Program-made: the position numbers and the translations under genes
Source of the DNA: a virus
Virus record (IMG/VR): IMGVR_UViG_3300025840_000104
Span: 1-36,038 of that record
Strand: one strand, 5' to 3'
DNA length: 36,038 bases
The notes under the pieces: generated by a model
The model's input: the letters and a program-made list of their open reading frames with translations, nothing else
The model's database searches: none
Told to the model about the DNA's origin: nothing
Part shown: one piece after another, positions 1 through 36,038 of the stretch
How positions within the stretch are numbered: position 1 is the stretch's first letter
Layout of the letters: every line of letters starts with the position of its first letter

Positions 1-3
1 ATC

Positions 4-20
4 TTAAATGCATTTAAGTT
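4..20. repeat. Copy 1 of 17-bp palindromic repeat TTAAATGCATTTAAGTT
   Basis: The 17 bases TTAAATGCATTTAAGTT occur exactly here, at 28674-28690 and at 34956-34972. The core TTAAATGCATTTAA is a perfect 14-bp palindrome, and here the flanking bases extend it to 16 bp (3-18). Its place at the extreme left, before the Fur-like site and the left promoter, suggests a protein-binding site rather than chance; the function is unknown. Confidence 0.7.
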
Positions 21-24
21 TTAG

Positions 25-41
25 ATGAGAATTATTCTCAT
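25..41. promoter_or_regulatory. Fur-box-like perfect palindrome
   Basis: ATGAGAATTATTCTCAT is a perfect 8-1-8 palindrome. Its inner 15 bases, TGAGAATTATTCTCA, match the classical 7-1-7 Fur consensus TGATAATnATTATCA except for one symmetrical position. This is the form expected of a ferric uptake regulator operator of a Gram-negative host. No promoter overlaps it clearly and no gene follows within 500 bp, so regulation by host Fur is inference. It could also be a site for another dimeric regulator. Confidence 0.5.
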
Positions 42-98
42 TAGTCGATTAGCGATCTTTTGATGCTAGGGCATAGGGTATCGCCAGCGGCCTGTGAC

Positions 99-118
99 GG
101 GCTTCTGAGGGCTTCTGA
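99..118. repeat. 10-bp tandem duplication
   Basis: GGGCTTCTGA is present twice head to tail, followed by a further GA. It lies in the non-coding left region, and no coding reason for the duplication is seen. Confidence 0.6.
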
Positions 119-187
119 GAGCATATGCGATTGGGCTATATGTGGACCCGCATAACCCCACACACTTTGCATATCTGCGCAGGCTAC

Positions 188-234
188 AAAACAAACAAGC
201 GTGACTGTTTAAAACAATCGTGTCTGTTTGTTTT
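188..234. repeat. Long inverted repeat with nested palindrome
   Basis: A 10-bp arm (AAAACAAACA, 188-197) is the exact reverse complement of 225-234, and an 11-bp palindrome TGTTTAAAACA (206-216) lies inside the loop. The + strand arm ends in a T-rich run (TGTTTGTTTTT), so the structure could act as a weak transcription terminator or as a cruciform or protein-binding site. There is no known gene to terminate here, so the role is open. Confidence 0.45.
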
Positions 235-389
235 TCCAAGTCTGCGAAGGGACGGGGGAGGGGATTTTGCAGTGCTACGGCGTGGTGGTCCTACTCAGAC
301 ACAAAAAAGAGTCAAATAGCGTCGATAAACGCGACTATTAGGCCATAGTAGTTCTATTAATTTATTTTTATTTATCAATTGTTTGCATA

Positions 390-401
390 ATGCAATTGCA
401 T
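390..401. repeat. 12-bp palindrome ATGCAATTGCAT
   Basis: A perfect 12-bp palindrome, preceded directly by the small palindrome GCATAATGC, in an AT-rich tract about 75 bp upstream of the left promoter. It is a candidate operator. It shares the ATGCA half with the 17-bp repeat at position 4 but is not the same motif. Confidence 0.35.
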
Positions 402-476
402 ATTGCTAATCTGCACTGTAAATCTAGAGTTTTTCCCCTGTAAAACTGGTAATTTTCCTCTCTATACAGATTTATC

Positions 477-505
477 TTGACTTTCATAGAAAAGTATGTT
501 ATAAT
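477..505 (+). promoter_or_regulatory. Sigma70-type promoter ahead of the packaging genes
   Basis: -35 TTGACT at 477-482, a 17-bp spacer, and -10 TATAAT at 500-505 preceded by TGT (extended -10, TGTTATAAT). Transcription would start near 512 and give a leader of about 70 nt before the small terminase at 584. The match to the host housekeeping consensus is almost complete, which fits a phage with no visible RNA polymerase of its own. Confidence 0.8.
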
Positions 506-583
506 ATTAACTATATATTAACAACAACAAACAACAAGTATAAAAACAAACCAAAAAACACAACTAGGTAGGAACTATACAGT

Positions 584-985
584 ATGGACAACGACTCAGG
601 TTCAAGTAATCCTGTTGGTCGCCCTAAGAAGTCTTCTGTTTCTAGTAAAAAGAAAGGTTCTAGAGGAGCAGTTGGTCGTCCTAAAGGTGACGCAGCAATA
701 ATTAACGAGTACAAGGCTCGGATGTTGAACTCACCGCGCTCTCGTGCAGTCATGGATGCAATCTTTGAAGCAGCCACAGACCCTGACCACAAGAATCAGG
801 CCGCAGCGTGGAAGTTAGTAATGGATCGTATTCTTCCTGTTGCTGCATTTGAGAAGGATATCATTAAAGATGCAGGACGAAGCGCGATACAGATTAATAT
901 CACTGGGGTTGGAAGCACGACTATTACTGAGGACTCTCAGGAAACAGCTACTATTGATGGAGAAGCAGTGGATGTCACAGAGTAA
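584..985 (+). CDS. Putative small terminase subunit (TerS)
   Basis: A 133-residue protein likely to recognise phage DNA and direct packaging with the large terminase encoded at 2698. The N-terminal third is basic and carries two AT-hook-like VGRPK motifs (about residues 11-15 and 30-34), suited to minor-groove DNA contact. The middle (residues 47-90) is a predicted helical segment with DPDHKNQAAAWKLVMDRILP, a pattern I associate with small terminases of T7-like marine phages. The C-terminus is acidic and Thr-rich. It is the first gene after the left promoter, has a GGTAGGA ribosome site about 12 bases upstream, and overlaps the next gene by 14 bp. The TerS assignment rests on this pattern and on position; a generic DNA-binding protein is the alternative. 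Confidence 0.6.
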   Translation: MDNDSGSSNPVGRPKKSSVSSKKKGSRGAVGRPKGDAAIINEYKARMLNSPRSRAVMDAIFEAATDPDHKNQAAAWKLVMDRILPVAAFEKDIIKDAGRSAIQINITGVGSTTITEDSQETATIDGEAVDVTE

Positions 986-1271
986 ACTAGACGAAGCACT
1001 AGACGAAACTTTAGCTTACGTTGTTAGAGTAGGTGATGCTACGTCTCAGCTGATTAACGTGGCTATTTTGTTTGGTGATAACGCTAATGAGTCCGTCTCA
1101 GGGCGCTCTCACAGGCTCAAGGACAAGTCTAAAGCTTGGGCATGGCTAGGTGCGTCTATTAACTTTGTGTTTGATGACGATCACTGTGAACGAGCGTACA
1201 ACAACGATGTAGCTAGGGCAGCAAAGACCCTCAGTGAGTCTAAGCCTAAGAAAAAAACTACTAAAAAGTGA
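972..1271 (+). CDS. Conserved phage protein of unknown function (NESVSGR / DDHCERAY type)
   Basis: 99 residues from the ATG at 972. That start was chosen over longer in-frame options because GGAG lies at 959-962 and the upstream frame merely shadows the terminase gene. Visible elements are a helical N-terminus, the motif FGDNANESVSGRSHRL (residues 33-48), an AW-rich stretch, FDDDHCERAY (about residues 62-71) and a lysine-rich tail. The pairing of an E(S/T)(V/I)S(G/A)R segment with a later DDHC segment is, from memory, shared with small orphan proteins near lysis or packaging genes in many tailed phages, where no function is established. The endolysin GTG start overlaps its stop (GTGA), so the two are probably translationally coupled. 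Function unknown. Confidence 0.75.
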   Translation: MSQSKLDEALDETLAYVVRVGDATSQLINVAILFGDNANESVSGRSHRLKDKSKAWAWLGASINFVFDDDHCERAYNNDVARAAKTLSESKPKKKTTKK

Positions 1272-1609
1272 AGTACTTTAGTACCTCTGAGTTTGACTGC
1301 CAACATACTGGTGAGAACCGTATGGAGAAGGACTTCTTGAGTAAGCTTGACGCTCTCAGGGAGTACTGTGGTTTTCCTTTTGTTATCACCAGCGGCTACA
1401 GAAGCCCTGACCACCCGTTAGAGGCTACAAAAGAGATACCGGGAACACACGCGCAAGGCATAGCAGCAGACATAAAAATAACTAGCTCTGCTCAACGGTA
1501 TTCGATTATAAAAGCAGCCTTAGAGCACGGCTTTACTGGTCTAGGGGTCGCTGGTGACTTTATTCACTTAGACACACGGGGTACAGTTCCCGTGATCTGG
1601 ACGTACTAA
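1268..1609 (+). CDS. Endolysin: M15-type D-Ala-D-Ala peptidase-like
   Basis: 113 residues, one complete zinc peptidase domain of the M15 / peptidase M15_3 type, which cuts peptide cross-links or stems of peptidoglycan. SGYRS is at residues 42-46, the zinc ligand pair H61 and D68 (GTHAQGIAAD) follows, and the third ligand H100 is in DFIHLD. It has no signal peptide, so release would depend on a holin; the best holin candidate is at 12438, far from this gene. The start is GTG at 1268, overlapping the upstream TGA. Length is typical for single-domain phage endopeptidases. A structural virion peptidase is a less likely alternative. Confidence 0.85.
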   Translation: MKYFSTSEFDCQHTGENRMEKDFLSKLDALREYCGFPFVITSGYRSPDHPLEATKEIPGTHAQGIAADIKITSSAQRYSIIKAALEHGFTGLGVAGDFIHLDTRGTVPVIWTY

Positions 1610-1965
1610 TGCTATACACGAAGCACATAACACTTACCGACACTACTCTAACAACACTATTTACTGTTCCTGACGGATTCCATGCTATTGTTTCGTATGT
1701 ATTTGTAGCGAATCACGGCGGCTCTACAAATAGTATAGATTTGTATTGGGATTTAAGCGGAACGCCACAGGTTTATATTTTTGATGGGACTAATGTAGCG
1801 GGTAGTGGTCAAGAAACATTAGGAAATGGAGGAGGTGCGTTGTTTGTCCTCAATGCAAACGAAACGGTTAAGTGCCAAGCTGGAGGATCGGGAAGTATGG
1901 AGGTTGTTGTGACCTTTGATCTTCTTGATATGCCTCCAACACTTGTGAACTTTGATGGGAGCTAA
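1609..1965 (+). CDS. Small beta-rich structural-type protein
   Basis: 118 residues with the look of a beta-sandwich: alternating hydrophobic and Ser/Thr residues, Gly-rich turns (GSGQETLGNGGGALFVL), no membrane segment. HITLTDTTLTTLFTVPDGFHAIVSYVF at the N-terminus is of the kind seen in phage tail or head decoration proteins. Its ATG overlaps the endolysin stop (TAATG), and the lipoprotein gene begins one base after its stop. Position among packaging genes is compatible with a minor virion protein; no specific family was recognised. Confidence 0.6.
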   Translation: MLYTKHITLTDTTLTTLFTVPDGFHAIVSYVFVANHGGSTNSIDLYWDLSGTPQVYIFDGTNVAGSGQETLGNGGGALFVLNANETVKCQAGGSGSMEVVVTFDLLDMPPTLVNFDGS

Positions 1966-1966
1966 C

Positions 1967-2701
1967 ATGAAAGCAGCGTTATTGGGTGTACTTTTGATTA
2001 TGGGCGGTTGCGCGTCAAGCAACTCCTTGTATTACGAGGCAGTTCAGAAAACTGCAGAGGCTAATGCAAAGGCAGCACAGGCTAAGTTTAATGCTTTGTC
2101 TCAGATTGCTTCTAGTGGTGACGGACAAGCCGCTAGCGCTGCTGTAATGGCACTGGCTTTAACCCAGACTTCTAACGTTCAACCTATTCCTCAAAAGTCC
2201 GAAGCAATTCAGTGGGCATCTATCTTGGCCTCACCTGTAACCTCGCTAGGTATGATGTGGATGCAAGCTGATTCAGCCAAGACTATGGCTCGATACAACG
2301 CGCAGGTAGATCTTGCGTCTGTTCAGGCTGATACTCAAACCCAACAGGCTTTGTATGGGAGTTTTACGGATATTTCTAACGCAGGCTTTAGTGCTGTAGG
2401 AAATGTAGATTACACGCCTTTTGTGAACGGGATGGTTACCCTTGGCTCTACAGGCATGGACAACCTTCTTGATATGGGTGAGGCAGGATTTGATGCAAAT
2501 ACAGCGATTGCTACTGTTGGTTTGAATAGCACCACTCAGCTTGGTGTTACTGGTATGGATAACCTTACAACCCTTGGAACTGAAGGTTATAAAACAGTTT
2601 TGTCTTTGGATTCAGGAAATAATTCTTTGACTAGTAGCGTCTGGAGTGATTACGTTCAGTCTATTAGCGAGATTATGGGCAACCTGCCTAGCAGTCCGTG
2701 A
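1967..2701 (+). CDS. Predicted lipoprotein, function unknown
   Basis: 244 residues from the ATG at 1967, which has GGGAG just upstream; an earlier in-frame ATG at 1952 lies inside the previous gene. MKAALLGVLLIMGGCASS is a signal peptide with a lipobox-like MGGC, so the mature protein would be lipidated on Cys17. The mature part is Ala/Gln-rich and helical, then carries a Gly/Asn/Thr-rich region with an imperfect duplication (TGMDNLLDMGEAGF and TGMDNLTTLGTEGY). Phage lipoproteins can be outer-membrane spanins or superinfection exclusion proteins. This one is long for a spanin, so either role is inference. The terminase GTG start overlaps its stop (GTGA). Confidence 0.7.
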   Translation: MKAALLGVLLIMGGCASSNSLYYEAVQKTAEANAKAAQAKFNALSQIASSGDGQAASAAVMALALTQTSNVQPIPQKSEAIQWASILASPVTSLGMMWMQADSAKTMARYNAQVDLASVQADTQTQQALYGSFTDISNAGFSAVGNVDYTPFVNGMVTLGSTGMDNLLDMGEAGFDANTAIATVGLNSTTQLGVTGMDNLTTLGTEGYKTVLSLDSGNNSLTSSVWSDYVQSISEIMGNLPSSP

Positions 2702-3948
2702 CCGATCTTAACGTACAACTACTTCCGTGGCAGCAGGAAGTCTACTCTGATCCCACTAGGTTCAAGGTAGTTGCTGCTGGAAGACGGACAGGGAAGTCTA
2801 GACTTGCAGCGTGGATGTTAATCATCAATGCGCTGCAGGCCGACAAAGGCCACGTTTTTTACGTTGCGCCCACTCAGGGGCAGGCCCGTGATATCATGTG
2901 GCAGACTCTGTTGGAGCTAGGACACCCTGTGATTGCGGGTTCGCATATTAACAACCTGCAGATCAAGCTGGTCAACGGGGCCACGATTAGTCTCAAAGGA
3001 GCCGACAGGCCAGAGACAATGCGTGGTGTGTCCTTGAAGTTTCTTGTGATGGACGAGTACGCAGACATGAAGCCTGACGTATGGGAGCAGATTCTCCGTC
3101 CAGCACTGGCTGACCAAAAGGGTTCAGCGATGTTCATAGGTACGCCTATGGGCAGGAACCACTTCTACGAACTGTACAAACTTGCGGAGCTAGGGGACGA
3201 TGAAACTTACAAGGGGTGGCACTTTACCAGTTATGACAACCCCATCCTCGACCCTAACGAAATTGACACGGCAAAGAAGTCCATGTCGAGTTACGCCTTT
3301 AGACAAGAGTTCATGGCCTCATTTGAAGCAAGAGGCTCCGAAATGTTCAAAGAAGATTGGATTCAGTTCGGAGAAAAACCAGAAGACGGAGACTACTACA
3401 TAGCTATTGACTTGGCTGGCTTTGAAGAAGTTAACAAAAAACGAACAAAGAATACTAAGTTAGATGAAACCGCAATCGTTGTTGTTAAAGCTGGTCCTAG
3501 TGGTTGGTACGTTGATAATATTATACACGGGCGGTGGAGCTTTGATGAGACTGCCACCAAGATATTTCAAGCCGTTAGAGATTACAAACCTGTTAGTGTT
3601 GGTATTGAAAAAGGAGTCTTGCGACAAGCAATTATGAGTCCTTTAACAAACCTTATGAAACAGTACGGAAGGTTTTTTAGAGTAGAAGAACTTTCTCATG
3701 GTAACAAGAAAAAAACTGACAGAGTTATGTACGCACTACAAGGAAGATTTGAAAACGCTCAGATAACATTAAACAAAGGAGCGTGGAACTCAAGATTCTT
3801 GGATCAACTGTTTCAGTTTCCAGATCCTCTTACTCATGATGATCTTGTAGATGCACTAGCATACATAGATCAGTTAGCTAAAGTTGCGTATCATTATGAC
3901 TTTGAAATTGATGACCATCAAATACTAGATGTAATAGCAGGATATTAA
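2698..3948 (+). CDS. terL: Large terminase subunit (packaging ATPase and nuclease)
   Basis: 416 residues. The N-terminal ATPase has Walker A GRRTGKS (28-34) and Walker B FLVMDE (115-120), with a coupling-type IGTP at 147-150. The C-terminal RNase H-like nuclease has its acidic residues at D238 (YIAIDLAG), E304 (GIEKG) and D381/D382/D385 (THDDLVDALAYID). It translocates DNA into the prohead through the portal encoded just downstream and cuts the concatemer. It is shorter than T7 gp19 but holds both domains. The start is GTG at 2698, overlapping the lipoprotein stop, with no good ribosome site, so translation probably depends on coupling. Confidence 0.95.
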   Translation: MTDLNVQLLPWQQEVYSDPTRFKVVAAGRRTGKSRLAAWMLIINALQADKGHVFYVAPTQGQARDIMWQTLLELGHPVIAGSHINNLQIKLVNGATISLKGADRPETMRGVSLKFLVMDEYADMKPDVWEQILRPALADQKGSAMFIGTPMGRNHFYELYKLAELGDDETYKGWHFTSYDNPILDPNEIDTAKKSMSSYAFRQEFMASFEARGSEMFKEDWIQFGEKPEDGDYYIAIDLAGFEEVNKKRTKNTKLDETAIVVVKAGPSGWYVDNIIHGRWSFDETATKIFQAVRDYKPVSVGIEKGVLRQAIMSPLTNLMKQYGRFFRVEELSHGNKKKTDRVMYALQGRFENAQITLNKGAWNSRFLDQLFQFPDPLTHDDLVDALAYIDQLAKVAYHYDFEIDDHQILDVIAGY

Positions 3949-3950
3949 AA

Positions 3951-4043
3951 GTGAAAGTTTTTAGACCGTTCAATACCTACGGAATATACGCAATCAGTGC
4001 TGTAGTGTTTTTTACACTAGGCTACTCTGTTGCTATAATTTAA
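3951..4043 (+). CDS. Possible 30-residue single-pass membrane peptide
   Basis: GTG at 3951 opens a 30-codon frame ending in TAA at 4041-4043. The peptide begins VKVFRPFNTYGIY and continues as one uninterrupted hydrophobic helix (about residues 11-30). AGGA lies about 10 bases upstream of the GTG. It fills most of the gap between terminase and portal. The same bases contain a promoter-like sequence (4011-4039), so this may be regulatory DNA that happens to be open. A small holin-like or pinholin-like peptide is conceivable but not shown. Confidence 0.4.
   Translation: MKVFRPFNTYGIYAISAVVFFTLGYSVAII
4011..4039 (+). promoter_or_regulatory. Promoter-like sequence ahead of the portal gene
   Basis: -35 TTTACA at 4011-4016, a 17-bp spacer and an extended -10 TGCTATAAT at 4031-4039. 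The match is as good as that of the other predicted promoters. Transcription would start near 4046, leaving a leader of about 8 nt and removing part of the AAGGA ribosome site at 4042-4046. Either the message is nearly leaderless or the site is weak or fortuitous. Confidence 0.5.
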
Positions 4044-4053
4044 GGAACTTAAA

Positions 4054-6093
4054 ATGGCAGAAGATATTTATAGCCCAGACCCTTTTATTATGGAAGAGTC
4101 CTTGGAAGAGTGGGTAATGACCAAGTGTGAAAACTGGCGTGACCACTACGAATCAAACTACGAACAACGATTTGAAGAATACTACAGGCTGTGGCGAGGA
4201 CAATGGGATCCTGCTGATTCCGAACGAGCATCAGAACGATCACGTATTATTTCTCCTGCACTTCAGCAAGCTGTAGAGTCTAACGTAGCAGAACTAGAAG
4301 AAGCAACATTTGGTCGTGGTAAATGGTTTGATATTACTGATGACAATAACGACCAAGAACGACAAGACATTCTGTATTTACGAAAAAAACTAACAGAAGA
4401 CTTTGAGTCTTGCAAAGTACGAAAAGCTGTAGCTGAGTGTCTTATTAACGCTGCTGTATTTGGAACAGGCATTGGTGAAATAACGCTGGAAGAAATAAAA
4501 GAAATGGCTCCAGCTACACAACCTGTTATGGATGGTCAACTGCAAGCTATTGGTGTAAATATTACTGATCGTGTGGTTGTAAAACTAAAACCTGTACTAC
4601 CTCAAAACTTTCTTATTGATCCTGTAGCTACATCCGTTGAAGATGCTATGGGCGTTGCTGTAGACGAGTTTGTCTCTAAGCATAGTGTAGAAATGCTACA
4701 AGAACAAGGAGTGTACAGAGAAGCGTTTATAGAGTCTGCCGCACCTGACAGCGATCTAGAGCCTGACCAAGACTTAACATTATACAACGACGATAAAATA
4801 CGCTTAACTAAATACTACGGACTAGTACCAAAAGAACTACTTGAGTCTGAAGATGTAGAAGTAGAAGAAAACTCTAAGTACGTTGAGGCTATTGTAGTTA
4901 TTGCTAACGGCGGTACACTGCTAAAAGCTGAAGCTAACCCGTACATGATGAAAGATCGTCCTGTTGTTGCGTTTCCTTGGGACGTAGTACCCGGACGATT
5001 CTGGGGCAGAGGCGTGTGTGAAAAAGGCTATAACAGCCAAAAAGCTTTAGACACAGAACTACGCGCACGTATTGACGCCCTGTCACTTACTATTCATCCT
5101 ATGCTGGCGATTGATGCAACGAGATTACCTCGTGGTGCTAAACCAGAAGTTCGCCCCGGCAAGATGATACTAACTAATGGAGATCCTCGTGAAGTACTTC
5201 AACCTTTCAACTTTGGGCAAGTGGGGCAAATCACTTTTGCACAAGCTGCTAGCCTTCAACAAATGGTGCAACAAGCAACTGGAGCCGTGGATTCCGCAGG
5301 CATTGCAGGGCAAGTCAATGGCGAAGCAACCGCTGCTGGTATTAGTATGTCTCTTGGTGCTATTATTAAGCGTCATAAGCGTACTCTCATAAACTTCCAA
5401 CAGTCTTTCTTACTTCCTTTTGTAACCAAAGCTGCACATCGATATATGCAGTTTGACCCTGAGAACTATCCTGTAGCTGACTACAAGTTTAATGCTACAA
5501 GTACTCTGGGTATTATTGCTCGTGAGTACGAGGTTACACAGTTGGTGCAACTCTTGCAGACTATGAAACAAGACAGCCCACTGTACCCTGTGCTAATCCA
5601 GAGCATTATCGACAACATGAACCTTAGTAACCGTGAAGAACTTATTGCAACTATGCAACAAGCTTCACAACCTAATCCACAAGCACAGCAGATGGCAATG
5701 ATGGCACAACAAGCACAGCTTGAGTTCCAGCAAAGTCAAACCGCTGCACTTAACGCACAAGCTGCTGAGTCGCAAGCTAGAGCGGCTAAGTACAATATGG
5801 ATACACAGTTAGCTCCTGAAGAATTAGAAATTGAACGTATTGAAGCAATTACTAGAAACCTTAGAGAAGGTGACGCAGACGATAAAGAGTTTGAGCGCCG
5901 TCTTAAAGTAGCTGAAGTAGCGTTAAAAGAACGTAACCTAGAAAACCAAAAAGCAAAAGGAGCAACACCCCGTGCTAATGACACAAGTGGAAATGACCAA
6001 ATTCCTAGACCAAATCAACCAAGCGTTCAAGGACCAGTTCGACAAATTGGAACTGCTCCAAACCAAGCTGGACCATTTGGAGGCCAAGGTTAA
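4054..6093 (+). CDS. Portal (head-tail connector) protein
   Basis: 679 residues forming the dodecameric ring at the capsid vertex through which DNA passes. The acidic helical N-terminus (ESLEEWVMTKCENWRDHYES), the early SERSRIISPALQQAVESNVAE segment, and a long wing/stem region with a Gln/Ala-rich helical part followed by charged coiled coil (about residues 520-640) resemble portals of marine T7-like phages. It lies directly after the large terminase, as usual. AAGGA precedes the ATG. The C-terminal 40 residues are Pro/Gln/Gly-rich and probably disordered; that part of the gene also encodes a different protein in another frame (5972-6163). The stop overlaps the next ATG (TAATG). Confidence 0.9.
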   Translation: MAEDIYSPDPFIMEESLEEWVMTKCENWRDHYESNYEQRFEEYYRLWRGQWDPADSERASERSRIISPALQQAVESNVAELEEATFGRGKWFDITDDNNDQERQDILYLRKKLTEDFESCKVRKAVAECLINAAVFGTGIGEITLEEIKEMAPATQPVMDGQLQAIGVNITDRVVVKLKPVLPQNFLIDPVATSVEDAMGVAVDEFVSKHSVEMLQEQGVYREAFIESAAPDSDLEPDQDLTLYNDDKIRLTKYYGLVPKELLESEDVEVEENSKYVEAIVVIANGGTLLKAEANPYMMKDRPVVAFPWDVVPGRFWGRGVCEKGYNSQKALDTELRARIDALSLTIHPMLAIDATRLPRGAKPEVRPGKMILTNGDPREVLQPFNFGQVGQITFAQAASLQQMVQQATGAVDSAGIAGQVNGEATAAGISMSLGAIIKRHKRTLINFQQSFLLPFVTKAAHRYMQFDPENYPVADYKFNATSTLGIIAREYEVTQLVQLLQTMKQDSPLYPVLIQSIIDNMNLSNREELIATMQQASQPNPQAQQMAMMAQQAQLEFQQSQTAALNAQAAESQARAAKYNMDTQLAPEELEIERIEAITRNLREGDADDKEFERRLKVAEVALKERNLENQKAKGATPRANDTSGNDQIPRPNQPSVQGPVRQIGTAPNQAGPFGGQG

Positions 6094-6163
6094 TGAGCAA
6101 GAAAGATCCAAGACTAGCAAGGGCGGGAGTAAGCGGGTTCAACAAACCAAAGAGGACTCCTAA
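5972..6163 (+). CDS. Embedded coiled-coil protein overlapping portal and the next gene
   Basis: A 63-codon frame starting at GTG 5972, with AAGGAG at 5957-5962 nine bases upstream, which is ideal spacing. It lies out of frame inside the portal 3' end and the first 71 bases of the following gene. The product is a textbook heptad coiled coil (FLDQINQAFKDQF, then DKLELLQTKLDHLEAKV) with a basic polar tail. The portal frame across it encodes a low-complexity Pro/Gln tail. The strong amphipathic pattern plus a proper ribosome site argue for a real overlapping gene, perhaps a scaffold or virion assembly factor. It could still be chance; no homologue can be checked here. Confidence 0.5.
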   Translation: MLMTQVEMTKFLDQINQAFKDQFDKLELLQTKLDHLEAKVNEQERSKTSKGGSKRVQQTKEDS

Positions 6164-6377
6164 TCACCCCACGAAGTCACACGTTGTGGTGGCTAAGTGT
6201 GAAGACGGTAAAGTAAAGACCATACGATTTGGACAACAAGGAGTCAGTGGTGCTGGAAAGAGTCCTAAGACTGCTAAGGAGAAGGCGAGGCGTAAGTCCT
6301 TTAAGGCTCGTCACGCTAAAAACATAGCCAAAGGCAAATGCTCGGCGGCTTATTGGGCAAACAAGGTAAAATGGTAG
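6093..6377 (+). CDS. Conserved small basic protein of unknown function
   Basis: 94 residues, strongly basic (many Lys and Arg), beginning MSKKDPRLARAGVSGFNKPK and ending with KGKCSAAYWANKVKW. From memory this pattern (GVSGFNKPKRTP, KTIRFGQQGV, RRKSFKARHAKNIAKGK) recurs in cyanophages and other marine tailed phages as an orphan. The charge suggests nucleic acid binding, possibly a packaged or DNA-associated protein. AAGG precedes the ATG, which overlaps the portal stop. The next gene begins at an ATG that overlaps its TAG. Confidence 0.8.
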   Translation: MSKKDPRLARAGVSGFNKPKRTPNHPTKSHVVVAKCEDGKVKTIRFGQQGVSGAGKSPKTAKEKARRKSFKARHAKNIAKGKCSAAYWANKVKW

Positions 6378-6628
6378 ATATTTACTGTGTTGTTTGGAAA
6401 GACGCTCAAGGAGGAGCGAACGTGGGCTGGAGAGATATAAAAGAGTTACAATCTCTTGAACCAGCTACTGCAATTTCTGTTGGTACTCTTTTGCACAACG
6501 ATGAATACAAGTTAATTATTTGTCCTCATGTGTTAATAGAAGACGGAAAAGTAACAGAAGGAGACGCAGAACTGGTTATACCTACGGCATGGGTAAACTC
6601 TATAACTAAGGTACATACGGTAAATTAA
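6371..6628 (+). CDS. Hypothetical protein
   Basis: 85 residues from ATG 6371 (ATGGTAG overlaps the previous stop; AAGG lies a few bases upstream). A longer in-frame start at 6338 would only add residues that shadow the previous gene. It begins MVDIYCVVWKDAQGGANVGW, has mixed beta pattern and no membrane segment, and ends in an acidic stretch with AWVNSITKVH. Nothing was recognised. It sits in a run of small genes between portal and scaffold. Confidence 0.6.
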   Translation: MVDIYCVVWKDAQGGANVGWRDIKELQSLEPATAISVGTLLHNDEYKLIICPHVLIEDGKVTEGDAELVIPTAWVNSITKVHTVN

Positions 6629-6629
6629 T

Positions 6630-6800
6630 ATGGCTAAAGGCGTAAAGCACTACAAGCGTGACGGAACCCTGTGGTCAGGGAACACACACAAAATGCCTGA
6701 TGGCTCGCTCCACACAGGCAAAACCCACGGCAAGACCTCTGTAAAACTGTTTCACTACAAGGATTTGTCTAAAAAAGCAAAGGAGAAAGCTAATGTATAA
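6630..6800 (+). CDS. Small His/Lys-rich protein, function unknown
   Basis: 56 residues starting one base after the previous stop. The sequence is rich in His, Lys and Gly with an internal near-repeat (SGNTHKMPDGSLHTGKTHGKT). Similar HYK-DGTLW-G-THK-PDG peptides are, from memory, found in marine phages near structural genes, without assigned function. The basic composition suggests DNA or RNA contact. Its stop overlaps the start of a tiny Lys-rich frame at 6793. Confidence 0.65.
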   Translation: MAKGVKHYKRDGTLWSGNTHKMPDGSLHTGKTHGKTSVKLFHYKDLSKKAKEKANV

Positions 6801-6837
6801 CACAGGTAAAAAGAAGAAAAAGCCAAAGGGTAAATAA
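6793..6837 (+). CDS. Possible 14-residue Lys-rich peptide
   Basis: An ATG overlapping the preceding gene opens a 14-codon frame, MYNTGKKKKKPKGK. AAAGGAGAAAGCTA just upstream supplies a near-perfect ribosome site (AAGGAG, spacing about 7). Very short poly-Lys peptides are rare as annotated genes but the signal is good. Alternatively this ribosome site only serves a spurious start. It ends 28 bases before the promoter at 6866. Confidence 0.4.
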   Translation: MYNTGKKKKKPKGK

Positions 6838-6854
6838 CGATGCATAAAACTGCC

Positions 6855-6879
6855 AAAAAAAGGTCTTGACAACAGACCT
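6855..6879 (-). terminator. Reverse-strand terminator-like hairpin overlapping a promoter
   Basis: AGGTCT (6861-6866) and AGACCT (6874-6879) are perfect inverted repeats with a 7-base loop. Read on the - strand the hairpin is followed at once by a run of T (complement of A at 6855-6860), the form of an intrinsic terminator. The same inverted repeat surrounds the -35 box of the + strand promoter at 6866, so it may instead be an operator. No - strand gene ends nearby. Confidence 0.45.
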
Positions 6880-6894
6880 AAAATATGGTATAAT
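6866..6894 (+). promoter_or_regulatory. Consensus sigma70 promoter for the scaffold-capsid unit
   Basis: TTGACA at 6866-6871, exactly 17 bp, then TATAAT at 6889-6894, preceded by TGG (extended -10). This is a full consensus housekeeping promoter. Transcription should begin near 6901, 15 bases before the ATG at 6916. The AGGAG at 6896-6900 lies right at or before that start, so it may not be in the message. It would boost scaffold and coat production ahead of the terminator at 9267. Confidence 0.88.
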
Positions 6895-6915
6895 AGGAGT
6901 TATAGAGATAACCAC

Positions 6916-7161
6916 ATGGCCTCAATAGATCAAGAAACAGAACAATATTATAACACGTACTTTGACCTGTTTAGAACCGATGGTTGGAAACAGTTAATCG
7001 AAGAACTACAACAAAACGCTTTTGTAATTAACAGCGTAGAAGCAACTAAAGATGAGAACGATTTGTATGTACGAAAAGGACAACTAAACGTACTTGCTTA
7101 TCTGATTAACTTTGAAACTGCTACTAATAATAATTACGAAGAGTTAACTAGCGATGATTAA
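6916..7161 (+). CDS. Conserved acidic phage protein, function unknown
   Basis: 81 residues, mostly helical, with aromatic-rich N-terminus (EQYYNTYFDLFRTDGWKQ), a central VINSVEATKDENDLYVRKGQLNVL and an acidic end. From memory the pattern W(K)-IEEL-NA-INSV-KDE-DL-RKGQL recurs in marine T7-like phages just ahead of scaffold and coat genes. It is the first gene after the consensus promoter. Function unknown; a head assembly helper is a guess from position. It overlaps the next gene by 8 bp. Confidence 0.75.
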   Translation: MASIDQETEQYYNTYFDLFRTDGWKQLIEELQQNAFVINSVEATKDENDLYVRKGQLNVLAYLINFETATNNNYEELTSDD

Positions 7162-7375
7162 AGTATTTGATTTTCGCTGTACTAACGGACATATCTTTGA
7201 AGAATTTGTAGAAGGGAATACTACGTCCAGTAGGTGCGGATGTGGAGCCAACGCTACAAAAATCGTATCAGCAACTCAACACATACTCGAAGGGTCTTCT
7301 GGGGATTTTCCCGGTAGGCACATGAAGTGGGTACGTGAACACGAGAACGCTGGGCGATCTAGTCGGGAATCCTAG
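7154..7375 (+). CDS. Small zinc-ribbon-like protein
   Basis: 73 residues beginning MIKVFDFRCTNGHIFEEFV and continuing to SSRCGCGANATKIVSA. C9, H12 region and C28/C30 look like a shortened FmdB-type zinc ribbon. The C-terminal half (SGDFPGRHMKWVREHENAG) is charged and conserved in my memory of marine podovirus homologues. Zinc binding is inferred from the cysteines; the classical CxxC pair is altered to C-x-C. It sits between the acidic orphan and scaffold genes. Function unknown. Confidence 0.7.
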   Translation: MIKVFDFRCTNGHIFEEFVEGNTTSSRCGCGANATKIVSATQHILEGSSGDFPGRHMKWVREHENAGRSSRES

Positions 7376-7441
7376 TCTTAGGGCATCTCCCATTTTAATC
7401 CTCCATAACCTTAATAATAATAGGCGGGGTAAGTTTATATT

Positions 7442-8242
7442 ATGTCACGAGCACAATTACTTGATGAGCGTCCTGAAGAAGAACCCATCGAAACAACTGA
7501 AGAGCTAACTAACAACTCTATTGAGAATCCTGAAGAGGAACAGCCTCAAGAACCAGAGTTTGACCTTCCTGAAAAGTACCGTGGTAAGTCTGTCGAAGAC
7601 CTTGTACAGATGCACCAAGAGCTAGAGAAATTCTCTGGCAAACAGAGTACGGAAGTAGGTGAACTCCGCAGACTTGTAGATGATCATATTCAGACACAAC
7701 TCTCAACACAACAAGCACCTCAACAACAGCAACAAGAAGACGATGACGTAGATTTCTTTGTAGATCCACAATCGGCTGTTAACAAAGCAATAGCTAACCA
7801 CCCTAAGATTAAAGAAGCAGAAGCTTACACACAACAAGCAAAACAACAGGCTACTCTTTCACAGTTAAAATCCAATCATCCTGATATGGAGAGTATACTA
7901 CAAGATCCTAAGTTTGCTGAGTGGATTAAAGGGTCAAAAGTTAGAACTAATTTGTTTGTCCAAGCAGACCAAGGTTACGATTACGATGCTGCTCACGAAT
8001 TGTTTTCTCTCTGGAAAGAAAGAAACCAAGCCGTACAACAAACCGCACAAGCGGAAAAAGCAGCTCGTCAAAGTACATTAAAGTCTGCAAGTACAGGCAA
8101 TGCTCGCGGAACAGCAGAGGAATCGCGTAAGAAAATTTATCGTCGTGCTGACTTAATAAAACTTATGCAAAGTGACCCTGATCGCTACATGGCGCTGCAA
8201 CCTGAAATTATGGCAGCGTATGCAGAGAAGAGGGTCAAATAG
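7442..8242 (+). CDS. Capsid assembly scaffolding protein
   Basis: 266 residues, extremely rich in Glu and Gln. It has an acidic disordered N-terminus, the PEKYRGKSVEDLVQMHQELEK segment (about residues 43-63) typical of podovirus scaffolds, a poly-Gln stretch, helical middle, and a basic C-terminus (KKIYRRADLIKLMQSDPDRYMAL, with VKR-type end) that usually binds coat protein. It lies directly before the major capsid gene, as is standard. Scaffold would assemble the prohead and then leave. The ribosome site is weak (GGGG far upstream). Confidence 0.88.
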   Translation: MSRAQLLDERPEEEPIETTEELTNNSIENPEEEQPQEPEFDLPEKYRGKSVEDLVQMHQELEKFSGKQSTEVGELRRLVDDHIQTQLSTQQAPQQQQQEDDDVDFFVDPQSAVNKAIANHPKIKEAEAYTQQAKQQATLSQLKSNHPDMESILQDPKFAEWIKGSKVRTNLFVQADQGYDYDAAHELFSLWKERNQAVQQTAQAEKAARQSTLKSASTGNARGTAEESRKKIYRRADLIKLMQSDPDRYMALQPEIMAAYAEKRVK

Positions 8243-8265
8243 CCTAACCTTTAAGGAGAATTAAA

Positions 8266-9258
8266 ATGGCTGGTGAAACCTCTGGTGCATATTTTACAGC
8301 TAATGCTGTAGTAGACAAAACTGCGGCGGGTACTTTTATCCCCGAAATTTGGTCGGATGAAATTATTGCCGCTTACCAAAAGAACCTGAAGATGGCTCCC
8401 CTTGTCAAGCGTCTGTCTATGACCGGCAAGAAGGGTGACGTTATTCACATTCCTAAGCCTATCCGTGGTTCAGCTAATGCTAAGGCAGAAGCTACCGCAG
8501 TAACCATTCAGGCTAACCTTGAGACAGAGCTGACCGTCACTGTAGACCGTCACTTTGAGTACTCGCGTCTGATTGAGGACATTGTAGAGGTACAGGCTCT
8601 GTCATCTCTGCGACAGTTCTACACTGAAGACGCTGGTTATCAGCTGGCTCTGAAAGTTGACACTGATCTTATCAATGCTGCTACTGGCTTTGGTAATGGT
8701 ACTCGTACTCAGACTCCTGCCGCTACGGGTGCTAACTGGGTAAACAGCAACAGCTACTACTTCAATGCCGCTGCTGGCCTTGCTACGTATGCTGTTGACA
8801 CTGTAGCTACTGGTGACAACTTTACTGACCTTGGTTTCCGTGAGGCTATCAAGCTGATGGACGATGCTGACGTACCTATGGACGGACGAGTTCTCGTTAT
8901 TCCTCCTGCGTCACGTAAGTCAATCATGGGCATTGATCGTTACGTGTCTTCCGACTTTGTTGGTGGTCGTGGCGTTGAGTCAGGTCTAATCGGTAACCTG
9001 TACGGTGTAGACATTTACGTGTCTAGCAACTGTCCTGTTATTGAGACAGCCGCTGAAAACGGTGCTTCATCTCTTGATACTCGTGGTTGCTTGTTCTTCC
9101 ACAAAGACGCTCTCGTTATGGCAGAGCAACTCGCTGTACGTTCTCAGACTCAGTACAAGCAGGAATACCTGTCTACGCTGTTTACGTCTGACACGCTGTA
9201 CGGTGTTGAGACTTACCGTCCGGAAGCAGGATTCATCCTCGCTGTCGCTGACGAGTAA
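8266..9258 (+). CDS. Major capsid protein
   Basis: 330 residues, expected to adopt the HK97 fold and build the icosahedral head. The N-terminus MAGETSGAYFTANAVVDKTA is followed by FIPEIWSDEIIAAYQKNLKMAPLVKR, a segment of the kind seen in many podovirus coat proteins, and by a GDVIHIPKP element. Codon use is cleaner and more C-ending than in its neighbours, as expected of a highly expressed gene. AAGGAG at ideal spacing precedes the ATG, and a strong terminator follows the stop at 9267. Confidence 0.93.
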   Translation: MAGETSGAYFTANAVVDKTAAGTFIPEIWSDEIIAAYQKNLKMAPLVKRLSMTGKKGDVIHIPKPIRGSANAKAEATAVTIQANLETELTVTVDRHFEYSRLIEDIVEVQALSSLRQFYTEDAGYQLALKVDTDLINAATGFGNGTRTQTPAATGANWVNSNSYYFNAAAGLATYAVDTVATGDNFTDLGFREAIKLMDDADVPMDGRVLVIPPASRKSIMGIDRYVSSDFVGGRGVESGLIGNLYGVDIYVSSNCPVIETAAENGASSLDTRGCLFFHKDALVMAEQLAVRSQTQYKQEYLSTLFTSDTLYGVETYRPEAGFILAVADE

Positions 9259-9266
9259 AGTTCTAC

Positions 9267-9289
9267 GGGGGTCGCAATGGCCCCCTTTT
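9267..9289 (+). terminator. Intrinsic terminator after the capsid gene
   Basis: GGGGGTC (9267-9273), a 5-base loop GCAAT, GGCCCCC (9279-9285), then TTTTATTT. The stem has seven pairs, one of them G-U. It closes the scaffold-capsid unit; downstream tail genes would then rely on read-through or an unseen promoter. Confidence 0.88.
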
Positions 9290-9343
9290 ATTTAAACGTC
9301 TTGATGACAGGGTGTTTAACTAAAAGTTAAATAGGATAACCTT

Positions 9344-11776
9344 ATGACTGATTATGTAAAGTCTACTAATTTCACTGTTAAAGATACTCTACCTACGGGT
9401 GACACTAATAAGGTTATTCGTGGTGCAGAATTTGACACAGAATTTGATGCTATTGCTACGGCAGTAGCGACTAAATCTAATAGTGCTAGTCCTACGTTTA
9501 CTGGTACTGCTACGTTTGATGGGATTACTGCTACAGGAACTGTTAATCTTTCTGGTCTTAGTATTACATTTTCTCAGCTTGACGCTGGAGCAGTTACTTT
9601 ATCTTCTGAAACTTTTTCAGATGTAGATAATCAAATACCGACTAATGCGGCAGTAATTGACTACGTTGCTGGTGCTATTCCGGGCATTGCAGAAGTAAAC
9701 GATCTTACTGCTGTTGTAACGTGGGCTGACGTTCCTGACGCAAACATTACAGAGTCTAGCGTTACGCAGCACCAAGCGGCTTTATCAATTACGCCTAGCC
9801 AAATAGCTGGTGGGGTTTCGCCTACCTTTGAAGCAACAGCCTCTGGTGCGTTAGCTAATGGCGATAAAGTTGTTCTTAATACTGATGGGACTGTTTCCGT
9901 TATCGTAGGAGGTACTGGCAGCACAGGTAGCCATGTTACTTTTAACACTGGTGATGCAGAAGAAATTTCTGCTGCTTTTGATTCTAGTAACAACAAAGTT
10001 ATTGTCGCTTATAGAGACTGGGACAACTCTAGTCAAGGCACTGCGCTTGTAGGAACAATATCAGGAAGCTCAATTAGTTTTGGCTCTAAATCTGTATTTG
10101 AAACGGGAACAACCACTAATACTGCTATTGCGTTTGATTCTAGTAACAACAAAGTAGTAATAGCCTATACGGATGGTAGTAATTCTAGTTACGGAACTGC
10201 TGTTGTCGGAACCGTAAGCGGAACCTCTATATCTTTTGGAACTCCTGTTGTTTTTGAGTCTGCAAGCACTTCCCACATAGTTGCCGCTTTTGACTCATCA
10301 AACAATAAAGTAGTAATTGGTTATAGCGATGGTGGTAATTCTAGTTATGGAACTGCTGTTGTCGGCACGGTAAGTGGAACCTCTATATCTTTTGGAACCC
10401 CTGTTGTTTATGAAGCTGCTGATACTCGAGAAAATGCTATTACCTTTGATAGCAGCAATAACAAAGTAGTCCTTGCGTACCAAGATTTTGGAAATAGCTC
10501 ACACGGCACAGCTATTGTTGGAACCGTAAGCGGTACTTCCATATCTTTTGGCACTGCCGTTGTGTTTAACGCCGGAAGCACTGATGAAATATCCGCTACG
10601 TTCGATACCACTAACAACAAAGCAATAATATGTTATAGGGACGTAGGCAACAGTGAATATGGCACAGCTATCGTTGGTACTGTTTCAGGAACCTCTATAT
10701 CTTTTGGAAGCGAAGCTACGTTTTACACTGAAGTAGGCTCTGCGATTATACAGAAAACGTCTATTGCGTTTCACTCTGTCGCTGGAAAAGCCTTAATTTT
10801 CTTTCGAGCGAATAATGATTTATTTACTACTGAAGCTACTGTCTCAGGAACGTCTATTTCATTTAGTGACAATGTAACTGTTCAGTCTGATGCATCCGAC
10901 TATCCCGCCATTACTTTTGATTCTAATTCTGAAGCATTTGCTCTGTTTTATAATGATGACTTCGGCTCTTTAACAGGGCAGGCTCTTGTTAAATCACTAA
11001 CATTTACTAATTTAACTTCTAGTAATTTTATAGGTATCTCTGACGCCGCTTATTCGGACGGTGCAACAGCAACGATTCAAATAGTTGGCTCTATAGATGA
11101 TGCTCAATCTAGTTTAACTACTGGGTCTGACTACTACGTTCAAACAGATGGCACATTAAACACTACAAAAGGAACACCAGAGGTTTATGCAGGAAAAGCA
11201 ATTTCCTCAACTAAACTTGCTATTCAACATCCTGAAATAGCATCAACTCAAAGTTTGGTGTTTATACAAAAGTATGAACCGAGCGGCTCAACAGATATTA
11301 TTGATATAGAGGCATTTGATACAAGCCTATATAGTGCTTACATGATTGTTATGGACAATATGATTCATGCGAGCGGTAATGGAGACATTAGCGTTTATTA
11401 TAAGGTTGACGGTGCATACAGAACAGACAGCAACTATAGTCGCAGACTGATAAGAACCGATCAAAACGGAACGGGAATAACCAGTAGCGACAACAGTAGC
11501 TCTAGTCAAAGCAAAATTGATTTAGGCAATGAAGCTGAGTTTACCGGACTGCTGCACGTTTTCTTTACTGTTTCAGACAATGCTGTACATGACAATACAT
11601 TGCTTACCTATGACTTTAATGGTCAACGAGCATCTGGAGGGTCAAACACCTTTACGCAGGGTTCTGCTACCTACTACAACAGTTCTTTAAGTTCTAATAG
11701 GTTAGAAGGATTAAGGATTGATGGGGCTAGTAACCTTACAGGAACAGTGTCTTTGTACGGAATTAACAAGGGTTAA
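9344..11776 (+). CDS. Tail fibre protein with seven-repeat propeller-like domain
   Basis: 810 residues. The N-terminus (TNFTVKDTLPTGDTNKVIRG, then AEFDTEFDAIATAV) is the short anchor typical of marine phage tail fibres. A Ser/Thr/Gly-rich shaft follows. Residues about 205-555 hold seven FDSSNNK-type repeats, five spaced by exactly 52 residues, each with a following Y-x-D turn and GTVSGTSISFG strand; seven such units suggest a seven-bladed beta-propeller suited to binding a receptor or glycan. The C-terminal 250 residues are a separate beta-rich region resembling tip domains (FIGISDAAYSDG, then FDTSLYSAYMIVMDN). AGGA precedes the ATG. Confidence 0.85.
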   Translation: MTDYVKSTNFTVKDTLPTGDTNKVIRGAEFDTEFDAIATAVATKSNSASPTFTGTATFDGITATGTVNLSGLSITFSQLDAGAVTLSSETFSDVDNQIPTNAAVIDYVAGAIPGIAEVNDLTAVVTWADVPDANITESSVTQHQAALSITPSQIAGGVSPTFEATASGALANGDKVVLNTDGTVSVIVGGTGSTGSHVTFNTGDAEEISAAFDSSNNKVIVAYRDWDNSSQGTALVGTISGSSISFGSKSVFETGTTTNTAIAFDSSNNKVVIAYTDGSNSSYGTAVVGTVSGTSISFGTPVVFESASTSHIVAAFDSSNNKVVIGYSDGGNSSYGTAVVGTVSGTSISFGTPVVYEAADTRENAITFDSSNNKVVLAYQDFGNSSHGTAIVGTVSGTSISFGTAVVFNAGSTDEISATFDTTNNKAIICYRDVGNSEYGTAIVGTVSGTSISFGSEATFYTEVGSAIIQKTSIAFHSVAGKALIFFRANNDLFTTEATVSGTSISFSDNVTVQSDASDYPAITFDSNSEAFALFYNDDFGSLTGQALVKSLTFTNLTSSNFIGISDAAYSDGATATIQIVGSIDDAQSSLTTGSDYYVQTDGTLNTTKGTPEVYAGKAISSTKLAIQHPEIASTQSLVFIQKYEPSGSTDIIDIEAFDTSLYSAYMIVMDNMIHASGNGDISVYYKVDGAYRTDSNYSRRLIRTDQNGTGITSSDNSSSSQSKIDLGNEAEFTGLLHVFFTVSDNAVHDNTLLTYDFNGQRASGGSNTFTQGSATYYNSSLSSNRLEGLRIDGASNLTGTVSLYGINKG
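9977..10990 (+). repeat. Seven 156-bp repeats in the tail fibre gene
   Basis: The FDSSNNK-type codons begin at 9977, 10133, 10289, 10445 and 10601, each exactly 156 bp apart, then at 10769 and 10916 with shifted spacing. Blades 2-5 are very similar in DNA (for example GTAAGCGGAACCTCTATATC and close variants), while the last two have diverged. This points to recent duplication or recombination among blades. Confidence 0.9.
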
Positions 11777-11779
11777 ATT

Positions 11780-12142
11780 ATGAGTCAACTTAAGTGTACG
11801 GCAGACGGTCTAGTTCCGATTACTGACGAAGATCAAACCTTTTTAGATGCAGTAAAAGTTCAAGACGAAGTGTGGGCTGCAACAGCGGATGACAGAAACC
11901 GTGAGGGTATGGTTGTTACTATGCGTCAAGCACGACTAGCGTTAGCCCAAGAAAACAAGCTACAGCTGGTAGAGGATGCTATTGCGTTGATCCCAGAGCC
12001 TGATAAAACTACTATATCTATTGAGTGGGAATATGGTTCAAATGTAGAGCGTGTGTCTCCTTGGATTGATACTATGGCGTCTGCATTAGGTATGACTGAT
12101 GTAGAGATGGACGCCCTGTTTGAACTGGCGGCAACTCTGTAA
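11780..12142 (+). CDS. Fibre-associated small protein, function unknown
   Basis: 120 residues, soluble. It begins MSQLKCTADGLVPITDEDQT and has a central helical MRQARLALAQENKLQLVEDAI and a C-terminal IEWEYGSNVERVSPWIDTMASALG followed by MTDVEMDALFELA. The MRQARLAL plus WEYG(s)xVER combination is, from memory, common in small genes immediately after phage tail fibres and may be a fibre assembly protein. It starts three bases after the fibre stop. The assembly role is inference from position. Confidence 0.7.
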   Translation: MSQLKCTADGLVPITDEDQTFLDAVKVQDEVWAATADDRNREGMVVTMRQARLALAQENKLQLVEDAIALIPEPDKTTISIEWEYGSNVERVSPWIDTMASALGMTDVEMDALFELAATL

Positions 12143-12143
12143 C

Positions 12144-12434
12144 ATGAGCAGCGTGGGAAACACATCTATGATGGATAACAGGCTTGACCGCATAGAGCAA
12201 AAGCTTGACAAACTAACTGAAGCGGTATCTCAGATTGCCCGTGTGGAAGAGCAGCTGCTGTCTGCTTTTAAGCGTATGGATCGACACGAAAAAAGATTAG
12301 ACGATCAGGAGGATGATATACGAGAGCTAGAAGGCGCTATGTTAGCTAACTCAAGCTCTGTTAAAAACGCTGAGCGTTTCTTTTGGATTGTTGTCAGTGC
12401 TTGCATATCCTTTGTTGTTTACATGGTGCGATAA
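12144..12434 (+). CDS. Coiled-coil protein with C-terminal membrane anchor (XhlA-like)
   Basis: 96 residues from ATG 12144, one base after the previous stop. A longer start inside the previous gene is unlikely. Residues about 10-72 form a heptad coiled coil (RLDRIEQKLDKLTEAVSQI and RLDDQEDDIRELEGAM), and residues 80-95 are a single membrane helix (FFWIVVSACISFVVYMV). This layout resembles haemolysin XhlA-type phage proteins that sit next to holins and assist lysis. It is followed three bases later by the holin candidate, so a joint role in membrane permeabilisation is likely. Confidence 0.7.
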   Translation: MSSVGNTSMMDNRLDRIEQKLDKLTEAVSQIARVEEQLLSAFKRMDRHEKRLDDQEDDIRELEGAMLANSSSVKNAERFFWIVVSACISFVVYMVR

Positions 12435-12437
12435 CCT

Positions 12438-12818
12438 ATGTGGCAAGCTTTACTATCACCAATCACAACGTTGCTAGGTCAGGTTCTAAAGAACAGGGCT
12501 GAAGAAAAAAACGCAGTACATAAAGCAAAGATGCAGGTTATTGAGAACACCGCGTCTTGGGAACAGCTTATGGCTACTGCTAGTGCCACCTCATGGAAGG
12601 ATGAGTGGTTTACATTGTTGCTCTCAGCGCCTGTGGTTGCGGTTGTGTGGGGCATTGGGATGAACGATGTGGAAATACTAGATCGTATTGGTCTTGCCTT
12701 TGAGGAGCTTAACAGGCTTCCTGATTGGTATCAGTACCTACTGTTTATGGCCGTGTCTGCATCCTTTGGTATTCGTGGTGCTGACAAGCTGCTTGCGTTG
12801 AAGGGGAAAAATAAGTGA
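12438..12818 (+). CDS. Putative holin (GTA-type, 3TM family)
   Basis: 126 residues resembling the 3TM holin family known from gene transfer agents. An N-terminal amphipathic stretch ([17 protein letters not shown]) is followed by a helical charged linker ([21 protein letters not shown], then SWKDEWF), a strong membrane helix at about 57-75 ([18 protein letters not shown]), and another at about 97-115 ([20 protein letters not shown]). It would form the inner-membrane lesion that releases the endolysin encoded at 1268. The lysine-rich C-terminus ends at the GTGA overlap with the next gene. Holin is the best call. Confidence 0.78.
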
Positions 12819-14719
12819 TAGAGTTTGATATTTTCAAAGATTCTTTAGCTGAATCTGACCCCCTTGCTAGTACAGTTGATAATCAAAATACTGAAGAAAA
12901 TGGGTATTGGGTTATTACTAGCAGAGCTAAAGGTGATGCTAATAATCCCTTTGGTGGGTCTGCAGATCAAAATCAAATCTCTCAACTTGTTCAAATGACT
13001 GAACAGGATTTACGTAAAGAGTTTCAAGACTCTGGTCAACTACAGGATCAGTTTAGTTCTTTTGATAACTACATGGGATACATTGATGAATCTCAAGAAT
13101 GGATTCAGTCAGCAGATTGGATGCTAAACACTCCTGAATATCGACCGGGGTCTAAAGAGTGGGCCTATATTAATGGAGAAGACTTTGCATGGCGTCCCGG
13201 AGAGCGCGAAGAAATTGCACAAAAGATAAGCCAAGATACTAATAATGCCCGTCAAAGTGGTTACCAACAATGGATGAACGAAGGTAATGAACTGCTTGGT
13301 AAGTGGGGCATTCAAGACACTATTTATAACGACGATGGCGATCAGTTTAAGTGGACGGGTTCTGGTTATCAAAAAACTATTAAAGTTGATGACTCTTTTA
13401 GCGTTGCTGATTTTACTAAAGGGCTAATTGTTGCGGCAGCTACAGCAGGGGTTGGGGCAGCATTAGCGCCTGTTGTTGCATCAACGTTAGGAATTGGTAA
13501 TACGTTGGCAAACACGGTTGTTAACGCCGCCCTTAACGCTGCTACAGGCCAAGACATGTCTATTAGTGATGGGTTTTCTTTTGCCTTAAACAGTCTTGTT
13601 CCGGGTGCTGGTGAAATTGTCGATCCTGATATAGCTGGTGCAGTTGGTAGTGCTATACAGGATTATATTACTGATCGTGACAACTATGAAACAGATGACG
13701 CTGGACAAATTGTGTGGAATACACATGGCGGCACTGATGAAATGGGCAACCCGATAATTAATATTCCTGATTTTGGCTTGCCCGGAGAAGAAGACGGTGG
13801 TAGTACTACATCTACTGATAGTACTAATGTTACTGATGGTAGTGGTGACGATACCACAGATACTGTTGATGGTGGTGGTGTTATTGGCGGTGGTGCTACT
13901 GACAGTGATGGTAGCGGAGACCCTGATACTAATGACAGTGATGGTGACGGTATCCCCGACAGATTTGACGAAGACTTTGTTTACGATCCTGAACACGATC
14001 ACATTTACCGTGGTAACGGGGTGTTTGAGCAAGTTGATGAAAACGGCGAGCTTACAGGACGAGTATGGATTGATCCCGACTTTGAAAGTGAAGATGGCTA
14101 CAGCGCTGTTATAGGGGAAGGTTATAGCGTTCCGGGATCAGAAGGAGATCTAGGAAGCGATACCACGCAAGAAGGAACAGGTGATGATGAGGACACTACA
14201 GGTACAACTGCTCCTACAGAAGGTTCTATTTGTTTTCTTTCTAATGGAAATATTGGTGTAATCCTTAATGGTGTTTGTGTAGCTCCAGAGACTACTACAG
14301 GAACTGGTACTGGTACAGGTACAGGCACAGGTACTGGTACTGGTACTGGTACAGGTACAGGCACAGGTACAGGTACAGGAGCCGGCACTGGTGATGGCAC
14401 TGGTGATGACATTGGTGATGACACTGGTGATGACATTGGTGATGACATTGGTGATGACACTGGTGATGGCACTGGTGATGGCACTGGTGATGGCACTGGC
14501 GATGGCAGTGGCGATGGGACTGGCGATGGCACTGGCGATGGCAGTGGTACGACTGGTGGGGTTGGTAAAGTTTCTGGTAGTGATTTTGACCCTTACCTAT
14601 TTAAAGGGCTTTCATACCAAACACCGACAATACAAGAAATAATTCAAAATCCTAACGTTGATTACACGGCTGCTCTTAATCGTATTATTAACAAAGGTAT
14701 GTTTGGAAACTTAATATGA
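12815..14719 (+). CDS. Repeat-rich structural protein with Ca-binding-like and Gly-zipper segments
   Basis: 634 residues; GTG start overlapping the holin stop. The N-terminal 190 residues form a helical acidic domain ([17 protein letters not shown]). Residues about 199-242 are hydrophobic and Gly/Ala-rich ([19 protein letters not shown]), a candidate membrane-inserting element. At about 374-387 lies [14 protein letters not shown], a dockerin/thrombospondin-type calcium loop. Residues about 495-580 are low complexity: (GT)n followed by GDD/GDG units encoded by tandem repeats. The last 45 residues are ordered and include [20 protein letters not shown]. Position between holin and tail tube suggests a virion protein, perhaps an ejected one; function is inferred. 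Confidence 0.6.
14296..14550 (+). repeat. Tandem microsatellite-like repeats in a structural gene
   Basis: First a 6-bp array (GGTACT/GGTACA/GGCACA variants, about 14296-14379) coding for Gly-Thr, then a 9 to 12-bp array (GGTGATGACATT, GGTGATGGCACT and variants, to about 14550) coding for GDD/GDG-type units. The units are multiples of three, so unit gain or loss keeps the frame. This is a likely hypervariable linker. Confidence 0.9.
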
Positions 14720-15363
14720 CATATTTAAATCTAGTAAACAACGTACTTAGACGGTTACGGGAAGATGAAGTAACTACCGTTAATAGCGATTCATATAGTT
14801 CTATGGTTGGTGATTATATTAACGATGCCAAACAGCTTGTAGAAAACGCATGGGATTGGTCTAATCTTAGGTCTACTCTTACAGTTTCTACGGTTGCTGA
14901 TGACTACACTTACTCGTTAACTGGCTACCAAGACCAAGGTAAAATCCTAAACATTATCAACGATACATCTAATATTGTTATGGAGTACAGGCCACAGACT
15001 TGGTTTGATGATAAATTCTTGGTTAACACGCCTGCTTCTGGTAAGCCTGAATACTATACCTTTAGCGGTATTGATGGCTCTGGTGACGCACAGATTGACA
15101 TATACCCTAAGCCTGATGGTGTTTATTCTATTAAAGTTAAAAGCGTAATTAGAAACGTAGAACTAAGCAACGACAACGATACGCTTGCTATTCCCAGTCA
15201 ACCTGTAATACACATGGCTATTGCTATGCTAGCGCGTGAACGTGGTGAGACAGGCGGTACATCAACACCAGAGTACTTTACTATTGCCGACAAGTATCTG
15301 TCTGATGCAATTGCTTTGGACGCTCAGAAGCATCCTGAAGAAACTATCTGGTATACCCCGTAG
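14716..15363 (+). CDS. Tail tubular protein A / head-tail adaptor (T7 gp11-like)
   Basis: 215 residues. It opens [20 protein letters not shown] and continues with [30 protein letters not shown], which is the hallmark pattern of the T7 gp11 (tail tubular A) family that joins the portal ring to the tail nozzle. A middle beta-rich region ([23 protein letters not shown]) and a C-terminal helical part with an ARERGE element follow. The ATG overlaps the previous TGA (ATGA). The length is close to that of T7 gp11 (196 residues). Confidence 0.87.
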
Positions 15364-15371
15364 GAGAACGT

Positions 15372-16892
15372 ATGGCTCAGCCACTACAAAGTATTAATTT
15401 AGTTGCTCCTGCTTTTAAGGGGGTTAACACAGAAGATTCTCCTCTTGCACAAGATCCGTCTTTTGCAGAAATTGCAGATAACGCTATTATTGATAGACGA
15501 GGACGCTTAGCAGCTCGAAAAGGTAATTCTGTTCTTACTACAAATAAAACAGTATTAGGCACTGATTACCTTCATAACATACACGAGTTCTACGACAATG
15601 CTGGTAACGAGATAATTTTTAGTACTGGCAATAACAAGATTATGACAGGCACAACTACACTTGTAGACGCTACGCCGGGGTCATACACGATTACTGCTAA
15701 CGATTGGAAGATAATTAACTTTAACGATCATGCTTACTTTTTCCAGCGGGGCTACGAGCCTCTTGTATACAGTAATAGTCTTGGCGTAGTAACTAAAATG
15801 TCTAGTGTTGCTGGTGCTTCTGTATCATCAACACAATACTGCCACGAAGCTATCGGTGCTTATGGTCGTGTATGGTGCGTAGGTAATGCCACTGATGATA
15901 ATACAATCTACTGGTCTGATCTTCTTAAAGGACACGACTTTTCTGGCGGTTCTAGTGGATCTATTAATGTATCTAAAGCATGGCCCGATGGGTTTGATAA
16001 AATTGTAGCTATAGCAGCCCACAACGGACTACTTGTTGTTTTAGGTGAACACAGTATTATTACGTATGCAGGTGCAGAAAGTCCTGCTACTATGGTTTTG
16101 CAAGACACTATACCAAATGTAGGTTGTATTAGCAGAAAAACTGTACAAAACATTGGAACAGATTTACTTTTCTTAAGTGACGATGGTTTACGTAGTCTAG
16201 GTAGAGCTATCCAAGAAAAATCTTTACCTATGTTTGATTTAAGCCGAAACGTAAAACAAGAACTTATTGCGTACACTCTAGCTTCTACTTCTCCTATTAC
16301 TTCTGTATATAGCCCAGAAAATTATTTTTATTTACTTTCTTTTCCAGATTTAAGTGTAACTTTTTGTTTTGATCTTAGGGGAGTTTTAGAAAACAACTCT
16401 TACAGAGTAACGCGGTGGCCTAGTGTTAATTTTAAATCTTACCATAGAGTTAAAGATGGTGGTTTGTATATAGGCACAGTTAACGGTGTTGGAGAATACT
16501 CTGGTTACTACGATAACAATTTACCGTATCGTTTTCGATATACAAGCCCCGGTTTAACTTTTGGTGATCCTTCTAGAATTAAAATATTAAAAAAAGTACG
16601 CCCTACAATTATTGGTGGTAACAACGCTAACATTATTTTAAAGTGGGCTTACGATTTTAAAACAGCAACTAACTCTAGAGTGTTTACAGTAAGTGACCTT
16701 ATTCCCGGTTTTTATGGTGAGTCAGAATTTAACATAGCACAGTTTTCTGAAGGTGAGATTGTCAACAGGACGGCGTTTAACACGACAGGTTACGGAACTG
16801 TAATAACTGTAGGGATTGAAACAGACATTAATGGTTACGGAATGTCTATACAAGAAATGAACGTATTAGCGTTAGTAGGTAAAACATTATGA
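15372..16892 (+). CDS. Probable tail nozzle / tail tubular protein B-like
   Basis: 506 residues, all-beta in appearance. The N-terminus has FKGVNTEDSPLAQDPSFAEI and DNAIIDRRGRLAARKG, the type of start seen in podovirus tail tube B or stabilisation proteins (cover of the tail end and docking of fibres). Internal segments such as NDHAYFFQRGYEPLVYSN, FLSDDGLRSLG and FDLSRNV are suggestive of propeller-like blades. It directly follows tail tubular protein A, the canonical order (gp11-gp12 in T7), but is shorter than T7 gp12 (794 residues). The product would gate DNA release. Identification rests on order and N-terminus. Confidence 0.7.
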   Translation: MAQPLQSINLVAPAFKGVNTEDSPLAQDPSFAEIADNAIIDRRGRLAARKGNSVLTTNKTVLGTDYLHNIHEFYDNAGNEIIFSTGNNKIMTGTTTLVDATPGSYTITANDWKIINFNDHAYFFQRGYEPLVYSNSLGVVTKMSSVAGASVSSTQYCHEAIGAYGRVWCVGNATDDNTIYWSDLLKGHDFSGGSSGSINVSKAWPDGFDKIVAIAAHNGLLVVLGEHSIITYAGAESPATMVLQDTIPNVGCISRKTVQNIGTDLLFLSDDGLRSLGRAIQEKSLPMFDLSRNVKQELIAYTLASTSPITSVYSPENYFYLLSFPDLSVTFCFDLRGVLENNSYRVTRWPSVNFKSYHRVKDGGLYIGTVNGVGEYSGYYDNNLPYRFRYTSPGLTFGDPSRIKILKKVRPTIIGGNNANIILKWAYDFKTATNSRVFTVSDLIPGFYGESEFNIAQFSEGEIVNRTAFNTTGYGTVITVGIETDINGYGMSIQEMNVLALVGKTL

Positions 16893-18661
16893 ATGGATTT
16901 AATACTCCTGTATTTTCTGAGCCAGCGACTGCAGCCAACCCTTCTCAATCTTTTTTAAACCCAACGGAGGGGTTGTTTTCAGCCAACCCTTCTCAATCTT
17001 TTTTAAGCCCGATGGAGGGGTTGTTTAATACTCCTGTATTTTCTGAGTCAGCGACTTCAGCCAACCCTTTTCAATCTTTTTTAAGCGGGGCGCAGGGGTT
17101 GTTTCAGTCATTTGGTAGCCCTATTTTGGGTACTGCCGCTATTATGAATGCTTATAATAACCTTGGCGGTATTGGTACTGCTGCTCAACAAGGCGCACAG
17201 GCTATTGCTAATCAGCAGTTAGAGCAGACTCAATTTCAACCTTTTGGTCTTACTACAGGCACTGGATCATCTTTTGGCTACGATCCCCAAACAGGGAACG
17301 CTACAATAACTATCAGCGGTCCTGAACAAACAGCACAAGCTCTTGGATTAAACAGATACAATGAGCTAATGCAGATGGACCCTGAAGGTGCTGGTCGCAT
17401 GGTAGGGCTAGGCAACACTTTAGCAACTCAAGGCGAAAATCGACTTGCTATAGACCCAGCTGGGATGGGAGATTTAAAGACAGCTTCTGAAGCAGCTTTT
17501 GGTATGGGTGAAGAGTTTAGAACTAAAGCTCAGTATGAACCTTCTGATATTAATTTAATGCGTTTTAAGTTTGCCGATCAAGTTCCCGGTCTGTTATCTC
17601 AACAACCTAGCGCGGCAATAGGACAACTAGGTCAGCAAGCTCTTGGTTTAGGTGCTAGTGGTTTAGCTACAACAGCCCCTCAAGATGTAGAGGCACTACG
17701 TAGGCAATACAGAGGCTTAGCAAGTCAGTCAGCACAAGATGTTTTAACGCCTACTGGAGCTAGAGAGCAGGACGTTTACAGCCGGATTAGAGCAACACAG
17801 TTAGGTGAAGAAGAAAGACAAAGACTACAGTTAGAAGAGCGTCTTGCTAATCAAGGACGTTTAGGTGTTCGTACTTCTATGTTTGGTGGTACGCCAGAAC
17901 AGTTTGCTATGGCTAAAGCACAAGAAGAAGCACAAAACCAAGCATCGTTAATGGCTATACAACAAGCTCAGAGCGAACGACAACAAGCACTAGGCACAGC
18001 ACAAACTCTTGGCGGTATGTTTGGTCAGCAAGCAGGATTGTCTAACACGTTGCAAAGTGCGGCACAACAGAGAGCAACACAGCTTTCACAGCTAGGTTTG
18101 TCAGCTAACCAGATTGAAAGCCAGCTTAGATCAGAAGGTCTAGGCAGAGCGTCTACAGCAGCAGCACAGTCTGCTTCACTAGCTCAAACTTCTGGTGCTT
18201 TGCAGGCACAAAAAGCAGGTCTTGATCTGCAGTACACAGGTCTTGGCGCTAACTTGGCACAGCAACGTCAAGCTATGGATGCGGCTAATCAGGCCCAAGC
18301 ACTACAAGCGTTGCAAATGTCTCAGGGTATGTACACAGGCGCAGAGGCGTTGCGTGGAGCACAACAACAGAGAGCGGCTGCAGCCCTTTCTTCTGCTTAC
18401 GTACCACAAGCACAGGCGCTACAAGCTTTGCAAGCAACATCGTTGTTCCCACAGCTACAACAAAGAGGTCAGCTACAAGGTGCTGGTCTGTATGGTGAGG
18501 CGGCTATGGGAGGTCTTGAAGCATTGCTGGCATCTGGCATTGGTCAGGCTAACATGATGGGACAGCTAGGCACAGGTCTTTTGACAGGAAGTATGGGCGG
18601 TGGTTCTGGAGGTTCTGGAGGTTTTAGCCTTCAAGATCTTTTAGACCTGCTTGGTCGTTAA
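16889..18661 (+). CDS. Putative internal virion protein, Gln/Ala-rich
   Basis: 590 residues; the ATG overlaps the previous TGA. The first 75 residues consist of duplicated modules (NTPVFSE-PAT and ANPSQSFL-PxEGLF). The rest is mostly helix, rich in Gln, Ala, Leu and Gly (RQQALGTAQTLGGMFGQQAG, ALQALQMSQGMYTGAEALRG), ending in a Gly/Ser linker and LQDLLDLLGR. Long Gln/Ala helical proteins after the tail tube genes are typical of internal core (ejection) proteins in T7-like phages. No enzymatic motif is seen. The role as a core protein is inference from position and composition. Confidence 0.6.
   Translation: MNGFNTPVFSEPATAANPSQSFLNPTEGLFSANPSQSFLSPMEGLFNTPVFSESATSANPFQSFLSGAQGLFQSFGSPILGTAAIMNAYNNLGGIGTAAQQGAQAIANQQLEQTQFQPFGLTTGTGSSFGYDPQTGNATITISGPEQTAQALGLNRYNELMQMDPEGAGRMVGLGNTLATQGENRLAIDPAGMGDLKTASEAAFGMGEEFRTKAQYEPSDINLMRFKFADQVPGLLSQQPSAAIGQLGQQALGLGASGLATTAPQDVEALRRQYRGLASQSAQDVLTPTGAREQDVYSRIRATQLGEEERQRLQLEERLANQGRLGVRTSMFGGTPEQFAMAKAQEEAQNQASLMAIQQAQSERQQALGTAQTLGGMFGQQAGLSNTLQSAAQQRATQLSQLGLSANQIESQLRSEGLGRASTAAAQSASLAQTSGALQAQKAGLDLQYTGLGANLAQQRQAMDAANQAQALQALQMSQGMYTGAEALRGAQQQRAAAALSSAYVPQAQALQALQATSLFPQLQQRGQLQGAGLYGEAAMGGLEALLASGIGQANMMGQLGTGLLTGSMGGGSGGSGGFSLQDLLDLLGR
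16901..17105 (+). repeat. A-B-B-A-B internal duplications at the 5' end of a virion gene
   Basis: A 48-bp unit B (CAGCCAACCCTTCTCAATCT...) occurs at 16932-16979 and 16980-17027 in tandem and again at about 17058-17105. A 31-bp unit A (AATACTCCTGTATTTTCTGA...) occurs at 16901 and again at 17028. Copies differ at only a few bases, so the duplications are recent. Confidence 0.9.
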
Positions 18662-18682
18662 ACCCTTTAAAAGGAAAAAGTA

Positions 18683-20011
18683 ATGGCAAAGTTTGGTGAA
18701 AGATTTTTAGCAAGTGTTGCTAATCCTACTTATGGTAGAGGGCTTTTTGATGTAGGTTCTTCTTTTGGTGCTGCTCCTAGACTTAGAAGAGAACGAGAAG
18801 AAAAAGAGCGTAGAGAAAAAGGCATGATGGGTGGTATGTTAGCCGCTCAACAAGCAGCAGCTGAGGGACGTTTTGATACTCAAACTATGAAATCATACAT
18901 AGGCAGTATGCAAGGGCTTGGTGTTCCTACACAACAAATAATGTCAACACTTCCTACTTTGCAACAGACACAACAAGCTGGTGTCTTAAACAACAAACAA
19001 AACCAGTTAGTTGGTTTACAACAACAGCTTAATGAGCAGGCTAATATCTTACTAGAATCTGATGATATCTCTAGAAAAGAAGCAGCTAACTTTTATATAG
19101 ATACTCTTGAAGAGCAGATGGTAGAGATTGCTAAAGATACAAAAGGTATTAATGCTGCTAACTTTGTTGGTATAGGTGATAAAACAAGAGCTGATGTTAC
19201 TAAGGCTCAGCTTGCTCAGATTGAAACAAACGCTAAGATTAGTGGAGCGCAGCAGCAAATGGCTATCTCTGCTTTAGAGCGTTTACAGTTTGGTACAGAG
19301 GCATGGGATGCTAAAGCTGCAGAGTTAGAGAAAGCAGGTTTCCGCAAAGCAGTACAAACTGTTCGTCAAGCACAGCAACAGATTCAACTAGCTAATAAAC
19401 AATTTGAAGATGATATGTCAACGTTTAAAAATCCTACTCCAACACAAATAAAAGAAATGGAAGATGGAGGTATTACTGTACCTAAAGATGCTATAGGCCA
19501 AAGACAAGCTTGGAGAGCCTATCTTAAATTTAAACGAGACAAACAAATAGCAGCTGCTACTGCTTATCTTGATCCTGTTACTCGTGAGCGAGCAGAAGGC
19601 CTTGTAAGGTGGACAATGCAAGGTATTGCTGAAAAAGGAGACTTTGTTGATATCTTTTATGATGACATTAATACAGTGATTGAAGACCTTACACCGGAAC
19701 AGCTTAGTGAGATTAACTCTTTAGTTACTGGACGCTCTGAATCAGAAGTTGCTCCTATCGTTGAGCAGTGGCTAAGACGTAACTATCCTGAGCCTTTTGA
19801 AAGGTCTGAGAAGTTTATTCAAAACCAGCAAAGAGAAGCAAAGGCACGAGAAGAAGCACTTGCTGAAGTGTTTGATGCTAATCCTCAGCTTGATCCTAAT
19901 GATCCTGTAGACGTAAGGCTAGCTACACAAAAACTTGATGAGTCTCTTAGCACAGAAAGATCGACAGAAACAGGGGTAGGTACTCCGTTTACTCCTGTAA
20001 CTGCTCTTTAA
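18683..20011 (+). CDS. Putative internal virion protein
   Basis: 442 residues. Strongly charged helical N-terminus (RLRREREEKERREKGMMGGM), then Gln-rich coiled-coil segments (QQTQQAGVLNNKQNQLVGLQ, and QAQQQIQLANKQF), and a C-terminal charged helical part ending in a disordered tail. No catalytic motif is evident. It stands between two other large helical virion proteins, matching the order of ejection proteins in T7-like phages (gp14, gp15, gp16). AAGGA precedes the ATG. A core/ejectosome role is inferred. Confidence 0.6.
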   Translation: MAKFGERFLASVANPTYGRGLFDVGSSFGAAPRLRREREEKERREKGMMGGMLAAQQAAAEGRFDTQTMKSYIGSMQGLGVPTQQIMSTLPTLQQTQQAGVLNNKQNQLVGLQQQLNEQANILLESDDISRKEAANFYIDTLEEQMVEIAKDTKGINAANFVGIGDKTRADVTKAQLAQIETNAKISGAQQQMAISALERLQFGTEAWDAKAAELEKAGFRKAVQTVRQAQQQIQLANKQFEDDMSTFKNPTPTQIKEMEDGGITVPKDAIGQRQAWRAYLKFKRDKQIAAATAYLDPVTRERAEGLVRWTMQGIAEKGDFVDIFYDDINTVIEDLTPEQLSEINSLVTGRSESEVAPIVEQWLRRNYPEPFERSEKFIQNQQREAKAREEALAEVFDANPQLDPNDPVDVRLATQKLDESLSTERSTETGVGTPFTPVTAL

Positions 20012-20024
20012 AAGGTTTAATTAA

Positions 20025-23000
20025 ATGGCGAGTACTAATAGTCGTAGAGGCTACACTCAAGGACTTCACGTTATAAAGTCTGGAGAAACTGCCAAACAAG
20101 TAGCTGACAAGTTTGATGTATCTGTGCGGGAGTTGCTTGAGTATAACAGTGCTGTCTTAGGTGATCGCTGGGATGCAGGTAAAGTTGTACGTGATCCTAA
20201 GCATAGAAAAAATACAGTTGAAGAAGCCATAGAGCTTGGTGCAACAGCAGAGCAGATTGGTCGCGCCCTAGGAATGTCTGTTGATGATGTAGTCTCTGAG
20301 TACAATGTATTGCGTGAGGATGAACTACAGGACATTCCAAAGCCTACTAAAAAACTTAAAGAAACTTTGAAAGAAATAGAAGTGCCTAAACGTTCAGGTA
20401 AAGTAGACGAGGTAAGAGTACCTAAGAGGTCTGGTCGCTTTGCTGATATTAAAGTACCTGAACGTGCTAAGAAAATAGTTCTTGAAGCGGTTGAGACACC
20501 TGAAAGATCAGGGCGTTTTGCTGAGATCAAAGTACCTGAGAGAGCTAAAAAGATACTACTTGAAGAAGTAGAAGTACCTAAACGTGCTGGTAGATTTCCT
20601 GAAGTAGCTGTTGATGCACAGCCTGTACCAACTGAACTGCTTCAGGAAGTAGAGACTCCTCGTCGTGCTGGTAAAGTAGATGAAGTCACTGTTCCACAAC
20701 GTACACAAAAGGAAGTACCCGCTCCGTACACAGACTATGAATCTACTTTACCTGATTTAGACCCTTCTATGTATAGAAAAGATGGTAGTCGTAAATCTAG
20801 TAGCGGTTATTTAGGGCCACAAAAAAATAAAGAAACCGGACAAACTATGACTGAGTACACCATAGGTGTGCAGATAGACGGTAAAGAAGTTGAAATACCT
20901 TCTATGGTTCCCGGTCTTACTGATAAAGAAATCGATGCAATAAGAAGCGGTAAGGTTCCAAACAGTGTTGCTGTTAAAGCAAAAGCCCATGCTGAAAAAA
21001 GAATAGCCGAAGGTAAAAGTCCGTTTTATCAAGACTTAGAAGAATACACAGACTATGAATCTGCAATGGATCAACGTCTTGCTGAAGTAACTACACCTAC
21101 TAGAAAGCCAGCAGAAACGCCAAAGCCTGAAGGTATTGTTATTCCTCAGTCTGCTATTGATATTATTAAGCCTCCTGCAAAAAAAAGAAAGACTGATGAT
21201 ATTGTCATACCTCAATCTGCCATTGATATTCGTAGAGAATTAGCTAACGAACAAGGTAAGCGTCTTGCCGCTCTTGTAACAGAAGCAGGAGAGGGTATTA
21301 CTCTTGGTTTGCTGGGAGAGATGAAAGCTGCAATAGAGTCTGCTACTACTGATAAAACATATGATAGGGCTAAGGCTGAGTATGAAGTAGCACGAGAGCA
21401 GTTTCGCAAAAACAATCCTGAGTTGGCACAGCTTGCTACGCCTGTTGAATTGATATCTACTTTACCTACAGGTATTGGTCTTGCTCGTGGCCTAGCTAAA
21501 GCAGGCGTTACGTCTATTGCAGCACAAGCAGGTATTGAGTCTTCTATCTACGGTGTTGCTACAGGTGAAGGGTTTGAAAACAGGTTGTTCCAAGGTATAG
21601 GTTACGGTGCATTAGGCGCTTTGACAGGAAAAGCCTTTGATAAAATACTAGACCCTTCCTTCACCAAACGTTTTAACACCATTGAAGAGTTCAACAAAGC
21701 CCGTGCTCAAGCGCAAGAAGAATTAGTTGTCGCTGCTAGGATGACTAGAGCGCCTGAAGATATAACTAATGCAGAGCTAGCTACTCAATTACTCATGCGA
21801 GAGATTGAGTTTCTTGGAGATGTTGTAGGTAGACAGGGCGCGTTACCTAAAGACTTAGCACCTTTTTATCAGCGCATGAAAGGGTACGCTGAAGACATGG
21901 GCGTGGACATTCGTCAGCTAAACAGAGTAGTACGCTCTGATAAAGCTATTAAAGATTTGCGTAAGACTTTAGATGAGCCTTTTGAAACTCTTGATGACAT
22001 GGCGCATCTACGTCAAGACTTATTAGACATGACTACTGGTCGGCTTGCTGCTGACGTAGGTCGTACTATCCCTGAAGCGCAGAAAGCTCTTGTTCGATTT
22101 AGGCGTTTAGCTTCTCCTCTTGCTACTCTTGCTGAAGATACAGTAGGCGTTGCTTTTTCACAGCGTCTTGTCAGGGCTATGAACAGGGTAACAAGGAAAC
22201 AAACTGAGCTTGATAATATGTGGAAAGGGATGGAACCGTTCCGCGAATTAGCATCTTCTAATCCTAAGTTTAACGATCTACTACTAGACGCAGTGAATCC
22301 ACGTTTGTCTTTAGAGTTTAAAGAAAAATCTTTGCAGGCTGCTATGAACTTAGCTAGGGCTAAAATAGGTAAAGGAGCACCTGAAAGACTGCAAAAGTTC
22401 TTTGATGACAACGTTGCATTTTCTAGTAGATACCGCAGACAGGTAACAGCGGGAGAAGTAACTCCTGTGTGGATGCACTCTGCTCCTGAATCAGTAATGA
22501 AAGATGCTTCTCTAAGGACTTATAGAGATAGAGCCGCAGTTAAAGCAGAGGATGCAGCCTCTAAGAATGTTCAACGTCCTTCAATGAAAGAGTGGAGAGC
22601 TACTAATGCTAAACGTCCTCCTGAAAAACAGCAGGAGTATGCAAACATTTTTGATTCACACTGGACATGGCAACGTCAGACTCTTACCAGAATGGAAATA
22701 GGTGAGCAACTTGGTTTTAGGACAGCAGGTAAACCACTTGTTGTAGGTAAAAACCTAGACCCTAAAGCTGTAAAGGAAGGTGCTAGTGAGTTAGAAGCTA
22801 CTGCGTCTTACGAGGCAGGTAAGTTCCGTTTGTTTGATGACAACATCATTGAAGAAGCCTTAAAGCGTGAGGGTTATTCTGACGTACAGATTAAGAATGC
22901 ACAACAAATTATTGATGACTTAGGTATTAACGCTAACAAAGGGATGGCGAGTGAGTTGGAGATTATTCGTAGTCTTGGCTACGTAGGTACTATTGCTAAT

Positions 23001-24011
23001 CCTTATGGCGCTTTGATGAACGTCCACGATTTGTTTAATGCTTCCTTTGAACTTGGTCTAGGCAACGTAATTAAAGCTGTGTTTGCTAAAGGCGGTGTTG
23101 AGTTTAGCCCTGCTGATATGGGACTAGCTCGTCAGGTGTTTGGTGAGTTTGTACGTAAGGCTCGTAAAGGAACTCAAAAAGATATAGACGCTCTTGGTGG
23201 TTATACTTCAGGTAATAGGTTTATTGAAGGTGCTGCTAAAGCCAGTGAAGACTTGCTTGAGTGGTCTATGAAGTGGTCTGGATTCTCTAAACTAGATCAG
23301 TTTGGTAAAAGTCGTATCATGGGTGCTTCTTTTAACAGAGCAAGACAAGACATAGCTGATGGTAGTTTTGATACTAAGTGGCAGTACAGTTTTAGTAAGC
23401 CTGAGATACAACAATTAAAGAAAGATATTGCTGATGGTGTTACAGACAGTGAGCTAGTACGTGATCTTGTTATGTTTGATCTGTTCAAGCTACAGCCTAT
23501 CAACGCTGCTGCACAAACGGCAGCAGGGTTAGCTACTCCTAATGCTCGTATTTTTTATATGTTAAAAGGTTTTGCAATCAAACAGTTTGATTTGATGGAG
23601 CGTAGGATATACAGAGAGTGGGAAGCTGGTAACAAGAAACAAGCACTAGAAAACTTAGCTAAGTACATTGTGTTGTCAGGTGGTGGTTATGGTGTAGTTA
23701 ACGAGGCTCGTCAAGTACTGAAGGGGGAGTCTCCTGACCCAGTAGAAGGCGCAGTGTCTGCTCTTTACCAAATAGGATCTGTTGTTACGTTTGGTGCTAT
23801 GGGCGCTAACGACTACGGTTATGATAAGTTTATGAATGATCCTTTAACTGCAATGTCTACTAATGTGTTGCCTCCACTGGGTGCTACTCTTCCCGGTGCA
23901 GTCTTAGAAGACATCGCCGATGCTTTTAGGAAAGGTGATCCTTTACCTGATGAAACAATCTTTGCTTTACCAATTGTAGGTAAAACACTCAAAGGAGTTT
24001 TTGACGAATGA
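20025..24011 (+). CDS. Giant internal virion protein with N-terminal LysM-like domain (gp16 position)
   Basis: 1328 residues, the largest protein here. Residues about 14-58 (LHVIKSGETAKQVADKFDVS, then VRELLEYNSAVLG) resemble a LysM peptidoglycan-binding domain. Residues about 119-230 are eight VP[KE]R[SA]G-type repeats. Residues about 241-340 are a module (DGSRKSSSGYLGPQKN...MVPGLTDKEIDAIRSGK...GKSPFYQD) bordered by a duplicated YTDYES. IVIPQSAIDI occurs twice near 370 and 390. The remainder is helical with Ala/Gly-rich hydrophobic patches (about 480-530) that could enter membranes. No transglycosylase active site was identified. It likely is ejected with DNA, like T7 gp16, and anchors to cell wall through LysM. 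Confidence 0.72.
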   Translation: MASTNSRRGYTQGLHVIKSGETAKQVADKFDVSVRELLEYNSAVLGDRWDAGKVVRDPKHRKNTVEEAIELGATAEQIGRALGMSVDDVVSEYNVLREDELQDIPKPTKKLKETLKEIEVPKRSGKVDEVRVPKRSGRFADIKVPERAKKIVLEAVETPERSGRFAEIKVPERAKKILLEEVEVPKRAGRFPEVAVDAQPVPTELLQEVETPRRAGKVDEVTVPQRTQKEVPAPYTDYESTLPDLDPSMYRKDGSRKSSSGYLGPQKNKETGQTMTEYTIGVQIDGKEVEIPSMVPGLTDKEIDAIRSGKVPNSVAVKAKAHAEKRIAEGKSPFYQDLEEYTDYESAMDQRLAEVTTPTRKPAETPKPEGIVIPQSAIDIIKPPAKKRKTDDIVIPQSAIDIRRELANEQGKRLAALVTEAGEGITLGLLGEMKAAIESATTDKTYDRAKAEYEVAREQFRKNNPELAQLATPVELISTLPTGIGLARGLAKAGVTSIAAQAGIESSIYGVATGEGFENRLFQGIGYGALGALTGKAFDKILDPSFTKRFNTIEEFNKARAQAQEELVVAARMTRAPEDITNAELATQLLMREIEFLGDVVGRQGALPKDLAPFYQRMKGYAEDMGVDIRQLNRVVRSDKAIKDLRKTLDEPFETLDDMAHLRQDLLDMTTGRLAADVGRTIPEAQKALVRFRRLASPLATLAEDTVGVAFSQRLVRAMNRVTRKQTELDNMWKGMEPFRELASSNPKFNDLLLDAVNPRLSLEFKEKSLQAAMNLARAKIGKGAPERLQKFFDDNVAFSSRYRRQVTAGEVTPVWMHSAPESVMKDASLRTYRDRAAVKAEDAASKNVQRPSMKEWRATNAKRPPEKQQEYANIFDSHWTWQRQTLTRMEIGEQLGFRTAGKPLVVGKNLDPKAVKEGASELEATASYEAGKFRLFDDNIIEEALKREGYSDVQIKNAQQIIDDLGINANKGMASELEIIRSLGYVGTIANPYGALMNVHDLFNASFELGLGNVIKAVFAKGGVEFSPADMGLARQVFGEFVRKARKGTQKDIDALGGYTSGNRFIEGAAKASEDLLEWSMKWSGFSKLDQFGKSRIMGASFNRARQDIADGSFDTKWQYSFSKPEIQQLKKDIADGVTDSELVRDLVMFDLFKLQPINAAAQTAAGLATPNARIFYMLKGFAIKQFDLMERRIYREWEAGNKKQALENLAKYIVLSGGGYGVVNEARQVLKGESPDPVEGAVSALYQIGSVVTFGAMGANDYGYDKFMNDPLTAMSTNVLPPLGATLPGAVLEDIADAFRKGDPLPDETIFALPIVGKTLKGVFDE
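20380..20715 (+). repeat. Tandem VP(K/E)R(S/A)G-coding repeats
   Basis: Eight imperfect units coding for (E/K)VP(K/E)R(S/A)(G/K)(K/R) separated by short alternating spacers (VDEV, FADI, KIVLEAVE, FAEI, KILLEEVE, FPEV and so on). DNA similarity is clearest between 20448-20500 and 20526-20590, where AAAGTACCTGA-type starts recur. They form a basic, Pro-containing, probably extended linker after the LysM-like domain. Confidence 0.75.
20727..21062 (+). repeat. 18-bp direct repeats bordering a 106-codon module
   Basis: TACACAGACTATGAATCT occurs exactly at 20727-20744 and 21045-21062, 318 bp apart (in frame). The segment between encodes a compact module (SSGYLGPQKNKETGQTMTEY to GKSPFYQD) unlike the flanking repeats. 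This is what a recombination-driven insertion or duplication would leave. Confidence 0.85.
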
Positions 24012-24187
24012 ACGACGATAAACACACAGTAAGTTACACATCTCACGACTATCACAGTATGTGTCAGCGTTCTAAAGAGCGTATCAAAAAGATGCAGAAG
24101 GAAGGAATACCTACGCCTCATGACCCGAAAGACAAGCCAGAAGACGTAGGTAAGTCGGAAGGTTACTCTATGATCTTTATATCATAG
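24008..24187 (+). CDS. Small charged protein at the end of the structural arm
   Basis: 59 residues; the ATG overlaps the stop of the giant virion gene (ATGA). It is rich in Lys, Asp, His and Ser (SHDYHSMCQRSKERIKKMQK) with a hydrophobic C-terminus (YSMIFIS). It is too small to show a domain and nothing was recognised. Its TAG (24185-24187) lies inside the 3' end of the convergent RNR gene. A 7-bp inverted repeat (24168-24174 with 24181-24187) covers its last codons. Confidence 0.6.
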   Translation: MNDDKHTVSYTSHDYHSMCQRSKERIKKMQKEGIPTPHDPKDKPEDVGKSEGYSMIFIS

Positions 24188-26053
24188 TTCACAGTTGTTA
24201 CCTGTGCAGGCCAGTTGCTGTGACCCTTCAGTCATATCGCTGGCCTCTTCTATATCCCACGATATCTCTTTCGGAAAGTCCTTAGCTAACTGGTTGTAAG
24301 TTTTCTTATCAACAGGTTCATATGGTGCTTGAGCATAGCTGTGATCTGAATAAGGTAGAAAACTAATACCTGATACCTTATCAAACTTGTTGTACAACCA
24401 CTGTCCTACCTCAAGGAACTCATCATCACGGTAGTAGCAAGTCATTGATGGCTTATGCTCACACCAGTAGTCCTGATATATTTCCCACAGATCTAACTGC
24501 TCCATAGCGCCCATGTCTGAGGCTGTCACAGCGCCTTCAGGAGACGCGATAGGAAAGGAGAATACCTTAGTACTGGGTGACATTAGATCGTCCTCCACAG
24601 GCACACCAGCGTCCTCTAACACGCTGCATAGTGGATCACGAGCATCTGCGCGTACTCGTCGAATGTACTGCGAGCTATAACGAGGATGGATACCACTAGC
24701 GCTATCGACCAGCTGACTAACAGTACCGCTAGGCTTAATCGCAGTAATAGCGACAGAAGGGTTAATGCCAAGTTTCTTAGCCCACTGCTCGTTAGTGACG
24801 ATAGCTTCATTACGCATCTCCGTTAGCCACTTCTTGAGTTTTGCTTTGTCTTCTCGTCCTGATAGTACAGGATGATCCATGATACCAGTAAGACTAACAC
24901 CTAGTAGTGCTTCTTCCTCTGTGTTTGTCTTCCATATATTTCTTAGGTATCGGAAGTCTGTGAGGGTAGCCTGTAGAGTTCCAAGGATAGATGCAATGCG
25001 TACTTTTCGTTTGAGGCTTGCGAGCGTATCGGATGGCCTGATAACAACTTCAGATAGGTTGCAGAACTGGTAAGGTCTGAGGATGATTTCACTACATGGA
25101 TTAGTTCCAAAATCATAGGTAGCATCTCGTCGCTCGTTTCTTGCAGCTTGCTTTTGACTTGCCACTCTAGAAAAGACACCGCGTTCACCAGATCTTGATT
25201 CATATAAACTAGTCCACTCATTTAGGAATGCTTCAAAGTCTGGCTTCTCTGTGTAACAAGCAGAGTTGTTAGCCAGCCCACGTTGGGGTTCATCAACCCA
25301 CCACTGCCCATGCTTACAGCGGCGTAGCCTATCGTCCGTTAGGTTGGAGAGACTGATGAGGGCGCTTCGTCTGACTCCTCCGACAACGACGATTTGAGCA
25401 ATCTTACAGCAAAGATCGTGGCATTCAATGGACGTAAGGCGGCGTCCAGCTGCTCCTTGAAAGAGTTCGATTGTGAACTTGAAAAGATCGACGAGAGGTT
25501 CAGGACCACTTGCACGGCCTCCGAAAGTCTTGAGTGGGGAACCTGCAAGTCGTACTCTGCTAACGTCCCATCCGGGAACTTGACCTGAATACAGCAGTGA
25601 TACCAACTCCCTAAACGATTTCGCCCATCCGATCTTCGAATCTGCAACATTAATAACTGTGTCGGTTTCATGGAATGTCTCCGCTACTTCTGGCAGCTTT
25701 GCTATGTACTGCCGTTCAACACTAAACCCTACACCTGTTCCGCACATCAGGACGTACATCATCTCATCAAATGCTTTGGGATGGTCGATAGGTAGGTAGC
25801 TACAGTTAAACCCTGCTACGTTGTCACGATCCAGTGCCTCACCTGCGGTCATCAGTGCTCGCATAGACGGCATTACATCTAGATCTTGAATAGCTTTAGA
25901 TATCTCTGATACATCAAAGTCATTTAGTTCAGCACGATCTACCCAGTAGTTAACGTAGCGGTTGACGGTTTCTTCCCACGTTTCTCTACGTTGTTCTTCT
26001 GGTAGGTATCGTGCGTAGCGGCTCTTGTGTATGTACTGTTGATATGCGTCCAA
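24182..26053 (-). CDS. nrdJ: Adenosylcobalamin-dependent ribonucleotide reductase (class II, monomeric RTPR type)
   Basis: 623 residues. It makes dNTPs from NTPs by B12 radical chemistry without oxygen need. All key residues align with Lactobacillus RTPR by spacing: C84 (FNCSYLP), N318, C320 and E322 (NPCSEI), C331 (FCNLS), and the C-terminal shuttle pair C616/C621 (CTGNNC). KPSGTVSQLVDSASGIHPRY is the conserved phosphate/active-site region. It is shorter than the 739-residue Lactobacillus enzyme. The start is TTG at 26053, directly adjoining the upstream stop, with AGGAG eight bases before; the next Met lies past essential sequence. The host must supply or import cobalamin. Confidence 0.95.
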   Translation of the reverse strand: MDAYQQYIHKSRYARYLPEEQRRETWEETVNRYVNYWVDRAELNDFDVSEISKAIQDLDVMPSMRALMTAGEALDRDNVAGFNCSYLPIDHPKAFDEMMYVLMCGTGVGFSVERQYIAKLPEVAETFHETDTVINVADSKIGWAKSFRELVSLLYSGQVPGWDVSRVRLAGSPLKTFGGRASGPEPLVDLFKFTIELFQGAAGRRLTSIECHDLCCKIAQIVVVGGVRRSALISLSNLTDDRLRRCKHGQWWVDEPQRGLANNSACYTEKPDFEAFLNEWTSLYESRSGERGVFSRVASQKQAARNERRDATYDFGTNPCSEIILRPYQFCNLSEVVIRPSDTLASLKRKVRIASILGTLQATLTDFRYLRNIWKTNTEEEALLGVSLTGIMDHPVLSGREDKAKLKKWLTEMRNEAIVTNEQWAKKLGINPSVAITAIKPSGTVSQLVDSASGIHPRYSSQYIRRVRADARDPLCSVLEDAGVPVEDDLMSPSTKVFSFPIASPEGAVTASDMGAMEQLDLWEIYQDYWCEHKPSMTCYYRDDEFLEVGQWLYNKFDKVSGISFLPYSDHSYAQAPYEPVDKKTYNQLAKDFPKEISWDIEEASDMTEGSQQLACTGNNCEL

Positions 26054-26305
26054 TTATGTTACTCCTAAAGTTTCGTTTAATATTGCGGCTTGTGCCAATC
26101 CAAGAAGCAAGTATACACCATCTGGGTATTGTTCGGTAGCCGTGACTTCAAACACTTCTCCGTCTTCGTACATCACAACAACACACTTAACTGGTTTGTC
26201 CTCGTCTTCGTACTCCCTGCTACGCATAGCTAGGGCTGCTAGAAACTCAGATGTTTTAACACCTGTGTCTTCTTTCTTTCCAAACTTACCTTCTACTATC
26301 TTCAT
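26054..26305 (-). CDS. Hypothetical protein
   Basis: 83 residues starting MKIVEGKFGKKEDTGVKTSE. It has a helical charged N-terminal half, then a beta-type segment (VKCVVVMYEDGEVFEVTATE) and a hydrophobic helix (GVYLLLGLAQAAIL). No family was recognised. GGGAG lies upstream of the ATG, which overlaps the stop of the DUF3310 gene (ATGA). It lies between nucleotide metabolism genes and may be cotranslated with the RNR, whose TTG follows at once. Confidence 0.65.
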   Translation of the reverse strand: MKIVEGKFGKKEDTGVKTSEFLAALAMRSREYEDEDKPVKCVVVMYEDGEVFEVTATEQYPDGVYLLLGLAQAAILNETLGVT

Positions 26306-26589
26306 TGTATCTCCCGCTGTATCAGCATCTCAAGATAATGAATAGCTTTACGTAAGTCTTCTACTCCGTTCTTATCCTTCCAACGAGTAATGTACTTTAC
26401 TGCGTTCGCTTCGCACCAATCCAGCTTGTTAGCAATGATGAAGTCAATAGGTTGTATCTCGTACCTGTTGTAGTGAGTACCACCTACCTGACGTTTGATG
26501 GGGTGTTGGTCTTCAGGGTGGTACAATTTGCCATAAGCTGTCTTGCTGGCTTTGTCCCACTGTTCTGGTGTTGCTTCGTTAATAGACAT
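26302..26589 (-). CDS. DUF3310 protein (T7 gp1.7-like nucleotide kinase domain)
   Basis: 95 residues carrying the DUF3310 signature: VGGTHYNRYEIQPIDFIIAN followed by KLDWCEANAVKYITRWKDKN, GVEDLRKAIHYLEMLI. This domain occurs in T7 gp1.7, known as a dGMP/dTMP-type nucleotide kinase, though here only the small domain is present, so activity is inference. GAGGAG lies four to five bases upstream of the ATG. It is placed beside the class II RNR, which fits a role in dNTP supply. Confidence 0.85.
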   Translation of the reverse strand: MSINEATPEQWDKASKTAYGKLYHPEDQHPIKRQVGGTHYNRYEIQPIDFIIANKLDWCEANAVKYITRWKDKNGVEDLRKAIHYLEMLIQREIQ

Positions 26590-26743
26590 CTTGCTCCTCT
26601 AAGTCAAACTTCCAACTGTTAATGTCCACCTTGTCAGCGAACCGCTCAACCAACTCTTCGGATGTAATCTCCAACGCCTCCATGATAGTCACTTCATCGT
26701 AGCGTTTAGCTATCCGTTCAAGTATCTCGTCAAGAGTTAGCAC
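26579..26743 (-). CDS. Small acidic protein, GTG start
   Basis: 54 residues from GTG 26743 (VLTLDEILERIAKRYDEVTI), chosen because GGGGGAAG lies just upstream; a longer ATG start at 26788 would run deep into the phosphoesterase gene. It is helical and acidic: EALEITSEELVERFADKV. The end WKFDLEEQDVY overlaps the next gene. Nothing recognised. It overlaps both neighbours by about 11-14 bp, typical of coupled phage genes. Confidence 0.65.
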   Translation of the reverse strand: MLTLDEILERIAKRYDEVTIMEALEITSEELVERFADKVDINSWKFDLEEQDVY

Positions 26744-27494
26744 CGTACTTCCCCCGTAGATAGGACATAGACACAGGCATCTCATCAAACGTCCCGTTGT
26801 CTACCTCGTTGAATACCCACAACCCAGACCATGATCCGTTAGTTTGAGGGTTCAGGTACTCCTCGTCGTGTTGGTAATAGATACCAGCAAACAAGGATGT
26901 CATTCTTTTTCCTGCTGCGTTTCTGTCAAAGGCAATGTCTCTGTCTTGTACGTGTCCCATGACGCATGACATATGTTTCTTTTGGAGCAGTAGCTTTGCA
27001 TTAGTAACTGGCCTGCCCATGACACCGCTAGTGAAAAAATGACAATAAGCAATGCCGTCCACAATAACCGGCTGAAGGTACGGATATACTTCCCAGCCTC
27101 TGAGATTGAGATCTTCATAACTCATCAAGCCTTCTAGCTTTGCATCGTTCTCTACCGCACGTTCGATACGTTGTTCGTGATTACCAAGGGTGAAGATAAG
27201 GCGGGGCTTCCATACCTTCTTCTTCATCCTACGCATACGAGACTGCTCTGCCCTGATGCAGTCCATGAACACCTGCATAGCCTCGTTGCCAGCCTCTACG
27301 TCAGCAGAGTAACGCCTACCTTCGAACGACTTCTTACCCACATCGTATGATGATAGCGATGGGAAGTCCCAATGATCCCCCAGATGTATGATAGTGTCAG
27401 GTTTGATAGCGGCAGCGTAGCGTCCTGCCCAGACCATGTGGTCAATAGGATGTTCTGGTTTTATCTGAGTATCAGGTATTACTAAGTGTCTCAT
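26730..27494 (-). CDS. Calcineurin-like metallophosphoesterase
   Basis: 254 residues from ATG 27494, which overlaps the stop of the endonuclease gene (ATGA). Metallophosphatase motifs in order: PDTQ with D8 (Gln in place of the usual His of DxH), GDHWD (D40, H41), GNHEQR (N105, H106), CHFF near 152 and GHVQDRD (H181). It probably hydrolyses phosphoesters in nucleotides or DNA, as do small phage phosphoesterases beside DNA metabolism genes; the substrate cannot be read from sequence. The DxH to DxQ change may alter metal preference. It is located between endonuclease I and nucleotide genes. Confidence 0.85.
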   Translation of the reverse strand: MRHLVIPDTQIKPEHPIDHMVWAGRYAAAIKPDTIIHLGDHWDFPSLSSYDVGKKSFEGRRYSADVEAGNEAMQVFMDCIRAEQSRMRRMKKKVWKPRLIFTLGNHEQRIERAVENDAKLEGLMSYEDLNLRGWEVYPYLQPVIVDGIAYCHFFTSGVMGRPVTNAKLLLQKKHMSCVMGHVQDRDIAFDRNAAGKRMTSLFAGIYYQHDEEYLNPQTNGSWSGLWVFNEVDNGTFDEMPVSMSYLRGKYGANS

Positions 27495-27868
27495 CTTCTC
27501 CATCCTGTAGGTATTGTTTCAAGAGTGTACCAACGGAATCCATGCTTCTCTGCCCACTCTTCCATTGTGTAGCGTGTACCGTCCTTTCTTCTTCGTGATC
27601 CCGGCATGGGGGTCTTGGCTCGTTGGAAGAGAAATACCAGCTCCTCCTTTGGGCTAAGTGTTTCTGAGATGATGACATACTTACGTGCCTCGTCAGATGT
27701 ACGGAACCGTCCCTTTGCTTCTATGTACCATGTCTTACCACGGTGCGTATAAACAAAGTCAGGCTCGTAGTGTTTAGGAACAAGATAAAACAGTCGTTGT
27801 TCTGGGTGATACTCACAGCCCTGCATAATCTCATGGGCTTCTTTCTCAAACTTGGAATCAAACTTCAT
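27491..27868 (-). CDS. Endonuclease I / Holliday junction resolvase (T7 gp3-like)
   Basis: 125 residues, close to T7 gp3 (149). The PD-(D/E)xK type site is visible: E10 in the N-terminal helix, D37 (EPDFVY), E50 and K52 (YIEAKGRFR). These match the E-D-E-K set of T7 endonuclease I. The enzyme resolves branched phage DNA before packaging and helps degrade host DNA. The C-terminal W-E-KHGFRW element is typical of phage resolvases. ATG overlaps the end of the upstream gene by 11 bp. Confidence 0.9.
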   Translation of the reverse strand: MKFDSKFEKEAHEIMQGCEYHPEQRLFYLVPKHYEPDFVYTHRGKTWYIEAKGRFRTSDEARKYVIISETLSPKEELVFLFQRAKTPMPGSRRRKDGTRYTMEEWAEKHGFRWYTLETIPTGWRR

Positions 27869-28409
27869 CAGAGTTTAACCATTCTTGTCCTTCCTCTGTT
27901 TTTAACCACTTTTTTAATTCGTTGTCGCTGTGGTTAGCAACTTTTACTCTTTCTTCTTTAGTTAAAATTCTTTCGCAAGCTGTAGAGAACAGCTTTAAAT
28001 CATACAAGCATTGCTCTAGCTGCATATCGTTTAGTTGCATAGCTATTCTTGCGGTGTTAGCATCGTTGCTTGTGTTGCAAAAATTCCAAGACTTCGCGCG
28101 TTCTTTAGCTTCTTCTTTGTTGTAGTAGTAACACATAAAGTCTTCGCCGGGATCAGCCCACCTGTTATCTTCAAAAGCACAGTACTCTTTTCCGTCATAA
28201 TCTGTCTGCTTACAAACTTCCCAGTAGTACTCTAAAAATTCTTCTTGGAGTCTATCAAACATTTTTTTACATTCTTCTTTGTCGTAATAGCAGTCCCCCA
28301 GATTGGTGTCTCCGTAAGTTACAAAAAAGTTTAACGCTGCAACCACCCAAGAAAACTCGTGATAATCTTTAAGATGTAGTTTGTATGGTTGTTTCATTCT
28401 TTTACCCAT
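27858..28409 (-). CDS. Hypothetical protein, Tyr/Glu-rich
   Basis: 183 residues, AT-rich coding sequence with many Lys, Glu, Tyr and Cys. It is predicted helical, with long aromatic/acid segments (MFDRLQEEFLEYYWEVCKQT, then DFMCYYYNKEEAKERAKSWN). It has no membrane segment or signal peptide. GGAG from the end of the exonuclease gene provides the ribosome site. Codon composition is AT-richer than its neighbours, which could signal separate acquisition. Nothing recognised. Confidence 0.7.
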   Translation of the reverse strand: MGKRMKQPYKLHLKDYHEFSWVVAALNFFVTYGDTNLGDCYYDKEECKKMFDRLQEEFLEYYWEVCKQTDYDGKEYCAFEDNRWADPGEDFMCYYYNKEEAKERAKSWNFCNTSNDANTARIAMQLNDMQLEQCLYDLKLFSTACERILTKEERVKVANHSDNELKKWLKTEEGQEWLNSDEV

Positions 28410-28411
28410 AA

Positions 28412-29104
28412 CTAAATCTCCGTTGGCTTGGTGTACCTATCGTCAGGTGAACGTAACAAGTACAAAAGGTTGAGACTTTCTAGTAGTCTGTCTTCATCCA
28501 ACTCGTTATCCCAGTAGTGAGTAAGACAAGCACTGTAACATTCCCACTCTGTTGTACACGGGTCAATGATCTTATCAGCTTTCTTAGGACCAACTCCATG
28601 TATGCCCGGTATGTTGTCAACACGATCACCCATCAATGCCTGCTTGTACAGCCAGCGCATAGCATCATCTTCTTTAAATGCATTTAAGTTTTTCTTGGTG
28701 TAGTCATACATGCGACAAGGGATCTGTTTGAAGTCTTTGTCCAATGAACAGATGATAACATCGTGGTCTAGCTCAGTTGCCTTGATAGCAATAGCATCGT
28801 CAGCTTCCATGCCATTGACAACCTGTGCGTTCCACTCAGATACCATGTAATCACGTAGCAGATTCTTGTGTACTGGTACTCGCTTGTTGTCGCGGTTACC
28901 TTTGTAGGGTTGGGTAGTGGCAACCTCGTCCCTGAAGTTACCCTTACCCGTTAGGTAGACAACGCTGGATGTGTAGTGTTCAGACAAGTCCATGACCATT
29001 TCGGACAGGTAGTTGTCTAGGGTCTGCGTTGCAACGTCTCCACTCTCTTCGTCACAAGCAAACCCTACACGGTACACCAGCATATCACCATCAATCAGTA
29101 TCAC
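28412..29104 (-). CDS. 5'-3' exonuclease (flap / T7 gp6-like)
   Basis: 230 residues of the FEN1 family that removes RNA primers and 5' ends and can degrade host DNA. DGD at 5-7, EADDA at 100-104, SLDKDF at 120-125, and GDRVDNIPGIHGVGPKKA at about 159-176, which combines a metal site with the helix-3-turn-helix DNA-binding loop. GTG start at 29104, overlapping the SSB stop (GTGA). One copy of the 17-bp palindromic repeat lies within the coding sequence (28674-28690), encoding the NLNAFK part. Confidence 0.93.
   Translation of the reverse strand: MILIDGDMLVYRVGFACDEESGDVATQTLDNYLSEMVMDLSEHYTSSVVYLTGKGNFRDEVATTQPYKGNRDNKRVPVHKNLLRDYMVSEWNAQVVNGMEADDAIAIKATELDHDVIICSLDKDFKQIPCRMYDYTKKNLNAFKEDDAMRWLYKQALMGDRVDNIPGIHGVGPKKADKIIDPCTTEWECYSACLTHYWDNELDEDRLLESLNLLYLLRSPDDRYTKPTEI
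28674..28690. repeat. Copy 2 of 17-bp palindromic repeat
   Basis: Exact TTAAATGCATTTAAGTT within the exonuclease gene (codons for NLNAFK, residues about 139-144). It is the only copy inside a gene. Confidence 0.7.
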
Positions 29105-29547
29105 AGAGCTTCCATCTCTTCGATCTCAGGTGCGTACTCAACAACGTCACTAACTACAAGACGCTTGAGCGTGGCACTACGACCTTTCTTCTTGAGGTAT
29201 TCCCAATCGTAGTACCCGATGAGACATCTAGCTTTGGAACCATTACCCACAACGACTCCCGATTCTGTGTCATCCATGTCATCTCGTGGTGTTCGTCCCT
29301 TGATAAGCAACTCTGATCCGTCAGGGTTGAAGGCTCGGTACTTGTTGTTAGACTTACAGGTGATGTAGTTTCCACGCTCATCTCCCTTGTTGTTGATGCT
29401 CAATCCCATGTCTTCCAACGCAGTCACAGCAGCGTCAGATAGATTAGCAAGATCCACTGTGTACTTACCAGCTAACTCATTCTTGTGAGTCAGGTTAGGC
29501 CAGAACAAATCACAGTTAACCATTACGTTGGGTGCTTGGTCAGACAT
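29101..29547 (-). CDS. Single-stranded DNA-binding protein (phage type)
   Basis: 148 residues, OB-fold-like with an acidic C-terminal tail (VVEYAPEIEEMEAL), the feature by which phage SSBs such as T7 gp2.5 contact polymerase and helicase. The N-terminus VMVNCDLFWPNLTHKNELAG and middle GYYDWEYLKKKGRSATLKRL are consistent with the phage SSB group. It coats single strands in replication and stimulates the polymerase and exonuclease encoded on either side. AGGAG precedes the ATG, and an extended -10 promoter lies about 35 bases upstream. Confidence 0.8.
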   Translation of the reverse strand: MSDQAPNVMVNCDLFWPNLTHKNELAGKYTVDLANLSDAAVTALEDMGLSINNKGDERGNYITCKSNNKYRAFNPDGSELLIKGRTPRDDMDDTESGVVVGNGSKARCLIGYYDWEYLKKKGRSATLKRLVVSDVVEYAPEIEEMEAL

Positions 29548-29582
29548 ATTAGCATTCTCCTGCTAGTTAAACTTACCCTAAT

Positions 29583-29591
29583 ATTATACCA
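29583..29591 (-). promoter_or_regulatory. Extended -10 promoter ahead of SSB
   Basis: On the - strand TGGTATAAT (29591-29583); the 17-bp-spaced -35 position (29611-29606) reads TAGCAC, a poor match that overlaps the polymerase stop. Extended -10 promoters can work without a -35. Start would be near 29576, with AGGAG kept in the leader. Confidence 0.65.
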
Positions 29592-29608
29592 CATAAAATA
29601 GAATTGTG

Positions 29609-31291
29609 CTAGTGGGTATCTGCCCAACTATTACCAACTCTATACTCTCCGTCCAACGGACAGTTCAGTTGCAGGACTTCACCTGCGAATACCATTGCGT
29701 TGACGCACGACTTGCCAATGAAGTCTGCATCTTCTGGGCGGCACTCTATCTGCCACTCATCATGAACCTGTGCTACTAGCTTGAAGTCAACATGAGCCAG
29801 TAGGTCATACAAAATAACAATAGCCTGCTTCATTACCACAGCACCAGCGCCCTGCAGTAGTGTGTTCAGTGCGGCGTGTTGTGATCGTACACGTATGCGT
29901 CTACCATCCAATCCAGTGAGGAACCCTGTCTCTGCATCATTCAGTACCTCTGAACGTAGCTTTGCCAGCGCAGGTGTGTTCTCTAGGAACGCTGCCTTGA
30001 GTCTCTTACCATGAGCGGCACTGCCCCCTACGACACTACCTATCTTGGCATCACCTGCCCCGTACAAGAACGCATAGATAAATGTCTTAGCCTGATCTCT
30101 TGTTTCTAATCCTGCGGCTGTCTGATTAGCTGTGTGTATATCACCTGATAATATCTCGTTGGTGTAGGATTCATCATCCATGTAGTGTGCAAGCATACGT
30201 AGCTCAAGACCGCTGGCATCAGCACCAACCAGAACACGGCCTTCAGGTGTGGTGAACAGGTCACGACACTGCTTACCATACTCAGCCCTTACAGCAGGTA
30301 TCTGAGCCATGTTCGGAGAGGAGTGTGCCATCCGTCCGGTGACAGCTCCGATGTGCCTGACGCGGCCATGTATTCTGTTGTCTTCGCCCACTGCTTTAAT
30401 CCACGAGTCAACATGAGAGGCGCGTTTCTGGCAGAGAAGGTAACGGAGAATAATCTTCGCTTCGGGAATATCAGTCTGCTTTTTAAGAGTCGCCTCATCG
30501 ACTTTCGGTTTTCCTGCGGGAGTGAGTTCCTTCCACACAGCACCCTTGCCAGCAAGCCGCTCTGCAATTTGTTGTCTACTACCGACATTGAATACCGTAA
30601 CTTTGTCCTTGAGTTTCTTACCTGTCTTGTCACTGTACCTCTCCTCTACTATGGGTGGGAACACTTGTTGTAAGTCTTTCTCAATCCTGTGCATACGTGT
30701 GGTGAGTTCTTCGTACAGCTGTACTGCACCGTCCTTATCAAACTCAAAGCCGTTGTCTTCCTGATCCTTACAGATGAATGCAACGCTGTGTTCAAGGTCA
30801 ACGCAGTGCTGACTGAATCCAAACATCTGCATCTGTCCCATGAGTGCATCATGCAGGCGCTGGGTCACATCAACGTCACGCTTGCAGTACTCAATCATCT
30901 CAGGTGATAGTTCATCCCACTCATCATGCTCACCCTTAGCAAACCCAAGCCTACCACCCCATGCAGCTAGGCTGTGACCACCATCTAGGTCAGGGTGGAA
31001 CAGGCGCGACAGTACTAGAGTATCGACAACTCTATGTGCTGGTATACGGATGCCCCACAGTTTACGCATAACAGGAAGATCATAACCAATAAGATTGTGT
31101 CCACATACTTTGCCACCTTTCGCCAGTTCATCCATCAAGCTCCGTCTAGATAAGTGCGTCAAGTGAGCTTCGTTCGATCTCTTTGTAACCACACAGTGTA
31201 TCTTCGTAGGGTTCAGGCCGTCTGCCTCTATGTCTAGAAACACAGTATTCGTAGTAGGTGAGATCAAGCTGTTGTCCTTTTGTAAGTTCAT
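29609..31291 (-). CDS. Family A DNA polymerase with 3'-5' exonuclease
   Basis: 560 residues from ATG 31291, which overlaps the upstream stop (ATGA) and has GGGAG before it; a GTG two codons earlier is less likely. The proofreading domain has FLDIE (D20, E22), GYDLP (D71) and YCKRDVD (D139). Polymerase motif A is DASGLELR (D358), motif B R398-K402-Y406 in RDQAKTFIYAFLYG, motif C VHDE (H510, D511). Y406 is equivalent to E. coli F762 and T7 Y526, i.e. the Tyr type. It is shorter than T7 gp5 (704) and likely depends on a processivity partner. It copies phage DNA with the helicase-primase and SSB. Confidence 0.95.
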   Translation of the reverse strand: MNLQKDNSLISPTTNTVFLDIEADGLNPTKIHCVVTKRSNEAHLTHLSRRSLMDELAKGGKVCGHNLIGYDLPVMRKLWGIRIPAHRVVDTLVLSRLFHPDLDGGHSLAAWGGRLGFAKGEHDEWDELSPEMIEYCKRDVDVTQRLHDALMGQMQMFGFSQHCVDLEHSVAFICKDQEDNGFEFDKDGAVQLYEELTTRMHRIEKDLQQVFPPIVEERYSDKTGKKLKDKVTVFNVGSRQQIAERLAGKGAVWKELTPAGKPKVDEATLKKQTDIPEAKIILRYLLCQKRASHVDSWIKAVGEDNRIHGRVRHIGAVTGRMAHSSPNMAQIPAVRAEYGKQCRDLFTTPEGRVLVGADASGLELRMLAHYMDDESYTNEILSGDIHTANQTAAGLETRDQAKTFIYAFLYGAGDAKIGSVVGGSAAHGKRLKAAFLENTPALAKLRSEVLNDAETGFLTGLDGRRIRVRSQHAALNTLLQGAGAVVMKQAIVILYDLLAHVDFKLVAQVHDEWQIECRPEDADFIGKSCVNAMVFAGEVLQLNCPLDGEYRVGNSWADTH

Positions 31292-31533
31292 GACCACTCT
31301 CCCTCATCTCCATGTTCTGTTCCTGTTGCATAATCCAACTGCTCATCCTCGACATAACGTAACTCCTCTAAGTCATATAGGTCAGCATAGTCTATGTTAC
31401 CTACTGTTGTCAAGTCATCATCAGCAAGGAACCGACTACACTCATTACACAAATCAACGAACTCACCACTACCACTGAACTTCTTGGTCAGTTCGTAGTT
31501 CGTCATGATCTTGTCACACGCTTTGCACCTCAT
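31288..31533 (-). CDS. Small zinc-finger-like acidic protein
   Basis: 81 residues. CKAC at residues 3-6 and CNEC at about 29-32 form a CxxC...CxxC zinc ribbon, followed by an extremely acidic tail (ADDDLTTVGNIDYADLYDLE, EDEQLDYA). It lies between helicase-primase and polymerase with ATGA overlaps on both sides. An acidic zinc protein there could mimic DNA or bind a replication protein; that is inference. No family recognised. Confidence 0.7.
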   Translation of the reverse strand: MRCKACDKIMTNYELTKKFSGSGEFVDLCNECSRFLADDDLTTVGNIDYADLYDLEELRYVEDEQLDYATGTEHGDEGEWS

Positions 31534-33113
31534 TCAATAATCTCAGTGAGCCTCCCCGTATCCTTGTTATACATCAGCGCCGTAGCTGGCCCTGTCATTC
31601 CACTGAATCTGTTCTTGAGTACACGCACGTTGGTAGTGTTGCGTACCATAGGATCTTCTGCTTGTGCGTTACGCTCTAATCCTAACACGATATCACTTAG
31701 CTGTGCTATCGCTGCTGAACCACGTAGTTGTCCAAGGCTGGTGTATGCACCGTCCTCATGTCCCTTACCATCAGGCCGCTTCAGGTGTGATACAACAAAC
31801 ATACACACACGCATCTCCTGACAGAACATACGTAGCTTGGTCATGATCTCATCGATGGCCTTACGCTCATCACCGTTGTCCTGATCCGACACCAGTATTG
31901 AGATGTGATCCAGCACTATGTACTGCACACCCAACACCTTGATCTGATAACGGAACCGTGCCAGTACGTTCTCAATCTTGTTGGAACCAAAGGTATCCCA
32001 AAGTACAACACGGTCATCAAGGTCAAGACTATCAAACACTTGGTCTACCTCACTGGCTGAGTAGTCACAGCCCGGAAGGTGGATAGGCTTGTTGATCTGC
32101 AGTCCCACTAGACCACGAGCAGTACGGTCAGGTGTCTCCTCAAGGAACGCTAGCCCTACCCTGTCGTTGGTCTGCCCAAGGATAGAGAACACTAGCTCAC
32201 GCATGAACGTAGACTTACCCAGACCAGAGCCAGCACATATGGTGACAAGCTCAGTCGGACGTACACCAAACGTCATGTCATCTAGTCCCTTGTATGGGTA
32301 ACGTACCTCTGCCTCCTCCAATGGTTTCTTCAGCGCCTCACGCAGAGAACCCAGCATCACCATACCATCAGGTGTGTAGGTCTTCGCCGCCCACCACCTC
32401 TTGATGAAGTCATCCTTGTCTGCGTTCATCAGGTAGTCACACGCATCCTTGTGTTCACCATGATGGAAGATCCTCGCCTTACCACCAAAGATATCAGCAC
32501 ACTCTAGAGCAGCAGAGCGGCCATGATCGTCGTTGTCAAAGCAAAAGATAATATTATCGTACTGATCCAAGAAGTCGTAGGATCTGCGGCAATCAGCAGC
32601 AGCACCTTGGGCGCCATTACGAATAGACACAACAGGATACTTGCCACCAAACATTTGATAGGTTGCCAAGGCATCGAACTCTCCCTCCACTACGGTTATG
32701 TATTGACCACCACTGGGGAATAGGTGCTGACCATACAGCCCAGCCTTCTTCCAATCCCCACCAATCTTGAACTGCTTGTCAGGATACCTAGTCTTCACCG
32801 CCACTAGCTCACCGACAGGATCATGATAACCAAACAGAATGTTACCTGCCTTCTGTTGTGCTGAGTATGCCGCCATCGTAGTAGCTGTCAACGCCCTGTC
32901 CTGATAGCCTCTGTATGGCTCTGTGAAGGCCGCTTTGTCGAACCCTTGTCCGGGTACTACTCGTTCCTTTATGTCGCTCACAGAGCCTCCTGTGTCCTCT
33001 GACGGGGTGAACTTAGCACAAGCAAAGCAATAGCTAGATCCATCCTCGTTGTATGACAATGCATCACTAGAACCACAGTCATCACATTGCTGGTGTAGCT
33101 TGACGAATGCCAT
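31530..33113 (-). CDS. Primase-helicase (T7 gp4-like)
   Basis: 527 residues combining primase and DnaB-type helicase. N-terminal zinc motif C10-C13...C29-C32 recognises primer sites, TOPRIM residues are VVEGEFDALA (141-150) and FDNDD (192-196), and helicase Walker A is GSGLGKS (295-301) with Walker B-like VLDHISIL near 405. GLVGLQINK and RGSAAIAQLSD are also typical of the ring helicase. It makes RNA primers and unwinds the fork for the family A polymerase. It is slightly shorter than T7 gp4 (566). ATG overlaps the stop of the small gene upstream (TGATG). Confidence 0.95.
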   Translation of the reverse strand: MAFVKLHQQCDDCGSSDALSYNEDGSSYCFACAKFTPSEDTGGSVSDIKERVVPGQGFDKAAFTEPYRGYQDRALTATTMAAYSAQQKAGNILFGYHDPVGELVAVKTRYPDKQFKIGGDWKKAGLYGQHLFPSGGQYITVVEGEFDALATYQMFGGKYPVVSIRNGAQGAAADCRRSYDFLDQYDNIIFCFDNDDHGRSAALECADIFGGKARIFHHGEHKDACDYLMNADKDDFIKRWWAAKTYTPDGMVMLGSLREALKKPLEEAEVRYPYKGLDDMTFGVRPTELVTICAGSGLGKSTFMRELVFSILGQTNDRVGLAFLEETPDRTARGLVGLQINKPIHLPGCDYSASEVDQVFDSLDLDDRVVLWDTFGSNKIENVLARFRYQIKVLGVQYIVLDHISILVSDQDNGDERKAIDEIMTKLRMFCQEMRVCMFVVSHLKRPDGKGHEDGAYTSLGQLRGSAAIAQLSDIVLGLERNAQAEDPMVRNTTNVRVLKNRFSGMTGPATALMYNKDTGRLTEIIE

Positions 33114-33292
33114 CAGTGTAGTGCCTCCGCATCTCCAAACAATTCTGTGTACTTGTCGAGTACTTCATCATGACTCAACTCCTCGCTCATCATAGCACGA
33201 GTCAGCTGGATGTACATCTGTATCAATTCCAGAGCAGGAACAGATTGCAGCTGGTACTCAAGTAACTCTTCAATCATTTCATCTTTAGTCAT
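33113..33292 (-). CDS. Small acidic helical protein
   Basis: 59 residues from ATG 33292: MTKDEMIEELLEYQLQSVPA and then LELIQMYIQLTRAMMSEELS, HDEVLDKYTELFGDAEALH. It is entirely helical and acidic. The stop overlaps the primase-helicase ATG (TGATG), so it probably opens the replication operon after the promoter at 33361. AGGA lies about 10 bases upstream. Nothing recognised. Confidence 0.65.
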   Translation of the reverse strand: MTKDEMIEELLEYQLQSVPALELIQMYIQLTRAMMSEELSHDEVLDKYTELFGDAEALH

Positions 33293-33308
33293 ACTATGTA
33301 GTTCCTAT

Positions 33309-33343
33309 GTATTAGTAATAGTATTAGTAATAATATTAATACT
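33309..33343. repeat. 12-bp tandem repeat and inverted repeat in the operon leader
   Basis: GTATTAGTAATA is present twice in tandem (33309-33320 and 33321-33332). AGTATTA (33320-33326) is also the reverse complement of 33337-33343, with a 10-bp spacer. It lies just downstream of the predicted start at about 33354 in the 5' leader, a good place for an operator or RNA structure. Confidence 0.6.
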
Positions 33344-33360
33344 TAGTTATCTATATAGAG

Positions 33361-33369
33361 AGTATAACA
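33361..33369 (-). promoter_or_regulatory. Extended -10 promoter for the replication operon
   Basis: On the - strand TGTTATACT (33369-33361). The -35 region is AT-rich with no clear TTGACA. Start near 33354, giving a leader of about 60 nt before ATG 33292. Confidence 0.55.
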
Positions 33370-33394
33370 CATTCCAAAAGAAAAAGTAAATGTA

Positions 33395-33589
33395 CTATTC
33401 ACACTGTTTGATAACTCTCCCCTTCTCACCGTGGTATTGCTCAACCTCCATGTCGAGCAAGCACAAGAACTTGTCTAGTTGACCTGACCGCTTGAGTTTC
33501 CACAGCGCCCTGCGTTCGATGTTGCGTACTGATTCACGCGAGATGCCCAACACCTCTGCTATCTGCGCGTGTGTCATACCGTCCCTCAT
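33395..33589 (-). CDS. Isolated sigma70 region-4-like helix-turn-helix protein
   Basis: 64 residues. The first 32, TH-AQIAEVLGISRESVRNIE followed by RRALWKLKR, match the sigma70 region 4.2 -35-binding helix-turn-helix almost residue for residue (cf. LTLEEIGKELGVTRERVRQIE, from memory). There is no region 2, so it cannot act as a full sigma. It may bind the beta flap or DNA and redirect host RNA polymerase, or act as a simple repressor. The ATG lies one base after the previous stop; GATGAGG is the ribosome site. The C-terminal half (LDKFLCLLDMEVEQYHGEKG) is unassigned. It precedes the replication promoter at 33361. Confidence 0.8.
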   Translation of the reverse strand: MRDGMTHAQIAEVLGISRESVRNIERRALWKLKRSGQLDKFLCLLDMEVEQYHGEKGRVIKQCE

Positions 33590-33590
33590 G

Positions 33591-33809
33591 TTAGAACCTC
33601 ATCATTGATCTATCTTTAAGCTTGACTAGCTTGCCATTCTTACCACAGTACAGGTCAACAAATAAGTCAGTCTTCATTGCCTTCTCACTCTTGAACACCA
33701 TGTACTCCACACCGTGATCTGGTTTGAAGTCACGTAGGCGTTTGACCACACGGTACACAGCAAGGCGTCCCGGCTTCGACTCATCAACAGGTGTAATGTA
33801 ATAACTCAT
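33591..33809 (-). CDS. Hypothetical basic protein
   Basis: 72 residues. YYITPVDESKPGRLAVYRVV then KRLRDFKPDHGVEYMVFKSE give a mixed basic/beta pattern, followed by KLVKLKDRSMMRF. The ATG overlaps the upstream TGA (ATGA). Function unknown. Basic charge may mean nucleic acid binding. It belongs to the right-hand cluster of small genes. Confidence 0.65.
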   Translation of the reverse strand: MSYYITPVDESKPGRLAVYRVVKRLRDFKPDHGVEYMVFKSEKAMKTDLFVDLYCGKNGKLVKLKDRSMMRF

Positions 33810-34171
33810 AGCTCAATCCACCTCCCAAAGGCTTCGTCTAGTTTACGGTACACATTGTCGCACCACTCGTTAGCACTGTAGTCAGAGATGACAATCATAG
33901 GCTCACGCTCTGACCCGTTGTTGTAGATCAAAGAGAACCACCCACGACAGTTACCCTCCACATCGTATGCCTCCACCTGATCCATCTCAGTCTGTGCTAG
34001 GTTCTTCAGGATGTGCAGCTTGTCACTACACCCATGCACAGATAGTTCTTCACCGTCCCACACTGACACCTTACCACTGTCCCACAGGCACAGGTCCACC
34101 AGCTTCTGAATCACAGGCCGTTCACACGGTGCTGCATACTCTGGATACTTGTTGTCAAATACAACTACCAT
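33806..34171 (-). CDS. Hypothetical protein
   Basis: 121 residues with mixed alpha/beta pattern: MVVVFDNKYPEYAAPCERPV, then VSVWDGEELSVHGCSDKLHIL, an EMDQVEAYDVEGNCRGWFSLI element and a C-terminal DYSANEWCDNVYRKLDEAFG. No motif recognised. GGAGGAAAG lies just before the ATG. Small gene in the probable early cluster. Confidence 0.65.
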   Translation of the reverse strand: MVVVFDNKYPEYAAPCERPVIQKLVDLCLWDSGKVSVWDGEELSVHGCSDKLHILKNLAQTEMDQVEAYDVEGNCRGWFSLIYNNGSEREPMIVISDYSANEWCDNVYRKLDEAFGRWIEL

Positions 34172-34365
34172 TTGCTTTCCTCCATGTCATCTGCAATAAG
34201 ATCATAAATATAAGACGAGTTGAACCAATCAGTAACAGGCTGACCACGTACTCGTATAAAGTAATCATCAACCATACCTGTCATTTCGTCAAACGAGTAC
34301 TTGATCGTGGCACATACTGTCATCCACGGGCAGTCAAGCTCTGTGTCAAACGTTCTGTGTATCAT
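34165..34365 (-). CDS. Hypothetical protein
   Basis: 66 residues: MIHRTFDTELDCPWMTVCAT, then IKYSFDEMTGMVDDYFIRVR. It has a beta-like N-terminus and an acidic helical C-terminus (YIYDLIADDMEESKW). GGAGGGAAG precedes the ATG, and it overlaps both neighbours (20 bp and 7 bp). Nothing recognised. Confidence 0.6.
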   Translation of the reverse strand: MIHRTFDTELDCPWMTVCATIKYSFDEMTGMVDDYFIRVRGQPVTDWFNSSYIYDLIADDMEESKW

Positions 34366-34567
34366 CGCTTCCCTCCAACACGTTTATCATTCGATCAAGG
34401 TGTTCCAGCGCCGCTGTCTTACCCAAGGCCATACCGTGCATGAAAGATCCTAAGCTAGTATCAAACCTATCACGCTTGTACCTACGCATATCTCTCAGGT
34501 TCTGCGCCTTACAGTCACGCAAGTTCTGTCTGAAGTTACGCAGTTCTGTCAGTAGATCAGGACTCAT
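34346..34567 (-). CDS. Hypothetical basic helical protein
   Basis: 73 residues. The N-terminal half is a strongly basic helix (LRNFRQNLRDCKAQNLRDMR, RYKRDRFD), followed by a helical LGKTAALEHLDRMINVLEG and an acidic end. It overlaps the upstream gene by 11 bp. Its charge suggests RNA or DNA contact. Unknown function. Confidence 0.6.
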   Translation of the reverse strand: MSPDLLTELRNFRQNLRDCKAQNLRDMRRYKRDRFDTSLGSFMHGMALGKTAALEHLDRMINVLEGSDDTQNV

Positions 34568-34940
34568 GTGTAGTCTCCTCCTTCTCAGTTATTACAGTAT
34601 GGTTCAACGCCAACAGATCGTCAATCCTCTGCTTCAACTCCTTAATCTGGTTCTCCTTGGCAGTCAAGTTACGCACCTGAATAGCATGACCATACTCGTA
34701 CACATCCTTGACCAGTGTCAGTGCAGTCTCCACCGTCAACACGTTCGACACCTTCTCTAAGAATGATGAAGGCTCCTCAAGCATGTACTCTATGATGTCA
34801 CCATCACTATACCCCCACTGCTCCATCAACTCCATAGCATCGTTGATGTTGTCAGGCTCCATGTACTCCATGATCTCATCATCATAATCAGACAGATCAA
34901 TGGTGTGGTACACTTCAATTTCGCTACTTCTCCAACCCAT
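34557..34940 (-). CDS. Hypothetical acidic protein with coiled coil
   Basis: 127 residues. The first half is acidic (SDYDDEIMEYMEPDNINDAM, then ELMEQWGYSDGDIIEYMLEE), the second is a heptad helix (RNLTAKENQIKELKQRIDDL). AAGGAG stands seven bases before the ATG. One copy of the 17-bp palindrome (34956-34972) lies immediately upstream of that ribosome site, so it could control this gene and those below it. Unknown function. Confidence 0.65.
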   Translation of the reverse strand: MGWRSSEIEVYHTIDLSDYDDEIMEYMEPDNINDAMELMEQWGYSDGDIIEYMLEEPSSFLEKVSNVLTVETALTLVKDVYEYGHAIQVRNLTAKENQIKELKQRIDDLLALNHTVITEKEETTHES

Positions 34941-34955
34941 GATACTTCTCCTTAG

Positions 34956-34972
34956 TTAAATGCATTTAAGTT
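34956..34972. repeat. Copy 3 of 17-bp palindromic repeat
   Basis: Exact TTAAATGCATTTAAGTT in the 51-bp gap between the GP88-like gene and the acidic coiled-coil gene, a few bases upstream of its ribosome site. The only - strand gap of this size in the right cluster carries the motif, suggesting an operator. Confidence 0.7.
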
Positions 34973-34991
34973 ACAGCGTCTCTCAACGCGA

Positions 34992-35585
34992 CTACTTAAC
35001 GTGCTCGACAATGACTGATGCCGTGTCGAACTTGTAGCACAACTGGCAGTCGATACACTTCTGCCCCGTGCAGTTTGCATCACCACGATACTTCTTGGTG
35101 ACGTTGTTGAACACACGATGAAAACCACGAGGTGGCTTACGCATCACGCGATCAATCTTGGGATTACTGTAAACAAGAATCATATTCTCAGGTACATGAT
35201 GCCTGTTGGGACGCACTATGTCAACTCGCTTAGTCCACAGCGCAAACGTACAGTGACCATTACTCTCTGCTATGTCACACAGATTGAGGAAGTGGGTGTC
35301 ATTGATTAACTCCCCGTGACCATGAAACCGCACGAATGCGGCGTTGATCTTGGGTATGTCAACCTCCCTATCACTACTAAGTATGTCACTATTACGCTGG
35401 AATGATGGTTGACAATTCTTACGATAGGTACTCAGCATCCGCTGGCTGTAACACATCGTACAAATGTTGTCCTTTCCACCACTCTTGTACTGCTTGACAC
35501 AGTACGGGTTCGTCGCTGTGTTGGTATTGATAGCAGGAATACCCGCTAACTTACCACTCATCTTGGATACACTAACTCTACTCAT
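34992..35585 (-). CDS. GP88-like cysteine-rich protein, possible Fe-S enzyme
   Basis: 197 residues from ATG 35585 (GGAGGAGGAC upstream; a longer frame to 35648 has no such site). The layout matches the phage GP88 family as I remember it: SKMSGKLAGIPAINTNTATN with NPYC (C29), ICTMCY (C42, C45), RNSDILS, a VRFHGHGEL segment (86-93), FALWTKR (115-120), ENMILVYSN, and a C-terminal C172-x4-C177-x2-C180-x2-C183 cluster. The C-x4-C-x2-C-x2-C cluster looks like an iron-sulphur site, and the strand-helix order resembles radical SAM-type barrels, though no CxxxCxxC is complete. The activity is unknown. It lies in the right-hand early cluster. Confidence 0.72.
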   Translation of the reverse strand: MSRVSVSKMSGKLAGIPAINTNTATNPYCVKQYKSGGKDNICTMCYSQRMLSTYRKNCQPSFQRNSDILSSDREVDIPKINAAFVRFHGHGELINDTHFLNLCDIAESNGHCTFALWTKRVDIVRPNRHHVPENMILVYSNPKIDRVMRKPPRGFHRVFNNVTKKYRGDANCTGQKCIDCQLCYKFDTASVIVEHVK

Positions 35586-35763
35586 ACAGTCTGTCCTCCT
35601 CCTCCCTAGATAAAACCATTGCATCAATATTATCAGGGCTACCCTCAATGATTAACTGCTGCATATTCAGGCAGTCCGTCTCCGTACCCCTGTACACAAT
35701 GGCAGTGCCAAGCCAGTGCTTGCTGGAATCCCAGACAAATACCCCGTAGTTTGTGAAGTCCAT
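35578..35763 (-). CDS. Hypothetical small protein
   Basis: 61 residues from ATG 35763 (TGATG overlap with the stop upstream; GGAGG four bases away). MDFTNYGVFVWDSSKHWLGT, then AIVYRGTETDCLNMQQLIIE: a beta-hairpin-like start and an acidic end (SREEEDRLYE). Nothing recognised. It overlaps the GP88-like gene by 8 bp. Confidence 0.6.
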   Translation of the reverse strand: MDFTNYGVFVWDSSKHWLGTAIVYRGTETDCLNMQQLIIEGSPDNIDAMVLSREEEDRLYE

Positions 35764-35897
35764 CACTCCTCCTCAGTTATCAGTATCCAATCGGACGGGT
35801 CTTCTTGCGCGTCGATCCACGCCCACGCTTCTTCGTTGCTGTTGAAGTACAGCACATCCTCAAACGAGATGGTAGCTGCGTTGAATACTCTTACCAT
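35763..35897 (-). CDS. Hypothetical 44-residue acidic protein
   Basis: ATG 35897 with GAGGAG about 9 bases upstream, 44 codons: MVRVFNAATISFEDVLYFNS then NEEAWAWIDAQEDPSDWILI. It is acidic and Trp-rich. The stop TGA overlaps the next ATG (TGATG). Small coupled gene of the right cluster, function unknown. Confidence 0.6.
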   Translation of the reverse strand: MVRVFNAATISFEDVLYFNSNEEAWAWIDAQEDPSDWILITEEE

Positions 35898-35909
35898 GTC
35901 ACTTACTCC

Positions 35910-36038
35910 TCAACTATGAGTGTAACCATCAGTCTCAATGGCGAGCCACATACCACACCACGGCACTACGACTGCACCATCCATACAAAAACCAGACTCA
36001 ACACTACGCCTAAACTGTAGGTAACTCAAGTCTGATCC
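35910..36038 (-). CDS. 3' part of a gene cut by the window edge
   Basis: An open frame of 42 codons runs from the window edge to the TGA at 35912-35910. The peptide reads SYLQFRRSVESGFCMDGAVV and then VPWCGMWLAIETDGYTHS. A start at 35984 would give only 24 residues, but the frame stays open to the edge, so a longer gene continuing to the right is more likely. No family recognised. Confidence 0.5.
   Translation of the reverse strand, partial: GSDLSYLQFRRSVESGFCMDGAVVVPWCGMWLAIETDGYTHS

Follow-up and report, generated by a model that had tools for sequence, protein, structure and literature searches.

A seven-cysteine branch of the phage GP88 family, probably derived from radical SAM proteins

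We analyzed a 197-residue protein encoded in a virus record of 36,038 bases, the whole of which is referred to here as the window, and consider it to be a radical-SAM-like enzyme, compact and diverged, within the GP88/DUF5131 superfamily and predicted to be active. This reading is drawn from sequence and fold comparison, and we assign it a probability of roughly 55%. The broader statement that the protein is a radical-SAM-derived Fe-S protein is probable on the same grounds, and binding of an Fe-S cluster is predicted with more certainty than S-adenosylmethionine (SAM) chemistry. The protein carries seven invariant cysteines, arranged as three plus four, in a confidently predicted alpha/beta fold, and profile comparisons establish homology between GP88 and DUF5131 as well as between DUF5131 and radical SAM proteins of the spore photoproduct lyase (SPL) type. 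With a radical SAM link, GP88, an unknown in genome browsers, could be addressed at the bench by a clear assay, and a gene that hundreds of phages carry would gain a testable function.

The preliminary description of this DNA, which gave no strand for the gene, had reported ten cysteines and a set of short motifs, and all of these (NPYC, ICTMC, C-x4-C-x2-C-x2-C, SKMSGKLAGIPAINT, VRFHGHGE and LWTKR) are present in the translation of the minus-strand open reading frame (Table 1). Its ATG start codon, at 35585, is preceded at 8 nt by a ribosome site that, read by eye, is of the GGAGGAGGA type; the small open reading frame upstream has no Pfam match.

Table 1. Positions of the GP88-family gene, its upstream elements and the conserved motifs of its product within the window
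Feature	Positions	Strand	Remarks
CDS, 197 aa, GP88-family seven-Cys protein	34992..35585	minus	Translation, Pfam GP88, dN/dS
Ribosome-binding site GGAGGAGGAGGA, 8 nt before GP88 ATG	35594..35605	minus	By eye from sequence
62-aa open reading frame upstream of GP88	35578..35766	minus	Overlaps GP88 start by 8 bp
First Cys loop, C29-x12-C42-x2-C45, then invariant Y46	35451..35501	minus	144/144; CY aligns with DUF5131 CY
R86-F-H-G-H-G-E-L93, strand 2	35307..35330	minus	R86, G91, E92, L93 in 144/144
L116-W-T-K-R120, strand 3	35226..35240	minus	Matches DUF5131 LTKR in alignment
Y139-S-N-P142, end of strand 4	35160..35171	minus	S140 in 144/144; aligns with DUF5131 VSVE
C172-x4-C177-x2-C180-x2-C183-Y	35037..35072	minus	Four Cys and Y184 in 144/144

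Relatives were gathered by scans of viral contigs together with database searches, yielding 57 diverse sequences and 144 unique sequences. Because C29, C42, C45, C172, C177, C180 and C183 are kept in all 144 and dN/dS is about 0.08-0.13 (against six relatives, with dS saturated for the most distant), the open reading frame is not a product of chance, and the sequence data indicate a real gene under strong selection. The other three cysteines vary, C58 being kept in 103, C103 in 80 and C112 in 62 of the 144 sequences, so that the count of ten overstates the functional set, which is seven. Also invariant throughout are N26, Y46, R86, G91, E92, L93, L116, K119, N134, S140, F155, F159, Y184 and E194. 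The first motif is of variable length, C-x9..15-C-x2-C-Y in nearly all relatives and with x12 in most, and the second reads C-x3..4-C-x2-C-x2-C.

Membership in GP88 (PF17338), a family named from mycobacteriophage gene 88 and previously suspected from the cysteine pattern, was confirmed by profile search: the window protein scored 34.6 bits against the curated gathering cut-off of 24.4, in a match spanning only profile positions 46-164 of 230, and its relatives in CRP-5, Greip and vir526 likewise scored above the cut-off. All 57 diverse relatives matched GP88 (E up to 1; best 1.5e-10), and alignment of the seven-Cys profile to canonical GP88 with hhalign, for which all E-values given here are those of single pairs, yielded 1.3e-6. 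The two forms share the order of a Cys loop, an R-strand (G/T-x-x-D or G-E), a TK strand and an S strand, and are found at the same early position of related phage genomes. They differ in the cysteines: canonical GP88 has CX6CX3C (50 of 56 non-redundant proteins from the canonical search) and lacks the C-terminal four, whereas the window protein has C-x12-C-x2-C-Y and carries them. On this difference in sequence, the window protein is a distinct, seven-Cys branch of GP88.

The exact C-terminal four-Cys pattern was found in none of the 56 canonical-search proteins. Three divergent members of that set (L475, L476 and L477), however, end in C-x3-C-x2-C-x3-C, and a second four-Cys site is therefore not unique to the marine branch. 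These three come from genomes of the same phylum as the contig L122, mentioned below, and the first loops of L475 and L476 read C-x5-C-x9-C-Y; judged from sequence, they are a possible further branch of the superfamily. The seven-Cys branch is present in at least 490 IMG/VR contig stretches, and canonical GP88 in at least 235 mycobacteriophages plus several pelagiphages and roseophages. No published function for GP88 was found in the literature searched, and a term search of two cobavirus papers (PMC6918029, PMC6775973) gave no mention of the gene. GP88 genes 52-53% identical to those of marine phages also occur on three short contigs of Woesearchaeota or Bacteroidetes metagenome-assembled genomes (L122, L123, L124), which are probably viral contigs binned with these genomes. 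In Rhizobium phage RHEph21, the first gene (L483, 641-880), encoding 79 aa, matches only the Cys-loop part of GP88 and is a truncated copy or remnant.

The family connects further to DUF5131 (PF07505), the phage Gp37/Gp68 family, which lies near the NCBI model TIGR04471, radical SAM mobile pair protein A. In hhalign comparisons, DUF5131 matched the seven-Cys branch at 3.2e-6, an alignment in which CY and TKR coincide, and canonical GP88 at 1.5e-5. Twenty-nine of the 57 relatives also matched DUF5131 (E up to 1; best 2.9e-5); the window protein itself gave no report at E up to 10 and fell short of the DUF5131 cut-off. When the GP88 model was searched against Bacteroidota genomes, 17 of the 20 places matched were DUF5131 proteins. 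Pairs among the seven-Cys, canonical GP88 and DUF5131 profiles scored 44-49, whereas profiles that had been reversed or column-shuffled did not exceed 24, and a TIM-barrel control (IGPS) gave E-values of 0.59-0.77 against GP88 and against DUF5131. Given the mutual profile matches and scores far above those of the controls, we regard the seven-Cys branch, canonical GP88 and DUF5131 as one superfamily at the sequence level. DUF5131 has CX6CX2C and a GGESG motif, and lacks the four-Cys group that the window protein carries.

The next link leads from DUF5131 to radical SAM proteins. Matches of DUF5131 proteins to the NCBI model for radical SAM mobile pair protein A ranged from 1e-12 to 2e-30, under that model's own cut-off. 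The DUF5131 profile aligned at 9.3e-5 with Bacteroidota radical SAM proteins of the SPL type, and the Cys motifs coincide in this alignment: WNPvtGC..GCkhCYAE falls on NPYRGCehGCvYCYAR, and NSMSDLF, LTKR and VSVE fall on SGVTDIY, ITKN and VSIT, respectively. The profile score for this pair was 41, against 25 or less for reversed and shuffled controls, and the SPL-type proteins in turn matched general radical SAM at 4.9e-13. An unrelated barrel pair, general radical SAM and IGPS, gave 1.6e-3, which sets the noise floor, so that the value of 9e-5 for DUF5131 and SPL is good without being overwhelming. The predicted structure of DUF5131 (pLDDT 93.2) has SPL as its best PDB match (E 3.3e-4, probability 1.00), with TM about 0.5 and rmsd up to 9.8; NifB and lipoyl synthase also rank high, among generic barrels. 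Judged from this model, the relative DUF5131 has a partial TIM barrel.

Direct comparison of GP88 with radical SAM proteins yielded no such signal. Pfam Radical_SAM did not match the window protein, hhalign placed GP88 at noise against both SPL-type (0.17) and general radical SAM profiles (0.25), and a mixed PF04055 profile was at noise as well. The window protein lacks CX3CX2C and has instead the three invariant cysteines, spaced mostly by x9 to x15 and then x2, and among the relatives the position before the last cysteine does not conserve an aromatic residue; variant Cys spacings occur in known radical SAM families. Sequence searches of the PDB, by the protein and by its 57-row profile, returned zero matches. 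The AlphaFold model of the GP88 protein is of high confidence (pLDDT 96.9, pTM 0.92), and Foldseek found no significant PDB match for it (best E 0.14), with radical SAM proteins absent from the top 50; among viral models, its matches were GP88 proteins from viruses of both archaea and bacteria, and Gp37/Gp68 matched weakly. Elsewhere, the window protein had only a 0.092 match in PHROGs, and in NCBIfam nothing above noise; the best NCBIfam match (0.028) aligned the four-Cys region with a ferredoxin-type subunit and was not counted as evidence. A match to the BpuJI_N nuclease (0.053) was rejected, being found in one member only.

The radical SAM assignment therefore rests on a transitive chain, in which each link is supported and none is direct: the window protein is tied to SPL and PF04055 through the fold and profile of DUF5131. 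The suggestion of a radical or Fe-S enzyme made in the preliminary description is upheld to the extent of this chain; the direct matches by profile and by fold that could have confirmed it did not appear, nor did a CX3CX2C motif. That the protein has an unrelated new fold, and resembles DUF5131 and radical SAM by convergence or as TIM barrels do in general, is very improbable: a confident model without a significant PDB neighbor would suit it, but the profile scores reach 47-49 where shuffled or reversed controls stay at 24 or below, the CY and TKR motifs are in register, and the curated GP88 cut-off is exceeded, all of which speaks against it. It is also quite unlikely that the protein, though descended from radical SAM proteins and still binding Fe-S, has lost SAM chemistry and serves to sense redox state, carry electrons or inhibit a host protein. 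Loosely kept canonical SAM motifs and direct profile matches at noise would agree with such a loss, and a phage early gene may equally be an inhibitor or an enzyme, but the strictness of E92, S140, K119 and R86 in all 144 sequences suggests that an active site has been kept.

The model of the GP88 protein places a strand at residues 84-87, a helix, a strand at 113-118, another helix, and strands at 135-140, 157-162 and 191-195, an order compatible with a shortened barrel. Read as such a barrel, the protein would begin with a short first strand followed by the Cys loop 29-45, where we propose that the SAM-cleaving [4Fe-4S] cluster is bound. The strand at 84-87 would run into R-F-x-x-H-G-E-L, at the place where the SAM amino group is bound in radical SAM barrels, and by this inferred correspondence we propose that R86-L93 is the counterpart of both NSMSDLF in DUF5131 and the SAM-amine motif. 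The following two strands would end in WTKR and YSNP, respectively, and the four-Cys loop would lie between the strand at 157-162 and the last strand. As it exits the C-terminal end of the former, this loop should, in the model, share the barrel mouth with the first Cys loop; C172-C183 is proposed to be a second metal site, either an auxiliary [4Fe-4S] cluster or Zn.

A zinc protein, with Zn at one or both Cys groups stabilizing a small barrel-derived fold that carries out no radical chemistry and binds nucleic acid or a host protein, is unlikely. A CX4CX2CX2C group is able to bind Zn, a first spacing that tolerates mostly 9 to 15 residues is unusual for a catalytic radical SAM cluster, and the Foldseek search of the GP88 model found no radical SAM protein in the PDB. 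However, the pairing of three cysteines with a separate group of four is a typical Fe-S enzyme arrangement, exactly three cysteines are conserved at the radical SAM position in the homologous DUF5131, and R86, E92, K119, N134, S140 and E194 are also invariant, as in an enzyme.

For the radical-SAM-like enzyme that we favor, we propose that C29, C42 and C45 would hold a [4Fe-4S] cluster at the mouth of the partial barrel, which would bind and reductively cleave SAM, with E92 and S140 helping to hold it and C172-C183 holding a second cluster beside the first; the resulting radical would then modify a substrate early in infection. Since the nearest solved fold acts on DNA, our guess by analogy is that the substrate is most likely a nucleic acid or nucleotide. 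We advance only tentatively, as a possibility with the odds against it, the fuller proposal that GP88 is a radical SAM family, immediate-early in unrelated phages, whose branch in the window has a second Fe-S cluster between strands 5 and 6. To our knowledge, no described radical SAM family has a second Fe-S cluster between these barrel strands.

Gene order confirms the early-cluster location described before, "early" being meant by gene position. The minus-strand arm of the window starts at the GP88 gene and continues with a sigma-70 region 4 mini-protein and a primase-helicase; it also includes a family A DNA polymerase, a 5'-3' exonuclease, endonuclease I, DUF3310 and a class II ribonucleotide reductase. 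The mini-protein (33395-33589, minus strand), which adjoins the primase-helicase, has 64 aa, barely more than the helix-turn-helix of region 4. On the plus strand, a 1328-aa open reading frame (20025-24011), with no Pfam match and weak PHROGs matches, probably encodes an internal virion protein. Identity to the counterparts in Roseobacter phage CRP-5, a cobavirus, is 58% for the reductase and 55% for the GP88 protein, and the DNA polymerase is closest to that of Pelagibacter phage HTVC103P (48%); by these identities, the source is a marine phage related to, and outside, the compared isolates. The suggested tie to a B12-dependent ribonucleotide reductase found no support, the relatives occurring in many other kinds of phages.

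In the isolates HTVC120P, HTVC024P, Greip, Bylgja, CRP-143, CRP-5 and CRP-235, and likewise in mycobacteriophage Obama12 and the window, no sizeable gene, or almost none, precedes GP88 in its arm; in vir526, it is the 18th gene. A universal first-early-gene position was rejected, as an upstream same-strand open reading frame of at least 150 aa is present in 26 of 43 testable metagenomic loci. In the Pelagibacter phages Greip and HTVC024P, the flanks of the gene are homologous (49% for the small open reading frame before it, mostly 57-88% after it), and the shared slot holds the seven-Cys form in Greip (L046, 19995-20654) and canonical GP88 in HTVC024P (L479, 624-1394). The sequences identify this as displacement by a distant homologue, and replacement in the same slot suggests equivalent roles of both GP88 branches; the exchange offers a natural test of functional equivalence. 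Among 57 non-redundant loci, there is no constant partner gene, the commonest neighbors being a primase-helicase (15), a nuclease-like open reading frame, named by eye and without a Pfam match (14), a terminase small subunit (14) and DUF932 (11), the last near the seven-Cys GP88 gene, for example, at L149, 2665-3561.
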